DNA of 64,000 bases, taken from Chryseobacterium oryzae (GTDB lineage: Bacteria; Bacteroidota; Bacteroidia; Flavobacteriales; Weeksellaceae). Position numbers and translations under genes: made by a program. The DNA lies in the NCBI RefSeq assembly GCF_022811665.1, contig NZ_CP094529.1, forward strand, positions 1,116,001 through 1,180,000, read 5' to 3'. The notes under the pieces are model-generated. The model ran no database searches. It saw only the letters and a list, made by a program, of their open reading frames with translations, and was not told the DNA's origin. Of this stretch, positions 1-64,000 are shown piece by piece; the stretch's first letter is position 1; the number at the start of each line of letters is the position of its first letter.

Positions 1-1229
1 TAAATATTGAATTTTTATCTAAATTATTTCCAAAAATTTTATTTCCAGATACAATACTGGATAATTTATCAGTTTTTTCATTTATTGATTTTATAACAGT
101 TACAGATGGGTTCTTAAATATTGAAGAAAAAAAACTATTTCAACTTTATTTCACTTTAAATAGTGAATCAGACCAGGATTATAATGTTTTAAAATCCAAT
201 AAGTTTAAGCAACAAAGAGACGCTTTAAAACTATTAAATAAAATATCTATATGTTTTCAGATATTTCAGTCTATTGATGATGAGTCTATTAAAGAGATTT
301 TGTACGATTCCGATGGAGATTTTTTTGTTTTTACAAACCAAGAATTTAAGTACATAAACGAGAAAAATAATACGAAGTTCACTGCTGATTTTGTAACATA
401 CACATTTTCACTTTTGAAACAAGATGAATTTACTTTAGTTGGAAGTATTAATCATTTTTTTTCAAAAAGAACCATTAATAGTGAAAAATTATTTTATTGG
501 AAAAATAATTATCTAATTAAAAATGACTATTTCTTACTGTTTAGCTTTGACAATTTTGTAAATGACCTTGAAGAAAAATTGCATAATATAAGAGATAATG
601 ATTTTGAATTGTATTTTAAAAGTTATGCTAGTCGTTTTCTAAGTAGTAACGATGCTACAATTTTAGATAAATTATTGCCATTATTGGAGATCATATTAAA
701 TAACGAGTTTAATATGTTTTTAAGTTTGAATGATAGTATTTTATTTAAGAAGAAATCTAATAAATTTTTATATTCAATTGATACTTTGGATGATGTTATT
801 AATGCAATTAGATTGAAACAATCTGTTTTTTTTGAAAATGGTAGATATGAAGATTTAGTGCCTATGCAACTTAAAGATATTGCTTTTATGATAAGAAAAG
901 ATTTGTCAACAGTTTCAAGAACCTTACTAAAAAAGCAATTTGTTCTTAATAACAAGCTTGTCCCTTATAAAATATTATTTAGTGATGGATCAATTAAAAC
1001 GATTACAGGAAATAGTGTTTCACAGTATGAAATTATGAACAAAATTTTATTTATTATTAATTCTGAAGACAAAAGAAAACCATTGACTGATGACTCAATT
1101 ATGATGATCTTAAATGAACAAGGATATATTATTGCAAGAAGAACTGTCGCAAAATATCGTGAAGAGAAATTGGGAATATTAAAAAGTACATTGAGGAAAG
1201 AAAAGAGTAACTCTAATAATATTAGCTAA
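1..1229 (+). CDS. Divergent sigma-54 (RpoN)-like protein, C-terminal part
   Basis: The reading frame is open from the left edge (first full codon at base 3) and ends at 1229, so about 408 residues are visible and the true start lies outside the window. The C-terminus carries both RpoN signatures. The first is the HTH segment with PMQLKDIA...STVSR. The second is an exact RpoN box RRTVAKYR followed by EEKLGI. RpoN recruits RNA polymerase to -24/-12 promoters and needs AAA+ activators. The ~270 residues before the HTH are rich in Asn, Lys and Phe and do not look like the usual core-binding region; only a short stretch before the HTH (DVINAIRLKQSVFFENG) is recognisable. The DNA is clearly more AT-rich than the chromosomal genes further right, suggesting acquisition. 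No activator gene is visible. The DNA-binding assignment is firm; function as a working sigma factor is inference. Confidence 0.75.
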   Translation, partial: NIEFLSKLFPKILFPDTILDNLSVFSFIDFITVTDGFLNIEEKKLFQLYFTLNSESDQDYNVLKSNKFKQQRDALKLLNKISICFQIFQSIDDESIKEILYDSDGDFFVFTNQEFKYINEKNNTKFTADFVTYTFSLLKQDEFTLVGSINHFFSKRTINSEKLFYWKNNYLIKNDYFLLFSFDNFVNDLEEKLHNIRDNDFELYFKSYASRFLSSNDATILDKLLPLLEIILNNEFNMFLSLNDSILFKKKSNKFLYSIDTLDDVINAIRLKQSVFFENGRYEDLVPMQLKDIAFMIRKDLSTVSRTLLKKQFVLNNKLVPYKILFSDGSIKTITGNSVSQYEIMNKILFIINSEDKRKPLTDDSIMMILNEQGYIIARRTVAKYREEKLGILKSTLRKEKSNSNNIS

Positions 1230-1304
1230 TTGTCAAGTATCAATATTTGTAGAGATTTTCTTTTTCTACTTAATCTTATGTATATTAAGAATGTCTAAAT
1301 TTCA

Positions 1305-1312
1305 TACTTTTG
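1305..1312 (+). promoter_or_regulatory. -7 promoter element TACTTTTG
   Basis: Exact match to the Bacteroidota -7 consensus TAnnTTTG, four bases before the ATG at 1317. Transcription would begin at or very near the start codon, giving a leaderless or nearly leaderless mRNA. I see no good -33 TTTG at 19-21 bp spacing. Confidence 0.5.
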
Positions 1313-1316
1313 CACA

Positions 1317-2387
1317 ATGAGCCAATTAGAAAAATCGCAGCTTTTTCAGTCCATTAAAAATCTTGTTGATACAGCAAGAAATAATATTGTTCGTAATGTA
1401 AATTCGGCGATGTTGTTAACCTATTTCGAGATTGGAAGAATGATTGTGGAGGACGAGCAAAATGGGAAAGAACGTGCAGATTACGCTAAAGAAACGCTTA
1501 AAAACCTAAGTAAACTCTTAAATTCTGAGTTTGGAAGAGGTTTTTCCGTTGATAATCTACAATGGATGAGGAAGTTTTTTCTAACTTATCAAAATTACGA
1601 GACACCGTCTCGTATTTCCAACGAAGAACAAAATTATGAGACACCGTCTCGTATTTCTCAAAAAACTGAAAACAAATCCAATACTAATGCAATTTCTTTT
1701 AATTTATCGTGGTCGCATTATATTCAATTGTTGAAAATCGACAATGAAGATGAAAGAAAATTCTACGAAATCGAAGCAGCTAATAATAATTGGAGCATTC
1801 GTGAACTGAAAAGACAATATTGTTCCGCAGTTTATGAACGTTTAGCTTTAAGTCGTGATAAAGAAGGTGTAAAAGAATTGGCTAAAAAAGGACAAATCAT
1901 AGAAAAACCTACCGATGTTTTGAAAAGCCATTATGTCTTAGAGTTTTTAGACCTAAAAGAAGACAATCGCTATTCTGAAACCGATTTAGAAACAGAAATC
2001 ATCAACAAATTAGAGCATTTTATGCTTGAATTGGGAAAAGGATTTTTGTTTGAAGGGCGACAACGCAGATTTACATTCGAGGGAGATAGTTTCTTTGTCG
2101 ATCTGGTTTTTTACAATCGTTTGCTGAAATGTTTCGTTATTTTCGATTTAAAAATTGGGAAACTCACCCACCAAGACATCGGACAAATGCAGATGTACGT
2201 CAATTATTATGATAGAATGATAAAACTACCCGAAGAAAATCAAACCATCGGAATTATTCTTTGTAAAGAAGAAAACAAAACCGTTATCGAATTTACCCTT
2301 CCTGAAAACAATAAAACCATCTTTGCAAAAGAATACAAAGCCGTACTACCAAGCAAAGAAGAACTAAAACGCCAAATCGAAAAATAA
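1317..2387 (+). CDS. YhcG/DUF1016-family protein with PDDEXK nuclease domain
   Basis: 356 residues. The N-terminal half (about 10-190) is the alpha-helical DUF1016 domain, with LVDTARNN, YFEIGRMI and the WSHYIQLLKI stretch. The C-terminal half (about 200-350) is the PDDEXK-like domain, with LLFEGRQRR-type start, DLVFYNRLLKCFVIFDLK carrying the D...D-x-K core, and GQMQMYVNYYD. Members are common in mobile and defence-linked regions and are thought to be DNA nucleases, but their cellular role is not settled. The linker contains a 13-residue tandem duplication (QNYETPSRIS occurs twice) encoded by a palindrome-bearing DNA repeat. It is a single gene with its own -7 box. Confidence 0.85.
   Translation: MSQLEKSQLFQSIKNLVDTARNNIVRNVNSAMLLTYFEIGRMIVEDEQNGKERADYAKETLKNLSKLLNSEFGRGFSVDNLQWMRKFFLTYQNYETPSRISNEEQNYETPSRISQKTENKSNTNAISFNLSWSHYIQLLKIDNEDERKFYEIEAANNNWSIRELKRQYCSAVYERLALSRDKEGVKELAKKGQIIEKPTDVLKSHYVLEFLDLKEDNRYSETDLETEIINKLEHFMLELGKGFLFEGRQRRFTFEGDSFFVDLVFYNRLLKCFVIFDLKIGKLTHQDIGQMQMYVNYYDRMIKLPEENQTIGIILCKEENKTVIEFTLPENNKTIFAKEYKAVLPSKEELKRQIEK
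1590..1657 (+). repeat. In-frame tandem repeat carrying small palindromes
   Basis: Two 29-bp units (1590-1618 and 1629-1657, 39-bp period) differ at one base. Each contains GAGACACCGTCTC, a 5-bp stem with a 3-nt loop. The period is a multiple of three, so the reading frame of the surrounding DUF1016 gene is kept and the peptide QNYETPSRIS is duplicated in its interdomain linker. Confidence 0.85.
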
Positions 2388-2420
2388 AGAGATAAGTCCA
2401 AGATACGCCTCAGCAAATAA

Positions 2421-2517
2421 CATAATCGAAATTATACGCACACGCCACCGCTACGGGGATTGCCTCCACTTCGTTACTGCAACTGCTAACAAGGTGCGCC
2501 TATAATTTGAGATTATG
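2421..2517. repeat. 97-nt imperfect stem-loop
   Basis: Left arm segments CATAATC (2421-2427), AATTATA and CGCAC pair with right arm segments GTGCG, TATAATT and GATTATG (ending 2517), separated by small internal bulges. The ~50-nt apical part is GC-rich. It could be a folded recombination or transfer site, a structured RNA, or a relic of one. Confidence 0.6.
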
Positions 2518-3462
2518 CTAAATGCTTCCCTACAGTCGGGCATAGCCCTTTGTGTCAGCCAACGCTCTGTCGTCCTTCGATTCATATTTTGTTAACAGTA
2601 CAACTATTCTAATTTCCCACCCACCCATATTTTAGGATGCAAAAAAATGATGCAGAAGAGTAGTGTATTGCCAATCGCTACAGTCGCTTCATAGTTGAAA
2701 CTATTTTAAAGGAAATAAAAAAATAGTTCATCTATTCAGCCACTTTCACTCACGCACATAGCAGTATTCCTTTCTTCCTACAGCTGCTTTTTCCTATGCA
2801 ATATTTTCATCCCATTCCAAAAATGCGATTGTTTCATAGGCTAATAGTTTCAGTGCATTTTTGCATCGGTCTGAAAACGCTACCGCCAAGCTGCTTCCGT
2901 CAGGCAGTCATACAGCTATCTTTCCCTCCGCTTATCATACTTTCGTCTTGATTCTTGGTTCTTGTTTCTTGAATTTGTAGTAAAGCATCATTTTTTCGCG
3001 AGCTTTTTTACCCGTTTTTGCCTTTTCTTCCCTATGCTAAATCCAACCTTTTCCAGTTCCTTCACAATATGGTTATGCAAGCATATCCATACTGTTTCGT
3101 CACTGCACGCAGGAGTATGTCGCCAAAGCAAATCCCATCTGCTACATACCCCTGCCTTTCCCCTCGCTCACCATCTTTTGCCAAGCAACTTCCTTCACCT
3201 TTTTAACCATTCTTAGAACTTTTGGGTTCCTACAAAAAATAAAAAAAGCAAAGCAAGATAGGGGGCTTCCATTTCCAGCCGCTATGTTCAGTAAAGGTCA
3301 AGCACTTCGTGTTTTTGAAAAAAAGATTTTTGGCTAAAAAATATAGCAAAAAACTTTTTTCAAAAAACCTTGACAGAACGCCCCGCCCCCTTTTAATCGG
3401 CTTTCTTTTTTTCTTTTTTTTTCGGTTTTTTTCTTCGTTTTCTTTTAAAAATATTTCGGCGG

Positions 3463-3487
3463 AGCATGAATTTTTAAAACTCATGCT
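3463..3487 (+). repeat. Inverted repeat directly before the ATG at 3488
   Basis: AGCATGA (3463-3469) and TCATGCT (3481-3487) form perfect 7-bp arms around an 11-nt AT-rich loop. The right arm ends at the base before the start codon, so in the mRNA it would form a hairpin occluding initiation, or it could be an operator. Confidence 0.6.
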
Positions 3488-3913
3488 ATGTCAAATTTCA
3501 AAGTACGCACGTACAATTCCGAAAAGGAAACGCCCAAAAATGCTCTATTTATCCTGTCAAGAGGAAAAAACGCAGGGAAACCACTATTTCAGCCTTGCCC
3601 CAACTGTTACATTCTGTATTGCAACAATTCCGAAGAACTCGAAAACCTATATTGGACCTTCTTCACCCTTTGGAAAAACGGTTTTTTTCACCCTTACCTT
3701 TGTGGAAGTGTTATCGAAATGCTTCGCCTTTTGGAACTAAAAAAGATTTTGCAAACTTTTATCGTTCCAAGCCTTACCAAGATGGAGCAAAACGAGAAAA
3801 TCCTTTCAGATATCAAAGCCATTTATCAATTGGAGCAGAAGTTTACAAAACAACTGCAACAGCTTTCAGAACTTCGCTCCATTCTCGTAAGAAAGTACTA
3901 TTTCCAAATCTAA
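3488..3913 (+). CDS. Small conserved protein of Bacteroidota mobile elements (DUF6943-like)
   Basis: 141 residues, soluble, no signal peptide. The N-terminus has a beta-rich segment with FILSRGKNAGKPL followed by CPNCYILYC, which has a CxxC pair and could bind metal. A helical C-terminus ends in a coiled-coil-like stretch (about 95-135) reminiscent of the spacer helices after type I restriction specificity domains. I believe it belongs to the uncharacterised DUF6943 family, but this is from memory. It stands alone between structured non-coding DNA and a strong terminator. Confidence 0.6.
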   Translation: MSNFKVRTYNSEKETPKNALFILSRGKNAGKPLFQPCPNCYILYCNNSEELENLYWTFFTLWKNGFFHPYLCGSVIEMLRLLELKKILQTFIVPSLTKMEQNEKILSDIKAIYQLEQKFTKQLQQLSELRSILVRKYYFQI

Positions 3914-3920
3914 AATTTCA

Positions 3921-3943
3921 AAATCCCCACTTCGGGGATTTTT
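3921..3943 (+). terminator. Rho-independent terminator
   Basis: AATCCCC and GGGGATT arms around ACTTC, followed by a T run, 8 bases after the stop of the small gene ending at 3913. Confidence 0.85.
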
Positions 3944-4048
3944 CATTTAATTGAACTTTATTTCCACCCAAAGACGTAGATAAGTGCAACATATTTCGCC
4001 CTCCTAAATAACGGAATGCAAGAAGATGAAAGCAATAGAAGTATATAG

Positions 4049-4072
4049 AAAAAGCCCGACTAAAAGCCGAGC
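4049..4072 (-). terminator. Probable terminator of the 5970-4098 gene module
   Basis: On the minus strand GCTCGGC and GTCGGGC form a 7-bp stem with two G-T wobbles and a TTTTA loop, followed by TTTTTC. It lies 26 bases downstream of the last stop of the minus-strand module. Confidence 0.6.
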
Positions 4073-4097
4073 TGAAAAAGAGCTAATTGCGAGTTTT

Positions 4098-4391
4098 TTA
4101 CTTTGAATCCTGGAGTGAATCTTGATCTAGCTTCGGATTTTCTGGATTTTTTTCTGATTTTTTTCCGAATTCTTCGGAGCTGATTGCCGTTTGTGATATC
4201 GCACTGGCAAGAGTTCCACCGAGAAGCAAATACCCACCAATACTGACTAGAGTAGCGGGCAATGCAACCGGAGCAGCCACTAAAGTACCACCGACAGCCG
4301 ACAAAATAAGTCCTGCAGAGCGAATTATTTTAAACCATTTCGGAGTAGGTTCTTGGATTCTGTTTACTAAATTGAAATTATTTGCTTTCAT
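4098..4391 (-). CDS. Small membrane protein, holin-like layout
   Basis: 97 residues. A glycine/alanine-rich hydrophobic stretch (about 25-65) looks like two short transmembrane segments separated by a Pro/Gly turn. It is followed by a charged Lys/Glu/Asp-rich tail. The start overlaps the end of the upstream gene by 14 bp, so the two are probably co-translated. The layout is like a holin and the neighbours are compatible with a lysis cassette, but I cannot name a family. Confidence 0.65.
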   Translation of the reverse strand: MKANNFNLVNRIQEPTPKWFKIIRSAGLILSAVGGTLVAAPVALPATLVSIGGYLLLGGTLASAISQTAISSEEFGKKSEKNPENPKLDQDSLQDSK

Positions 4392-4653
4392 TGTCTTGAA
4401 TTTTTGTAAGGTTAAACTCTATTTTATTGACTCTTTGCTCCAAATATTCTACTTTTTGATTGAGTAGATCCTGAGAGTTTTTAAACTCAGTTTTGATCAG
4501 CAAAGCCATTGTTTTGACTTCGGAAATATCTCTTTCCATATTCTTGAAATCGGAGTGTAATTGCCTGATAAAATAAGCAACAACTGCCAATAAAAGACTT
4601 GAAACCGAACCAAACAGAATATTGATGTCTAAGGTTGCGTTCATGAGTTCCAT
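4378..4653 (-). CDS. Small membrane-anchored coiled-coil protein
   Basis: 91 residues. One N-terminal transmembrane helix (about 10-30) is followed by a long charged helix with heptad-like spacing (about 32-88), containing RDISEVKTM and VEYLEQRVNKIE. Phage and phage-derived modules often carry small proteins of this type, with holin- or spanin-like topology. It starts 3 bases downstream of the DUF5675 stop. A second Met at residue 4 is an equally possible start. Confidence 0.65.
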   Translation of the reverse strand: MELMNATLDINILFGSVSSLLLAVVAYFIRQLHSDFKNMERDISEVKTMALLIKTEFKNSQDLLNQKVEYLEQRVNKIEFNLTKIQDNESK

Positions 4654-4656
4654 GTT

Positions 4657-5109
4657 TTAGAATTGAAAATTGTTTTCGATGGAAATTCCATTATCCTTTC
4701 TGTTAAGAATGGATAGGAGTTTTGGATAAATCATTTTGTAAGCATCGGTACTTTGCAAAACCTGAAAATCACCATCTTTTTTAATATAACTAAGACCGCA
4801 AAGCGGACAACCAGCCGTTTGAGTAATCGTATTTCCAATATGGATATAAACAGCGTCAAAGGTTGGTAAACCGTCTATTTCTATCATTCCACGATGCATA
4901 ACGGGAAACCTATTGGCGTAGTCTGCATTCTTGCCACCCCAAGTATTTAAGGTTAAATAAAATTCACCTGTCGGAATTGCCGTTTGCTTCATTATTTTTA
5001 TTTCACGGATTTTGTCTTCCAACAAAAAACATTGAAAAATTCCGTCAATGTATAAATGCGAAAGCGTGGATTGTTTGCCTTGAGCAACACGAATTATTTT
5101 TGTTCTCAT
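4657..5109 (-). CDS. DUF5675-family protein
   Basis: 150 residues matching the DUF5675 family as I remember it: GxxSTLSxLYIDG, a CFLLEDK start, IPTGEFYLTL in the core and HIGNT...TAGCPLCG towards the end, which has conserved His and Cys residues. The family is common in Bacteroidota phage-like and tail-like gene groups. Its fold resembles L,D-transpeptidase or YkuD-type proteins in the HIGN...GC pattern, but no activity is established. It lies in a module with two small membrane proteins, and a terminator separates it from the gene upstream. Confidence 0.75.
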   Translation of the reverse strand: MRTKIIRVAQGKQSTLSHLYIDGIFQCFLLEDKIREIKIMKQTAIPTGEFYLTLNTWGGKNADYANRFPVMHRGMIEIDGLPTFDAVYIHIGNTITQTAGCPLCGLSYIKKDGDFQVLQSTDAYKMIYPKLLSILNRKDNGISIENNFQF

Positions 5110-5126
5110 AACATCTTTTTATCAAA

Positions 5127-5153
5127 AAAGCCTTCCCGAATTGAGAAGGCTTT
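5127..5153 (-). terminator. Terminator between the 267-aa gene and DUF5675
   Basis: AAAGCCTTC (5127-5135) and GAAGGCTTT (5145-5153) are perfect 9-bp arms with a 9-nt loop, flanked by A and T runs. It sits just after the stop of the upstream gene, so that gene is likely made in excess over the downstream ones. Confidence 0.85.
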
Positions 5154-5166
5154 GATTAAACATTTT

Positions 5167-5970
5167 CTAAAAAACTTCCTCAATTTTGAGACAGTTACCG
5201 CTCGCAAAAGGGTAATACTGACTGTTGACCTCTTGGAAAAACTCAATTCCGATACACTGAACTACCGAAACATTAGCCCCTAATGTTGGTGTACCAGGGA
5301 ATTGTGCAGTAATGGTAGAACCTGCATAAGCCGTATTTAACGGAATATATCCCGAATACTCAACGATAGTCAATTCGTTATTTGCCATATCGTCTGGCTC
5401 ATAACTTCCTGTAGTCGGATTGTATGAAAAATCTGATAATACTGCTAAAGCATTAATTAAGCGAAAATGAGTTGAACCTGAAGGGGCAGAAATCAAATCA
5501 GCCGGATTAAACGGAGCAATTACAAAATCTGAAGAATCTCTTCCTGCAGTATGTGTAACATCATACGGAGCATTGAAAATACCACTAATAGAAAGATTTT
5601 TGTTGAACTCAAAACCTTCTAAATATTTTCGTTGTGTAGAAACTTCTACTTTTCGGTAGCCTCTGGCTTCCGTTCCGTCTTCCAAGTTGATTTTCTTCAT
5701 AACAGAAGTTAATCTTCCTGTAACTTGTGAATCAGTAAATTTGCCCATTAACGCAGATAAAGCCGTTCTGAGCGACTTTCCAACTTTGGCGCATCCGCCA
5801 AATTCGTTCATATTTTCGCGAGTTCTTTCGAACTCAGGGGCGCTTTTCACTTGTTCGGCGGTAGGTCCGCCTACCATACCAGCGAAAAAACCTTCTTGCC
5901 CTTTGATTTTGAAATGTCTTACATCGCCAATTGTTCCGACGTATTTCATAAGACCTTTTTGTCTTGCCAT
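5167..5970 (-). CDS. Uncharacterised 267-aa protein, possible structural protein
   Basis: No signal peptide and no membrane segment. The N-terminus starts MARQKGLMKYVGTIGDVRHFK. The middle has a charged helical part with repeated Arg/Lys, and the C-terminal half is beta-rich with many Gly, Thr, Ser and Asn and little Lys. I recall similar hypothetical proteins next to DUF5675 genes in Bacteroidota but know no function. A strong terminator directly after it and its phage-like neighbours suggest an abundant structural protein; this is inference. Confidence 0.6.
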   Translation of the reverse strand: MARQKGLMKYVGTIGDVRHFKIKGQEGFFAGMVGGPTAEQVKSAPEFERTRENMNEFGGCAKVGKSLRTALSALMGKFTDSQVTGRLTSVMKKINLEDGTEARGYRKVEVSTQRKYLEGFEFNKNLSISGIFNAPYDVTHTAGRDSSDFVIAPFNPADLISAPSGSTHFRLINALAVLSDFSYNPTTGSYEPDDMANNELTIVEYSGYIPLNTAYAGSTITAQFPGTPTLGANVSVVQCIGIEFFQEVNSQYYPFASGNCLKIEEVF

Positions 5971-6078
5971 GATTGTAAATTTTAAGTATTAGAAAAGAAT
6001 GAAAAACACTGTTGTCTAGACAGATATAAATTTCTTGAATTAACTTTACATAAACAATAGATAATATACTGTAAACCA

Positions 6079-6636
6079 ATGAAATACAATGCAGTTATAC
6101 CAAATCAAACGGAAATAGACCGCAACTTATCCATAGTTGAGCAAGAAAATTATTTTCTAATGAAAGACATCCAAATAGAAACTCATTTGATAATTGAAAG
6201 AGTTTTAGACGGAGATAGTTTAATAGTGAGACAAGAATACGGGCAAATAAGAAAGGAAATAAGATTATACGGATTGGACGCTCCCGAAGTGAAGATAAGC
6301 CGAAAAACAAAGGAAGACGAAGTCAAAAGCCACGTTCCTGCATCTTTGTTGGTACAATATGGACTGATGAGTTTAGATTTTATGGTAACTCTTGCACCTG
6401 TTGGTACAAGAATTACCATTTTGACCGAACCCAAAAATAGAGTAGACTTCTGGAAAAGACAATTGGCTTATGTTATTCTACCGAACGGAAAATGCCTAAA
6501 TGAAGAGTTAATAAAAAATGGCTATGCTAAAGCAAGCCACCATTATTACTGCGAAAAATTAACTATCTACCAAGCAATGAATTTTGAAGCCAAACAACAA
6601 AAGCGTGGAATCTATCTATTCATCGATGTTTTATGA
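6079..6636 (+). CDS. Thermonuclease (staphylococcal nuclease)-family protein
   Basis: 185 residues. The SNase OB-fold runs from about residue 35 to the end. VLDGDSLIV has the calcium-binding Asp, IRLYGLDAPEV has the catalytic Arg, second Asp and Glu, and DFWKRQLAYVILPNG has the second catalytic Arg; LNEELIKNGYAKA is the conserved helix. All key residues are present, so a calcium-dependent 5'-phosphodiesterase activity is likely. There is no signal peptide, unlike the secreted S. aureus enzyme. A Met at about residue 28 (MKDIQIE) could be the real start. It is divergent from the module at 4098-5970 and converges on the distal end of the cassette array. Confidence 0.85.
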   Translation: MKYNAVIPNQTEIDRNLSIVEQENYFLMKDIQIETHLIIERVLDGDSLIVRQEYGQIRKEIRLYGLDAPEVKISRKTKEDEVKSHVPASLLVQYGLMSLDFMVTLAPVGTRITILTEPKNRVDFWKRQLAYVILPNGKCLNEELIKNGYAKASHHYYCEKLTIYQAMNFEAKQQKRGIYLFIDVL

Positions 6637-6639
6637 TTT

Positions 6640-6657
6640 GTTGTACATATGTTGTAC
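6640..6657 (-). repeat. Two extra core-like sequences at the distal array end
   Basis: GTTGTAC occurs twice on the plus strand (6640-6646 and 6651-6657), in the same orientation as the attC-like core at 6728. These may be leftover cores from lost cassettes. There is no matching inner arm next to them. Confidence 0.45.
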
Positions 6658-6727
6658 TTTTTTAAACAAAAACGTAAGAAAGTACCATTAATAAAGGACA
6701 TCTTATATAGACTTTATATAATACCGT

Positions 6728-6737
6728 GTTGTACGCA
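6728..6737 (-). repeat. Truncated attC-like site (fourth)
   Basis: Plus-strand GTTGTACGCA is identical to the start of cassette 4 (reverse complement of 7137-7146). The next bases on the minus strand keep the GTATT of the inner arm and then diverge from the other three copies, so the element was broken just inside its first stem. Confidence 0.7.
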
Positions 6738-7136
6738 GTATTTTTGGCTCGTCGAATTGAATTTAGTGCCATTAAATTTGATTCAGAGAAGTGAAAATTC
6801 AAGTGCGACAAATATTTTCACTCATTTTTATCACACTTTTTATTCATGTCGATATTCACACAGTTTGTAAAAGTTAAAACTTTTTTTCAAAAATTTTCAG
6901 TGTAAAAATTTAAGAATTTTTTAAGTCAAATACATCCTTTTTTTAGTTTTTTATTCGAATATTATTCAAAAAATTTTGGAGAATTTTGCTTTAATTTTTG
7001 CCATTAATTTATTCAGTTAAATTTTAGAAAATATGAGAGAATTTAGTCATTTTCATAACAAAATTCAGCGTAAATATTTCAGAATTATTTTTCAAAAAAC
7101 TCCTGAAATTGTTTTCAGCGCGAGTTTTGAGGATAT
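6738..7136 (-). other. Cassette 4 body without an ORF
   Basis: About 400 bases with no ORF of useful length on either strand, very AT-rich. Words such as ATTCAG and TTTTTAAGTCAAATA recur and are shared with cassette 3. It may be a decayed cassette, a non-coding RNA cassette or a spacer. Confidence 0.6.
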
Positions 7137-7337
7137 TGCGTACAACGAATAAATATTGGCGAAGTGCGGGAATTCGAAGAACTTTAGTTCAACATAGACC
7201 AAACTGAGCAAATGCTTTTTTCGTGAAGACTAAATTACAAAAAATGTCGAAACGAAAAAGCATTTTGCGAACAAAAAAAGTGGAGTAGTTCAACTGTGAA
7301 TTCAAGCCCGCATTTTGCCAATATCCTGTTGTCTGCA
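7137..7337 (-). repeat. attC-like element 3 (ends cassette 3)
   Basis: Minus-strand core TGCAGACAAC at 7337-7328 is the exact complement of the start of cassette 3. The terminal core GTTGTACGCA is at 7146-7137. Inside are the conserved ATATTGGC and TGCGGG arms and the palindrome GAACTTTAGTTC (7179-7190). An inner stem GCAAATGC (7208-7215) with GCATTTTGC (7260-7268) is extended by TCGT and ACGA. Compared with copies 1 and 2 the inner stem has different bases on both sides that still pair. Confidence 0.85.
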
Positions 7338-7786
7338 GTATTTTTAATTCAAGAGAGTGAATTTCATTGAAATTCAGTTTCGAAGAATTCAAAATCAAAG
7401 ACGACAGTTTCCATTTTGAAATTTAGTTTTTTAATCCAAGATTTAAGAACTCTAGATTAAATCCAATATTTGAATATTTGCTTTTAAGATTTAGATTTTA
7501 AGTCCAGAATTTAAGAATATTTGATGCCAATATTGCAGAACTAAATTCAGTAATATTCGTTTCAATTTAGAATTTAGTCTGTTTTAAGCTTGCTTTGATT
7601 TCAGTTTATTTAAAGCATTTTTATTCAGATAATTTTCATGGAATTCAGTTTTTAAAATCCAATTATTATTCGATGCTTATTTGAAATTTTTAGAATTATT
7701 TTTAAGTCAAATATTTAGAAATAAAACCCCATTTAAATTATTTCAAAATTTGAAAAAGTCTCTATTTAACGCTACTTTGGTAATAT
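7338..7786 (-). other. Cassette 3 body without an ORF
   Basis: About 450 bases, very AT-rich, with no credible ORF. It repeats short words (ATTCAG, AATTTAAG, TTTTTAAGTCAAATA) that also occur in cassette 4, suggesting the two share an origin or a non-coding role. Confidence 0.6.
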
Positions 7787-7986
7787 TGCAGACAACGGAA
7801 AAAGTATTGGCGAAGTGCGGGCAAAAATGAACTTTAGTTCAATTTTCGACCAAACGTAGCCGATATTTTTTCCATGAAACTAAACTACAAAAAATATGTG
7901 AAATGGAAAAATAGCGGCGGCTAAATATTACGAATAGTTCAACTTTGCACTTCACCCCGCATTTTGCCAATACAATGTTGTCTGTA
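7787..7986 (-). repeat. attC-like element 2 (ends cassette 2)
   Basis: Minus-strand core TACAGACAAC at 7986-7977 is the exact complement of the start of cassette 2. The terminal core GTTGTCTGCA is at 7796-7787. GTATTGGC and GCCAATAC arms, the TGCGGG/CCCGCA stem, GAACTTTAGTTC (7829-7840) and an inner stem GCCGATAT (7859-7866) with ATAGCGGC (7911-7918) plus CCAT/ATGG predict one long hairpin. Confidence 0.88.
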
Positions 7987-8007
7987 GTTTCTTTTAGCAA
8001 TCACTAT

Positions 8008-8208
8008 TTAATCATCATAATCATGATTTTCTTCTTCTTCATCTTCGTCTCCGACACGATTAATACTTCGATTTCCCGTTGAATAATCGGTTGAAATTTC
8101 ATCTATTGATGTTGAACCACATTCTTCACAAGTCCTAATCGGATAATCATAAGCCATGTCACAACTTGCACATGCCCATTTTATCTCAGTTGAAAAATTA
8201 TTCCACAT
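8008..8208 (-). CDS. Cassette 2 zinc-ribbon protein
   Basis: 66 residues. CASC and CEEC form two CxxC knuckles about 13 residues apart, a probable zinc ribbon. The C-terminus is a strongly acidic Asp/Glu tail, including EDEEEE. It starts 6 bases after the preceding ORF and is the last gene before attC-like element 2. The function is unknown; the acidic tail could be a protein-interaction or DNA-mimic segment. Confidence 0.65.
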   Translation of the reverse strand: MWNNFSTEIKWACASCDMAYDYPIRTCEECGSTSIDEISTDYSTGNRSINRVGDEDEEEENHDYDD

Positions 8209-8214
8209 AAAAAA

Positions 8215-8487
8215 TTACCATTTAGGTTTTCCGTCTTTTCCAACTATTGTATTAGCAATATCATTTGCTGAATTAGAATTGCCATCTTTTTCTGTGCTGT
8301 CATAAAGTGTGCTTACATATCTTGCAACTCCTCGACCTCCATCTGAACTATATTCAGTATCTTTATCAGTTCTGTATCCGTTATTATTCAGTGCATTAGC
8401 AATATCTTCAAAATCAAGATTTTTTCCAGATCGTTTTGCTCCTTCTACCATTCCTCGTACAAAAGTGTCTTTTTCCTCATTTCTCAT
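8215..8487 (-). CDS. Cassette 2 small soluble protein, unknown function
   Basis: 90 residues, no membrane segment. The N-terminal part (about 5-45) is helical with FEDIANALNNNGYRT. This resembles small helix-turn-helix or recombinase-associated segments in which a helix is followed by NGYRT-type text. The C-terminal half is Gly/Ser/Asp/Asn-rich and probably flexible. It is the first gene of cassette 2, about 110 bases from the cassette start, and probably co-transcribed with the zinc-ribbon gene. I do not recognise a family. Confidence 0.6.
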   Translation of the reverse strand: MRNEEKDTFVRGMVEGAKRSGKNLDFEDIANALNNNGYRTDKDTEYSSDGGRGVARYVSTLYDSTEKDGNSNSANDIANTIVGKDGKPKW

Positions 8488-8600
8488 AATATGTAATTAT
8501 TCCCGATTTATTCCACTTTGGAACTAAGGACATCGAATTGGAATGAATTTTTAAATTAAATTTCCCTGCCCGTTGTTTGAATATCCACTTTACATGGAAT

Positions 8601-8800
8601 TACAGACAACGGAAAAAGTATTGGCGAAGTGCGGGAGAAATATGAACTTTAGTTCAAGTTCGACCAAACTGAGCCGATGCTTTTTCAATGGAACTAAATT
8701 ACAAAAAAAATGTAAAATTGAAAAGCAGCGGCGACAAAAAAGGTGAGGATTTTCAATTCAGACTTAAACCCCGCATTTTGCCAATACAATGTTGTACGAC
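8601..8800 (-). repeat. attC-like element 1 (ends cassette 1)
   Basis: Minus-strand core GTCGTACAAC at 8800-8791 is the exact complement of the attI-adjacent start of cassette 1. The terminal core GTTGTCTGTA is at 8610-8601. Arms: GTATTGGC (8618-8625) with GCCAATAC (8780-8787), and TGCGGG with CCCGCA (8770-8775). The palindrome GAACTTTAGTTC is at 8644-8655. Inner stem: GCCGATGC-TTTTTCAAT (8673-8689) with ATTG-AAAAGCAGCGGC (8717-8732). The whole element can fold into a single branched hairpin. Confidence 0.88.
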
Positions 8801-8804
8801 GTTT

Positions 8805-9551
8805 TTACTTGATTCCATATTCTTTGAAATATTTTTTTACATTTTCTTTATTGTATTTGTCTTCTCCACGCCAAAAAAGTACAAAAGTCCAATCATGTTT
8901 TCCTGGTTCTTTTCGGTCAAATCTTAATGGTTGTAAAATATCTGCACAACCTAAAATTTCCATTAACATATGTCTTTCATTTTTAGAAGACTTAATTACT
9001 TCAGAAAGTCGATCTCTTAAAATACTCGGAGTTTCACCAATTTTCGAGGTATTAATCGTATCTAATATATTCTGAAATATTTGTATATCAATTTCTGTTG
9101 GCTGTGGTATTATTTCTTTTTGCAGTAGAGTTAAATCAAGCAAATTATATAAGCCATTTGAGTGTCTTACTCCGCTCCATTTTATTCTTTCAAAATTTAG
9201 AATATTTAAATCCTCATTTTCTCCAAATCCTAAAAGATAATCAGAATAATTATTTGTCTGTAATATTCTTTCGGCATTTCTGTAACTTGCTAATCCTGAT
9301 CTCCAATCAAGTCTTTTATTTGTTAAACTAGAAAGAAAAGCGTTTGTAATTTTACTTAATGGAATTTCATTTACGGTTTTTCTTAATTTTTCAAGCAATT
9401 CTTTTTTTGTTATTGAAATAGGTTCAAACATTAAACCTTTTTCTTTCGCATACTCAAAATCTTCGCTTGATAATTTTCTATTTTCGTCACTCAACCAACC
9501 TTGAGAACTCCAAAAAGTTTTGAATAAAATGTTTTTTGCTTTTTTATCCAC
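8805..9551 (-). CDS. Cassette 1 protein, unknown function
   Basis: 248 residues from a GTG at 9551, which lies 17 bases from the attI-like core. It is soluble, mostly helical, with no signal peptide or membrane segment. Notable conserved-looking stretches are LLFKTFW-like text at the start, LTNKRLDWRSGLASY in the middle and HDWTFVLFWRGEDKY near the end. I recall similar hypothetical proteins in bacteria but no function. As the cassette closest to attI it would be the best expressed from the adjacent promoter. Its 3' end lies 4 bases from attC-like element 1, the tight packing expected of a gene cassette. Confidence 0.75.
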   Translation of the reverse strand: MDKKAKNILFKTFWSSQGWLSDENRKLSSEDFEYAKEKGLMFEPISITKKELLEKLRKTVNEIPLSKITNAFLSSLTNKRLDWRSGLASYRNAERILQTNNYSDYLLGFGENEDLNILNFERIKWSGVRHSNGLYNLLDLTLLQKEIIPQPTEIDIQIFQNILDTINTSKIGETPSILRDRLSEVIKSSKNERHMLMEILGCADILQPLRFDRKEPGKHDWTFVLFWRGEDKYNKENVKKYFKEYGIK

Positions 9552-9567
9552 AATATTGTTTTAAAAT

Positions 9568-9577
9568 GTCGTACAAC
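9568..9577 (-). other. attI-like recombination core
   Basis: Minus-strand GTTGTACGAC, exactly complementary to the opening core of attC-like element 1. It has no long hairpin of its own, unlike the attC-like elements, and lies between the recombinase gene and the first cassette. The predicted exchange point is between G (9577) and T (9576). Confidence 0.75.
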
Positions 9578-9580
9578 TCT

Positions 9581-9611
9581 CAAATATACGAAAGTTTTAG
9601 AAATTAACAAG
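9581..9611 (-). promoter_or_regulatory. Cassette promoter (Pc-like)
   Basis: Minus-strand CTTG (9611-9608), a 19-bp spacer and TATATTTG (9588-9581) closely match the Bacteroidota -33/-7 promoter. Transcription would begin inside or next to the attI-like core and read into cassette 1. An integron cassette promoter occupies the same position. Confidence 0.7.
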
Positions 9612-9664
9612 AAAAAGTTGTATTTTATTAAAGCTTTGCTAGAGAGATAATTAAATATAATTTT

Positions 9665-9706
9665 TATATTTGTTATACAAAATACGCAATTCGCATTTTG
9701 TATAAC
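9665..9706 (+). promoter_or_regulatory. Recombinase promoter with a 12-bp-arm palindrome
   Basis: TATATTTG (9665-9672) is a -7 box for the recombinase gene. Overlapping its last base is a perfect inverted repeat, GTTATACAAAAT (9672-9683) and ATTTTGTATAAC (9695-9706), around 11 bases. The repeat ends 2 bases before the ATG at 9709. It could be an operator or a leader hairpin that limits recombinase synthesis. Confidence 0.6.
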
Positions 9707-9708
9707 TT

Positions 9709-10791
9709 ATGGAAGGTTCTTCAACTGATTTTCAAAGTGACTTTTTTCAAACTAAATTGGGAAGTCACAAAGATAGAAAAGTGATATGGGTGAAATTTGA
9801 GAAAAATTTTAACCTTATCAGAATTCTCAAGCAAACCACAAAATCTTTTTGGAGTAATTCTCAAAAATGCTGGTATGTTGCCGATAATAATTTTAACAGA
9901 AATCTGTTCGGAATCGAAAAACAAGTTATTGGGAAAGATGTTTTGATGAAAATTGGCACTATTAATTTACCTGAGCTAACGCGTTTTCAGGAACATATTA
10001 TTCTTAAAGGTTACAGCCAAAATACGCTAAAAACCTATACCGTAGAATTTGCACAACTGCTTTATATTCTTAAAGATTTCCCTGTTCAGAGTCTGTCTGT
10101 AGAAAAAATAAGGAGTTATTTGTTGTATTGCCATCAGACTTTAGAATTGTCAGAAAATCAAATTCATAGTAGAATGAATGCACTGAAATTTTATTTCGAA
10201 AAAGTTTTGCGAAGAGAAAAAATGCTTTTGGAAATTCCAAGACCTAAAAAGAAACAAATTTTGCCAAAATATCTGGATCAGGAAGACATCAAAAATATTT
10301 TGAACGTTACCGAAAATCCAAAACATCGACTTGTCATTAAGCTTTGTTACGGAATGGGACTTCGTGTAAGCGAAATCGTCAATTTAAAAGTTGAAGACAT
10401 AAGCAGTAGTAAAAAACGGGTTTTCATAGAAAATTCTAAAGGTAAAAAAGATCGTTACGTAAATCTTCCGGATAGTGTTTTAGATGATTTAAAAGTTTAC
10501 CATGAAGAATTTAAGCCTCAAAAATATCTTTTTGAAGGACAATACGGGGGTCAGTACACCGTAAGAAGTGTACAGCAGATTTTCAAAACTGCAATGAAAA
10601 AAGCTAAAATTAATAAAACTGTAGGTATACATGCCCTAAGACACAGTTACGCAACTCATCTACTAGAATTTGGTACTGATATTTCCCTAATTCAAAAACT
10701 GTTAGGACATAATGATATTAAAACCACTCTTATTTACACCCATGTAGCTAAATCTGTTAAGAATGTACAGTCTCCATTAGATAAAATTTAA
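9709..10791 (+). CDS. Tyrosine recombinase of the cassette array (integron-integrase-like)
   Basis: 360 residues. The N-terminal ~80 residues form an extra domain with VIWVKFEKNFNLI and FWSNSQKCWYV, seen as I recall on other Bacteroidota integrases. Next come a SAM-like core-binding domain (about 84-170) and a catalytic domain. Catalytic residues are R219, a Lys in GKKDR (244-246), H308, R311, H334 and Y343. The protein ends SPLDKI, as IntI proteins end with SPLDxL. The spacing R219 to H308 is 89 residues, close to XerD (96) and much shorter than IntI1 (131), so the IntI-specific insertion is absent. It diverges from the attI-like site and is the obvious candidate to move the cassettes. Confidence 0.9.
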   Translation: MEGSSTDFQSDFFQTKLGSHKDRKVIWVKFEKNFNLIRILKQTTKSFWSNSQKCWYVADNNFNRNLFGIEKQVIGKDVLMKIGTINLPELTRFQEHIILKGYSQNTLKTYTVEFAQLLYILKDFPVQSLSVEKIRSYLLYCHQTLELSENQIHSRMNALKFYFEKVLRREKMLLEIPRPKKKQILPKYLDQEDIKNILNVTENPKHRLVIKLCYGMGLRVSEIVNLKVEDISSSKKRVFIENSKGKKDRYVNLPDSVLDDLKVYHEEFKPQKYLFEGQYGGQYTVRSVQQIFKTAMKKAKINKTVGIHALRHSYATHLLEFGTDISLIQKLLGHNDIKTTLIYTHVAKSVKNVQSPLDKI

Positions 10792-10970
10792 TACTATCGT
10801 CTTTTTAAGTTGTTGATAATTAGCAATAAATCCATTTGCAAACGTTTACAAACGTATTTAAATGTTTTACTACCGATTAATTTTTTTCAATCTCGCAATC
10901 TTTGCAACAGAGATTAGAGAAAACAGTGAACGTCTCTTATCTGAGTTTAATAATTTAAAAAAATAAAGTT

Positions 10971-11303
10971 ATGTCACTAAGAAACAAAGTAACATTAATT
11001 GGTTACACAGGAAAAGAGGTTGAAATGATTAACTTCGAAAATGGAGGGATAAAAGCTTCGGTATCATTGGCTACTAACGATCATTATACCAATGCAAAAG
11101 GCGAAAAAGTAGAAGAAACTCAATGGCACAGTTTGGTTGCGTATGGGAAAACAGCCGAAATTTTTCAGAAATATGTTCCTAAAGGAAAAGAAATCGCTAT
11201 TGAAGGTAAAATTACCTACAGATCCTACGAAGATAAAGACGGTACAAAAAGATATATTACCGAGATTAGAGTAGAAGAACTACTTCTTTTAGGGAGTAAA
11301 TAA
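10971..11303 (+). CDS. ssb: Short single-stranded DNA-binding protein
   Basis: 110 residues, almost only the OB fold: NKVTLIGYTGKEVE at the start, then THWHSL-type text (QWHSLVAYGKTAE), PKGKEIAIEGKI and the strand pair RYITEIRVEEL. It stops at LLLLGSK and lacks the disordered tail and acidic tip by which the main SSB recruits repair proteins. It is therefore probably an accessory or paralogous SSB. It follows the recombinase by 180 bp and lies 26 bp ahead of an HRDC gene. Since attC-like sites work as folded single strands in integrons, the placement is suggestive, but it may only reflect chromosomal context. Confidence 0.9.
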   Translation: MSLRNKVTLIGYTGKEVEMINFENGGIKASVSLATNDHYTNAKGEKVEETQWHSLVAYGKTAEIFQKYVPKGKEIAIEGKITYRSYEDKDGTKRYITEIRVEELLLLGSK

Positions 11304-11329
11304 TCTATGAACTTTAAAATCATAATAGC

Positions 11330-11785
11330 ATGAAAATTAAAGTTTTAAAAATCCGAATTGATGATGAACATCTGTTGGAAGATCAAAAAATAGTTGATTC
11401 TTTTTTGAAATCTCATGAAATTATTAAAGCTGAAACCGCATTTGTTCAGAATGAGCAGTTCTGGTCTGTTTTGATCTACTTTAATAATTTGGAAGATGTT
11501 ACCAAAACAACAATAAAAGAGCCTAAAAGTTTGAAATATTCCGCAGAAAATGAAGACTTAAACAACGATGAAATAGAAATTTTGGAAGCTTTGAAGCTTT
11601 GGAGATCCGAAAAAGCAAAAGAACAGAATCTTCCTACTTATTTTATTGCAACCAATAAAGAATTAATTTCTGTAGCAAAATACAAGCCGGCAAAGAAAGA
11701 AGAGCTTTTAGACATTAAAGGTTTCGGAAAACATAAGATTGAAAATTATGGCGAAGAAATTTTGGAAATTTTAGACAGTGTTTAA
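11330..11785 (+). CDS. HRDC-domain protein
   Basis: 151 residues. The N-terminal ~80 residues are a small alpha/beta region. The C-terminal HRDC domain (about 80-148) has ALKLWRSEKAKEQNLPTYFIATNKELISVA and LLDIKGFGKHKIENYGEEIL. HRDC domains bind structured or single-stranded nucleic acid in RecQ helicases and RNase D; here the domain stands without a helicase or nuclease. It is probably co-transcribed with ssb, which it follows closely. Confidence 0.85.
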   Translation: MKIKVLKIRIDDEHLLEDQKIVDSFLKSHEIIKAETAFVQNEQFWSVLIYFNNLEDVTKTTIKEPKSLKYSAENEDLNNDEIEILEALKLWRSEKAKEQNLPTYFIATNKELISVAKYKPAKKEELLDIKGFGKHKIENYGEEILEILDSV

Positions 11786-11841
11786 TCATCAAAAAATTTA
11801 CTTGTGAAGTTTTTATTGATTTAAAAGTCCCTGCGATTGCT

Positions 11842-11849
11842 TATTTTTG
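11842..11849 (+). promoter_or_regulatory. -7 element TATTTTTG upstream of hisS
   Basis: Exact TAnnTTTG match 31 bases before the hisS start. The -33 element is not clear. Confidence 0.5.
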
Positions 11850-11879
11850 CAGTTAATAATAATCAATCATTTATAAAAA

Positions 11880-13247
11880 ATGAAGCCAGGTTTAGCAAAA
11901 GGAACCAGAGATTTTACATCGCTAGAAGTTTCAAGAAGAAAATACATCATCAATATATTACAGAAAAATTTCGAACTCTTTGGTTTTCAACCTTTGGAAA
12001 CACCAAGTTTCGAAAATCTTTCAACACTCACCGGGAAATATGGTGAAGAAGGAGATCGTCTTATTTTTAAGATTCTGAATTCAAGCATTAATGAGGCTAA
12101 AGATGATAAAAAAACGCAAATGCTTAATGATTTTCAAAGAGCGTTAGAAAAACCTTTCAGCTCTGAAAATCTTACCGATAAAGCTCTTCGTTACGACTTA
12201 ACTGTACCTTTTGCAAGATTTGTAGCCATGAATCATGGGAAATTAACATTTCCATATAAACGTTACCAAATTCAATCGGTTTGGAGAGCAGACCGACCTC
12301 AAAAAGGCAGATTCAGAGAATTTTACCAATGCGATGCAGATGTTGTAGGAAGCGAAAGTCTTTTGCAGGAAGTAGATTTGGTACAATTATATCTAAAATC
12401 TTTTGCTGAACTAAAAGTTTCAGTGACAATTCATATCAACAACAGAAAAATCCTTTCAGGATTAGCAGAATATGCAGGAATTACCGATAAACTAATCGAT
12501 TTTACCGTAGCTCTAGATAAATTAGATAAAATTGGTAAAGATGGTGTTGTGAAGGAACTTTTGGAGAGAGGAATTTCTCAGGAGTCTATTAATAAACTGG
12601 ATTTCCTGTTTAACCAATCTGATGATGCTTTAGAAAATCTTCTTCAGTTAAAAGAGAAATTCGCAGGAAATGAAATTGGCTTAAAAGGTGTTGAAGAACT
12701 AGAATTTGTAATTACTCAATCTTTAAATTTAGGTGTAGATATTCAGAATCTTGTTTTTGATATTACTTTAGCTCGTGGTTTAGATTATTATACCGGAGCA
12801 ATTTTTGAAGTGAAAGCAGACGAAGCACAAATGGGTTCTATCGGCGGAGGTGGAAGATATGATAATCTTACTGAAGTTTTCGGGGTGAAAAACGTTCCGG
12901 GAATTGGGATTTCTTTCGGTCTTGACAGGATTTATTTGGTAATGGAAGAGCTGAACCTTTTCCCTGAAGAAGCCACATCTAATGTTGAATATCTCTTTGC
13001 GAATTTTGGTGGCGAAGAAACTATTGAAGCTTTAAAATTGATTATTCAGTTGAGGGAAAAAGGAATTTCTGCTGAACTTTATCCTGAAAATGCAAAAATC
13101 AACAAACAATTCACTTATGCTGAAAAGAAAGGCATAAAAAATCTTGTTTTTTTAGGCGAAGAGGAAATTAAAAACAGAACGGTAACTTTTAAAAACCTTG
13201 AAATTGGCGAACAAAAGACAGTTTCTCTTGATGAGTTTTTAGATTAA
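11880..13247 (+). CDS. hisS: Histidine--tRNA ligase
   Basis: 455 residues, a full-length class II synthetase charging tRNA-His. It has GTRDF at the N-terminus, motif 2 around [13 protein letters not shown] and [15 protein letters not shown], the histidine-binding [10 protein letters not shown] loop and motif 3 in [11 protein letters not shown]. The C-terminal anticodon-binding domain covers about 355-455. It has its own promoter and a short AT-rich leader. Confidence 0.97.
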
Positions 13248-13405
13248 ATTCAAATATAAAAAAAAATAAATGTAATCGCTTTTCTTTGGATGAGCGATTT
13301 TTTTGTTCACTTAAAACTCAATTAGCTTTACTAAATTTTAAAAATAGGAAACTACAATCTGCACGAAGTTTGTACTCTTTTAGAAACACTAAACAAATAT
13401 TGATT

Positions 13406-14395
13406 ATGAGTAAAGACATTTTACGAAAAGAACACGTGCTGGGATTAGGTGGAGTTGCAATAGGAACTGCTTTCGAAAAACTGACGGATGAACAGTCGTT
13501 CGAAATTTTAAATAAAGCCTGGAATGAAGGAATAAGATATTATGATACTTCTCCATGGTATGGGCTTACAAAGAGTGAGAGAAGATTTGGCGAATTTTTA
13601 AAGACGAAAAAACGAGAAGATTTTGTTTTCTCTACCAAAGTGGGAAGGCTTTTTACAGAAGTTTCAGCAGGCGAAGTCCCAAAAACAATGTGGAAGGATC
13701 CATTGAATTTCGATTTTGAGCATAATTATACTGCAGATGCAATTAAAAAATCTATTGATGAAAGTTTAAAAAGGACGGGTTTAACTCATATCGACATTGT
13801 GTATGTTCACGATTTATCCGAAGATCAGGTAGGAGACAGGTATGATTATTTTTTGGAACAGGCTAAAAATGGAGCTTTTAAAGTTTTATCAGATTTGAGA
13901 GATCAAGGGATAATTAAAGCTTGGGGAATGGGTGTTAATAAAATAGAACCTATATTAGATTGTCTGGAATTTGCAGATCCAGATATTTGCTTATCTGCCA
14001 CACAATATTCTATCTTAGAACATGAAGACGCTGTAGATAGATTGTTACCTGCAGTAAAAAAAGCTGGTGTAAAGTTAGTTTCCGGAGCGGGATTTAATTC
14101 GGGATTTATCAATGGGAGAGATCGGTATAATTATAAAGATGTTATTCCTAAAGGAATGACAGAGAAAAGAAATCAGATTTCAGAAATTGCATCGAAATAT
14201 AATATTAGCATTGTAGATGCTGCATTACAGTTTGTTTTGTCTGCCGACGAATTTGCATCCATAATTCCCGGAGCCAGCAAACCGGAACAGGTAAAAGATA
14301 ATATGAAAGCTTGGAATACAGAAATTCCTAAGCAATTCTGGCTCGAACTTAAAGAAAAAGGATTGGTGTATGAAAAAGCACAACTTCCTATATAA
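13406..14395 (+). CDS. Aldo/keto reductase
   Basis: 329 residues from the ATG at 13406. A longer frame from 13286 exists but its extra residues are not family-like. NADP-dependent TIM-barrel oxidoreductase. The catalytic tetrad is visible: Asp in YYDTSPWYG, Tyr in the same motif, Lys in STKVG and His in YVHDL. The cofactor loop is near IIPGASKPEQV. The text around DTSPWYG is closest to the D-threo-aldose/L-fucose dehydrogenase branch, so an aldose substrate is possible but not proven. It is a single gene ending in a strong terminator. Confidence 0.9.
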   Translation: MSKDILRKEHVLGLGGVAIGTAFEKLTDEQSFEILNKAWNEGIRYYDTSPWYGLTKSERRFGEFLKTKKREDFVFSTKVGRLFTEVSAGEVPKTMWKDPLNFDFEHNYTADAIKKSIDESLKRTGLTHIDIVYVHDLSEDQVGDRYDYFLEQAKNGAFKVLSDLRDQGIIKAWGMGVNKIEPILDCLEFADPDICLSATQYSILEHEDAVDRLLPAVKKAGVKLVSGAGFNSGFINGRDRYNYKDVIPKGMTEKRNQISEIASKYNISIVDAALQFVLSADEFASIIPGASKPEQVKDNMKAWNTEIPKQFWLELKEKGLVYEKAQLPI

Positions 14396-14405
14396 TTGTA
14401 ATTCT

Positions 14406-14431
14406 AAACCTGCTTCGATGCAGGTTTTTTT
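14406..14431 (+). terminator. Rho-independent terminator
   Basis: AAACCTGC and GCAGGTTT arms around TTCGAT with a T run, just after the aldo/keto reductase. Confidence 0.88.
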
Positions 14432-14486
14432 ATGTGGAACATACAAATAAGTTTATAAATTTCTTATTTTTACAAGAAAAGCAAAA

Positions 14487-15287
14487 ATGCAAGATTATCT
14501 CGAAATAAACAGAAAATCATGGAATGCAAAGGTGGATGCCCATCTTCAGTCAGATTTTTATTTTGTGGAAGAATTTTTAAATGGGCGTACCTCTTTAAAC
14601 TCCATAGAATTAGAACTGTTGGGGAATATTGAAGGTAAATCTATTCTTCATCTTCAGTGTCATTTTGGTCAGGATTCAATATCTCTTTCAAGAATGGGAG
14701 CGAACGTTACAGCAGTAGATCTTTCGGACAAAGCAATCGAAGCCGGGAACAATCTTGCTGAAAAGTGTAACCAAAAAGTAGAATTTATTTGCTCGGATAT
14801 TTATGATTTACCGAATGTTTTAGATAAGAAATTCGACATTGTATTTACAAGCTATGGAACAATAGGCTGGATTCCTGATCTTGAAAAATGGGCAAAAGTT
14901 GTAAGTAAATATATGAAGCCGGGCGGCGAATTTATTATGGCAGAATTTCATCCTGTGGTTTGGATGTATGATGATGATTTTGAAAATGTTTCTTATAACT
15001 ATTTCAACGAAAAGCCCATTGCAGAAACGTACGAAGGAACTTATGCCGATTTTTCAGCCGATATTGTACAGGATTATGTAATGTGGAATCATTCTCTTTC
15101 TGAAGTTTTTCAGAATTTAATTAATGAAAATTTGGAAATTCAAATCTTTAAAGAGTTAGACTGGTCGCCTTATCCATGTTTTAAACATATAGAAGAATTT
15201 GAAAAAGGTAAATGGCGTACAATAAAGTTTGGGAATAAAATCCCAATGGTATATGCCCTAAAAGCACAAAAAAAGTCATCTAACTGA
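14487..15287 (+). CDS. Class I SAM-dependent methyltransferase
   Basis: 266 residues. Rossmann methyltransferase domain at about 45-160: motif I is ILHLQCHFGQDS, an unusual variant without the usual GxGxG. Then VTAVDLSDKAIEAGN (acidic residue binding the ribose), FICSDIYDLP and KPGGEF. The substrate is unknown; similar proteins act on small molecules. Its stop codon lies inside the arms of the terminator that follows. Confidence 0.85.
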   Translation: MQDYLEINRKSWNAKVDAHLQSDFYFVEEFLNGRTSLNSIELELLGNIEGKSILHLQCHFGQDSISLSRMGANVTAVDLSDKAIEAGNNLAEKCNQKVEFICSDIYDLPNVLDKKFDIVFTSYGTIGWIPDLEKWAKVVSKYMKPGGEFIMAEFHPVVWMYDDDFENVSYNYFNEKPIAETYEGTYADFSADIVQDYVMWNHSLSEVFQNLINENLEIQIFKELDWSPYPCFKHIEEFEKGKWRTIKFGNKIPMVYALKAQKKSSN

Positions 15288-15296
15288 TGACTTTTT
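15270..15296 (+). terminator. Terminator overlapping the methyltransferase stop
   Basis: AAAAAGTCATC (15270-15280) and GATGACTTTTT (15286-15296) are perfect 11-bp arms with a 5-nt loop. It can serve both strands. Confidence 0.85.
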
Positions 15297-15338
15297 CTGT
15301 ATATATGAATTTTTTGAATAATATATATATCGTAGATT

Positions 15339-15581
15339 TTAAATGTTTGAAGCTGTATCTTCTACTTTAGTTTTTGCTTCATCAAATTTGTTTTGTGCCT
15401 GAGAAACAACATCATTGGCTTTGTCTTTTAGATCATTACCCCATTTGTTGATGTTATCTTTTGCATTATTAATCTTATCTTTCACCGCTTGTTGTTGTTC
15501 TGGAGTAGATTTTTTGTATTTCCAATACGCTAAAGCACCTAATCCTAATAAAGCTAAAAGTCCGTTTGTTTTATTTCCCAT
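15339..15581 (-). CDS. YtxH-like small membrane protein
   Basis: 80 residues. A short hydrophobic N-terminal segment (LLALLGLGALAYW) is followed by a long amphipathic charged helix with repeated KDK, NAKD and KTKVED units. This is the layout of YtxH-type or LEA-like stress proteins: membrane anchor plus extended helix. It is monocistronic, and the exact role is unknown. Confidence 0.7.
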   Translation of the reverse strand: MGNKTNGLLALLGLGALAYWKYKKSTPEQQQAVKDKINNAKDNINKWGNDLKDKANDVVSQAQNKFDEAKTKVEDTASNI

Positions 15582-15683
15582 GATTTCTGATTTTTTAATT
15601 GTTATTTTAAATTTATTAATAATAACTATGTAAAATGTGTGCCAAAAAACAAAAGGGTAATAATAAAAAAATGTTAATTTTTA

Positions 15684-16523
15684 TTAGAATATTTCAAACT
15701 GATTTCCATCGTAGCTTGCAAATACCATTGTAGGATAAGAATCCTGATGGTATAGATTTCCGTTTTTATCTATGGCAATGGCACCCGCAAAACCGTCAAT
15801 AGTTTTTAATTCGGTAAATGTTTTATCAAAAGCTTCTTTTAAATTTAAGCCATCGGTAACTCGTGTTACTATTTTGGCAGCCGTTGCATTACTTACAATA
15901 TCTTCGCCTACACCGGTACAGCTTACGGCACAGAATTCGTTGGCGTAATTTCCTGCAACAGTGGCAGAATCTGATATTCTTCCGGGAATTTCGAAACCTT
16001 TTCCTCCTGTAGAAGTTGCCACTGCAAGTTTAAAATCTTTATCTAAAGCGACACAGCCAACTGTTCCTTTTCCTCCATTTTTTAGCTTTTCTTCGTATTC
16101 TTTTCTGCGTTGAGGAATTTCTGTAGAAAAGTTTTCGAATCCGTTTTCAGAAGCGTATTTTTTGGCTCCGCTTCCGCCTAAAACTCTGTCGTCTTCTTTC
16201 ATAAGTCTCTGGGCTACAAATATTGGATTTTTTATATCTTCAATATTAATTACTCCGCTCATTTTTTGAGTAGTACCGTCCATTAAGGCTGCACTCATTC
16301 TTATAACTCCATCACTTTGAATTTGCGAACCTATTCCTGCATTAAAAAGTTCATCATCTTCCAGAAGAGATACCGCATACGCAACCGTTTCTACTGCCGA
16401 ATGATTTTTTAAATATTCAAAAGACTTTTCAACAATACTTTTTAAAGAGTTTTGCTTGGCAATCTTTGTGTCTTTACTTTGGTCGCTTTCGGAGAAAAAT
16501 CCTCCGTGGATGATGATTTTCAT
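15684..16523 (-). CDS. Isoaspartyl peptidase / plant-type L-asparaginase
   Basis: 279 residues, an Ntn-hydrolase made as a precursor that cleaves itself before T154 (GKGTVGCVALD), which becomes the catalytic N-terminal nucleophile. HGG at the start and NAGIGSQ are also typical. Enzymes of this family release Asp from beta-aspartyl dipeptides. In cyanophycin users this is the last step, splitting beta-Asp-Arg left by cyanophycinase. The nearby cyanophycinase and CphA make that role the best guess. There is no signal peptide, so it is cytoplasmic. Confidence 0.92.
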   Translation of the reverse strand: MKIIIHGGFFSESDQSKDTKIAKQNSLKSIVEKSFEYLKNHSAVETVAYAVSLLEDDELFNAGIGSQIQSDGVIRMSAALMDGTTQKMSGVINIEDIKNPIFVAQRLMKEDDRVLGGSGAKKYASENGFENFSTEIPQRRKEYEEKLKNGGKGTVGCVALDKDFKLAVATSTGGKGFEIPGRISDSATVAGNYANEFCAVSCTGVGEDIVSNATAAKIVTRVTDGLNLKEAFDKTFTELKTIDGFAGAIAIDKNGNLYHQDSYPTMVFASYDGNQFEIF

Positions 16524-16592
16524 AAGAATTTTTTTGAGAGATGATGAGTAATATAGTATTTAAGCTAAGCTCAATACAATTAAAACTGAAGA

Positions 16593-17411
16593 TTAATTAG
16601 GATAAGGAATAGCTTTATCCAGTTCAATAGGATAATAATACTTTTTTATATTTTCCTGTACGAATTTCCTCTGTTGATCCAGCTGTTCCTGACTTGTTAT
16701 TTTACTTCCGTTAATAATAATTGTACCTCCATTTTTCAGGTTGTTTCTCATTTCAGAAACAGGATCGTGGTAATAATCGAGTTTTACCTTGTAAAATTGT
16801 TTTAAATTTACAGAAACCGGTTTTATTCCATAATGAGTTTCTAAAAAATTGCTGGTATCAAAAGTTTCATTAAGGTTGGTGCTTTTCACCAGTGAGTATT
16901 CAAAATTGTTTTTGTCGTCACTTAGTTGAAAAATTAAACCGGGAAGTCCACGAAATTTATATGGTCCTTCCTGAAACGGAATACTTGGACAAAACCAGGC
17001 GGTCCAGTTTCTACCACCAAAATTGGTGGTTGCTTTTTGCAAAGTATATTCACCTACTTTTTTGGTGTCATTATCAATTTTCCAAATCATTTCATCCTTT
17101 GAGTTGATTACAAAGTAATCAAACATATTATCGTGAAAGGCTTTGTTTTCAAACGTATTAATTTTCCTTAGAATGAGCTGGTCTGTTTGTGTATTTGTTT
17201 GATAATTGTGTCCCGTTTTTTTACTTAATGAGTCATTTTTAATAAAATCATAATCATAAAACTTTACATACTCTTTGTCAATATCCAAAACCATATTTGT
17301 TTTGGGAATTTGGGTGTTAGATTTTATTTGCAACTCATAAATGAATCTATGAGTTTGCGAAAAAGATTTCACAAAAAATAGTAAAGATAGAATGAAGATA
17401 ATTTTTTTCAT
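16593..17411 (-). CDS. GLPGLI-family exported protein
   Basis: 272 residues with a clear signal peptide (KKIIFILSLLFFVKSFSQ). The family hallmark appears as FRGLPGLIFQL after a WTAWFCPSIPFQEGPYKF stretch. GLPGLI proteins are Bacteroidota-specific and uncharacterised, and some are encoded near TonB receptors or peptidases. It sits between isoaspartyl peptidase and cyanophycinase on the same strand with short gaps, so it may be co-transcribed, although an exported product does not fit cytoplasmic cyanophycin turnover. Confidence 0.9.
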   Translation of the reverse strand: MKKIIFILSLLFFVKSFSQTHRFIYELQIKSNTQIPKTNMVLDIDKEYVKFYDYDFIKNDSLSKKTGHNYQTNTQTDQLILRKINTFENKAFHDNMFDYFVINSKDEMIWKIDNDTKKVGEYTLQKATTNFGGRNWTAWFCPSIPFQEGPYKFRGLPGLIFQLSDDKNNFEYSLVKSTNLNETFDTSNFLETHYGIKPVSVNLKQFYKVKLDYYHDPVSEMRNNLKNGGTIIINGSKITSQEQLDQQRKFVQENIKKYYYPIELDKAIPYPN

Positions 17412-17452
17412 TTTCTACTGCTAAGCAAATTTCAGCGGAATTTCACCCAATT

Positions 17453-18337
17453 TTATGTCTGCGGAATAGGATTAAACTGCGAATTTTCTATCGTAAGAGT
17501 TTTGGTTTTAAGATCATAATGATCGTTCATAGACATTACATGTACAATAAGATTATCAATAGAAATTGGCTCTCCCAAATTAATATTGGTAAGATTGGTA
17601 TCTTTAATAAATCTTCCGTCTACAATAATTACCAGTCCAGACCCTACGGCTGTCATCACATCATTATGAATAAAAAGCCCGGTATCTTCTCCTAAACCAA
17701 TTCCCAAAGTTCTTGGATTATTTACTACAGCCTGAAAAAGTCTACCAATTCTTCCTCTCTGTACAAAATGGGTATCTACAATTACATTATCTATAAGACC
17801 AAGTCCTTGCGTAGTTTTTATTTCACCTTTAAGCAAGGCTTCCGAACTGCTTCCCTGATAAATCATGTTTTCTGATGCGGCAGCTGCACCGGCAGAAGTT
17901 CCGGAATAAATAAAATCCTGCTCCTGATATTTAAGCAAAATAGCGTCGTGAAATCTGGTTCCTCCAAGTATGGAAGTTAATCTCAGCTGATCTCCACCGG
18001 TAAACATTACCACATCTGCTGCATTGGCTCTTGCCACAATAGCATCAGAGTTGGCTTCTTCGCGGTTGTGGATATCAAGAATATTCACATTTTTAGCTCC
18101 CAAAAACTCGAAAGCTTTTTTATATTCTGCTCCCACAATTTGTGGAATTTGCGAAGCAGTTGTAATTACTTCTATAATAGAATTCTCTTTATTTTTAGAT
18201 TCAGTAATGATTTTTCTTAAAATTCCGCGCTCGAAAAAGTTTAGATTTTTTTCTACATTCTGATCATAATCGGTTTCTGTAAAGCTGCCTTTATTCACAG
18301 CTCCGCCGATAATAATTAATTTTCCAACAGGTTTCAT
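17453..18337 (-). CDS. cphB: Cyanophycinase
   Basis: 294 residues, peptidase family S51. It degrades cyanophycin from its end into beta-Asp-Arg dipeptides. The nucleophile S148 lies in YSGTSAGA, with H190 in VDTHFVQRGR and FTGGDQLRL forming the substrate pocket. There is no signal peptide, so it acts inside the cell. It is divergently transcribed from cphA across 200 bp, a layout that allows joint control of making and breaking the polymer. Confidence 0.93.
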   Translation of the reverse strand: MKPVGKLIIIGGAVNKGSFTETDYDQNVEKNLNFFERGILRKIITESKNKENSIIEVITTASQIPQIVGAEYKKAFEFLGAKNVNILDIHNREEANSDAIVARANAADVVMFTGGDQLRLTSILGGTRFHDAILLKYQEQDFIYSGTSAGAAAASENMIYQGSSSEALLKGEIKTTQGLGLIDNVIVDTHFVQRGRIGRLFQAVVNNPRTLGIGLGEDTGLFIHNDVMTAVGSGLVIIVDGRFIKDTNLTNINLGEPISIDNLIVHVMSMNDHYDLKTKTLTIENSQFNPIPQT

Positions 18338-18482
18338 GGTTGCAAAATTAAAAAATTATAATTTGATGATGAAATTTATTGATGTTTTTATCGGAATGAA
18401 ATTGATTTGTAACCTTTTACCGAATAAATATATTTTTTCGTAAATCTTCAAAAGAATTTAATATTTTTTTCATCTTTTGCAT

Positions 18483-18490
18483 TATCTTTG
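18483..18490 (+). promoter_or_regulatory. -7 element TATCTTTG upstream of cphA
   Basis: Exact TAnnTTTG match 48 bases before the cphA start, within the 200-bp region shared with cyanophycinase. Confidence 0.55.
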
Positions 18491-18538
18491 ATATGAAATG
18501 ATGTTTTTATTAATGATAAGAAATTACGGAACTAAACT

Positions 18539-21166
18539 ATGAAAATTGAAAAAATACAGGCACTTCGAGGTCCAAATATTTGGAGTATAAGAAGAAAAAA
18601 ATTAATCCAGATGAGGCTGGATCTTGAGGAAATGGAAAATTTCCCCACCAATAAAATTGAAGGTTTTAGAGAAAGAATAGAAGAACTTTTACCGTCTCTT
18701 ATAACCCATCGTTGTTCGGAAGGTGTAAGAGGTGGTTTTTTTCACCGAATTGAAACGGGAACTTGGATGGGACATGTGATAGAACATATTGCTCTCGAAA
18801 TTCAGACTCTTGCAGGTATGGATACCGGTTTCGGAAGAACAAGAGAAACCAAAACTCCTGGTGTTTATAATGTGGTATTCGATTATATCGAAGAAAATGC
18901 AGGAATTTATGCCGCAGAACAATCTGTTGCCATTGCAGTAGCATTAATAGAAAATAAAGAATACGATATTAATGCCTGTATTCAAAAATTAAAAGAAATC
19001 CGTGAACGCGTAAGATTGGGTCCTTCTACCGGAAGTATTGTAGAGGAAGCTGTTTCAAGAAAAATTCCTTGGATTAGATTGGGTAATAATTCTTTGGTTC
19101 AGTTGGGTTATGGGGTAAATCAGGAAAGGTTTCAGGCTACAATTACCGGAAAAACAAGTTCGATTGCCGTAGATATTGCATGTAATAAAGAACTTACCAA
19201 AAGAATGCTTCATGATGCCGCAATTCCTGTTCCTATGGGAGATCTCATTATGGATGAAGGCGGTTTGAAAAATGTTGTTAAAAAGATAGGATTTCCCGTT
19301 GTGATAAAACCTTTGGATGGTAATCACGGTAAAGGTTCATCTATTAATGTAAATGATATTGAAGCTGCTTTAATAGGGCTAGAACACGCTCAGAAATATT
19401 CTAAAAAAGTTATTGTTGAAAAATATATTACTGGCTACGATTTCAGAGTTTTGGTTATCAATAATAAAATGGTAGCTGCAGCAAGAAGAGTTCCGGCACA
19501 TGTTGTGGGTGATGGAGAATGTAATCTTCAACAATTAATTGATAAAGAAAATGAAGATCCTAGAAGAGGATATGGACACGAAAATGTGTTAACCGACATC
19601 AATGTAGATAAAGATACTCTAGAATTATTAGACAAACTTCATTATACATTAGAAACTGTTCCGCAAAAAGGAGAGGTAGTCTATTTAAAATCAACAGCCA
19701 ATTTGTCTACAGGAGGAACATCCATTGACGTAACCGATATGGTTCATCCGGAAAACATTACAATGGCTGAAAGAATTTCGAAAATTATCGGTTTGGATGT
19801 TTGCGGAATCGATATCATGGCAGAAAATCTTACTCAACCTTTAAAAGAAAGTGGCGGAGCTATTATTGAAGTGAATGCAGCTCCTGGTTTCAGAATGCAT
19901 CTTGCTCCAAGTGAGGGACTTCCAAGAAATGTTGCGGCGCCTGTTGTAGATATGCTTTATCCACCGGGAAAACCTTTTACTATTCCAATTATTGCTGTAA
20001 CCGGAACCAATGGTAAAACAACCACAACAAGACTTATCGCACATATCGTAAAAAGCAATGGGTACAGAGTAGGCTTTACTACTTCGGATGGTATTTATAT
20101 TCAGAATACCATGCTCACAAAAGGAGATACAACGGGTCCTATTTCCGCTGAATTTATTTTAAAAGATCCTACCGTAGAATTTGCTGTTTTAGAGACGGCG
20201 AGAGGTGGTATTTTACGTTCTGGTCTAGGTTTTGGGCAATGTGATATTGGAGTTTTAACCAATATAAAAGAAGATCATTTGGGGATGAATGATATTCATA
20301 ATCTTAAAGATCTTACCAGAGTAAAAAGAGTTGTTCTGGACAGTGTTAAGAAGAACGGATGGAGTGTAATGAATGCAGATGACGAATATTCTATGAGGAT
20401 TATTAATGATTTGCCAAGTCAGGTTGCTTTATTTAGTTTGGATGAAAATAATGAATACATTAAGAAATTCGCAAAAGAAGGCAGAACGACCTGTGTTTAT
20501 GAAGAAGGTTTTGTGACGATTAAAAAAGGCGATTGGAAAATAAGAATTGGTAAAGCAAAAGATTTCCCGATTACCATGGAAGGAAAAGCTAAATTTATGA
20601 TTGCGAATATTCTTGCAGCAAGTTTAGCATGTTACCTGTATGGTTTTGGGATTGAAGATATTTCTAATTCTTTAAGAACATTTATCCCAAGTGCACAGCT
20701 TACTCCGGGAAGACTTAATGTTTTCAAGTTTAAAAACTTTAAGGTTCTTATAGATTTTGCACACAATCCTGCAGGATATGAAGCTATTGAAGATTATCTG
20801 AAAAATGTTGAATCTACCAAAAAAATAGGAATTATCTCTGGAGTGGGAGACCGAAGAGATGAAGATATTAAACTTTGCGGAACTATTGCCGGAAGAATGT
20901 TCGACTATATCATCATTCGCAACGAAAAACATCTTAGAGGAAGAACGGAAGAGGAAATTAACGGATTGATAATTGACGGGATTCAGGCATCCGGAAGAGA
21001 TGTAAGCTACGAAATTATCCCTAAAGAAATTGAAGCTTTGAAACATGCGATGAGCATGGCAGAAGAGGGTACTTTTATTACAGCATTAAGTGATGTTATC
21101 TCTAATGCAATAGATTTGGTGCAAGATTATCAGGCAAGAGAATTGCTTGAAGATGGCAAAATATAA
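18539..21166 (+). CDS. cphA: Cyanophycin synthetase
   Basis: 875 residues, usual length for CphA1. It builds multi-L-arginyl-poly-L-aspartate without ribosomes. The order is an N-terminal domain (about 1-160), an ATP-grasp domain (about 165-485, with FPVVIKPLDGNHGKGSS) that adds Asp to the backbone, and a Mur-ligase-like domain (about 486-875, P-loop VTGTNGKTTTTRL) that adds Arg to the side chain. Both active sites look intact. CphA is known outside cyanobacteria, but the side-chain amino acid of this enzyme cannot be read from sequence. Its gene converges on an ATP-grasp-like gene with a shared terminator. Confidence 0.96.
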   Translation: MKIEKIQALRGPNIWSIRRKKLIQMRLDLEEMENFPTNKIEGFRERIEELLPSLITHRCSEGVRGGFFHRIETGTWMGHVIEHIALEIQTLAGMDTGFGRTRETKTPGVYNVVFDYIEENAGIYAAEQSVAIAVALIENKEYDINACIQKLKEIRERVRLGPSTGSIVEEAVSRKIPWIRLGNNSLVQLGYGVNQERFQATITGKTSSIAVDIACNKELTKRMLHDAAIPVPMGDLIMDEGGLKNVVKKIGFPVVIKPLDGNHGKGSSINVNDIEAALIGLEHAQKYSKKVIVEKYITGYDFRVLVINNKMVAAARRVPAHVVGDGECNLQQLIDKENEDPRRGYGHENVLTDINVDKDTLELLDKLHYTLETVPQKGEVVYLKSTANLSTGGTSIDVTDMVHPENITMAERISKIIGLDVCGIDIMAENLTQPLKESGGAIIEVNAAPGFRMHLAPSEGLPRNVAAPVVDMLYPPGKPFTIPIIAVTGTNGKTTTTRLIAHIVKSNGYRVGFTTSDGIYIQNTMLTKGDTTGPISAEFILKDPTVEFAVLETARGGILRSGLGFGQCDIGVLTNIKEDHLGMNDIHNLKDLTRVKRVVLDSVKKNGWSVMNADDEYSMRIINDLPSQVALFSLDENNEYIKKFAKEGRTTCVYEEGFVTIKKGDWKIRIGKAKDFPITMEGKAKFMIANILAASLACYLYGFGIEDISNSLRTFIPSAQLTPGRLNVFKFKNFKVLIDFAHNPAGYEAIEDYLKNVESTKKIGIISGVGDRRDEDIKLCGTIAGRMFDYIIIRNEKHLRGRTEEEINGLIIDGIQASGRDVSYEIIPKEIEALKHAMSMAEEGTFITALSDVISNAIDLVQDYQARELLEDGKI

Positions 21167-21170
21167 ATAC

Positions 21171-21202
21171 AAAACGGCGGCATCGAAGATGCCACCGTTT
21201 TT
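21171..21202. terminator. Bidirectional terminator after cphA
   Basis: AACGG-C-GGCATC pairs with GATGCC-A-CCGTT around a GAA loop, followed by nine T. It lies between the converging cphA and ATP-grasp-like genes. Confidence 0.88.
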
Positions 21203-21226
21203 TTTTGATTATTATTTCTGAGAGAT

Positions 21227-22411
21227 TTATTCTTCAGCAAAAAATGCAGTAGAACTTCCAATCCAGATGGCATCTTTTTTATTGAAATCTACATTTACCA
21301 TAGCTGCTTTCGTCATTCTTCCAAGATTTTCAATAAGAATAGGGTAGTCGTCATTTTCTCTCCAAATATACAGTAAACGGATTTCAGCTTTTGAAAATTC
21401 TCCGTTAATATCTTCAAAAATAGGTTCGTAATTTACTTTTCTCTGTAAAATATAATTTTCTTTATCCTGTATAGCATCAGTAATTTCCTTTGTGGGATTT
21501 AGATTAACTCCGCTTCCTGCAAAAGAAAATAAAGGCTTCAATACAAAATTTTCAAGATTTTCATCTGCTGGAAATTCATGTAGGAAATAACTTTTCGGTA
21601 CAAACTGATGATTCAGCATCGGTAAAAGAAATTTTGAAATTTTGAAAAACCAGTTCGGATGGGTAATCCATTTTACATCGACATCTTCACGAAAATCAAA
21701 TTCGAGATTAAGATTAGGTATTTTATCTAATTCGTCGAATATTACACGATTATAGATTCTTTTAATTTCAATTTTCTTTCCTTTATTTTCATAAAAAAGT
21801 TTTTTGCCTTCTTTTTTTACTTTGGTAAGACAAACTGTTTTTATACCTAAAAGTTTTTCAGTTAAAACAAAATCGATTAAAGTTTTTTGTTTTTCAGGAA
21901 AAATCTCCAGTAAAATTACATTTTCAGGATTTTCTTCTCCTATAATTAATTCTGATAAATATTTTTTTAAATCTTCTGAAGTTAATTCATTTTGAAGATC
22001 CGAAAGAAAAGGATAAACTTCACAAAGGGTATCTTCGAAAACTTTTTGGAAAGCGAATAGAGAAGGAAATGCCTGAAGTTCTATCAACTGAGGTTCTATG
22101 TTTCCGTTTTCGTTTCGGCAAATTCCAAAGTCGATTGTGAAAAAATGCGGCTGTTGAGTATCATTAGGAACTTTGCAATTCTCCGGAATAGCTTTTTCAA
22201 GGGTTCCTTCAGGTAAATTTTTAATCTGTTCGATAATGCTGTTGCTTGCATCCAGCAATTTAGCCTCAAATTCTTTAGTTAAGAATAAAGGACTTTCTGA
22301 AAGCCTGAAACTTGGCTGAATACCGCTTTTTTCCATCAAAAGTCTTTGAACTTCCTCATATTTTTGCGGAGTAAATTCTTTATTAAACTGTTTTCTGTAT
22401 TTGGAAATCAT
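21227..22411 (-). CDS. ATP-grasp-like ligase, substrate unknown
   Basis: 394 residues, no signal peptide. The C-terminal part has ATP-grasp-type text: NFVLKPLFSFAGSGV (lysine and glycine-rich loop), YILQRKVNY and KAEIRLLYIW. The first half has HFFTIDFGICRNENG and PQLIELQAFPS, which recall glutathionylspermidine-synthase-type ligases. It should join a carboxylate to an amine through an acyl phosphate. A terminator separates it from the upstream glutamine-amidotransferase gene, so it may be regulated apart from the rest of the cluster. Confidence 0.6.
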   Translation of the reverse strand: MISKYRKQFNKEFTPQKYEEVQRLLMEKSGIQPSFRLSESPLFLTKEFEAKLLDASNSIIEQIKNLPEGTLEKAIPENCKVPNDTQQPHFFTIDFGICRNENGNIEPQLIELQAFPSLFAFQKVFEDTLCEVYPFLSDLQNELTSEDLKKYLSELIIGEENPENVILLEIFPEKQKTLIDFVLTEKLLGIKTVCLTKVKKEGKKLFYENKGKKIEIKRIYNRVIFDELDKIPNLNLEFDFREDVDVKWITHPNWFFKISKFLLPMLNHQFVPKSYFLHEFPADENLENFVLKPLFSFAGSGVNLNPTKEITDAIQDKENYILQRKVNYEPIFEDINGEFSKAEIRLLYIWRENDDYPILIENLGRMTKAAMVNVDFNKKDAIWIGSSTAFFAEE

Positions 22412-22439
22412 ATTTTTTCTTCTTTTTTGTGATTTAAAA

Positions 22440-22467
22440 AATCGAGCAGTAATTTGCTCGATTTTTT
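22440..22467 (-). terminator. Terminator after the amidotransferase gene
   Basis: AATCGAGCA (22440-22448) and TGCTCGATT (22454-22462) arms with flanking A and T runs. On the minus strand it ends the transcript coming from the amidoligase cluster. Confidence 0.82.
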
Positions 22468-22487
22468 GTTTAATTTTTATTTCTTGT

Positions 22488-23321
22488 TCAGACTAAAATT
22501 TCATTTTTTTTTAAAATGTTTCTTTTCGCTGAATGTAAAAACCGAGGTAAAATCTGAGCCTGAGTGAGAATGATTTTATCTTCATCATTCATGCGGTCTA
22601 CTGTTTCAAGATACTTTTCCATCCCGAAATTTTCGATCATGGCTTCTTTATTTTTTTCGTCTTTAAGATTTTCTATCATTCCTGCAGGATTCGCTTCAGG
22701 ATGAAACTGTGTGCCAAAAATTTCATCAGAAAAACGAATAGCCATTACCGCTCTCTCCAAATTTATATGAGGTCTGAATTTTTCGATGGCAACAATCTGC
22801 ATTCCGAGTTCCTCAAAACGATCCGTATCTGGTTTTATAAACTGATAAGCTCTGGAATCGACAGCATAAAAAGGATCGGGTAAATTTTTAAACAAAAATT
22901 CACTTTTACCTTCTTGCGTTTTATGTACCGGCATTACTCCGAAAGAATAGGATTTTCTTTTGCAGATATCTCCTAATTTCCAATGAATGCTTGCAAGCTG
23001 AAAAGAATGACAAATAAGGAAAAGATACTTTTTATGATCATTTTCAAGATTATGGCGATAAACAGAATCCAGAAAATCGGCAAACTTATCTTCCCATGCA
23101 TGTCCTTCTCTGTGAGGATTTCCAGGTCCGCCAGATGAAATGAAAATATCAAAATCTTCAATATTGGGTATTTCGTTTTTAAACCTTACATCAAAAGTTT
23201 CGATAGAAATTTCTTCTTTAGATTCGTTTTTAAAAGTTTCTGAAATCTCTTTAATATTTCTAAATCCCTGATTGACATGGTTGTTGTTCATATCCAGCAA
23301 CGCAATTCTTACCTCTGTCAT
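22488..23321 (-). CDS. Class I glutamine amidotransferase-like protein
   Basis: 277 residues. GATase1 fold with SSGGPGNP as oxyanion strand, the nucleophile Cys in FLICHSFQLA and the His-Glu pair in GTQFHPEANP. The elbow is CHSFQ, where most GMP-synthase-type domains have CxGxQ. The C-terminal ~60 residues (MEKYLETVDRMN onward) are an extra helical part. It may supply ammonia to a neighbouring ligase or hydrolyse gamma-glutamyl amides. It lies 32 bp after the carboxylate-amine ligase. Confidence 0.85.
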   Translation of the reverse strand: MTEVRIALLDMNNNHVNQGFRNIKEISETFKNESKEEISIETFDVRFKNEIPNIEDFDIFISSGGPGNPHREGHAWEDKFADFLDSVYRHNLENDHKKYLFLICHSFQLASIHWKLGDICKRKSYSFGVMPVHKTQEGKSEFLFKNLPDPFYAVDSRAYQFIKPDTDRFEELGMQIVAIEKFRPHINLERAVMAIRFSDEIFGTQFHPEANPAGMIENLKDEKNKEAMIENFGMEKYLETVDRMNDEDKIILTQAQILPRFLHSAKRNILKKNEILV

Positions 23322-23353
23322 AACTTTAAAATTTCGGCAAAGTTATTAAAAAT

Positions 23354-24472
23354 TTATAAAGCAGCTTGGCTATGGGTAATTCCGTACTCAGTTTCAGAAA
23401 TCATGTAATCTACTACTTTCTTCAAATCTCCGGTTTCTTCGTAAATTTTAAGCTGTCGGTCTGCTCCGGTTCCGTTTTCCAGAATTTTCCATGCATATTC
23501 TACTTCTTTTCGGCAGCCAAGATCGTCTACAACATCATCTATAAACTCCAAAAGTTCTTTCAGTAAATCAGGATAAGGTACAGATTCTTCTTTTCCGAAA
23601 TCTATAAGTTTAGAATGAATTCCTTCTTTGGAAGCCCGCCATTTATTTTCATTTAAAAGCAGTCTTCTATAGCTTCTGAAACTTAAATTCTGCTGATGGA
23701 GTTTATAAATTTTAGCCACAAGACTTTGCATAATTGCTGCAAGACATACCGTTTCTTCTATTCTTAAAGGCATGTCGCAAATTCTAAACTCAATGGTAGG
23801 ATAGAAAGGATGTACTCTTAGATCCCACCAGATTTTTTTAGCATTATCAATAGTTCCTGTTTTCACAAGAAGATCAACATAACTGTCGAATTCTGAAAGA
23901 GAATTGAAAAAGCTCGGAATCCCTGTTCTCGGAAATTTTACAAATACCTCCTGTCTGTAAGATTTAAAACCTGTATTTCTACCAATCCAAAAAGGTGAGT
24001 TGGTAGACAATGCATATACGTGTGGTAAAAAATAACGCATTACATTCTGAATTCTTACTCCTTCTTCACGATTAGGAATCCCAATGTGAACATGCAGACC
24101 AAAAATTAGATTCCCTCTTGCAACATCGCCCATGTCATCTACGATTTTATTATATCGCTCTCCATTGGTAATGGTATTGTGTTCCCAGTTGGAGAATGGG
24201 TGTGTTCCTCCGCCAGAAACACGGAGTCCCTGTTCATGAGCTGTTTTTATCAGGTGTCTTCTTAGATTGGTAAGTTCTTCTTTTGCTTCCTGAATGTTTT
24301 GGCATATTCCTGTTTCCATTTCAATCATAGATTCGTGCATTTCGTGCTTTAAGTTTTCGCTTAAAACAGCTTTTCCACCTTCTATAATTTTAGAAACATG
24401 AGAAATTAAATCGCGGCTTTCCACATCAATTATCTGATATTCTTCCTCGATTCCAATAGTAAATTGATGCAT
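23354..24472 (-). CDS. GCS2-family carboxylate-amine ligase (YbdK-like)
   Basis: 372 residues. Glutamate-cysteine-ligase family 2: TIGIEEEYQI at the start, LHVHIGIPN in the core, then RVHPFYPTIEFRICDMP. YbdK of E. coli has weak glutamate-cysteine ligase activity, and homologues in gene clusters make various gamma-glutamyl or aspartyl amides, so the true substrate here is open. It lies 25 bp after an ATP-grasp gene on the same strand. Confidence 0.92.
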   Translation of the reverse strand: MHQFTIGIEEEYQIIDVESRDLISHVSKIIEGGKAVLSENLKHEMHESMIEMETGICQNIQEAKEELTNLRRHLIKTAHEQGLRVSGGGTHPFSNWEHNTITNGERYNKIVDDMGDVARGNLIFGLHVHIGIPNREEGVRIQNVMRYFLPHVYALSTNSPFWIGRNTGFKSYRQEVFVKFPRTGIPSFFNSLSEFDSYVDLLVKTGTIDNAKKIWWDLRVHPFYPTIEFRICDMPLRIEETVCLAAIMQSLVAKIYKLHQQNLSFRSYRRLLLNENKWRASKEGIHSKLIDFGKEESVPYPDLLKELLEFIDDVVDDLGCRKEVEYAWKILENGTGADRQLKIYEETGDLKKVVDYMISETEYGITHSQAAL

Positions 24473-24497
24473 TTTCTTGTGTTTTTTTTAATGATAA

Positions 24498-25451
24498 TTA
24501 CTTTACAGAATCTTTCACGAATGTACCCCAAGAAATATTTGGTTTTCCGGGAACATATTCTTTAGCTTTTTCTATAGCTAATTTGGCAGCGTGTTCTACA
24601 ATCCACGCAAAATTTTCTTCTCCAACAGAGTTTTTATCAGCATCCGGAGCAGGGTTACAGAAGTCGATTGCATAAGGAATGCCGTCTCTTACAGCAAATT
24701 CTACGGTATTAAAGTCGTATCCTAAAGCCTTATTCATCTTTAATGTATAATCGTGGATGGTTTTTAATAATTTTTTTAAATCTTCACCTTCAGTCTGATG
24801 TGTGGTTGCATATCTAAGATGATGAGGATTTCTAGGTTCATAAGGCATTATGTGTACATATTTTTGCCCCAAACAATATACTCTGTAATAATCTTGGAAT
24901 ACAATTTCTTCCTGAACCATCATTACAAGCTGCTCGGTTTCGCTGAGTTTGTTCCAAAGATCTTCAGGGTTTTCTACTCTGTAAACACTTTTCCAACCAC
25001 CGCCATCGTGAGGTTTCATATATGCCGGAAATCCTACATAATTGAAAATGTAATCCCAATCGTGAGGAAATTTAAGGTTTCTGAAAGAGGTTTCTGAAGT
25101 ATTTTCAGGTCTTTCGTGAGAGGGTAATAAAACGGTTTTCGGTAAAGGAATTCCCAATTTAGACATCAATGCATTATTGAAAAATTTTTCATCGGCACTC
25201 CACCAAAATGGATTGTTGATTACGTAAGTTCCGTTCAGTGCTGCATTTTTAAGGTATGCTCTGTAAAAAGGAACATCCTGAGAAATTCTGTCGATAATAA
25301 CTGCATATCCGTAATCTGCACCTTGTTCAAGTTTATCAATATTAACGGGTTCGGCAATAATTTCACCTCCGCCCATTTCGTTTACTTTATCTATAAATGC
25401 CCATGGAAAAGTATCTTCCATCCCAAATAAAATTCCTACTTTTTTTGCCAT
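24498..25451 (-). CDS. ATP-grasp ligase (RimK-like)
   Basis: 317 residues. PreATP-grasp part at about 1-100, then ATP-grasp with FPAYMKPHDGGGWKSV (lysine and flexible loop), VMMVQEEI (adenine-binding acidic residue), NTVEFAVRDG and YAIDFCNPAPD, where the terminal Asp-Asn pair would bind magnesium. It should form an amide or peptide bond. The family neighbourhood suggests a partner of the GCS2-type ligase directly downstream. Confidence 0.85.
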   Translation of the reverse strand: MAKKVGILFGMEDTFPWAFIDKVNEMGGGEIIAEPVNIDKLEQGADYGYAVIIDRISQDVPFYRAYLKNAALNGTYVINNPFWWSADEKFFNNALMSKLGIPLPKTVLLPSHERPENTSETSFRNLKFPHDWDYIFNYVGFPAYMKPHDGGGWKSVYRVENPEDLWNKLSETEQLVMMVQEEIVFQDYYRVYCLGQKYVHIMPYEPRNPHHLRYATTHQTEGEDLKKLLKTIHDYTLKMNKALGYDFNTVEFAVRDGIPYAIDFCNPAPDADKNSVGEENFAWIVEHAAKLAIEKAKEYVPGKPNISWGTFVKDSVK

Positions 25452-25487
25452 AATCTTATTGTTTATTTTTTGTTTTTATATTATTAA

Positions 25488-26879
25488 TTATTCAAAATGA
25501 GTTAAAACCCAATTTTTACTTTTATCCACAAATGGAGATCCACAGTAGGAGCATTTGTCTAATGTAGTATCATCATACGGTGCAGCACAATTCGGACATT
25601 CGTGGCTGTAAGATATTTCTAAAGGTAAAACAGCATCCTTATTTCTGGATAACGTCATGTAAAACTCTTGTGTTTCCAGTTCATTTACTTTTTGTATTGT
25701 ATTGTTTGCCAATTTTACTTCAGAGTAAGTTGCTGAAATTTTAAACTTAAGATCAATAATATTTCCTTCAACAGAATAATCATCCAATGTTACAAAATTG
25801 GTATATAAACGATTGAATATGATACCATTATAACTGTTTTTTATACTGATGAGCTGTGAAAGAGTATTTTCATCTGAAAACTTATCCAGTTTATCAATTT
25901 TTCCTCCCGAAAATACTTCCATAATCTGCATAAAGATATTGGAAGCGATGTCTTCCATCTTCTGAACTGCAAATTCTTTATCGTGAGTAAATAGTGATAA
26001 AAAGTTCTGATCCAGCAATACATCCTGTTCTCCTTCATAATCGTCTTCTTGTGTAATTTCACATAAAATCCAGTCATAAGCAGCATTATTCACCAGTGTT
26101 CCGCAACTGCTGCATCTGCTTATTTCACCTAAATCATCCGATAAAACATCGCCACAATTTGGGCAATTATTACTGGTGTATAGATCTTTGCTTTCTACGT
26201 TTTGTTTTCGGATTAAAGTCCAGTATTCAACTATATTTTCTTCGTCGTAATCTTCATTGAATTTTGGATAAATCTCACTTATAAATTTGTCGCGAACCGA
26301 AAAAATAAACTCAATATCGGTAACATCGTAGCCATTATCTTTTCTTAAATCGGCAACTCGGATGTTTTCTATCCTAAGATTACTTAACTCGTTGCGTTGC
26401 GAAAGAGTATTCATAATAGAAATCTGGGTATGAAGTCTTTGATACATACCGTCTGACATCCATTTGCGTACATTCTTCAAATCCTTGTTTTGCCAGGCTT
26501 TTTGCATTTCTCTGAATGCAAAGGTGAGTTTCTTTTTATCTAATCCGTCCGGTAAAGGAACATCCGTATACTCATCAACAAAATTTTGATTGTTGTCTGT
26601 AAGTGTATTTCCAAACATGCTCGGAAATTTTTTCTTTAAATAGAAATAAACAACAATACAGATCACAATAAAAATGATAATTACAACAGGACTGATGGAA
26701 GAACTTCCTCCACCTCCTGAAGAATGACTGCTGTAAGAATGACCAGAAGAACTCCAACTGCTTCCACTGCTTCTAGAGCTGCTTCTGCTGCTTCTACCGC
26801 CACCGCCACCAAGTCTTGCGTATAAATTGGGAAGACTGTATAAAAACAGTAAAAATCCGAAATAATACTTTCTTTTCAC
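25488..26879 (-). CDS. TIM44-like membrane protein with two zinc ribbons
   Basis: 463 residues. A signal-like N-terminus is followed by a Gly/Ser/Arg-rich low-complexity stretch (about 24-60) and a strong transmembrane helix (about 65-82). A TIM44/MRPL45-type domain (about 110-235) contains FREMQKAWQNKDL and RKWMSDGMYQRL. Two CxxC-CxxC ribbons follow, CPNCGD...CSSCGT and CPNCAAP...CSYCGS. These proteins are membrane-associated and poorly understood. It lies 18 bp after an SPFH gene, suggesting a joint membrane platform. Confidence 0.8.
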   Translation of the reverse strand: MKRKYYFGFLLFLYSLPNLYARLGGGGGRSSRSSSRSSGSSWSSSGHSYSSHSSGGGGSSSISPVVIIIFIVICIVVYFYLKKKFPSMFGNTLTDNNQNFVDEYTDVPLPDGLDKKKLTFAFREMQKAWQNKDLKNVRKWMSDGMYQRLHTQISIMNTLSQRNELSNLRIENIRVADLRKDNGYDVTDIEFIFSVRDKFISEIYPKFNEDYDEENIVEYWTLIRKQNVESKDLYTSNNCPNCGDVLSDDLGEISRCSSCGTLVNNAAYDWILCEITQEDDYEGEQDVLLDQNFLSLFTHDKEFAVQKMEDIASNIFMQIMEVFSGGKIDKLDKFSDENTLSQLISIKNSYNGIIFNRLYTNFVTLDDYSVEGNIIDLKFKISATYSEVKLANNTIQKVNELETQEFYMTLSRNKDAVLPLEISYSHECPNCAAPYDDTTLDKCSYCGSPFVDKSKNWVLTHFE

Positions 26880-26897
26880 CTCTGTATTTCTTCTTTT

Positions 26898-27986
26898 TTA
26901 ATTGTGTAAAGGTGGTGGTGTGTTGGCAAACAGATTTTTGAGTTCATCTAAACTATTTGCTGAATCCCAATTTGCCATTCCATTTTTCCAAACCTGGGTG
27001 GTTGCAGAAAGACTTCCGTTTTGTACCAAAGGCAAGAGCTGTTCTATAGTGAAAGGACCAGTCTGCTGTCCGTTCACCGCCACAAAATATTGTGCAGAAG
27101 AAGGTAATGGAGGAGGAGCAGACTGAACTGCAGAAGATGTCTGATTCTGAGTGAAAACTCCAGCCATTGCATTTCCTACACCAATTCCTGCACCAATTCC
27201 TGCAAGTCCGCCCTCATTGGCTGCTGCAATTTCTATACTTTGCGCAGCTTTAAATTGAGAAAGTTTCTGCATATCCAATTTGTTTAATCTAGAATATTCA
27301 AAAATTTCTTTTTTAAGATCTTCCGGCATAGAAACATTTTCAATTAAAAATTTGGTAATTTCTAAACCGTAACCGGCAAATTCATCATTTAATTTTGTCT
27401 GACAAATTCGCGATAAATCTTCAAGATTGGCAGCGAATTTATCAATAGGAATGCTTCCGTCTCCAATGGCGGAAGAAAATTTGGTAACGATAATACTTTT
27501 TAGCTGTCCTATAACGTCTTCTGTTTCGTACGTATCGTTGGTTCCTGCAATTTCTTTGATGAATTTTCCTGCATCAATAACCTTGAAAGCAAAAGTTCCG
27601 AAAGATCTCAGCTCAATCATTCCAAATCGGTCATCATTAAGCACAATGGCATTTTTTGTCCCCCATTTCTGATCGATGAACTGTTTGGTGTTTACAAAAA
27701 ATACATCTGCTTTAAATGGACTTTCAAAACCGTATTTCCAACCTTTTAAAGTAGCCAAAATAGGCATATTCTGGGTCTGTAAAGTGTACATTCCCGGGTT
27801 GAAAACATCTGCTATTGTTCCTTCATTAAAAAAAACTGCTTGCTGCGATTCTCTTACAGTGAGTTTCGCATTCATTTTAATTTCGTTATTGAATCTCGGA
27901 AATTTCCATACTATGGTATTCTGGGAATTATCCGTCCATTCTATAATATCAATAAATTCCTGTTTAAGTCTATCAAATAAACCCAT
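26898..27986 (-). CDS. SPFH-domain protein with C-terminal GYF_2 domain
   Basis: 362 residues. The SPFH or virion-core-like (YdjI-type) domain spans about 20-250, including WKFPRFNNEIKMNAKLTV and ENVSMPEDLKKEIFEY. A Gly/Ala-rich linker and a Pro-rich segment follow. The C-terminal ~60 residues are a GYF_2 domain (YFVAVNGQQTGPFTIEQL and VWKNGMANW). SPFH proteins form oligomeric membrane-linked scaffolds. Fusion with GYF_2 is known in bacteria, and the role is unclear. Confidence 0.88.
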   Translation of the reverse strand: MGLFDRLKQEFIDIIEWTDNSQNTIVWKFPRFNNEIKMNAKLTVRESQQAVFFNEGTIADVFNPGMYTLQTQNMPILATLKGWKYGFESPFKADVFFVNTKQFIDQKWGTKNAIVLNDDRFGMIELRSFGTFAFKVIDAGKFIKEIAGTNDTYETEDVIGQLKSIIVTKFSSAIGDGSIPIDKFAANLEDLSRICQTKLNDEFAGYGLEITKFLIENVSMPEDLKKEIFEYSRLNKLDMQKLSQFKAAQSIEIAAANEGGLAGIGAGIGVGNAMAGVFTQNQTSSAVQSAPPPLPSSAQYFVAVNGQQTGPFTIEQLLPLVQNGSLSATTQVWKNGMANWDSANSLDELKNLFANTPPPLHN

Positions 27987-28010
27987 TTTTCTTGGTTGTT
28001 GTGTGTTAAA

Positions 28011-28724
28011 TTAATTAAAAAAAGCTTCAATGTAAATAGGAAAAGTCATTCTCCATAAAGGCCAATCGTGGTTGATCCATTTTTTTTCGTCGTACCAAAA
28101 ATTGATTCCTTTAGAAGATAAAATTTCTGCCATTTCTACATTTTTATCTCTGCAAATATCTTCGTCTGATGTGCTTAGAACAATGTGCATGTGTTTGTAT
28201 TTCCATGCTTCGTCGTTTCTTACAAATTCTCTCGGGCAGTTAAAATAAACCAGCTCGTCCGAATATCCATCCATGAAATTTCTGATACTGAATGCACCGG
28301 AAAGACAAAATAAATGAGATACAACATCAGGAAATCTGAATGCAAAATTGGCAGCATGATAACCTCCGAAACTTGCTCCCGCAACAGCAACTCTATGGGT
28401 TTGATGCATCTTTTGAATGTACGGAACAAACTCCTGAATTAAAAACTGCACATATTTTTCGTAATTTCTGATTCTTTGCTGAGGCGAAATATTTTCATCG
28501 TAAAAACTCCATGCATCAATGGTCTGAATATTATACAGCTTTACTTTACCCTGTTCAACAAAATAATTAATGCTGCTGTTCAGATGAAAATCGTGATTTT
28601 GAGTATATAAACCCTGCGAAGTAGGAAACATGATTATCGGATAACCGTAATGTCCCGTAACTTCTACTTTAAGGCTTGTTCCTAATATATGAGAATAATA
28701 ATCTGTATGTTCTATTTTTGGCAT
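28011..28724 (-). CDS. Esterase, alpha/beta hydrolase (esterase D-like)
   Basis: 237 residues, no signal peptide. Nucleophile elbow GASFGGYHAA, and the terminal catalytic His in NHDWPLW. The nearest family is esterase D/enterochelin-esterase type enzymes that hydrolyse esters or amides of small molecules and peptides. It lies inside the ATP-grasp cluster, between another ATP-grasp gene and the SPFH gene. Confidence 0.88.
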   Translation of the reverse strand: MPKIEHTDYYSHILGTSLKVEVTGHYGYPIIMFPTSQGLYTQNHDFHLNSSINYFVEQGKVKLYNIQTIDAWSFYDENISPQQRIRNYEKYVQFLIQEFVPYIQKMHQTHRVAVAGASFGGYHAANFAFRFPDVVSHLFCLSGAFSIRNFMDGYSDELVYFNCPREFVRNDEAWKYKHMHIVLSTSDEDICRDKNVEMAEILSSKGINFWYDEKKWINHDWPLWRMTFPIYIEAFFN

Positions 28725-28786
28725 TTAAATTTTTTTTAAAATGTGTCTTAATAAATAGTTTTGTTAAGTTAATTTCTAAATTAATT

Positions 28787-29998
28787 CTAAGAGCTCGGTT
28801 TATCTTTTGGAGGAAGAATATTAAGCATCTCTAGTTGAATTTTTTCTGCTGCAAAATCTAACCTTTCCTGCACGACATGAGCGTCTTTAGACTTGTAAAC
28901 AATTCCTACATGATAATCTATCGGAATAAACTTTACCGCTTCTTCGCATTCAAAATCACTGTAATTTGGTGAAATATCCTTTATTAACGCTACAATTAAT
29001 CCTGAGTAATAACCTGTTGGTTTGGCAACTTCGTAATTTTTACCTTTTAGTAATGCATCTTCTATTTTTGCCCATTCTCTCCAAATATTGATGTTGCTGG
29101 ATGCTTCTACCAAGTCTGGAATATGAGCTCCACCAACCCGCGATGAAGTTTCTAAAAAATACCACTTTCCATCTTCTCTATTTCTAATGAATTCGGTATG
29201 AGTAGCCCCATTTAGAAGCCCGAAGCTTAATAAAACTTTAGCGTTAACCTTTTCCAAAGCTTTAAATTCATCGGAATATCTGCCCAATGTTTTTGTCCTG
29301 AAAACTCCGCCTTCATGAGAAACCTGCATCGGTGGAGCAAGGTATTTTGAAGCTGAGGTAAATACAATTTCTTTATTGAAAGTTAAACTGTCAACATGAT
29401 AAACATCTCCTGGTTTGAAGCTTTCTAAAAGGAACAAATGTCTCTCTTCACCCAATTGTTCTAATGCATTCCAAAGTTCTTCCTGAGATTTTAATTTTTT
29501 TATACCAGAAGCAGAAGCTTCGGATCTTGGTTTTAAAACCCATGGAGCAGGAACCTTTTCGGTAAAATCCTGAACTTCCTGATCGTTAAAAACAGCCGTA
29601 AATTCTGGTACATTTATACCTGAATCTTTTGCTTTTTGCCGCATGGCAAGTTTATCCCGAAAATAGCGATGGGTTGTTTGTCCCATTCCCGGAATTCGGA
29701 AGGTTTCTCTTATGAGAGCTGCCTTTTCTACATCATAATCGTCGAGAGCGATTACAGCATCTATTTTTCGGCTTTTCATTAAGTGAGAAAACCCCTGAAT
29801 AAGATGATCGAGATTCCATACCGAAGGTTTTACTTCTGGCATATAAAAAACTTCATCTATTGCATGCCAAGGCCAATTTTTTTCTTTTAAATTTTCGGAA
29901 GTAATGAGGATAATCTTATTGCCAAGATTTTTCATTTCGTCCATAAAATCGTATCCTTTGTAATAGCACGAAATACACACGATGGTTTTCTCCTTCAT
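28787..29998 (-). CDS. ATP-grasp ligase
   Basis: 403 residues. The preATP-grasp region (1-110) has IDAVIALDDYDVEKAALIRE. The ATP-grasp core follows with APWVLKPRSEASASGIKKL, LFLLESFKPGDVYHVDSL and NGATHTEFIRN, then WYFLETSSRVGGAHI with the metal-binding Glu and Asn-like position. It resembles carbamoyl-phosphate-synthase-type or biotin-carboxylase-like ligases that join amino acids. There is no sign of truncation. The substrate is unknown. Confidence 0.85.
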   Translation of the reverse strand: MKEKTIVCISCYYKGYDFMDEMKNLGNKIILITSENLKEKNWPWHAIDEVFYMPEVKPSVWNLDHLIQGFSHLMKSRKIDAVIALDDYDVEKAALIRETFRIPGMGQTTHRYFRDKLAMRQKAKDSGINVPEFTAVFNDQEVQDFTEKVPAPWVLKPRSEASASGIKKLKSQEELWNALEQLGEERHLFLLESFKPGDVYHVDSLTFNKEIVFTSASKYLAPPMQVSHEGGVFRTKTLGRYSDEFKALEKVNAKVLLSFGLLNGATHTEFIRNREDGKWYFLETSSRVGGAHIPDLVEASSNINIWREWAKIEDALLKGKNYEVAKPTGYYSGLIVALIKDISPNYSDFECEEAVKFIPIDYHVGIVYKSKDAHVVQERLDFAAEKIQLEMLNILPPKDKPSS

Positions 29999-30139
29999 AT
30001 AGTGATTTTTAAATTTTGTTAAATTATAAAAAATAAAAGCTTTTGTTTATTAATTATTTAATATTAAAATTTAATAATTGCTAAGCTTTTTTAAATTTAC
30101 TAATCAATTATACAGAGAAATTTTGAAAAAAACTAATTT

Positions 30140-31555
30140 TTAATGATAATTTTCAATTAAATCCGCTAATAATTGTACGCCATAACCAGTTGCTGCCTTT
30201 TCTTTTGCATATCCTACATTTCCAAATGCAACTCCGGCAATATCCAAATGTGCCCAATTGGGATGGTTTTCTATAAACTGTTCTAGAAATTTTGCCGCTA
30301 TAATGCAATCTCCTATAGGCTTCATGGAGATGTTTTTAAAATCTGCAACATCCGATTTAAAATCTTCCATCCAAATATCCCAAAGTGGTAAATTCCAAAC
30401 CCTTTGATTGGTTTTGTTTCCAGATTTAATCAGTGTATTTTTCAGTTCTTCATTGTTGGAGAACATTGCTCCGCAAGTATCGCCAAACATTCTTACAGAA
30501 CTACCGGTAAGAGTTGCCAAATCAATAAGAACATCGGTTTTGTAATTTTTGGTAAGATAAGACAGTCCGTCTGCTAATGTCATTCTTCCTTCTGCATCGG
30601 TGTTCAGAACTTCTATAGTTTTTCCGTTGTAGGCGGTGATAACATCACTTGGAAGATAGGCATTTTCCGAAACTGCATTATCGGTAATAGGTAAAATTGC
30701 CGTAATGTTTATTGGAAGCTGCATTTTTGAAGCATAAATAAGTGCTCCAATTACTGCGGTTGCTCCACCCATGTCAGATTTCATATAATGCATATTGTCT
30801 GATGGTTTAATGGAGATTCCTCCAGTATCAAAAAGTACACATTTACCTACTAATCCGAAGGTTTTTGCATTTTTTTCTGAAGATTTGTATTCCAAAATAG
30901 TAAAAGCGGCATCATAAGCACTTCCCTGATTAACAGCTAAAAAAGCTCCCAAACCAAGACTCTCACATTTCTTTTTGTTGAAACATGTGTATTTCAGATT
31001 GTATTTTTTTGCAGTATTCTTTAAGAAATCACTCAGCATATCCGGCTTTTTAAAGTTAGCAGGTTTGTTGAGCCATTCCTGACAGGCAAACTGACCTTCG
31101 CAAATCGCTGAGGTTCTTTCTGAAATCTTATCTAGTTTTTTCTGACTGATGTTGCTGAAATGCAATTCGAAAGCATCTTTCCAAAACGGATGATTTTCTT
31201 CAAACGGATAGTGGTAAGTTCCTAAGTAAAGTCCTTTAAAAAATTCTTCAAATTGTTTTTCTAAAATAAAATCGGCACTTAGAAGTGTTTTTACAGACTG
31301 AATGTTTTTTTTGTGTGATTGAGAAAATTTCATTCCGACTTGTTGAAATTCAAAGTTTTCTGAATTTTCTTTTCCTAAGCCAATGAAGTAAATAATGCTT
31401 TCTTCATTAGTTTGTACAAATACTTCATTCTTTTTACCGGAAAAAAAATGGGCAGTATTTTTATTGTATTTTTTGGAATTGTTTTTCCATGATTCTTCTG
31501 TGAAAAGTTCGAATATCTGACTGTATTGCTTATCTACTTTATTGTATAATTTCAT
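30140..31555 (-). CDS. M17 leucyl aminopeptidase-family protein
   Basis: 471 residues, peptidase family M17, two-metal aminopeptidase. Metal and catalytic residues are in FDTGGISIKPSDNMHYMKSD and in VLNTDAEGRMTLAD, the family signature at about 315-323. The N-terminal domain is degenerate, as usual in the family. Likely cytoplasmic release of N-terminal amino acids or dipeptide cleavage. Its place in the cluster hints at trimming of the peptide product. Confidence 0.92.
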   Translation of the reverse strand: MKLYNKVDKQYSQIFELFTEESWKNNSKKYNKNTAHFFSGKKNEVFVQTNEESIIYFIGLGKENSENFEFQQVGMKFSQSHKKNIQSVKTLLSADFILEKQFEEFFKGLYLGTYHYPFEENHPFWKDAFELHFSNISQKKLDKISERTSAICEGQFACQEWLNKPANFKKPDMLSDFLKNTAKKYNLKYTCFNKKKCESLGLGAFLAVNQGSAYDAAFTILEYKSSEKNAKTFGLVGKCVLFDTGGISIKPSDNMHYMKSDMGGATAVIGALIYASKMQLPINITAILPITDNAVSENAYLPSDVITAYNGKTIEVLNTDAEGRMTLADGLSYLTKNYKTDVLIDLATLTGSSVRMFGDTCGAMFSNNEELKNTLIKSGNKTNQRVWNLPLWDIWMEDFKSDVADFKNISMKPIGDCIIAAKFLEQFIENHPNWAHLDIAGVAFGNVGYAKEKAATGYGVQLLADLIENYH

Positions 31556-31565
31556 TATAACTAAA

Positions 31566-32690
31566 TTATTTTTGTATTTCTTGTTCTTGATGTGGTTTTA
31601 CTTCCACCGGGTTTTCTGTATTGTTATAAAAAAGCCATTCAATAGCTCTTGGGAATTCCTGAGACCAGTAAAATTCGCTATGGGAACCATCGGGATTAAT
31701 GCTGGTTTTAAATTCAAAATCGAAAAGATTTTTTTGCTCCCATTTTCGAAGGTAATTTTCGAAAATTTTTATTCTTTTTACCATTTTTGAACCTTCTTTT
31801 TCTCCACCGTACAAATAAATCTTGGTTTTAAAAGGTGTCCTGAAATTCATCATTGGGAAATTATTATTCGGTTCAACCCACAGAGATGGGGAGAAAATAA
31901 GTAGTTTAGAATATACTTCGGGATATAAAAAACCACTGTAAATACTGATGAGTCCACCTAAAGAACTTCCGCCAATTCCTGTATGATCACGGTCTTTTTT
32001 AGTTCGGTAATGGGTATCAACATAAGGTTTTAAAGTATCGGTAATAAATCTGATGTATTTTTTACCTTCCGAACCGTTTGCGACATGGTCATTATCAAAA
32101 ATATATTCTTTTATTCTGTCTTCGCTTCCGTGTTCTACAGCAATCACAATAACTTCACCACGACCATATTCGGAAAGTATGGAAAGTTTTTTATCTATTT
32201 CCCAATTGCCATAAGGACTGCCTTCGTTAAATAAATTTTGAGCATCCTGAAGATAGAGAACCGGATAATTTTTTTCTGAAAAATAATAATCGTAAGGTAA
32301 AAGAGCCCAAATTTTACGGTAACGGTCTAACTGAGGGATGTAAAATTCTTCTGAAATAATTTCTACAATTGGGAAAAATTCTTCCTTAAAAGGTCCCCAA
32401 TTTAATCTCCATTGTTCAACAAAATCTACAGTTTCATGAGAAGATGTTTCTATTTTTCTGTTTGGGGTAATGCTTCCGTATTTGTCCAGCTCTACGTTTT
32501 CCCAGCCTCCTTTGGTGAATTTATAATCTATAATCTCCGGAAGTTGATCATTATCTATTGTTATGTTGTAGGTATTGTCCTCAGATTTTTCTAGTTGAAA
32601 ATTGTAGTCTTTAGGATTCCAGTTGTTAAAATTTCCGGTTATAAAAACAGGTCTTGCATCATTTTCAGCTGTTTTAAGTGTGAACTTCAT
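31566..32690 (-). CDS. CBM48-esterase: glycogen-binding-like domain plus alpha/beta hydrolase
   Basis: 374 residues from the ATG at 32690; a longer frame to 32774 adds 28 residues that look non-homologous. The N-terminal ~100 residues are CBM48/AMPK-beta-like, with VFITGNFNNWNP. The rest is an esterase D-type hydrolase with nucleophile Ser in GIGGSSLGGL and a C-terminal His in DGSHSEF. The order is reminiscent of enterochelin-esterase-like proteins. The location between the amidoligase cluster and the glg genes is notable: 10 bp to the peptidase gene and divergent from glgB. Confidence 0.85.
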   Translation of the reverse strand: MKFTLKTAENDARPVFITGNFNNWNPKDYNFQLEKSEDNTYNITIDNDQLPEIIDYKFTKGGWENVELDKYGSITPNRKIETSSHETVDFVEQWRLNWGPFKEEFFPIVEIISEEFYIPQLDRYRKIWALLPYDYYFSEKNYPVLYLQDAQNLFNEGSPYGNWEIDKKLSILSEYGRGEVIVIAVEHGSEDRIKEYIFDNDHVANGSEGKKYIRFITDTLKPYVDTHYRTKKDRDHTGIGGSSLGGLISIYSGFLYPEVYSKLLIFSPSLWVEPNNNFPMMNFRTPFKTKIYLYGGEKEGSKMVKRIKIFENYLRKWEQKNLFDFEFKTSINPDGSHSEFYWSQEFPRAIEWLFYNNTENPVEVKPHQEQEIQK

Positions 32691-32792
32691 TTCGTGTTTT
32701 ATCTGTTTTAAACTTATAAAATTATTAATTTTTTTCAATAATTCGCATGAAAATTGATTTAAAAAAATATTCAATTCAAATAAAAAAATATC

Positions 32793-32800
32793 TATATTTG
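32793..32800 (+). promoter_or_regulatory. -7 element TATATTTG upstream of glgB
   Basis: Exact TAnnTTTG match in the 166-bp region between the divergent esterase and glgB genes; about 57-60 bases to the glgB start. Confidence 0.55.
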
Positions 32801-32856
32801 ATAGTCATCGCATAATTTAGGAAGTTTAGATTTTATGCAGAGTGTTAAAAACAATT

Positions 32857-34806
32857 ATGATGAATTTTGTTAAACCTTACACCCTTTTTACGGATCACGA
32901 TATTTATCTTTTTAAAGAAGGTAAACATTACAAACTTTACGAAAAGTTTGGGGCACATTCTGTAGAAAAAGATGGTGTAAAAGGAGTTTACTTTTCGGTT
33001 TGGGCACCCAATGCCAAAAAAGTTTCTGTTATCGGAAATTTTAATAACTGGAATCACAGGGAGCATATTTTGTTCCCAAGATGGGATAAATCCGGTATTT
33101 GGGAAGGCTTTGTTCCTGGTCTTACTTGGGGAACACTATACAAATATGCGATTGAAACTCAAGGTAAAATTTTAGAGAAAAGTGATCCTTATGCATTAAG
33201 CTGGGAACAAAATCTTCAGGCAGCATCCTTGGTTTCCACCAATTGGTATGAGTGGAAAGATAAAGATTGGATGGATAACCGCTGGAAAAAAAACAGCTTG
33301 GAAGCACCCATTTCCGTATATGAAATGCATTTGGGTTCGTGGCTCCGAAATGAAAATGAACCCGAAAAATTCCTAAATTATAGAGATATTGCAGAAAAAC
33401 TGGTTCCTTATTTAAAAGAAATGGGATTTACTCATGTAGAATTTATGCCGGTGATGGAGTATCCTTATGATCCCAGTTGGGGATATCAGATAACAGGTTT
33501 TTTTGCGGCAACTTCCCGTTTTGGCTCTCCTCAGGATTTAATGTTTTTAATAGATGAACTTCATCAGAACAGTATTGGGGTTATTTTAGATTGGGTTCCT
33601 TCCCATTTTCCGGGTGATGCCAATGGTTTACATCTTTTTGATGGTACTTATTTATATGAACATGAAGATCCGCGAAAAGGATTTCATCCAGACTGGAAAT
33701 CTTACATTTTTAATTACGGAAGAAACGAAGTGAAATCTTTTCTGATATCTAATGCTGTTTTTTGGTTAGATCGCTATCATGCAGACGCACTTCGGGTAGA
33801 TGCTGTAACTTCTATGCTGCATTTGGATTATTCCAGAAACGAAGGCGAATGGGAACCAAATATATTTGGAGGGAATGTAAATTTGGAAGCAAAAACTTTT
33901 CTGCAGGAATTTAATACCGCTGTTTATAAGGAATTTGGTAATAATATTATGACGATAGCGGAGGAAAGTTCAGATTTTCCTATGCTTACAAAGCCTGTGC
34001 ATGAAGGAGGTGTGGGTTTTGGAATGAAATGGATGATGGGCTGGATGCACGATACACTTTTTTATTTTAAAAAAGAGGTTTCAGACCGGAAACATTTTCA
34101 TCATAAGCTTACTTTTTCCTCTATGTACATGTACAATGAAAATTATATGATTCCCCTCTCTCATGATGAGGTTGTACACGGAAAAGCAAGTCTTATTTAT
34201 AAGATGAAAGGTGACGAATGGCAGAAATTTGCTAATTTAAGAGCTTTATATGTTTATATGTATACTCATCCCGGTGCTAAACTTCTTTTTATGGGTGATG
34301 AATTCGGACAGACCGGTGAATGGAATTTTAAACAGAGTTTAGACTGGCATTTACTAAATTATCCCATTCATAAAGGTTTGCAGAATTTAGTAAGAGATAT
34401 TAACCATTTGTATCGTGATGAAACGGCTTTGTTCGAAAATCAGTTTAAACCTGAAGGTTTTGAATGGCTTGAAGCAGATGATGCGAATCATTCAGTGTAT
34501 ATTTATCTGCGTAAAGGAACAAAAAAAGACGATGTTCTGATGATTGTTTTGAATCTTACTCCCAATGTGTTGGATTATAAAATTGGGATTGATTCTGGAG
34601 TGAGTTGGGAAGTAATTCTTAATTCTGATAATCATCTGTATGGAGGAAGTGGAGTAGATGCTCACATTTTCAAGAAAACTAATGAACCTTGCATGAATAA
34701 AAAACAGTCGATGTACATCAATTTACCGCCATTAAGCGGAATTGTTCTTAGACAGAAGAAAGACAAGAAAAATAAGTTGCAAAAAACAAAACAACACAAA
34801 AAATAA
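32857..34806 (+). CDS. glgB: 1,4-alpha-glucan branching enzyme
   Basis: About 650 residues, GH13. CBM48 domain at about 15-110 (GVYFSVWAPNAKKVSVIGNFNNW). The catalytic barrel has DAVTSMLHLDY with the nucleophile Asp, TIAEESSD with the acid Glu, and LSHDEVVHGKAS. The C-terminal beta-domain ends in a Lys-rich tail. I chose the ATG at 32857; 32860 is equally possible and a GTG at 32842 less likely. First gene of glgB-glgA-glgC. Confidence 0.96.
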   Translation: MMNFVKPYTLFTDHDIYLFKEGKHYKLYEKFGAHSVEKDGVKGVYFSVWAPNAKKVSVIGNFNNWNHREHILFPRWDKSGIWEGFVPGLTWGTLYKYAIETQGKILEKSDPYALSWEQNLQAASLVSTNWYEWKDKDWMDNRWKKNSLEAPISVYEMHLGSWLRNENEPEKFLNYRDIAEKLVPYLKEMGFTHVEFMPVMEYPYDPSWGYQITGFFAATSRFGSPQDLMFLIDELHQNSIGVILDWVPSHFPGDANGLHLFDGTYLYEHEDPRKGFHPDWKSYIFNYGRNEVKSFLISNAVFWLDRYHADALRVDAVTSMLHLDYSRNEGEWEPNIFGGNVNLEAKTFLQEFNTAVYKEFGNNIMTIAEESSDFPMLTKPVHEGGVGFGMKWMMGWMHDTLFYFKKEVSDRKHFHHKLTFSSMYMYNENYMIPLSHDEVVHGKASLIYKMKGDEWQKFANLRALYVYMYTHPGAKLLFMGDEFGQTGEWNFKQSLDWHLLNYPIHKGLQNLVRDINHLYRDETALFENQFKPEGFEWLEADDANHSVYIYLRKGTKKDDVLMIVLNLTPNVLDYKIGIDSGVSWEVILNSDNHLYGGSGVDAHIFKKTNEPCMNKKQSMYINLPPLSGIVLRQKKDKKNKLQKTKQHKK

Positions 34807-34808
34807 AA

Positions 34809-36215
34809 ATGACAATATTTCATTTGAGTACCGAATGTTATCCGGTAGCAAAAGTTGGCGGACTTGCTGATGTAGTGGGTGCACTTCCAAAATATCAAAA
34901 TAAAATAAAAGATATTAATGCCAAAGTGGTAATGCCTTGGTACAATAAACAATTTGTGTACGATTATGACTTTGAAACCGTTTTCGATGGTTTTATTCAT
35001 CAGGGAAGTAATATGCTTCAGGTTCAGGTTTTAAAAGAACGTACAAATGTTTTGGGTTTTGAGCTTTATATGGTGAAAATTCCCGGTTTGCTCGATCGCG
35101 AAAATCCTTATGGTTATCAGGATGAAAGTTTTCAGTTTTTAGCATTTCAGCAAGGAATTTTGCATTGGCTTTCTGCGATGAAAATTCGTCCGGATGTTTT
35201 GCATTGCCATGATTATCATACTGGTTTGGTTCCTTTTATGATAGAAAACTGTCCCGAATTCGATTTCTTAAAAGGGGTGAAAACCATAGGAACCATACAT
35301 AATGGAGAATATCAGGGGATGATGAGATGGGATATGGCGAATTATATGCCCGCTTTCGATCAGTATAAATGGGGACTTTTAGACTGGAACGGATTCATTA
35401 ATCCTTTAGCAAGTATGATTAAATGCTGTCATGCTTTTACAGCAGTTTCCGAAGGTTATCTTGAAGAACTTTTTGTAAGCTTTCATGGTTTGGAAAGTTT
35501 GGTGAGAGAAGAATTTTCTAAAGCTTTCGGAATTATAAACGGTATCGATACGGAAGTTTGGAATCCACAGACTGATCCTATGATAGATTTTAATTTCAAC
35601 AGTAAAAATGTTCTCAAAGTAAAGAATAAAAACAAAGAAAGACTTTGCAAAGAATACGGTCTGAATCCTAATTTGCCTCTTTATGCTTTCATAGGAAGAT
35701 TTGCTACAGAAAAAGGAGCAGATTTGCTTCCCGATGTAATCTGGAGAAGCATTAAGCAAAGCTTTGGCGGTTTAAATATCATTGTTTTAGGCTCGGGTAA
35801 TGCATATCTGGAGCAGCAATTGAAAGAGCTGGATTCTGTTTATTCTAATTTTGCTTCAGATTTGGGGTATAAAGAACATCTTTCCCATAAAATATATGCT
35901 TCGGCAGATTTTTTGTTGATGCCTTCCAGAGTAGAACCTTGTGGTCTTAACCAGATGTATGCAATGAGATATGGTACAATTCCTGTGGTAACATATACAG
36001 GAGGATTGAAGGATACGGTAAAAGATATTTCAACTGGAGGTTCAGGTCTTAATTTTACTTATCCCGGTGTTGATGATATCGTTCATGCGATGAGCAGAGG
36101 TCTTCAAATTTATAAAGATCGTTCTAAAATGGAAGAATTAATTCTTTCTAACATGAAATTTGATTTTTCTTGGGAGAAATCTGCAGAAAAATATATAGCT
36201 TTATATAAAAACTAA
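34809..36215 (+). CDS. glgA: Glycogen synthase (ADP-glucose)
   Basis: 468 residues, GT5. N-terminal KVGGLADVVGALPK is the nucleotide-sugar site. HCHDYHTGLVP, FIGRFATEKGADLL and PSRVEPCGLNQMYAMRYGTIPVV with the catalytic Glu follow. It elongates alpha-1,4 glucan from ADP-glucose. It starts 2 bases after the glgB stop, so the two are translationally coupled. Confidence 0.96.
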   Translation: MTIFHLSTECYPVAKVGGLADVVGALPKYQNKIKDINAKVVMPWYNKQFVYDYDFETVFDGFIHQGSNMLQVQVLKERTNVLGFELYMVKIPGLLDRENPYGYQDESFQFLAFQQGILHWLSAMKIRPDVLHCHDYHTGLVPFMIENCPEFDFLKGVKTIGTIHNGEYQGMMRWDMANYMPAFDQYKWGLLDWNGFINPLASMIKCCHAFTAVSEGYLEELFVSFHGLESLVREEFSKAFGIINGIDTEVWNPQTDPMIDFNFNSKNVLKVKNKNKERLCKEYGLNPNLPLYAFIGRFATEKGADLLPDVIWRSIKQSFGGLNIIVLGSGNAYLEQQLKELDSVYSNFASDLGYKEHLSHKIYASADFLLMPSRVEPCGLNQMYAMRYGTIPVVTYTGGLKDTVKDISTGGSGLNFTYPGVDDIVHAMSRGLQIYKDRSKMEELILSNMKFDFSWEKSAEKYIALYKN

Positions 36216-36337
36216 AATTCAGTTGATGAATAGCGGATAGCGAATCCGAATCAGTAAAAAATTCAGAAAGAAAAATAAAAAATTAATCATAAACCATTCA
36301 ATAGATTCTAAATCTACAAATAAACCACAAATAACTT

Positions 36338-37606
36338 ATGAACCGAAATGTTATTTCAATTGTTTTAGGAGGAGGCAGAGGCACAAGACTTTTTCCTTTA
36401 ACCTATTCCAGATCTAAACCTGCAGTACCTATTGCCGGAAAATACAGATTAGTAGATATTCCTATTTCCAACTGTTTAAATTCAGGGTTAAATAAAATTC
36501 TTGTTCTTACTCAGTTCAATTCAGCATCTTTAAATTCTCATATCAAAAACTCATATCATTTTGATATTTTCAGTAAGGGTTTTGTAGATATTTTGGCTGC
36601 TGAACAAAATGTAGATAGCGACAGCTGGTTTCAGGGAACAGCAGATGCAGTTCGACAGTCGATGAAGCATTTGGAAAAATACGATTACGAATATATCTTA
36701 ATTCTTTCTGGAGATCAGCTTTATCAGATGGATTTCAGAGAAATGTTAGATTTTCATATCGAAAAAGGTGGCGATGTTACCATTGCTACAATTCCTGTAA
36801 ATGCTAAAGATGCAACAGGTTTCGGTATTTTAAAGTCTGATGATGAAGGTAATATAACTTCTTTTATCGAAAAACCTGGTTTTGATGAATTGAATGGTCT
36901 TCAGTCTGAAGTTTCAGAAAAAAACAAAATGAAAGGCAAAGAATACCTTGCTTCTATGGGAATTTATATTTTCACAAAATCTATTCTTAAAAAAATGTTT
37001 GAAGAGGGTGCGGGAGACGATTTTGGAAAAGATATTATCCCCAATTCTATAGGGAAATATACCACTTTAAGTTATCAGTACGAAGGGTATTGGACGGATA
37101 TTGGAACTATTGAATCCTTTTATGAAGCCAATTTAGATCTTTGTCAGGATTTTCCTCAGTTCAATTTATTTTCTTCATCACCGATATTTACCCGTGCAAG
37201 AATGCTTCCGCCATCTAAAGTTAATGGTTCGTATGTGAGTAAAGCTGTTTTTGGAGACGGATCTATCATTATGGCAGATAAAATTGAAAATTCTGTGATA
37301 GGAAACCGTACGAGAATAGATAAGGGAAGTACAATTGTTAATTCTTACATTATGGGTGCAGATTTTTATCAGAATACGACCGAAATTGTAGAAAATGACA
37401 GAAAAGGTTTACCAAACATGGGGGTTGGTAAATATTGCTATATCGAAAAAGCCATTTTAGATAAAAACTGTTTTATTGGAGATAATGTTAGAATTATCGG
37501 TGGAAAACATCTTAAAGATGGCGATTACGGAACCCATTCTGTACAAGACGGTATTGTTGTTGTGAAGAAAGGTGCAGTTATTTCACCGGGAACTCACATT
37601 GGATAA
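36338..37606 (+). CDS. glgC: Glucose-1-phosphate adenylyltransferase
   Basis: 422 residues. It makes ADP-glucose for GlgA and is usually the allosterically controlled step. LGGGRGTRLFPLT is the nucleotidyltransferase motif, with SRSKPAVPIAGKYRLVD next to it. ILSGDQLYQMDF carries the metal Asp, and the C-terminal third is a left-handed beta-helix. It follows glgA after 122 bp. Confidence 0.96.
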   Translation: MNRNVISIVLGGGRGTRLFPLTYSRSKPAVPIAGKYRLVDIPISNCLNSGLNKILVLTQFNSASLNSHIKNSYHFDIFSKGFVDILAAEQNVDSDSWFQGTADAVRQSMKHLEKYDYEYILILSGDQLYQMDFREMLDFHIEKGGDVTIATIPVNAKDATGFGILKSDDEGNITSFIEKPGFDELNGLQSEVSEKNKMKGKEYLASMGIYIFTKSILKKMFEEGAGDDFGKDIIPNSIGKYTTLSYQYEGYWTDIGTIESFYEANLDLCQDFPQFNLFSSSPIFTRARMLPPSKVNGSYVSKAVFGDGSIIMADKIENSVIGNRTRIDKGSTIVNSYIMGADFYQNTTEIVENDRKGLPNMGVGKYCYIEKAILDKNCFIGDNVRIIGGKHLKDGDYGTHSVQDGIVVVKKGAVISPGTHIG

Positions 37607-37736
37607 GAGTTTAGAAGTTTGATGCTGGAAGAGGGATGTTTTTAGAAGTGAAAATTTTGAGGTTTTTTTTTACCGTCGAGTAACAAACATCAAACTTTCA
37701 TCATCCATTAAAAATAAAAACAAGAGTGATCATAAT

Positions 37737-37768
37737 ATTGGTCACTTTTTTTATTTGTATTACTTTTG
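37737..37768 (+). promoter_or_regulatory. Promoter of the SRPBCC gene
   Basis: ATTG (37737-37740), a 20-bp spacer and TACTTTTG (37761-37768) match the -33/-7 pattern. The -7 box lies 4 bases from the ATG at 37773, so the transcript is probably leaderless. An imperfect hairpin with a T run in the same region (about 37724-37753) may terminate glgC. Confidence 0.55.
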
Positions 37769-37772
37769 TGCA

Positions 37773-38813
37773 ATGCGTTTTATTAAAATTATAACGGTTA
37801 TTATTGCTTTGCTCGTAGGGATTTATGCAGCATCTATGTATTTTTTTGTGGATGACAGTAAAAAGTTCACGATAGAAAAAGAAGTAGATTTTCCTTTGGA
37901 AAAAGTGTTTGCCCAATTCAATAATCTGCAGAATTTTACCCGATGGAATAATTTTTTTGCCAGTTCAAAATCTATAGCCATAGATTATTACATTCCTTAC
38001 GAAGGTCAGGGAAGTGCCATCAGTTATAATGATCCTAAAAGTGATGACGGTGGAGAAATGTTCATCAGATATTCCAATCCTAATAAAACTTTAAGATACC
38101 AGCTTTTCGAGGATGAAGATGAAAATCCGACTCTTATCGATGTTAAATTTTCTCCTGTTTCTGCCGAAAAAACAAAAATAACCTGGTTTGTTCATACACC
38201 AAAATTATCTTTACTGTCCAGAGCTCAAAATTTCTGGACGGAGGATAAATTTGCAGACAATATAGATAAGAGCATGCTTAATCTAAAAAATGTTCTCAGC
38301 AATAAAGTTGAAAAAGACAATATGCTCGCCACTATAAAATATGATAGTGTAATGGTGGAAAAGGAGGAAGAAAAGATGATTTTAGGCGTTAATGTAAGCG
38401 CTTCCAACAAAAAAGATGCTTTATTTAAAAACATCGTGATGAATTTTAATAAAGTGAACAATTTTGTAACGATGGATTTGGGCAAAAAAAACGATGAAAT
38501 TGGTTATCCGGTTTTAATAACAGATGCAGATAATTATAAAGATAAAGAAGTTTCTTATTTTTTAGGAATTCCTTTGTCGAAAAAAATAGGAGTTACAGAT
38601 AATAATTTCAGTTTCAGATCGGTAAACCCTACCGAAAACTATGTAATTTATTATAAAGGCAGCTACGAAAGAAGAATAAGAGCAATTCAGCAGCTCATTC
38701 AGAAAGCCAAAAAAGATGAAATGAGGTTTGGTGATGTGTATCAGACTTTTATAGAATCTCCTTCGGAAGGAAGTGACGTAAATATGAAGCTGTCTTTATC
38801 TGTTTATAAATAA
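37773..38813 (+). CDS. SRPBCC-family protein with effector-binding-like C-terminus
   Basis: 346 residues from the ATG at 37773. An N-terminal membrane anchor (about 2-25) is followed by a polyketide-cyclase/SRPBCC domain (about 35-150, FPLEKVFAQFNNLQNFTRWN). A second half resembles the AraC/GyrI effector-binding fold (about 185-345). It probably binds a hydrophobic ligand at the membrane; no enzyme motif is visible. Confidence 0.7.
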   Translation: MRFIKIITVIIALLVGIYAASMYFFVDDSKKFTIEKEVDFPLEKVFAQFNNLQNFTRWNNFFASSKSIAIDYYIPYEGQGSAISYNDPKSDDGGEMFIRYSNPNKTLRYQLFEDEDENPTLIDVKFSPVSAEKTKITWFVHTPKLSLLSRAQNFWTEDKFADNIDKSMLNLKNVLSNKVEKDNMLATIKYDSVMVEKEEEKMILGVNVSASNKKDALFKNIVMNFNKVNNFVTMDLGKKNDEIGYPVLITDADNYKDKEVSYFLGIPLSKKIGVTDNNFSFRSVNPTENYVIYYKGSYERRIRAIQQLIQKAKKDEMRFGDVYQTFIESPSEGSDVNMKLSLSVYK

Positions 38814-38870
38814 TTTTGAAACAAAAAAATTCAATGTAATTTTTGTCGTTCCCAAGTCGGTTTTTTTTAT

Positions 38871-38878
38871 TAAATTTG
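38871..38878 (+). promoter_or_regulatory. -7 element TAAATTTG upstream of sucA
   Basis: Exact TAnnTTTG match 47 bases before the sucA start. A TTTG at 38842-38845 is 25 bp upstream, too far for an ideal -33. Confidence 0.5.
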
Positions 38879-38925
38879 AAGATTAATACGTTAAACAAAA
38901 ATTTAATAATAGATAAACTGTAATA

Positions 38926-41739
38926 ATGGACAGATTTTCATTCCTAAACGCAGCTCATTCTCAGTTAATTGAGGACTTATACCAACAATATTTAAAATTT
39001 CCTGACTCTTTAGAATCATCATGGAAAGCCTTTTTTCAAGGCTTCGATTTTGCTTTGGAAAACTACAGCGATGAGGAAAGCGTTCAGTATATACAAAATT
39101 CGGTAAATTCTGCACCGGTTGTACAACAGGTTTCTCAGGCGGCTTCCAATGGCGAAATCCCTGAACATATTAAGAAAGAATTTAAGGTAGTAAACCTTAT
39201 TGAAGCGTACAGAACGAGAGGTCATCTTTTTACAAAAACAAATCCTGTTCGCGAAAGAAGACATTATACACCTACTTTAGATATTGAAAACTTTGGTTTG
39301 AGCAGTGCAGATTTGAATACTAAATTCAACTGTGCCACAGAAACCGGGATGAAAGAGCCTTCAACTTTGCAGGATATCATCACTCATCTTCAGCATATTT
39401 ACTGCGATTCTATCGGTGTGGAATATATGCACATCAATAATGTTCAGGAGAAAGATTTTATCAAACAGTGGCTTCAGGTAAACGAAAATCATCCAATCCT
39501 TAATGCCAACGAAAAAACTGAAATTTTATTAAAATTAAATCAGGCAGTTGCTTTCGAAAATTATCTTCATACAAAATTTGTAGGACAGAAGAGATTTTCT
39601 TTAGAAGGTGGTGAAACATTAATTCCGGCCTTGGATCAGTTAATTTCGAGATCTTCTCAACTTGGTGTTGATGAGGTTGTTTTAGGGATGGCTCACCGAG
39701 GAAGATTAAATGTTTTAACCAATATTTTTGGTAAATCTTACAAACAGATTTTCTCAGAATTTGAAGGAAAAGAATTCGAAGAAGATGTATTTTCAGGGGA
39801 CGTAAAATATCACTTAGGTTCATCTAAAAAAATTAAAACAGCTTCAGGAGAAGAGGTTTCTATTAATTTAACACCAAACCCATCTCACTTAGAAACCGTT
39901 GCCGCTTTGGTAGAAGGTATTTGCCGTGCAAAGGTTGATGATAAGTATAAAGACTTTTCTAAAGTTTTACCAATTATTATTCATGGAGACGGAGCGATTG
40001 CCGGACAGGGAATTGCTTATGAAGTCGCTCAAATGATGACTTTGGAAGGCTATAAAACTGGAGGAACTGTTCATATTGTTGTAAACAACCAGGTTTCGTT
40101 TACGACCAATTATATGGATGCAAGATCTTCAACCTACTGTACAGACGTTGCAAAAGTTACAGAATCTCCTGTAATGCATGTTAATGCAGACGATGCGGAG
40201 GCGGTAGTTCATGCAATTCATTTTGCTGCAGATTTCAGAGCGAAGTTTGGCAAAGATGTGTATATCGATTTGTTAGGATATAGAAAATATGGACATAACG
40301 AAGGGGATGAGCCAAGATTTACACAGCCAAATTTATATAAAACAATTTCTAAACATCCGAATCCGAGAGAGATTTATAAAGATTTACTATTGAAAGAAAA
40401 CGTAGTATCTAATGAACTCATCGGTAAAATGGAAGCAGATTTTAAAGCGCTTTTAGATAAAGATTTTGATGCTTCTAAAGAAATTGAGAAAAATGTAATG
40501 GATCGTTTCATGGCAGATGACTGGACGAATTTTCCACTCGGAAAAAGAGGTGCAGTTCAGGAGCCTGTAGATACAAAATACAATTTGGAAAAGCTGAAAG
40601 AGTTGGCAGTTAAGATGTCTACACTTCCGGCAGATAAAAAATTCATCAATAAAATTACCAGACTTTTCGAAAACAGATTAAAAGCTATTGAAGCTGACAA
40701 TTTAGATTGGGCACTTGGAGAATGGCTTGCGTATGCAACACTTTTATCGGAAGGTCATAATGTTAGAATTTCTGGTGAAGATGTAGAAAGAGGTACTTTC
40801 TCTCACAGACATGCTGTGGTAAAAACTGAAGATACAGAAGAAGAATATATTCCTTTAAGACATGTTTCTGAGAGCAGATTCGATATCTATAATTCTCACC
40901 TTTCAGAATATGGAGTTCTTGGGTTCGATTACGGGTATGCAATGGCTTCTCCAAATACATTAACAATCTGGGAATCTCAATTTGGAGATTTTGTAAACGG
41001 AGCTCAGATTATTGTAGACCAATATTTGGCTGCAGCAGAAGAAAAATGGAAAATTCAGGATGGTTTGGTAATGTTATTGCCTCACGGTTCGGAAGGACAA
41101 GGTGCAGAGCACTCTTCTGCAAGATTAGAAAGATTTCTAACGCTTTGTGCGAATGAAAATATGGTTGTGGCGAACATTACGTCTCCAGCCAACTATTTCC
41201 ACTTACTGAGAAGACAATTAAAATGGTCTTTCAGAAAGCCTCTTATTGTAATGAGTCCGAAATCATTGTTAAGACATCCAAAAGTGGTTTCTCCTTTGGA
41301 AGATTTTGCCAATGGAAGTTTCCAACCTATATTAGATGATCCAAATGCAGAAGCTGGTAAAATAGAAAAATTAGTTCTTTGCTCTGGTAAACTTTACTTT
41401 GAACTTTTAGCTAAGCAGGAAGAATTAAACTGTGATACAGTTGCTTTGGTAAGATTCGAACAGCTTTATCCTTTACAGAATGATGCTATTGAGAAGATTT
41501 TTGCAAAATATAGCAATGCAAAATCTATTATTTGGGCACAGGAAGAGCCAGAAAATATGGGAGCTTGGTCTTATATTTTGAGAAATTTCAGAGATACAGG
41601 AATTCAGGTAATTGCTCCGGTTCCGAGTGGTGCTCCAGCTCCTGGAAGTTATAAAATGTTTGAAAAAAATCAGAACGCGGTAATCAACAGAGTATTCGAT
41701 AGAGATGATGCTCCTGCCAAAAGACCTGTAACTGCTTAA
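38926..41739 (+). CDS. sucA: 2-oxoglutarate dehydrogenase E1 component
   Basis: 937 residues, full length. Decarboxylates 2-oxoglutarate with thiamine diphosphate in the TCA cycle. The N-terminus FLNAAHSQLIEDLYQQY mediates E2 contact. Core motifs include GMAHRGRLNVL, IHGDGAIAGQGIAYEV with the ThDP site, and LGYRKYGHNEGDEPRFTQP. The late transketolase-like domain has LLPHGSEGQGAEHSSAR. It is followed by sucB. Confidence 0.97.
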   Translation: MDRFSFLNAAHSQLIEDLYQQYLKFPDSLESSWKAFFQGFDFALENYSDEESVQYIQNSVNSAPVVQQVSQAASNGEIPEHIKKEFKVVNLIEAYRTRGHLFTKTNPVRERRHYTPTLDIENFGLSSADLNTKFNCATETGMKEPSTLQDIITHLQHIYCDSIGVEYMHINNVQEKDFIKQWLQVNENHPILNANEKTEILLKLNQAVAFENYLHTKFVGQKRFSLEGGETLIPALDQLISRSSQLGVDEVVLGMAHRGRLNVLTNIFGKSYKQIFSEFEGKEFEEDVFSGDVKYHLGSSKKIKTASGEEVSINLTPNPSHLETVAALVEGICRAKVDDKYKDFSKVLPIIIHGDGAIAGQGIAYEVAQMMTLEGYKTGGTVHIVVNNQVSFTTNYMDARSSTYCTDVAKVTESPVMHVNADDAEAVVHAIHFAADFRAKFGKDVYIDLLGYRKYGHNEGDEPRFTQPNLYKTISKHPNPREIYKDLLLKENVVSNELIGKMEADFKALLDKDFDASKEIEKNVMDRFMADDWTNFPLGKRGAVQEPVDTKYNLEKLKELAVKMSTLPADKKFINKITRLFENRLKAIEADNLDWALGEWLAYATLLSEGHNVRISGEDVERGTFSHRHAVVKTEDTEEEYIPLRHVSESRFDIYNSHLSEYGVLGFDYGYAMASPNTLTIWESQFGDFVNGAQIIVDQYLAAAEEKWKIQDGLVMLLPHGSEGQGAEHSSARLERFLTLCANENMVVANITSPANYFHLLRRQLKWSFRKPLIVMSPKSLLRHPKVVSPLEDFANGSFQPILDDPNAEAGKIEKLVLCSGKLYFELLAKQEELNCDTVALVRFEQLYPLQNDAIEKIFAKYSNAKSIIWAQEEPENMGAWSYILRNFRDTGIQVIAPVPSGAPAPGSYKMFEKNQNAVINRVFDRDDAPAKRPVTA

Positions 41740-41853
41740 TAAAAATAGCAAGAAAATAGATTTTTGAAGTTAAGTTTTAAAAAACCTTTTTTCTTTTATC
41801 TGTTTTTAAAGTCAAAATAAAGAATAATAATAAATAAAAAAATAAAATACGAT

Positions 41854-43107
41854 ATGTCAGTTTTAGAAATGAAAGTTCCTTCACCGGGCGAATCAATAAC
41901 CGAAGTTGAAATTGCAACTTGGCTTGTAAAAGATGGTGATTATGTTGAAAAAGACCAGCCAATTGCTGAAGTAGATTCAGATAAAGCTACTCTTGAGCTT
42001 CCTGCTGAAGAAAGTGGTGTTATCACTTTAAAAGCTGAAGAAGGTGATGTTGTTCAGGTAGGACAGGTAGTTTGTCTAATCGACAGAGATGCTGCAAAAC
42101 CTTCCGGAAGTTCTGCTCCTGCTGAAGCTCCTAAAAAAGAAGAGGAAGCTCCAAAAGCTGCTGAGCCAGCAAAAACTGAAGCTCCTAAACCGGTAGCTGC
42201 GGCAGCCACTCAAACGTATGCAACAGGAACTCCTTCTCCGGCTGCTAAAAAAATTCTTGATGAAAAAGGAATTGATGCTTCCCAAGTTTCAGGTTCTGGA
42301 AGAGACGGAAGAATCTCTAAATCTGATGCTGAATTAGCGGCTGTTCCTGCTTTTGGAGGAAACCCTATGACTGCAACTGGATCTAGATCTACAACGACAA
42401 CTAAACTTTCAGTTCTTAGAAGAAAAATCGCTCAGAGATTGGTTTCTGTAAAGAATGAAACAGCGATGTTAACTACTTTCAACGAAGTAGACATGTCTGA
42501 AATCTTCAGACTGAGAAAACAATATAAAGAAGAATTCGCTCAAAAACATGGAGTAGGACTTGGTTTCATGTCTTTCTTTACAAAAGCAGTTACAAGAGCT
42601 TTACAAATGTATCCTGATGTAAATGCTTCTATCGATGGAGATTATAAAGTAAACTATGATTTTTGCGATATTTCGATTGCAGTTTCCGGACCTAAAGGGT
42701 TAATGGTTCCTGTATTGAGAAATGCAGAAAATATGTCTTTTGCAAGTGTTGAAGCTAACATAAAAGACTTGGCAATTAAAGTAAGAGACGGAAAAATCAC
42801 TGTTGATGAAATGACTGGTGGTACTTTTACAATTACCAATGGTGGTACTTTTGGTTCTATGATGTCTACGCCAATTATCAATCCGCCTCAATCTGCAATT
42901 TTAGGAATGCATAACATCATCCAAAGACCGGTTGCTATAGACGGACAAGTTGTAATTCGTCCTATGATGTACCTTGCGATGTCTTATGACCACAGAATTA
43001 TTGATGGTAAAGAATCTGTAGGATTTCTTGTGGCAGTAAAAGAAGCAATAGATAATCCTGTTGAAATTTTAATGAATGGCGATGAGAAAAAAGGTTTAGG
43101 TTTATAA
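41854..43107 (+). CDS. sucB: Dihydrolipoyl succinyltransferase (E2)
   Basis: 417 residues. One lipoyl domain (1-77) with the lipoylated K44 in SDKATLE. An Ala/Pro/Glu-rich linker follows, then a peripheral subunit-binding domain (about 125-162, [14 protein letters not shown]). The catalytic domain carries [11 protein letters not shown] near the C-terminus. It transfers succinyl groups to CoA. An intergenic gap of 114 bp separates it from sucA. Confidence 0.97.
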
Positions 43108-43133
43108 AAAATCTTTTTATCATTATTTAATAT

Positions 43134-43163
43134 AATCTCGCCTTTCAAAAAGGCGAGATTTTT
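43134..43163 (+). terminator. Terminator of sucA-sucB
   Basis: ATCTCGCCTTT and AAAGGCGAGAT are perfect 11-bp arms around CAA with a following T run. Confidence 0.9.
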
Positions 43164-43189
43164 GTATCTTTTACTTTAAATTGAATGAG

Positions 43190-43576
43190 ATGTTTTCTAA
43201 AATTACTTCCAATATAAAGGTTTCGGTAGTTCCGGAGTACGATATCAAGAACAGTTATCCCTCAGAAAACCGTTTTGTTTTTAAATACAATATCGTAATC
43301 GAAAATAAGGGAGAAGCTACCATCAAAATCCTCAAAAGAAAATGGCTCATTTTCGATTTGGGATTTGGCTTTACAGAAGTTGTTGGCGATGGAATTATCG
43401 GTTTAACACCTGATATTGAGCCTGATGAAAAATTTGCCTATTTTTCTAATGTAATGTTGCGTTCAGGAGTGGGGAATATGTCTGGAAAATATTTAGTTCA
43501 GAATTTAGAAACTAATGAAAATTTTGAAATAGATATCCCTAAATTTGAACTGCTTTCTGAAGTTTTAAGCAATTGA
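43190..43576 (+). CDS. apaG: ApaG-family protein
   Basis: 128 residues from the ATG at 43190, rejecting a TTG 9 bases upstream. Fibronectin-III-like ApaG domain: RFVFKYNIVIENKGEATIKIL, then a glycine-rich GDGIIGLTPDIEPDEKFAYFS with the family GxxPxIxPG-type turn and a final SGKYLVQN. The biochemical role of ApaG is uncertain; it is linked to cobalt/magnesium tolerance and Ap4A levels. Confidence 0.9.
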   Translation: MFSKITSNIKVSVVPEYDIKNSYPSENRFVFKYNIVIENKGEATIKILKRKWLIFDLGFGFTEVVGDGIIGLTPDIEPDEKFAYFSNVMLRSGVGNMSGKYLVQNLETNENFEIDIPKFELLSEVLSN

Positions 43577-43583
43577 TTTTAAG

Positions 43584-44138
43584 CTATAAACATTTAATTT
43601 TCGTTTTCATATAGTCAGAAATTTCTTCGTTAGTGGTTAATAAAAGTTTTTCAAAGGCTAGGAGTGAGATTTTAGCACAAGCTTCGGCATCATCTCCAGC
43701 TCTATGATGTTTAAATTCAATATTATGATATTCAGCTAAATGTTTTAAACCATAACGGGGAAGATAATCCCAAGATTTCTTTGCAAGCTGAATACTGCAC
43801 AGATAATGCATTGTTGGAGCAAAAATTCCATAATGATTAAAACAGCCTCTTAAAACTCCGGCATCAAAACTTGCATTGTGGGCAATCATTAGAGTTCCGT
43901 ACATCATTTCTTCAACTTCATACCAAATATCTTCAAATGTAGGAGCATCTTTTACATCTTCAGGATAAATTCCGTGTACATCTATATTTCTCGGATGGAA
44001 GTAAGGATAACTTGGCGGTTTAATAAGCCAGGTTTTAGTTTCAACAATCTTGGAGTTTTGTACGATGCAAATTCCCAACTCACAAGCAGAATTTTTCTCG
44101 TGAGTAGCAGTTTCGAAATCTAAAGCACAAAAATCCAT
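43584..44138 (-). CDS. DnaQ-like 3'-5' exonuclease
   Basis: 184 residues, DEDDh exonuclease: ALDFETAT with the Asp-Glu pair, IAHNASFDAGVL and HHRAGDDAEACA with the catalytic His and Asp. It has no polymerase or BRCT domain, so it is a stand-alone proofreading or oligonucleotide-degrading type. Confidence 0.92.
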   Translation of the reverse strand: MDFCALDFETATHEKNSACELGICIVQNSKIVETKTWLIKPPSYPYFHPRNIDVHGIYPEDVKDAPTFEDIWYEVEEMMYGTLMIAHNASFDAGVLRGCFNHYGIFAPTMHYLCSIQLAKKSWDYLPRYGLKHLAEYHNIEFKHHRAGDDAEACAKISLLAFEKLLLTTNEEISDYMKTKIKCL

Positions 44139-44156
44139 CGATTGTAATATATTAAG

Positions 44157-45149
44157 TTAGATATTTTTCTGTCCAAGAAAGTGTTTGAAAATAAGCCACT
44201 TGCTTTGATAATAGTCTTTTTTTTGATGCTTTTGTCTGCGTCTTATTGTTTCAGGTAATTGAGCGTAAAATCCAAAATGACCTCTTGCCACAGCCCAAAG
44301 ATGGGCAAAACCATTTTTATAGGCAAAGTAAAAAGATGCAACTCCGTCTAAGCATAACCGGAAAAAAATCAAAGGAATTAATTTTGGGAAAGGTAAGTTT
44401 TTTGCCATCATTGATAAATTATTCCGAATATTGAGAAAAGTTTTTTGAGGACTTTGTTTGTTTAAAGTACCGCCTCCTACGTGGTAAATTTTAGATTTTC
44501 CGGTATAATAAATTTTCCTTCCGGAATTAATTAATCTCCAGCAAAGATCTATTTCTTCCTGATGGGCAAAAAATCTTTCATCAAAACCATTTTGTTCCCA
44601 AAAATCTCTGGATCGAATAAAAAAACAACATCCGGAAGCCCAAAAAATTTCTTTTTCGTCGTCATATTGTCCTAAATCTTCTTCAACCTCATCAAAAACT
44701 CTTCCTCGGCAATAAGGATAACCTAAATTATCAATTAATCCGCCACCAGCACCGGCAAATTCAAACTTTGTCTTGTTTTCATAAGATAAAATTTTAGGCT
44801 GAATTGCTGCAATTTCGCTATTGTTTTCAAAAAGGTGTATTACAGGTTCAATCCAATTTGGAGTGACTTCCACATCAGAATTCAGAAGGCAATAATATTC
44901 TGCATTAATGTTCTTTAAACCTGCATTATAACCACCTGCAAAACCAAGATTTTCGGTATTAATTACAATTTTTATTTGTGGATATTCTCTTTTTAAAAAA
45001 TCTACAGAATCATCTGTTGATAAATTGTCGATTACATATATCTCTGCTTCTTCAGAATTTTCAGTGACACTCGGAAGAAATTTTTCAAGCCAAACCTTGC
45101 CATTCCAATTAAGTATAACAACGGCAATCTTTTCATTTTTTACATTCAT
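44157..45149 (-). CDS. Family 2 glycosyltransferase
   Basis: 330 residues. GT-A fold: VVILNWNGKVWLEKFLPS at the start, YVIDNLSTDDSVDFL, ENLGFAGGYNAGL and LLNSDVEV as the DxD-like metal site. It is similar to rhamnosyl- or dTDP-sugar transferases of surface polysaccharides. Its start directly abuts the stop of the acyltransferase gene upstream, so the pair is co-translated and probably serves the cell envelope. Confidence 0.9.
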   Translation of the reverse strand: MNVKNEKIAVVILNWNGKVWLEKFLPSVTENSEEAEIYVIDNLSTDDSVDFLKREYPQIKIVINTENLGFAGGYNAGLKNINAEYYCLLNSDVEVTPNWIEPVIHLFENNSEIAAIQPKILSYENKTKFEFAGAGGGLIDNLGYPYCRGRVFDEVEEDLGQYDDEKEIFWASGCCFFIRSRDFWEQNGFDERFFAHQEEIDLCWRLINSGRKIYYTGKSKIYHVGGGTLNKQSPQKTFLNIRNNLSMMAKNLPFPKLIPLIFFRLCLDGVASFYFAYKNGFAHLWAVARGHFGFYAQLPETIRRRQKHQKKDYYQSKWLIFKHFLGQKNI

Positions 45150-46028
45150 CTATTCTCCGTCGTAAGTTTTAATTGCGTCCTGATACTTCCATTTTCTGTG
45201 AGACCACAAATAGTTATCAGGATTTTTTCTGATTGTATTTTCAAGCAATTGATGAAATTTTTTAACCACTTCGTTTTTCACAAATTTCTCACCGTCGGGA
45301 TAAATTCTATGGTAATTGACTTGGTAAAATCCTCTTTTTACCTTCTTCATTTCACAGTAAATAAAAATGAGATCCATTCTTGTAGCCAGTTTATCGTAAC
45401 CAATAAAAGCGGGAGTGCTTTGGTTAAGAAATTTTAAACCATAATTTACATGAGCAATATGAGGAGTCTGGTCTGCCACAAACATATAAATAGATTCTCC
45501 ATCATTGGGATTTCGGAAAATATTTAAGATGACTTCATTAGCTTCCAAAGCTTCGTTTCCGAATCTGTTGCGGACTTTTTTCATCTGGTCTTCCCAAAAA
45601 CTACTGTTCACTTTTCTGTAAACAGGATGAGAATTTTTTTGCGGAGTAAGAGTTGCTAATGCATTGATCCATTCCCAGTTAAAAACATGACCTGCCAAAA
45701 GAATAATGTTTTTTCCTTCTGCTTTGGCTTCGTGGAATAATTCTTGATTAATATGCTGCATTCTTACCCGAGATTCTACTTCGGAAATACTGAAAGATTT
45801 AACGGTTTCTGCCAAATAATCTGAAAAATTGCGATAGAATTTTTTACGAATTTCGGTGATTTCTTCTTCAGATTTGTCTGGAAAAGAATGTTGAAGATTT
45901 TGGGTAATTACTTTTTTCCTGTATCCGATTAAATAATAATTGAGGAAGAAAATAATGTCCGAGAAAATATAAAGTATTTTCAGCGGAAGTTTAGATATTA
46001 AGTAGAGTATTTTTATTAATAAATTCAT
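45150..46028 (-). CDS. Lipid A biosynthesis acyltransferase (LpxL/HtrB-like)
   Basis: 292 residues. Membrane anchor near the N-terminus and the family HxxxxE motif in AGHVFNWEW, then VYRKVNSSFWE and the later ADQTPHIAHV. It adds a secondary acyl chain to lipid A or acylates a related lipid at the inner membrane. Confidence 0.9.
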   Translation of the reverse strand: MNLLIKILYLISKLPLKILYIFSDIIFFLNYYLIGYRKKVITQNLQHSFPDKSEEEITEIRKKFYRNFSDYLAETVKSFSISEVESRVRMQHINQELFHEAKAEGKNIILLAGHVFNWEWINALATLTPQKNSHPVYRKVNSSFWEDQMKKVRNRFGNEALEANEVILNIFRNPNDGESIYMFVADQTPHIAHVNYGLKFLNQSTPAFIGYDKLATRMDLIFIYCEMKKVKRGFYQVNYHRIYPDGEKFVKNEVVKKFHQLLENTIRKNPDNYLWSHRKWKYQDAIKTYDGE

Positions 46029-46175
46029 AAAACAGACAAATTTACTAATAAAATTTTTACGGTTTTAAATTTCAGCTTAATTACCTTTAATTTTTTAATT
46101 TTAACTGCTGAAATTAATGAGCAAAAGCTTTTACGGAGTTGAAGCAGTTGGTTATAATATTTTAATAAATTCATT

Positions 46176-46745
46176 ATGAAAAAATTGTTGATAACAGGGC
46201 TTTTAAGCTTTGGAATCCTTACTTTCTCTCAGGAATTGAAAGAAAAAACGAATGAAAGAGAAACCAATAAAGCGCTGTTGATAAAAACAGATCATGCAGA
46301 ATTGCAGGCTCAAAAAAAAGCAGCAGAAGAGAAATCTACATTACCAAAACCTTACAATCCGAAGGCTAATGCAGAACAGGATATTAAAAAACTAATTGCA
46401 AAAGCTAAAAAAGAGAATAAAAATATCATGATTCAGGCGGGTGGAAATTGGTGTATTTGGTGTTTAAGATTCAACCAGTTTGTTCAGACTAATGACGAGC
46501 TTAAAAAAATTGTAGATAAAAACTTTCTGTATTATCATCTTAATTATTCTCCCGATAATAAGAATGAAAAAGTTTTTGCTAAATACGATAAACCGGGAGA
46601 TAAATTCGGATATCCAGTCTTTATTGTTCTCGATAAGACCGGAAAGCTCATTCACATTCAAAGAAGTGATGTTTTAGAAGAAGGTAAAGGATACGGCTTG
46701 GAGAAAGTAAAAGATTTTTTTCTACAATGGGTTCCTAAAAAGTAA
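46176..46745 (+). CDS. Exported thioredoxin-like protein
   Basis: 189 residues with a signal peptide (KKLLITGLLSFGILTFSQ). Thioredoxin fold at about 75-185, redox site GGNWCIWCLRF (CIWC) and the cis-Pro segment GYPVFIVLD. Predicted periplasmic disulfide reductase or thiol handling protein of the DUF255/thioredoxin_7 type. Confidence 0.88.
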   Translation: MKKLLITGLLSFGILTFSQELKEKTNERETNKALLIKTDHAELQAQKKAAEEKSTLPKPYNPKANAEQDIKKLIAKAKKENKNIMIQAGGNWCIWCLRFNQFVQTNDELKKIVDKNFLYYHLNYSPDNKNEKVFAKYDKPGDKFGYPVFIVLDKTGKLIHIQRSDVLEEGKGYGLEKVKDFFLQWVPKK

Positions 46746-46767
46746 TAAAATAAATTTTATAAAACTT

Positions 46768-46800
46768 AAATCGGTTTGCAGGTAATGCAGCCGATTTTTT
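46768..46800. terminator. Bidirectional terminator between converging genes
   Basis: AAATCGG and TGCA pair with TGCA and CCGATTT around a GGTAA loop with small bulges, with a T run on the plus strand. Confidence 0.75.
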
Positions 46801-46803
46801 GTT

Positions 46804-47280
46804 TTAATTTAGATTTCTGTAAATTTTCCATTCTTCAAAACGATGCTGTATCATTTGTTTCATAAGATTGTAATTTTCGAAGCTGTCTTCAATATGATAA
46901 AAAGTTTCGTATTCAAAACCCATTTGCTCAGCTTTTAAGTCGAAAAGATGAATATAATCATTTGCGAAAGAACTGTATTCTTCCCCAAAATCTGTATCAT
47001 CAACATAATAATCTTTCGCGAAACTATTTCCCATTTCAGTAAGATGTAATTCAGAAAAAACACCTTTCAGCTCATCAAGAATAAATTCTGCACCGGTTAT
47101 TTGTTTTTGTTTGAGTTTTTCAAGACTAGTTGAAGCATTTTTCTTTAAGTCAGAAGAAATCATATTATTTTCAACACACCAAAAGAAAAACATACCTGTA
47201 TGAGAAGCACTGTTTTGCTGAGGAAGATTCTTCGGGAAATCACTTCCGAAATGCCAGGAAGCATCGTCATATATAACCAT
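46804..47280 (-). CDS. Uncharacterised conserved protein (DUF7832-like)
   Basis: 158 residues, acidic, soluble. The N-terminus has DDASWHFGSDFPKNLPQQNSAS-type text and HTGMFFFWCVENN. I associate this with a family of cytosolic proteins of unknown function often found near toxin-immunity genes (DUF7832), but only from memory. It is a single gene. Confidence 0.7.
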   Translation of the reverse strand: MVIYDDASWHFGSDFPKNLPQQNSASHTGMFFFWCVENNMISSDLKKNASTSLEKLKQKQITGAEFILDELKGVFSELHLTEMGNSFAKDYYVDDTDFGEEYSSFANDYIHLFDLKAEQMGFEYETFYHIEDSFENYNLMKQMIQHRFEEWKIYRNLN

Positions 47281-47375
47281 AAATAGAGAGTTGATAATAT
47301 TTTTCTGTTCGTTTCAAAGATATAAAAAATCATTTTTTCTTTGTTGGCTCCCGATAATTTTACTTCATTTGTATC

Positions 47376-48626
47376 ATGAAAAATGCAGTTCTTATTACCA
47401 TTGGTGATGAAATTCTTTCGGGCAATACGTTAGACAGCAATTCTAATTATATTGCAGCACAGCTTAAAGATGTTGGGATTACTGTTAAACAGATTTTTAC
47501 AATATCTGATGAGATTGAAATAATTAAAAATACCCTTACATCTGCTTTCGAGATAGGCGATTTGGTGATAACAACCGGCGGTCTGGGTCCTACAAGAGAC
47601 GATAAAACAAAAAAAGCACTTGCCGAATTTTTTAATGATGAAATCGCTTTAGATGAAGCTACTTTTGAACATCTTAAAGCTTATATGGAGAAACGCGGAA
47701 GAATAGAAATTCTGGAAAGAAACCGAGAACAGGCATTTGTTCCTACAAAATCAACTGTTTTTCAGAATCATTACGGTACTGCACCTTGTATGATGATGAA
47801 ATATGGAAACAAACTTTCTTTCAGTCTTCCGGGAGTTCCTTATGAAGTAAAACCGCTCATAAAAGATCAAATTATTCCTTATTTGCAGGAAAAATTTAAG
47901 CTGGAATTCATCCAAAGCAGAATAGTTTCTGTTGTAGGAATTCCGGAAAGTATTTTGGCGGATAAAATTGAAAACTGGGAATTATCACTCCCGGAAAATA
48001 TGCAATTGTCTTACCTTCCTATTGGGAACCGTGTAAAATTAAGAATTACAGCCAACGGGATAAATGAACAGGTTTTAAATATTCAGCTTGAAGATGAGAT
48101 TCAAAAATTGTTTCCCATTATCGGAGAAAATATAATTGCAACTTACCAAGACAAAATAGAAGTGATTCTAGGGGAAATTTTAAGTGAAAAAAAACTGACA
48201 ATTTCTACTGCAGAAAGTTGTACAGGAGGAGAACTGGCAAAAATGCTTACCTCGAATCCCGGAAGTTCACAGTATTTTTACGGAGGAATTGTAGCGTATG
48301 CAACCGAAAAGAAAACCAAAATTCTGAACGTTTCTGAAGGAACCATAGAGCGTTTTACCGTTGTAAGCGAAGAAGTAGCAAGAGAAATGGCAGAAGGCTG
48401 TCAAAATCTTTTCAGCACAGATATTTCTATTTCTTCAACAGGAGTTGCCGGTCCCGGAAAAGGAGAAGATGGAAAAGATGTAGGAACTGTGTATTATACT
48501 ATTAGAGTGAATAATCATTCTCAAACTTTCAAACTGTTTCTTCCACATCTCGAAAGACAGGATTTCATTTACTTTGTTTCGCAGAAAATTCTTCAGGATC
48601 TGGTAGGAATTTTAATTGAAAAATAA
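47376..48626 (+). CDS. cinA: CinA-like protein (competence/damage-inducible)
   Basis: 416 residues, both CinA domains. The N-terminal MoaB-like COG1058 domain (1-170) has ITIGDEILSGNTLDSNS and TTGGLGPTRDD, with ADP-ribose pyrophosphatase activity in homologues. The C-terminal PncC-type domain (about 260-412) has STAESCTGGELAKML, NMN deamidase. It probably recycles pyridine nucleotides. Confidence 0.95.
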   Translation: MKNAVLITIGDEILSGNTLDSNSNYIAAQLKDVGITVKQIFTISDEIEIIKNTLTSAFEIGDLVITTGGLGPTRDDKTKKALAEFFNDEIALDEATFEHLKAYMEKRGRIEILERNREQAFVPTKSTVFQNHYGTAPCMMMKYGNKLSFSLPGVPYEVKPLIKDQIIPYLQEKFKLEFIQSRIVSVVGIPESILADKIENWELSLPENMQLSYLPIGNRVKLRITANGINEQVLNIQLEDEIQKLFPIIGENIIATYQDKIEVILGEILSEKKLTISTAESCTGGELAKMLTSNPGSSQYFYGGIVAYATEKKTKILNVSEGTIERFTVVSEEVAREMAEGCQNLFSTDISISSTGVAGPGKGEDGKDVGTVYYTIRVNNHSQTFKLFLPHLERQDFIYFVSQKILQDLVGILIEK

Positions 48627-48809
48627 TTGGAAGTTTTTTAAGTAACAAAAATTTAAAAAGAGATACTCATTAATATGTAATTCAAAATCGTTAAGATTGT
48701 TTTGAGGAACCTTATTTTAAACCATTTCAATTTAACGATTATCTGGAATATAACCGATGAAATGAAATAATTTCATAATTTTAACAAAAAATAAAAGACT
48801 TATTTAAAT

Positions 48810-50864
48810 ATGAAAAGACTCACATTTTCCTTGTTTTTATTAGCAGGAGTTTGTTCACAGAGTACACTTACAGCCCAAACAAAATCTACTCAGGCTACAG
48901 CGCAAAAAGATAATGGGTTAGATATTAGTTTAATGGATCAGTCTGTACGTCCACAAGATGATTTTTACAATTACGTAAGTGGTAGTTGGATGAAAACAGC
49001 AAAAATCCCGGCGGATAAACCCACTTGGGGAAGCTTCAACAAGCTTGCTGATGATACCGATAATAATTCGATGACGATTCTTAACTCTCTTTTGAAAGAT
49101 AAATTTGCAGACGGAAGTGAAGGGAAGAAAATTCAGGATCTCTATGCTACATATATGGATATGAAGAAGAGAAATGCAGACGGAATAAAACCAATTGGGG
49201 AAAACATCAAGAAAATTGATGCGATAAAAAATCTTACAGATTTACAGAATTATCTTGCATCGGTTACCAAAGAGGGAGACAATAATTTCTACGGATGGGG
49301 TGTTTATGCCGATTTGAAAAATTCTAATATGAATGCGGTATATTTAGGAGACGCTTCATTGGGTTTAGGAAGAGATTACTATCAGAAAGTTGATACCAAA
49401 AATACAGAAGCACTTGCTGAGTACGAAAAATATGTTGCATCTATGCTTTCTGAACTTGGATATAAAAATTCTGCAGCTTCGGCAAAAGCAATTGTAAATT
49501 ACGAAAAAAGCATTGCTAAACATTTGCTTACCAACGAGCAAAGCAGAGACAATACTTTACAGTATAATCCTAAAACGATGGCAGAACTTTCTGCTCTTGT
49601 GAAGAATGTAGATTTACCATCTTACCTTAAAAAAGTGGGTGTGAAAACAGACCGAATCATCATTGGAGAATTAGATTATTACAAGAATTTTGATAATCTT
49701 GTAAATGCAAAAAATCTTTCGGTTATTAAGGATTATCTTAAATTTCACTTAATTAATGGCAGTGCTAATTATCTTAGTGAGAAATTAGGGAATATGAAAT
49801 TTGCATTCTATGGTAAATATCTTAGAGGGCAACAGGAACAAAGAGCTTTAAACAAAAGAGGTTACGAATTAATCAATAGTTCTTTAGGGGAAGCTTTCGG
49901 TAAGCTGTATGTAGAAAAATATTTTCCTGCTGAAGCAAAAGCACAGATGGTTGAGCTAATTGATTATTTAAAGAAAAGCTTTGCAGTTCACATCAATAAT
50001 TTAGAATGGATGTCTGCGGTTACGAAAGAAAAAGCAATGGCTAAATTGAATAAATTTACCGTAAAAGTTGCTTATCCTGATAAATGGAAAGATTATTCTA
50101 AACTGAATATCGTTCCGGAATCTAAAGGTGGAAATCTTTATGCCAACCTACAGAATATTTCTGAGTGGCAATATAACAGAGAATTGGAAAAAGTAGGAAA
50201 ACCTGTTGATAAAACAGAGTGGGGAATGACTCCGCAAACGGTAAATGCTTACTACAATCCGGTTTTTAACGAAATCGTTTTCCCTGCGGCTATTCTTCAG
50301 CCACCATTTTTTAATCCTAAAGCAGATGCAGCGGTGAATTTTGGAGCCATTGGAGCTGTAATTGGACACGAAATGAGCCACGGATTTGATGATTCTGGAG
50401 CACAGTTTGATGCAGACGGAAATTTAGTCGATTGGTGGACACCAGAAGATAAAGCTAATTTTGAAAAAGCAACAAAAGCTTTAGCTTCTCAATACGACAA
50501 ATACGAACCTGTGAAAGGAACTTTCGTTAACGGAACTTTCACCAATGGTGAAAATATTGCCGATTTGGGAGGAGTAAGTATTGCTTATGATGCATTGCAA
50601 ATGTATCTTAAAGATAAAGGAAACCCAGGTAAAATAAGTGGTTTTACTCAAGATCAGAGATTTTTCCTAAGTTGGGCTACAGTTTGGAGAACATTATCCA
50701 GCGAAAAATATATGGTAAATCAGGTAAAAACAGATCCGCATTCGCCTGGTTATTTTAGAAGTTTTGGACCTCTTACTAACGTAGATGCTTTTTACAAAGC
50801 TTTCGATGTAAAACCTGGGGATAGACTATATAAAAAACCGGAAGAAAGAATTAAAATCTGGTAA
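48810..50864 (+). CDS. M13-family metallopeptidase (PepO/neprilysin-like)
   Basis: 684 residues with a signal peptide or lipoprotein-like start (about 1-22, LAGVCSQ). Zinc site: GHEMSHGF at about 519 (HExxH) and ENIADLGG with the third ligand. The N-terminal helical lobe with DLSLMDQSVRPQDDFYNYVSGSW-like text is typical. Predicted periplasmic or outer-membrane oligopeptide endopeptidase. Confidence 0.94.
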   Translation: MKRLTFSLFLLAGVCSQSTLTAQTKSTQATAQKDNGLDISLMDQSVRPQDDFYNYVSGSWMKTAKIPADKPTWGSFNKLADDTDNNSMTILNSLLKDKFADGSEGKKIQDLYATYMDMKKRNADGIKPIGENIKKIDAIKNLTDLQNYLASVTKEGDNNFYGWGVYADLKNSNMNAVYLGDASLGLGRDYYQKVDTKNTEALAEYEKYVASMLSELGYKNSAASAKAIVNYEKSIAKHLLTNEQSRDNTLQYNPKTMAELSALVKNVDLPSYLKKVGVKTDRIIIGELDYYKNFDNLVNAKNLSVIKDYLKFHLINGSANYLSEKLGNMKFAFYGKYLRGQQEQRALNKRGYELINSSLGEAFGKLYVEKYFPAEAKAQMVELIDYLKKSFAVHINNLEWMSAVTKEKAMAKLNKFTVKVAYPDKWKDYSKLNIVPESKGGNLYANLQNISEWQYNRELEKVGKPVDKTEWGMTPQTVNAYYNPVFNEIVFPAAILQPPFFNPKADAAVNFGAIGAVIGHEMSHGFDDSGAQFDADGNLVDWWTPEDKANFEKATKALASQYDKYEPVKGTFVNGTFTNGENIADLGGVSIAYDALQMYLKDKGNPGKISGFTQDQRFFLSWATVWRTLSSEKYMVNQVKTDPHSPGYFRSFGPLTNVDAFYKAFDVKPGDRLYKKPEERIKIW

Positions 50865-50886
50865 TTACTATAATTTATAACAAAAC

Positions 50887-50923
50887 AAGGGCTGTCAAGA
50901 AAAAGATTTGACAGCCCTTTTTT
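50887..50923 (+). terminator. Strong Rho-independent terminator
   Basis: AAGGGCTGTCAA (50887-50898) and TTGACAGCCCTT (50908-50919), 12-bp perfect arms and a T run. Confidence 0.92.
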
Positions 50924-50992
50924 GTTTTTGTACTGAATCAATCATTTTTCTCAATCACGATTATTAAATCTTAGTTTACGCTTTCTATTCCC

Positions 50993-51000
50993 TAAATTTG
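50993..51000 (+). promoter_or_regulatory. -7 element TAAATTTG upstream of the M16 gene
   Basis: Exact TAnnTTTG match 27 bases before the start codon at 51028. Confidence 0.5.
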
Positions 51001-51027
51001 TAGTTTTTAAGAATAATAAGAATTTTA

Positions 51028-53901
51028 ATGATAATGATTGATAAGATATATATTGAACGTAATAGGACAGATAAAAATAATCGCAAATACATTACGGTAG
51101 ATAACGACAAAAATAATGTTAGAATTTATACTCTTAAAAATGGTCTGCAGATTTTTCTTTCCCAAAATTACGATGCTCCAAGAATACAGACTTTTATTCC
51201 CGTAAAAACAGGGAGTAATAATGATCCTTCAGACAATACAGGATTGGCTCATTATCTCGAACATATGATGTTTAAAGGAACTTCCAGACTTGGAACTCAA
51301 AACTGGGAGCAGGAAAAAGTGTTGCTTAATGAAATTTCAGAATTGTATGAAAAGCATAAAGCAGAGCAAAATTCAGATAAAAAGAAAGAAATTTATCAGG
51401 AAATAGACCGCCTTTCGCAGGAAGCAAGTAAATATGCTATTGCGAACGAATATGATAAAGCAATTTCGTCTTTGGGAGCTACAGGAACCAATGCTCATAC
51501 TTGGTTTGATGAAACGGTGTACAAAAATAATATTCCTAAAAATGAACTCGAAAAATGGCTGAAAATTGAAAAAGAAAGATTTTCTGAAATGGTTTTAAGG
51601 CTTTTTCATACCGAACTAGAATCGGTATATGAAGAATTTAACAGAGCTCAGGATAATGATTCTCGATTGGTAAATTATGAGCTGATGGATGCTCTTTTTC
51701 CAACTCATCCTAACGGACAGCAGACTACTTTGGGAAATCCTGAACATCTGAAAAACCCTTCAATGAAAGCTATTCATAAATACTTTGATGAGTATTATGT
51801 TCCAAACAATTTTGCACTGGTATTAGTTGGAGATTTAGATTTTGAAGAAACCGTAGAGCTTATTGAAAAGTATTTTGGAACTATTCCTTACCGAGAATTA
51901 CCTCAAAAAAATAAAATTACAGAAAAGCCGATTACAGAAGTGGTTGTTAGAACTGTAAAAAGTCCTACGACACCAAGAGTTCAGCTTGCTTGGAGAACCG
52001 ATAGTTATGGCACTAAAGAAGCCATGCTAGCCGATATTACCGCAAATATTTTAAGCAATAGAGGAGAAGCGGGATTGTTGGATCTCAATATCAATCAGAC
52101 CCAAAAAATGCTTTGGGCACAGGCATATTCTTTAGGATTAAAAGAATACGGTTATTTCTCTGTTGTAGCTGTTCCAAAAGAAAATCAAACTTTAGACGAA
52201 GCTAAAGATATGATTTTGGATCAGATTAATTTGGTGAAAAAGGGTGATTTCCCAGATTGGATGCTTCCTGCCATTATCAACGATTTCAAAATTCAGCGTC
52301 AGAAAGCCCTAGAAACGGCAGAAGGTTTGGCTACCAATCTTTATGATACTTATATAAAAGGAAGAACTTGGGCAGAAGAACTTAGTGAAATGGATTTATA
52401 TGCTTCGTTTACCAAAGATGATATTGTTGAATTTGCCAATAGTTTTTTTAAAGAAAATTATGTGGTTATTAATAAAGAAAAAGGGATTAATGATAAGCTT
52501 TTAAGAGTAGAAAATCCGGGAATTACTCCTATACAAATTAACCGTGAAGCTCAATCTGAATTTTTAACGGATATTCTGAACGAAAAAACGGTGGACATTC
52601 TGCCTGAATTCGTTGATTATCGAAAGGAAATCAGCACAGATGTCATTAAAAATAAAAAGATAAGCTATGTGAAAAATAAATACAATGATATTGCACAGGT
52701 ACATTTTATTTTTCCGATGGGGAGCGACAACGACCGGGAATTGGGGATATCTACTCAGATAATTCAATATTTGGGAACAGAAAAATTTTCGCCTGAAGAT
52801 CTCAAAAAAGAATTTTTTAAAATTGGAATTACCAACGATTTCAAAACTGCTTCAGACCAGCTTACTATTTCGCTAAACGGTTTGGAATCTAATATTGAAA
52901 AAGGAATTGAGCTTTTGCTTCATTGGCTGTCGGATGTAAAACCGGAGCAGGAAATCTACAATCAGTTTGTAGAAACACTTTTAGAAAATCGTGAAGCGGT
53001 TAAAAAAGATAAAAACCGTATCATGACTGCACTTACCACTTATACAAAACTGGGTAAAACATCCAGATTTTTGGATATTATCTCAGAAAATGAGCTTAAA
53101 AATGCTCAAATTGAAGATTTTACCAATCGTATGAAGCAGCTTTTTAGATTTCCATATCAAGTTTTTTACTACGGAAAAGATTGGGGAAACTTTAAAAATT
53201 ATATTTCCCTCTATATTCAGCCTGAAACCTGCAAAGTTGCGGAAGCAAAGATTTATCCAGAGCCGGAAACTTCCGGAAATGTATATTTTACAGATTATGA
53301 TATGGTACAGATGGAAATGAGTAAAGTGGGAAGAGGAAAACTGGTGAATCCTGAAAATTTCGGTAAAATAAACGTTTTTAATGAATATTTTGGTCGTGGT
53401 TTGTCATCTATTGTGTTTCAGGAAATTCGTGAAAGTAAAAGTTTAGCGTATTCTGCGTATGTTTCCTATGCTCCCAATTCCGAACTTCACCATCACGATT
53501 ATATTTCTACCTATATAGGAACTCAACCCGATAAGCTGCAAATTGCAGTCGATACCATGTCAGATTTGATGAATGAACTTCCTGAAGTACCCGTTCAGTT
53601 TGAAAATGCTAAAAAATCTGCTCTAAAACAGATTGCATCGACAAGAATTACCAGAACGAACCTGTTTTTCAATACTTTAAGACTTAAAAAACTTGGGATA
53701 ACCCATGATTTCAGAAAAGATATATTTCGACAGATTTCAGATCTTACATTTGATGATTTGAGAGATTTTTACAATCAGGAAATTAAGTCTATACAATACA
53801 ATACTGCAATAATCGGCAAAAAGGAAAATCTGGATGCTGAAGCAGCCCATCAAATGGGAACATTCTCGGAACTTAATTTGGAAGAAATTTTCGGGTATTA
53901 A
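51028..53901 (+). CDS. M16-family (insulinase-like) metallopeptidase
   Basis: 957 residues, long form with two pitrilysin halves. The N-terminal half has the inverted zinc motif HYLEH at about residue 75 with the distal Glu in ESVYEEFNRAQ. The second half is inactive, as usual. There is no signal peptide, unlike many Bacteroidota M16 proteins, so it may act in the cytoplasm, unless the start is wrong; only a short alternative upstream exists. Confidence 0.92.
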   Translation: MIMIDKIYIERNRTDKNNRKYITVDNDKNNVRIYTLKNGLQIFLSQNYDAPRIQTFIPVKTGSNNDPSDNTGLAHYLEHMMFKGTSRLGTQNWEQEKVLLNEISELYEKHKAEQNSDKKKEIYQEIDRLSQEASKYAIANEYDKAISSLGATGTNAHTWFDETVYKNNIPKNELEKWLKIEKERFSEMVLRLFHTELESVYEEFNRAQDNDSRLVNYELMDALFPTHPNGQQTTLGNPEHLKNPSMKAIHKYFDEYYVPNNFALVLVGDLDFEETVELIEKYFGTIPYRELPQKNKITEKPITEVVVRTVKSPTTPRVQLAWRTDSYGTKEAMLADITANILSNRGEAGLLDLNINQTQKMLWAQAYSLGLKEYGYFSVVAVPKENQTLDEAKDMILDQINLVKKGDFPDWMLPAIINDFKIQRQKALETAEGLATNLYDTYIKGRTWAEELSEMDLYASFTKDDIVEFANSFFKENYVVINKEKGINDKLLRVENPGITPIQINREAQSEFLTDILNEKTVDILPEFVDYRKEISTDVIKNKKISYVKNKYNDIAQVHFIFPMGSDNDRELGISTQIIQYLGTEKFSPEDLKKEFFKIGITNDFKTASDQLTISLNGLESNIEKGIELLLHWLSDVKPEQEIYNQFVETLLENREAVKKDKNRIMTALTTYTKLGKTSRFLDIISENELKNAQIEDFTNRMKQLFRFPYQVFYYGKDWGNFKNYISLYIQPETCKVAEAKIYPEPETSGNVYFTDYDMVQMEMSKVGRGKLVNPENFGKINVFNEYFGRGLSSIVFQEIRESKSLAYSAYVSYAPNSELHHHDYISTYIGTQPDKLQIAVDTMSDLMNELPEVPVQFENAKKSALKQIASTRITRTNLFFNTLRLKKLGITHDFRKDIFRQISDLTFDDLRDFYNQEIKSIQYNTAIIGKKENLDAEAAHQMGTFSELNLEEIFGY

Positions 53902-53920
53902 ATTTAAAGAACTGAAATAA

Positions 53921-53957
53921 AAAGACCATTTCATATTCATTGAAACGGTCTTTTTTT
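53921..53957. terminator. Bidirectional terminator between M16 and S46 genes
   Basis: AAAGACC-A-TTTCA pairs with TGAAA-C-GGTCTTT, followed by T on both strands. Confidence 0.82.
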
Positions 53958-53988
53958 ATTTTTAAACTCTATTTTTAGCTCAAGAAAT

Positions 53989-56118
53989 TTATTTTACGAT
54001 TTTCATTTCGTTGATTAGCCATTTAGAATCGGCAAATTTATCGATGATGAAAAGAATATACTTCATATCTACCATTATATTTCTACTGAAACGAGGATCA
54101 TAATTAATGTCGCTCATTGTTCCTTCCCACTGTCTGTCGAAATTCAAACCAATTAAATTTCCTTTGGCATCAAGAGCCGGGCTTCCGGAATTTCCTCCCG
54201 TTGTGTGATTGGTAGCGGTAAATCCTACAGGAACATCTCCGGTTTTATCCTTGTAAATTCCGTAATTTTTTTGGTTGTAAAGATCAATCAGTTTTTTAGG
54301 AACATCAAATTCGTAGTCTCCCGGAACATATTTTTCCATAACTCCGGCTAAATGGGTTTGGTAATTGTACGAAACCGCATCTCTTGGGCTGGAACCTTTT
54401 ACTTGTCCATACGTTACACGAAGCGTAGAATTGGCATCCGGAAAGAATTTTCTGTCTTTGTCGGTTTCCATTTGCTGTGCCATATACTTTTTCTGCAAAG
54501 CATCAATCTGTGTTTGTAGAGAAGAATATTTAGGATCTGCAGTTTTCATGTAAGCGTTTCTTACGTTGGCGAAAAGTAAAAAAACAGGATCCTTTTTTAG
54601 AGCAATGATTAAATTTTCCTGATTTGAAAATGCTTTATCTATATTCTCACTCAAAGAAGCTCCATTTACATTACTACGACCTGTAATTACAGAATTTTTT
54701 GAAATTTTCTCTAAGTTGATGATGTTTTTACTTTCATCTTTAAACTCTGTAAAACCTTCAGGTAAAAATTGCGATGCTGTTTTATTGGCATATAATGCCA
54801 AAAGTTTTGCGGTAACTTTTGCATCTAACTCTGCATTGTAATCTTTATAGAACGAACTGAGTCTGTTTTTGAATGATGTAATACTTTTCTCGTCCATTTT
54901 TCCAGCATCAAAAGCAGAAACAAAGTTGTAAAACATATTGGCAAGCGTTAATGTTTCCGCATTTCTTACAACTTCACTGTAATAAGCATTATTAAGTGCA
55001 TAAGGAGCCTGTTCTGCATACAGCTTATTCATTTGTTCGATGGTCGTTTTTATTGCAGGATTTTTGGCAGCTAAAGAATTTTCGTAATTCTTTTTCTTTT
55101 GCACGGCATTAGATTTCTTTAAACCTTCCACTTCGCCAATCCATTTTTTCCAATAATTTGCAACAGAAGCGTATTTTGATGCATATTGTATTCTTGTAGC
55201 ATCATCCGTACGCATTTTCTCATCTAAAGTTTTGAGTGCCACATCACGAACGGCAATCCTTGCAGGATCTATTTCGGTCATAATTTTTTCTACTGCAATT
55301 GCCGGAAGATACTCGGTGGTTCTTCCCGGAAATCCGAAAACAAAGGTGAAATCATTTTCTTTTTTATCTTTAATGGAAACCGGAAGATAATGTTTAGGCA
55401 CATACGGTACATTGTCTTTAGAATATTCCGCAGGTTTATTGTTTTTGTCGGCATAAATTCTGAACATAGAGAAATCTCCAGTGTGTCTTGGCCAAACCCA
55501 ATTATCGGTATCGCTTCCGAATTTTCCTATGCTTTGCGGCGGAGCTCCCACAAGACGGATATCTTTAAAAGTTTCTATAATGTAGGCGTAATATTTGTTG
55601 CCATAATACATCGGTTTAATCACCACTTTCTGATATGCTGCAGGATTAATTTCCGCAGAAACTTTTTGTATGTTGGCATTAATCTGAGCAGTTTCTAGAT
55701 TAGAATTTCCCTGAAGAATTTTGTCTGTAACATCTTGTATATCTACAATAAAATCTACAGTAACACCAGGATTTGGAAGTTCTTCGCCATTATTTTTAGC
55801 CCAAAAACCATTGGTTAAAAGATCATTTTGAACCGTAGAATGCGACTGAATTTGTCCGTAACCGCAGTGATGATTGGTGAGTAATAATCCTTTCGGCGAG
55901 ATAATTTCAGCTGTGCAACCGCCATTAAACTGTACAACTGCATCTTTAATGCTCGGTTTCTGAGTATTGAAAATGTCTTTTGCAGAAATTTTCATACCGA
56001 GGTCTTTCATTTCCCTTTCATTAAGCTCTGTCGGAATCCACATCCCACCATATTGCTGTGCTATTCCCAGAGAAAAACTGAAAAAAGCTGAGGCAATAAG
56101 AATATTACGTTTTATCAT
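53989..56118 (-). CDS. S46-family dipeptidyl peptidase (DPP7/DPP11-like)
   Basis: 709 residues with a signal peptide (about 1-20, ILIASAFFSFSLGIAQQ). Catalytic His in LLTNHHCGYGQ (about 83) and Ser in TTGGNSGSPALD (about 645), with the helical insert in the middle. These enzymes release dipeptides from N-termini in the periplasm, feeding peptide-based growth. Specificity (hydrophobic or Asp/Glu at P1) depends on a residue after the Ser that I did not assign. Confidence 0.93.
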   Translation of the reverse strand: MIKRNILIASAFFSFSLGIAQQYGGMWIPTELNEREMKDLGMKISAKDIFNTQKPSIKDAVVQFNGGCTAEIISPKGLLLTNHHCGYGQIQSHSTVQNDLLTNGFWAKNNGEELPNPGVTVDFIVDIQDVTDKILQGNSNLETAQINANIQKVSAEINPAAYQKVVIKPMYYGNKYYAYIIETFKDIRLVGAPPQSIGKFGSDTDNWVWPRHTGDFSMFRIYADKNNKPAEYSKDNVPYVPKHYLPVSIKDKKENDFTFVFGFPGRTTEYLPAIAVEKIMTEIDPARIAVRDVALKTLDEKMRTDDATRIQYASKYASVANYWKKWIGEVEGLKKSNAVQKKKNYENSLAAKNPAIKTTIEQMNKLYAEQAPYALNNAYYSEVVRNAETLTLANMFYNFVSAFDAGKMDEKSITSFKNRLSSFYKDYNAELDAKVTAKLLALYANKTASQFLPEGFTEFKDESKNIINLEKISKNSVITGRSNVNGASLSENIDKAFSNQENLIIALKKDPVFLLFANVRNAYMKTADPKYSSLQTQIDALQKKYMAQQMETDKDRKFFPDANSTLRVTYGQVKGSSPRDAVSYNYQTHLAGVMEKYVPGDYEFDVPKKLIDLYNQKNYGIYKDKTGDVPVGFTATNHTTGGNSGSPALDAKGNLIGLNFDRQWEGTMSDINYDPRFSRNIMVDMKYILFIIDKFADSKWLINEMKIVK

Positions 56119-56357
56119 ATAAAAAAAATTTTGACTAAAATACGCATTTTAGTTTTTTTATTAAACTAAAAAAAGTCTTTTCTGAATTTTAAAAATATCA
56201 GTAGAGACTTCTTACGTTTTTAACAAAATCTTGTAACGATTAACAAAAAGATGTTGAGGGAAGTGTTTTAAAGGTTATAAACAAATTTTCATCACTTGTG
56301 TTTCCTTTATAGCTGCAAAGGAAAACAATATTTTGAAAATAAAAAATGAACATAGGT

Positions 56358-56939
56358 TCATAAAAGCTGCTTTCTGATACGGCTTAAAGCTTGGGGCGTT
56401 ATTCCTATATAGGAGGCTATATGCTTCAAAGGAACTTCTTGAATAAGCCTTGGATTAGAACGAAGTAAATTCATATAACGCTCTTCGGCACTGTGCGTTA
56501 ATAATGATATTTCTCTTTGCATTTTCCTTACATACAGCTGTTCTGCAGAAATTCTTCCCAGATAATTACTGATTTTTGTAGTAGTATATAATTCCTCCAG
56601 ATCATCAAAATGAATTCTGTAAAGCTCGCTATCAGTAACTGTTTTTACATTATAAGAACAAGGTGAACGGGTTATGAAAGAATCGTAAGCGCTCACAAAC
56701 ATATTTTCTGTAAGAAGAGAAAATGTAATTTCTTTAGAAGGTTCTGCAGGATGAATTTTGTTTAAAAAGAAACGTATAATACCTTTATCTATGAAGTAAA
56801 GATAGTTTTCTACTTCACCTTCTTTTAATATGATGGTCTTTTTAGGATATACAACTTTTTCGTATTTACTGAGATGATATTTTGCCTCTTTTGGACTAAG
56901 TTCCTCTATAGAATGGTAGAAGTGAGCGAGTTTTTGCAT
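56358..56939 (-). CDS. Crp/Fnr-family transcription regulator
   Basis: 193 residues. Cyclic-nucleotide-binding-like beta-roll at about 20-115 (KKTIILKEGEVENYLYFIDKG) and a C-terminal winged HTH with PLKHIASYIGITPQALSRIRKQ. Key cAMP-binding residues are not conserved, so the effector is unknown. It is transcribed alone. Confidence 0.9.
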   Translation of the reverse strand: MQKLAHFYHSIEELSPKEAKYHLSKYEKVVYPKKTIILKEGEVENYLYFIDKGIIRFFLNKIHPAEPSKEITFSLLTENMFVSAYDSFITRSPCSYNVKTVTDSELYRIHFDDLEELYTTTKISNYLGRISAEQLYVRKMQREISLLTHSAEERYMNLLRSNPRLIQEVPLKHIASYIGITPQALSRIRKQLL

Positions 56940-56983
56940 GAAAAAGTCGAATTTTAAAAATACAAAGTTACCGTAAATTTAAG

Positions 56984-57628
56984 TTAAAACTGATATGCAA
57001 TGATTTTATCATCTTCCATTAAATTTTTCATTAATTTTTCATGGTTGCTATTTTTACCGGTAACTATCCAAGAAGTAGAAAGGTTTCCCTGAGTGTATTG
57101 CTGTTTTAATATTCGGAATTTCAAGTTGTTTTCTATGAATATATTTTCGCAGTAAGCAACATCGTGATAATTGGTTACGGCTATTTTATACTCCCGGATT
57201 TTATGTTCGCGATCGATAAATTTTTCAAAAAAAGTTAAAAAACTGAGAATAATTAAAATTAAGAAAGTTCCTAAAAAAGATAAATATACATATCCCGAAC
57301 CCACTGCCATTCCGATTGAAGATGTTGCCCAAATGGTAGTAGCAGTGGTAATTCCGTCTATTTTGTTATCACCTTTAAAAATAACTCCGGCACCCAAAAA
57401 TCCGATTCCGGTAATAATATTAGCCGCAATACGGTCAGGATTATTAACTCCGATTTTAATCGATAAAATAGTGAACAGACAAGACCCAAAGCAGATAAGA
57501 ATAAAAGTACGCAAACCTGCCGATTTGTTCCTGTATTCGCGTTCGGCTCCGATAAGAACTCCTAAAATTACAGAAACAAAGATGAGTAAAAGCTCGTTTT
57601 GAATGGAGTGATCCTCGAGAAAATCCAT
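56984..57628 (-). CDS. MgtC/SapB-family membrane protein
   Basis: 214 residues from the ATG at 57628. Four hydrophobic helices in the first 140 residues, with GVLIGAEREYRNKSAGLRTF and GIGFLGAGVIFKG, both hallmarks, then a cytosolic ACT-like C-terminus. Magnesium-limitation or virulence-related in other bacteria. It lies next to the heavy-metal ATPase genes on the same strand. Confidence 0.92.
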   Translation of the reverse strand: MDFLEDHSIQNELLLIFVSVILGVLIGAEREYRNKSAGLRTFILICFGSCLFTILSIKIGVNNPDRIAANIITGIGFLGAGVIFKGDNKIDGITTATTIWATSSIGMAVGSGYVYLSFLGTFLILIILSFLTFFEKFIDREHKIREYKIAVTNYHDVAYCENIFIENNLKFRILKQQYTQGNLSTSWIVTGKNSNHEKLMKNLMEDDKIIAYQF

Positions 57629-57668
57629 AATTATTCTTATTTTCAATTTAAAAATACAATAATTTTTC

Positions 57669-59633
57669 TTAGTTCTGATGGAAATTCATGTTTTGTATTC
57701 TCACGGCATTTAAAATTGCAAGCAAAGCAACCCCAACATCTGCAAAAACGGCTTCCCACATTGTGGCAATACCGCCTGCTCCAAGAATTAGAACAATGGC
57801 TTTTACACCGAATGCCAATATGATATTCTGCCAAACAATCTTTTTGGTTTCTTTTCCTATTTTAATGGCAGTCGCAATTTTGGAAGGTTTATCATCCTGA
57901 ATGATGACATCCGCAGTTTCAATGGTTGCATCGCTTCCTAATCCTCCCATCGCAATTCCCACGTCACTAAGAGCGATTACGGGGGCATCATTTAAACCGT
58001 CTCCTACAAATGCCACACTTTCATTCTTAGATTTAATGTTTTTTACCGAATTAACCTTGTCTTCCGGAAGAAGATCTCCAAAAGCATTGTCAATATTAAG
58101 GTTTTTGGCAATTTCCTGCACAACTGAAGATTTATCACCACTCAACATTGTAATTTTTATTCCTAAATTTTTAAGTTTAGAAACAGCTTCCTGTGCATCA
58201 GATTTAATTTTGTCGGCGATGGTTATATAACCGGCAAATTTATTTTGATAGGCAATTGCTATAACAGTTTCGTGAAATTTTGTTTCGTCAACATGATATT
58301 CAAGTCCGAATTTTTTCATCAACTTAAAGTTTCCTGCAAGAAAAACATTACCGTTTACTTCAGCTTTCAAGCCGTATCCAGGAACTTCTTCAACATTTTC
58401 TATATTTAAAGTATGGTCTATTTCTCCTGCAAATTCATGAATTGCCATTGCAATGGGATGTGTAGATTTACTTTCAACAAAATTGAGGTATTTAAGAATT
58501 TCAGACTGATTAAATTCCGGTTCTATTTTAATATCTTTTACCTTAAAAACGCCCTCGGTTAAAGTTCCGGTTTTATCCATGACAACATTTTGAACGGTTG
58601 ACAAAATATCTAAGAAATTACCGCCTTTGAAGAGAATACCATTTTTGCTTCCCGCTCCAATTCCGCCAAAATATCCTAAAGGAATTGAAATTACCAATGC
58701 ACAAGGACAAGAAATAACCAGAAATACCAATGCACGATACAGCCAGTCTTTAAAGTCGTAATTTTCAACAATAAAATAAGGAATTAAGGCAATTCCCAAA
58801 GCTAAAAAAGTGACAATTGGGGTATATATTTTGGCAAATTTCCGAATAAATAATTCTGTCTGAGCTTTCTGAGTTGTGGCGTTCTGAACAAGTTCTAAAA
58901 TCCTGGACAGTTTTGAATCTTTGAATTTTCTCAGAATAACAATTTCTGAAACCGAATTCAGATTAATCATTCCTGCAAGAATCTCATCGCCTTTTTTCTT
59001 GGTATCGGGTGTGCTTTCGCCAGTGAGAGCAGAAGTATTAAAACTTGCTTTTTCGGAGATAAGTTCACCATCTAACGCTAGCTTTTCGCCCGGTTTTAGT
59101 TGGATAATATCACCAATTTCTGCTTCTTCTGCTTTTATTTTGAAAGTTTTGTTTTCTTTGAGAATAATAATTTCGTCTGGTCGCTGATCGAGTAGGGTTT
59201 TAATGTTTTTCTTTGCCCTCTGAACTGCCAAACTCTGAAAATTTTCTCCAATGGAATAAAACAGCATTACAGCCACACCTTCCGGAAATTCTCCAATTCC
59301 GAAAGCACCAAGAGTTGCAAGAGACATGAGAAAAAACTCCGAGAAAAAATCACCAAAACGGATGCTTTCCACAGCTTCTTTTAGCACCGGTACTCCAACA
59401 GGAATATAGGCGACAAGGTATAATATAAAACGAACCCAGCCGGAAAACCACTCAGGTTTTACATAATAATCCAGAAAAATTCCTGTCATTAATAAAATGA
59501 AAGAAATTCCTGCAGGAAGAAACATTTGAAAGATACTCTGGTCTGCAGAATCATGCGTATGACCATAAGAATGATCATGATCGTGATGATTTGCAGGTTC
59601 GGTATTAGGATGAGAACAGCATTCTTTTGACAT
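57669..59633 (-). CDS. Heavy-metal P1B-type ATPase (Zn/Cd/Pb type)
   Basis: 654 residues. His-rich N-terminus (CCSHPN...HHDHDHSYGHTHD) instead of a full HMA domain. TGES actuator motif, CPC metal-binding helix (SCPCALVIS, about 308) and DKTGTLTEG phosphorylation site (about 352), then GDGLNDAP. It should export Zn(II) or similar cations. A Fur-family gene lies 55 bp upstream on the same strand. Confidence 0.94.
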   Translation of the reverse strand: MSKECCSHPNTEPANHHDHDHSYGHTHDSADQSIFQMFLPAGISFILLMTGIFLDYYVKPEWFSGWVRFILYLVAYIPVGVPVLKEAVESIRFGDFFSEFFLMSLATLGAFGIGEFPEGVAVMLFYSIGENFQSLAVQRAKKNIKTLLDQRPDEIIILKENKTFKIKAEEAEIGDIIQLKPGEKLALDGELISEKASFNTSALTGESTPDTKKKGDEILAGMINLNSVSEIVILRKFKDSKLSRILELVQNATTQKAQTELFIRKFAKIYTPIVTFLALGIALIPYFIVENYDFKDWLYRALVFLVISCPCALVISIPLGYFGGIGAGSKNGILFKGGNFLDILSTVQNVVMDKTGTLTEGVFKVKDIKIEPEFNQSEILKYLNFVESKSTHPIAMAIHEFAGEIDHTLNIENVEEVPGYGLKAEVNGNVFLAGNFKLMKKFGLEYHVDETKFHETVIAIAYQNKFAGYITIADKIKSDAQEAVSKLKNLGIKITMLSGDKSSVVQEIAKNLNIDNAFGDLLPEDKVNSVKNIKSKNESVAFVGDGLNDAPVIALSDVGIAMGGLGSDATIETADVIIQDDKPSKIATAIKIGKETKKIVWQNIILAFGVKAIVLILGAGGIATMWEAVFADVGVALLAILNAVRIQNMNFHQN

Positions 59634-59688
59634 TTGAAATATATTTACGACAAATGTAAAACAACAATCAATGCAACACTATTGCAAA

Positions 59689-60105
59689 CTACTTTTGGCA
59701 ATCTTTACAGATTCCGTTGGCTACAAATTTCAGTTCTTTAATTAAATAATCTTCGGGAAAGTGAATGTTTTCAAAACGCACTTCTTCCAGACAGGTTGTT
59801 TTTTTGCATTCTGTACAGTAAAAATGAAGATGGTAATCGTGATGTTGGCTTTCGTCACAATCGTCATGACACATTAGATATTGTGTAGTATTGTTTTCCT
59901 GAATACTGTGTATGAGACCTTTTTTTTCAAAAGTTTTAAGAGTTCTGTAGATGGTGCTGCGATCCGACTGTTGCAAAAGTTCTTCAAATTCCGATAAAGA
60001 AATTGCCTGAGAGCTTTTCATTAAAGCATCTAAAACAATCATGCGCATCGGTGTGATGGGAATGTCTTTTTGGGCAAGTTTTTTTTCAATGACTGAAACT
60101 TCCAT
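59689..60105 (-). CDS. Fur-family metalloregulator
   Basis: 138 residues. N-terminal winged helix with TPMRMIVLDAL and RSTIYRTLKTFEKKG, dimer domain with HHDYHLHFYCTECKKTTCL and a C-terminal CKDC zinc pair. The pairing with a zinc-exporting ATPase suggests Zur-like or zinc-responsive control, but Fur or PerR roles are possible. Confidence 0.9.
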   Translation of the reverse strand: MEVSVIEKKLAQKDIPITPMRMIVLDALMKSSQAISLSEFEELLQQSDRSTIYRTLKTFEKKGLIHSIQENNTTQYLMCHDDCDESQHHDYHLHFYCTECKKTTCLEEVRFENIHFPEDYLIKELKFVANGICKDCQK

Positions 60106-60173
60106 GTTAAAATCTTCTACAAATTAAAATTGATATGCTTTTACATAAATCCCTTTAAATAACGGAATCCAAT

Positions 60174-62192
<2,019 letters not shown>

Positions 62193-62387
62193 TCAACAAA
62201 AATAATTAAATCCGACGTAAAAAATAAGCCAATTACATATTCTACGAAAATTAATAATGCGTAACATGTTTTAAAGAACTGACAATCTATCTTATAAATT
62301 CTGAGTTAAAAATTATTTAACATAATATTTCTATTTAATTTAAAAAATGTTAAAACTCCCTTAAACAAAGGATTCATAGCGACTCAA

Positions 62388-62395
62388 TACCTTTG
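62388..62395 (+). promoter_or_regulatory. -7 element TACCTTTG upstream of the TonB-dependent receptor
   Basis: Exact TAnnTTTG match 19 bases before the ATG at 62415. Confidence 0.5.
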
Positions 62396-62414
62396 CGGCA
62401 TCTAATTTATAAAA

Positions 62415-64000
62415 ATGAAAAAAGTAAAAATTGTATTGGGTTTATTGTGTCTTAGTTTCGGGACACTGGCTTATGCACAAACTACTCAGGCTTCAATTGT
62501 TGGTAAAGTAATCGGTGTCGGTAAAAAACCACAAGAAAAAGTAAAAGTTACCATCATTAACGAATCTACCGGTTTTAAAACAGAAACAGAAACCAATTCT
62601 AGAGGTGAGTATATTTTTAAAGAAATCCCTTTGGGTGGACCTTATACTGTATTGGTAAATGATGAAAAAAGAGAAGGTTACAGCGTTAACTTTGGAGATC
62701 AGGTAACGGTAGATATGGATTTGGGCAACGAAAAAACTATTGAAGAAGTTGTTTTAGCTGGAAATCTTAAAAATAAAATCGGAAATTTGGGCGCAGCAAC
62801 AGCAATTACTACCAAAAATATGGGTATTTTGCCTGTTAATGGTAGAAATTTTGCCAATCTGTCTGAACTTTCTCCTTTAAGCGGTAAAAACGGAAGCATT
62901 TCCGGACAGTTGGGTTCTTCTACGAATTTTACTATTGATGGAATGACTGCGAAAAACCCTACTTCAGCCGGTGCAACTACAAGCCGAAGTGGTGCTCCAT
63001 TTTCGATTTCTATTGAAGCGGTAAGAGAATTTAAAGTAACAACCAACCAGTATGATGTTACTCTGGGAAGAAGTGGTGGTGGTACTATTAGTGCTGTTAC
63101 CAAATCGGGTACCAATAAATTTTCTGGCAGTGCATGGGAATATTTAAGAACAAACTGGCTTTCTAGCAAGTATGATATTCGCGGAAATAAAAGAGATAAT
63201 GATTTTTCTACTTCTCAGTTTGGTTTCTCATTGGGCGGGCCTATTATTAAAAACAAACTTCATTTTTTCACGGCGTGGGATCATCAGTTAGATTCCAGGC
63301 CGCTTCAGATTGCAGATATCAAATCTCATGATGATGAGTTGAGACTGAATACCACAACAGGTACTCTAAATAAATTTCTGGATATTGCGAGAGCAAAATA
63401 TGGTGTTGCGAACAGTCCGCAATTCGGAAGTTTTGATAAAGTAAGAAATTCTGATGCTGCTTTTTTACGTTTAGACTGGCAGATTAACGAGAAAAATTTA
63501 TTGACGTTAAGAAATAATTTCACTTACGATTTGAATAAAAACGGATTGGGCGATAATACGGCAATTAATGCTTTCGAATCTTATGGGAATGATAAAAACA
63601 TGGACAACAGCTTATTGCTGACTTTAAGATCGAATATTAAGCCTAACATGACCAACGAATTGAAGGCGCAATATCTTTACACTTATCAAGACAGTTACCA
63701 AAACGATCAGCTTGGCCGTCCTGTACCAAGAGCGATTGTTGAGAACATCGTTTCCAGCATAGACGGTAAAGATAAAGCTACAAATATTCAGATTGGAGGA
63801 CACCGTTTTGCTCAGGAAAGTTTTAAGAATAATGTATTTCAGATTGTAGATAATTTATATTACAATACAGATAAAATTAAATATACTTTTGGAGCAGATT
63901 TAATGTACACTATGGCAAGATCTGTATACGGAAGTGAAGTAAACGGTAGATTCCATTTCAGAGAAAATCCTGGGCAAACCGGAGATAATCTTTTCAATTT
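62415..64000 (+). CDS. TonB-dependent receptor, Oar-like (partial, runs off right edge)
   Basis: At least 528 residues visible with no stop before the window ends. Signal peptide MKKVKIVLGLLCLSFGTLAYA, then a carboxypeptidase-regulatory-like beta-sandwich (about 25-95), a plug domain (about 110-215; NFANLSELSPLSG, TIDGMTAKNP) and the beginning of the beta-barrel. The plug ends with the GTISAVTKSGTNKFSGSAWEYLR motif typical of Oar-type proteins, as used for large substrates or peptides. Substrate unknown. Confidence 0.93.
   Translation, partial: MKKVKIVLGLLCLSFGTLAYAQTTQASIVGKVIGVGKKPQEKVKVTIINESTGFKTETETNSRGEYIFKEIPLGGPYTVLVNDEKREGYSVNFGDQVTVDMDLGNEKTIEEVVLAGNLKNKIGNLGAATAITTKNMGILPVNGRNFANLSELSPLSGKNGSISGQLGSSTNFTIDGMTAKNPTSAGATTSRSGAPFSISIEAVREFKVTTNQYDVTLGRSGGGTISAVTKSGTNKFSGSAWEYLRTNWLSSKYDIRGNKRDNDFSTSQFGFSLGGPIIKNKLHFFTAWDHQLDSRPLQIADIKSHDDELRLNTTTGTLNKFLDIARAKYGVANSPQFGSFDKVRNSDAAFLRLDWQINEKNLLTLRNNFTYDLNKNGLGDNTAINAFESYGNDKNMDNSLLLTLRSNIKPNMTNELKAQYLYTYQDSYQNDQLGRPVPRAIVENIVSSIDGKDKATNIQIGGHRFAQESFKNNVFQIVDNLYYNTDKIKYTFGADLMYTMARSVYGSEVNGRFHFRENPGQTGDNLFN

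What the first reader, a model, noticed from the sequence alone, without database searches (positions are those of the whole stretch)
6638..9577. Integron-like cassette array with self-complementary cassette ends
Seen: each cassette start and its own attC-like core are exact 10-base complements. The pairs are 9577-9568 with 8800-8791, 8610-8601 with 7986-7977, 7796-7787 with 7337-7328, and 7146-7137 with 6737-6728. Within one attC-like element as integrated, the two outer cores only share GTTGT. Known: in integrons the 3' core of an integrated attC belongs to the next cassette and matches that cassette's own attC, which is exactly this pattern. Inference: cassettes circulate by site-specific recombination in this organism. 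Core (GTTGT) and length (~200 nt) differ from the canonical GTTRRRY, 60-140 nt sites, so standard integron searches could miss it.
Basis: partly seen in the sequence, partly recalled or inferred. Interest (0 to 1): 0.97.

Follow-up and report, generated by a model that had tools for sequence, protein, structure and literature searches.

The report
Bacteroidota integrons with a different integrase
This bacterium carries a row of gene cassettes, likely exchangeable, beside a conserved entry site and an enzyme that likely shuffles them; the same layout with different cassettes recurs in other genera of its phylum, and the enzyme lacks the part that published work calls necessary in integrons.

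Summary
In detail: all four cassette-start/own-core pairs are complementary at 10 of 10 bases. It is the recombinase-proximal end of an integron-like platform: recombinase (9709-10791, +), attI with a predicted built-in promoter (9578-9610, -), then cassettes read on the minus strand. 55 such elements were found in the genome stretches fetched; 42 of 49 neighbouring cassettes obey the core-pairing rule exactly (shuffles: mean 3.3, maximum 11). Rule, attI and recombinase recur together in other Bacteroidota. Seven near-identical platforms (recombinase DNA 91-96% alike) carry unrelated first cassettes; duplicated cassettes share exactly one unit. Corrections: the core is GTTRNNNG, not GTTGT; a 19-kb integrative element cuts the window's array at 6720, beyond which it continues for 10 cassettes. 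Surprise: 47 of 47 family rows compared lack the roughly 40-residue stretch holding the I2 insert that published work calls necessary for cassette capture; cores miss GTTRRRY (1 of 51); stems carry conserved wobble pairs rather than extrahelical bases. Recombination is inferred, not observed. New variant of a known kind.

The parts
9709..10791 (+). tyrosine recombinase, 360 aa (integron-integrase-like, without the I2 insert; extra N-terminal domain, residues about 1-85)
   Evidence: Pfam Phage_integrase 139.8 bits; NF040815 204.6 and TIGR02249 186.2 bits, both under their cut-offs; alignment
9578..9595 (-). attI-like entry site ACTTTCGTATATTTGAGA, ending just before the GTT of the first cassette
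   Evidence: 24 of the 28 occurrences of CGTATATTTG in 81 loci are followed by NNN-GTT
9581..9610 (-). predicted cassette promoter: TTG (9608-9610), 19 nt, TATATTTG (9581-9588)
   Evidence: TTG at gap 17-23 in 20 of 24 attI loci, against 8 of 24 at gap 27-33 and 1 of 24 at 37-43; several of the 24 are near-copies
9673..9705 (.). palindrome ttatacaaaatacgcaattcgcattttgtataa in the leader, at the recombinase start
   Evidence: sequence; a like palindrome in the leader of array C
8611..9577 (-). cassette 1 as a unit (GTTGTACGAC to the base before the next GTT), ORF 8805-9551 (248 aa, no family found)
7797..8610 (-). cassette 2 (GTTGTCTGTA), ORFs 8215-8487 and 8008-8208
7147..7796 (-). cassette 3 (GTTGTCTGCA), no ORF of 45 aa or more between its cores; relative of gene-less cassettes in both other arrays (77%)
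6720..7146 (-). cassette 4 (GTTGTACGCA), no ORF of 45 aa or more between its cores; its attC is cut by an insertion
8601..8800 (-). attC-like element 1
7787..7986 (-). attC-like element 2
7137..7337 (-). attC-like element 3
6720..6737 (-). stub of attC-like element 4 (TGCGTACAACACGGTATT); the other part lies at G000:C1:1103629 and below
1..6720 (.). end of a 19.1-kb integrative element (G000:C1:1103629-1122720) inserted in attC 4, flanked by AACACGGTATT repeats; not part of the integron

Best explanation
This is an integron-like gene-cassette platform in which a tyrosine recombinase lacking the integron-specific I2 insert likely excises cassettes at attC-like hairpins and inserts them at an attI next to its own gene. 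Shown by sequence: recombinase, attI-like site and array lie divergently; most cassette starts are exactly complementary to the core of their own attC; homologous cassettes share one unit that ends before the next GTT; near-identical platforms carry different first cassettes. Inferred: the recombinase pairs two folded attC sites, or attC with attI, and exchanges strands in the GTT; a free circle brings the two complementary 10-base cores of one cassette together into a perfect stem end; the bottom strand is the substrate, marked by conserved wobble pairs and an asymmetric spacer rather than by extrahelical bases; a Bacteroidota promoter built into attI (TTG-N19-TATATTTG, ending 3 nt before the GTT) transcribes the newest cassettes; and the window's recombinase also serves, in trans, the 38-element array at 1731-1765k, which has its own attI and no recombinase beside it.
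For: Core pairing in own arrays: 42 of 49 neighbours 7/7 (shuffled mean 3.35, maximum 11 in 20000). In 13 other loci: 36 of 49 neighbours at 6/7 or better, against 20 of 277 non-neighbours. Draw of the order: chains of 3 or more in 7 of 15 loci, 0 of 30 controls. attI; first-cassette core 10/10 in 9 of 19 loci, foreign cores 1 of 342. Recombinase DNA 91-96%, leader 68-100%, first 500 bases of the cassette 47-53% (chance level) in the 21 pairs of seven Sphingobacteriaceae platforms. Unit boundaries: two pairs of duplicated cassettes 96-97% alike over one unit, two more at 90% and 81%, DNA beyond the unit and the preceding attC about 50-56%. Of 51 cassettes, longest ORF of 70 aa or more in array sense in 42, antisense 3, none 6. 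Stem: 98.1% of cells paired, 10 of 18 pairs with changes on both sides. No match over the TIGR02249 (IntI) cut-off in any of 20 genomes, own included (its 14 control genomes hold no IntI either, so there was no positive control).
Against: No recombination, circle or expression was observed. Lower energy of the bottom strand holds in 51 of 51 own elements (one inherited asymmetry) but in only 15 of 24 elsewhere, so strand choice is not proven. 8 of 15 recombinase loci of the draw show no chain of 3, and 10 of 19 first cassettes miss the exact complement. Some arrays of genus-mates fail the rule (L164 4 of 6 neighbours, L167 2 of 2, L171 2 of 2). Most of the genus has no close recombinase (2 of 173 at 1e-80) although at least 32 of 173 hold elements (four candidates scored per genome). 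GTTRRRY and the I2 insert, both marks of canonical integrons, are absent.
Confidence: 0.88

Rival explanations
1. The cassettes are small transposons with 10-bp terminal inverted repeats (GTTNNNNNNN), and the 200-nt elements are simply their right ends.
For: Each cassette is bounded by complementary 10-mers.
Against: The terminal 10-mers differ from cassette to cassette (26 distinct in 51), which a transposase could hardly read; units lie head to tail and end exactly before the next GTT; platforms start at one attI-like site; of 40 cassette ORFs scanned, one looks like a transposase.
Confidence: 0.03
2. A canonical IntI elsewhere in the genome or formerly present made the arrays, and the neighbouring recombinase is a bystander.
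For: The elements look like attC sites; array C has no recombinase beside it, and most genus-mates with elements lack a close relative of the recombinase.
Against: No match over the IntI cut-off in own genome or 19 relatives (no positive control among its control genomes); the recombinase-attI-array linkage recurs in other genera; cores do not fit GTTRRRY (1 of 51).
Confidence: 0.06
3. The arrays are invertible or shuffling modules (Xer or shufflon type) used for phase variation rather than for capture of foreign cassettes.
For: Tyrosine recombinases of Bacteroidota often drive inversions (recalled); the cores are inverted repeats.
Against: Nearly all ORFs point the same way (42 of 45 cassettes with an ORF); first cassettes at one attI differ wholly between near-identical platforms; the bodies of 49 cassettes of the window genome found no match in the 11 stretches of genus-mates compared, apart from a short attC-like element.
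Confidence: 0.03

Closest known systems
Sedentary chromosomal integrons (Vibrio type) with IntI, attI, attC
   Same: Divergent integrase, attI, head-to-tail and mostly single-gene cassettes, complementary R'/R'' cores with the R' of an integrated site belonging to the next cassette, imperfect hairpin sites, gene-less cassettes, arrays without an integrase
   Different: Integrase lacks the I2 insert (77-80 residues between two motifs in 47 of 47 family rows, against 119-120 in two IntI) and has an extra N-terminal domain; core GTTRNNNG instead of GTTRRRY; complementarity extends over 10 bases; no bulge in the 18-bp stem of own elements but conserved G.T pairs; promoter apparently built into attI
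XerA / archaeal Xer-like tyrosine recombinases (NF040815)
   Same: Best family score of the recombinase (204.6 bits); best solved relative 4a8e
   Different: Score under the cut-off; Xer acts on one dif site for chromosome dimers (recalled); here the gene sits beside attI and cassette arrays
'Integron-like' subgroup of tyrosine recombinases of Smyshlyaev et al. 2021 (PMC8138268)
   Different: It states the insert is essential for integron function; the passages seen do not link insert-less members to attC arrays. Whether this family falls in that subgroup was not tested
CALINs (attC arrays without integrase)
   Same: Array C and many genus-mates hold elements without a neighbouring recombinase
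   Different: Array C keeps a leader and attI

Membership tests
Integron (canonical) | Integrase of the IntI clade with the I2 additional domain | tested here: not met
   Insert absent in 47 of 47 family rows (window plus 46 of the 80 loci), present in IntIA and IntI2; TIGR02249 186.2 against 265 bits; two IntI on a long separate branch, the 46-row family at 99/84 (L084 left out)
Integron (canonical) | attI site beside the integrase where cassettes enter | tested here: met
   24 of 81 loci with the site before a GTT; sequences agree up to GTT and differ after it; comparative evidence only
Integron (canonical) | attC sites: R''/R' cores complementary within a cassette, imperfect hairpin | tested here: met
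   42 of 49; covarying stem
Integron (canonical) | Core consensus GTTRRRY | tested here: not met
   1 of 51
Integron (canonical) | Extrahelical bases in the attC stem | tested here: not met
   18-bp stem of 51 own elements without gaps, 98.1% of cells paired; the one example printed for each of 8 other loci shows mismatches, no bulge, in its first 17-18 bp; deeper parts of the hairpin were not tested
Integron (canonical) | Array of mostly single-gene cassettes in one orientation | tested here: met
   42 sense, 3 antisense, 6 none of 51
Integron (canonical) | Promoter in the platform reading into the array | tested here: inconclusive
   Sequence match TTG-N17-23-TATATTTG in 20 of 24; no expression data
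Integron (canonical) | Integrase-catalysed excision and insertion, bottom strand as folded ssDNA | not testable with these tools
   needs an assay; energy bias 51 of 51 own, 15 of 24 others
XerA/XerC/XerD resolvase | Resolvase family score over the curated cut-off | tested here: not met
   NF040815 204.6 against 220, XerC 174.1 against 335.15, XerD 168.7 against 329.6 bits

The most novel reading that the evidence does not exclude
Cassette capture exists in a second form: a Bacteroidota-wide integrase lineage without I2 recombines folded single-stranded attC hairpins, choosing the strand by wobble pairs and an asymmetric spacer, with its own N-terminal domain perhaps taking the place of I2. 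It is either a survivor of the stage before I2 or an independent invention of the integron.
Probability: 0.6. Interest if true: 0.97.

Novelty: new variant of a known kind. Interest (0 to 1): 0.93.

Why it matters
Published work treats the I2 insert as the innovation that made single-strand cassette recombination possible: its deletion abolishes IntI1 function, and the authors state a chicken-and-egg paradox of I2 and attC (passages of PMC7790495 and PMC4792948). A lineage with attC-like arrays and no I2 makes that question directly testable. It also points to a large, overlooked gene-exchange system in a phylum of environmental, fish-associated, gut and opportunistic bacteria: a standard search tool rests on IntI with its extra domain and reports, for Bacteroidetes proper, one complete integron, in Salinibacter (PMC9024848 passages). 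Of 7999 proteins scored (a capped set), 5153 clusters resemble this recombinase at E of 1e-60 or better; how many have arrays is unknown. The one genome read here holds about 50 cassettes, mostly of unknown function (28 of 40 ORFs scanned have no Pfam hit over cut-off).

Tried and rejected

General strand bias by folding energy: true in the own genome, not general (15 of 24). The mismatch signature is the part that is general, and it is weaker evidence of strand choice.

Exact GTTGT anchoring missed most sites; GTT/AAC anchoring was used instead. Of its seven imperfect pairs one is an anchor error (true core ATTAGCAGAA, 9 of 10, read) and one spans an extra short element found later.

Chain search over 86 loci, both strands: chains of 3 or more in 18 of 172 searches (9 loci, 3 of them own genome), against 0 of 172 and 2 of 172 in the two controls; some links in those chains look like chance matches.

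Rfam: 0 families in the window at the gathering threshold. A covariance model was not built; an nhmmer profile and pair counts served instead. The promoter-scan tool and the viral collections were not used.

Rows dropped or chosen: in the pairing count the two C2 fragments and the single D element were left out. The 13 loci were chosen because repeats had been seen there (looked at 48 loci; L102 and L118 came, L131); of the 17 loci, L054, L078 and L125 (one repeat pair each) and L126 (none) were not carried on, and the L093 elements were split by hand. In the tree L084 and the partial IntI1 were left out; L065 was dropped before the alignment because of an internal stop, and 33 other of the 80 loci were never in it. 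In one search elements outside 90-330 nt were left out. One search used 15 of the 20 recombinase places: own genome, G085, G466, G469 and G431 were left out (already seen, near contig ends, or a fragmented assembly); the choice was made before looking for arrays, but three of the 15 stretches are shorter than 13 kb.
Full report
OBSERVATION. On the minus strand each cassette starts with a 10-mer (GTTGTACGAC, GTTGTCTGTA, GTTGTCTGCA, GTTGTACGCA) whose exact complement lies at the start of the element at its far end. Resampling the stretch with a first-order Markov chain gave chains of at most 2 (2 of 2000 trials), against 4 observed.

THE GENOME. The window is G000:C1:1116001-1180000 of a 3.24-Mb genome. 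Its genus is Chryseobacterium by inference: genus-mate G085 has a contig of the same length, with the hit at the same place, as C. piscicola NZ_FTOJ01000009.1. With elements 1-3 as a profile, 55 elements were found in the stretches fetched: 11 at 1092-1104k, 3 in the window, 38 at 1731-1765k, 1 single and 2 partial on contig C2. From core to core the 49 cassettes between neighbouring elements measure 369 to 2906 nt, most of them 450 to 950.

CORE RULE. Anchored on GTT and AAC, 42 of 49 neighbouring pairs have the seven variable bases fully complementary, 3 have 6, 2 have 5 and 2 have 1; shuffling the partners gives 3.35 on average and at most 11 in 20000. Of the two worst, one spans a hidden short element and one is an anchor error. 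Within an element the two cores agree fully in only 2 of 51. There are 26 different 10-mers, so this is not a fixed repeat. GTTRRRY fits 1 of 51.

UNITS. Homologous cassettes at different places share the stretch from GTT to the base before the next GTT, their own attC included: 97.1% over 926 nt for two places in array C, 96.3% over 669 nt and 89.5% over 695 nt between array A and two places in array C, and 81% for window cassette 3 against array C. The attC just upstream is 76-91% alike, as attC sites are among themselves; beyond it, and downstream, alignments give 50-56%, as for unrelated DNA. This is what movement of whole cassettes would leave.

CONTENT. In 51 cassettes the longest ORF of at least 70 aa reads in the array direction in 42, against it in 3, and 6 have none. 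Of 40 cassette ORFs scanned (one search lists 47 and one more that spans two loci), 12 have a Pfam hit over cut-off: two Mrr-type endonucleases, a GNAT acetyltransferase, a class A beta-lactamase-family protein, an AIPR/AbiU-like protein, an M23 peptidase, a transposase and others; 28 have none.

attI AND PROMOTER. Upstream of the recombinase the sequences of relatives agree up to the GTT and differ after it (L051 has GAT there). CGTATATTTG occurs 28 times in 81 loci (window plus 80), against roughly 4 expected, and 24 of the 28 are followed by NNN-GTT. In seven Parapedobacter/Sphingobacterium platforms the recombinase DNA is 91-96% identical and the leader 68-100%, but the first 500 bases of cassette are at chance level (47-53%) in all 21 pairs. 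In 19 loci with enough sequence the exact complement of the first core lies 150-3500 nt downstream in 9; foreign cores score 1 of 342. TATATTTG fits the Bacteroidetes -7 box TAnnTTTG, with TTTG at -33 (consensus from a passage of PMC2483708), and TTG lies 17-23 nt before it in 20 of 24 (gap 19 in 14). So the platform promoter seems built into the entry site. Array C has a like leader and an attI without mismatch but no recombinase in the 4 kb searched; its first core matches the first element at 9 of 10 (sequence).

OTHER GENERA. In 13 loci with repeats near the recombinase or an element, 36 of 49 neighbouring pairs reach 6 or 7 of 7, against 20 of 277 non-neighbouring pairs treated the same way. 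Of relatives in the genus, L168 gives 6 of 8 and L163 3 of 4, while L164 gives 2 of 6 and L167 and L171 none of 2 each. Of 395 genomes drawn from the order, 19 have the recombinase at 1e-80; in 15 of their 20 loci, 7 show chains of 3 to 7, and none of 30 control searches does. The genome-contig scan found 213 relatives and kept 80; every title among them that names a group is of Bacteroidota.

RECOMBINASE. It scores best with the archaeal XerA/integron model and below every curated cut-off. Between KGKKDR and the end of the LRHS motif, 47 of 47 family rows have 77-80 residues and the two IntI 119-120; the missing stretch holds I2 (the position of I2 there is from the alignment with 2a3v, and recall). 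In the tree the 46-row family is a clade (99/84) and the two IntI sit on a branch of length 3.5; long branches make the exact order unsure. An AlphaFold model (mean pLDDT 84, pTM 0.56, 37 sequences) shows an N-terminal beta-beta-alpha-beta-beta-alpha domain with an invariant tryptophan that these searches could not assign.

HAIRPIN. The stem of 51 own elements is 98.1% paired with double-sided changes in 10 of 18 pairs; the outer cores are only 77.5% paired because they belong to different cassettes. Two positions are G.T pairs on the bottom strand in 50 and 51 of 51. The A/C mismatch on the top strand that gives such a pair is present in 51 of 51 own and 23 of 24 other elements; the opposite mismatch occurs in 30 of 51 and 10 of 24. 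The unpaired spacer is 1-4 nt on the R'' side and 5-8 nt on the R' side in the elements printed (up to five per locus). Bottom-strand energy is lower in 51 of 51 own elements but 15 of 24 others.

INSERTION. Window 1-6720 belongs to a 19.1-kb integrative element with an arm-binding tyrosine integrase, a primase/VapE protein and Dnd/Pbe-like genes. It sits in the attC of cassette 4 between copies of AACACGGTATT; the two flanks together form a 198-nt attC and the core rule continues into array A. So the recombinase-linked array holds 14 cassettes.

KNOWN OR NEW. Papers searched: (open-access library only, listings capped). Reviews list Bacteroidota among phyla with integrons (passages of PMC8618304 and PMC9668308); IntegronFinder 2.0 reports earlier In0 only and then one complete integron in Salinibacter (passage); a 2008 survey found intI in the Bacteroidetes/Chlorobi group by requiring the additional domain (passages). 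No paper seen in these listings and passages describes attC arrays with an integrase lacking I2. Subscription papers and preprints were not searchable.

Noticed in passing
window 1-6720 (G000:C1:1103629-1122720, L177): A 19.1-kb integrative element with DndD/PbeC-, DndE/HerA-, VapE- and YhcG-like genes has used an attC site of the array as its integration site (11-bp direct repeats).
   Followed up: partly
L121:1680-1830, G000:C1:1729.7-1765k: A 38-element array with its own leader and attI but no recombinase in the 4 kb searched at its head, 600 kb from the window's array.
   Followed up: partly
L124:5179-5349 and 15068-15210 (contig C2): Two copies of a 308-aa recombinase (same score and identity) on a 57-kb contig, each with a partial attC-like piece just upstream; a third recombinase, with an N-terminal domain like the window's, lies nearby (C2:38324).
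   Followed up: no
window 9673-9705: Palindrome at the recombinase start, with CGTAT/CGCAT motifs like the attI; a like palindrome lies in the leader of array C. Maybe an operator or accessory site.
   Followed up: no
L168, L121:5570-5710: A second, about 138-nt attC type with the same stem plan coexists with the 200-nt type, even inside one array.
   Followed up: partly
L054, L055, L058-L061: Near-identical platforms occur twice each in Parapedobacter defluvii and Sphingobacterium lumbrici, with leaders 99-100% alike between genera: the platform itself seems mobile.
   Followed up: no
Acinetobacter plasmids (TnpF): Tyrosine recombinases about 45% identical to residues 126-358 occur on many Acinetobacter plasmids; from recall, such xerD-like genes lie next to tet(X). 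A link to Bacteroidota platforms would be worth describing.
   Followed up: no
L122:12568-13461: One cassette of the 38-element array encodes a class A beta-lactamase-family protein (function untested).
   Followed up: no
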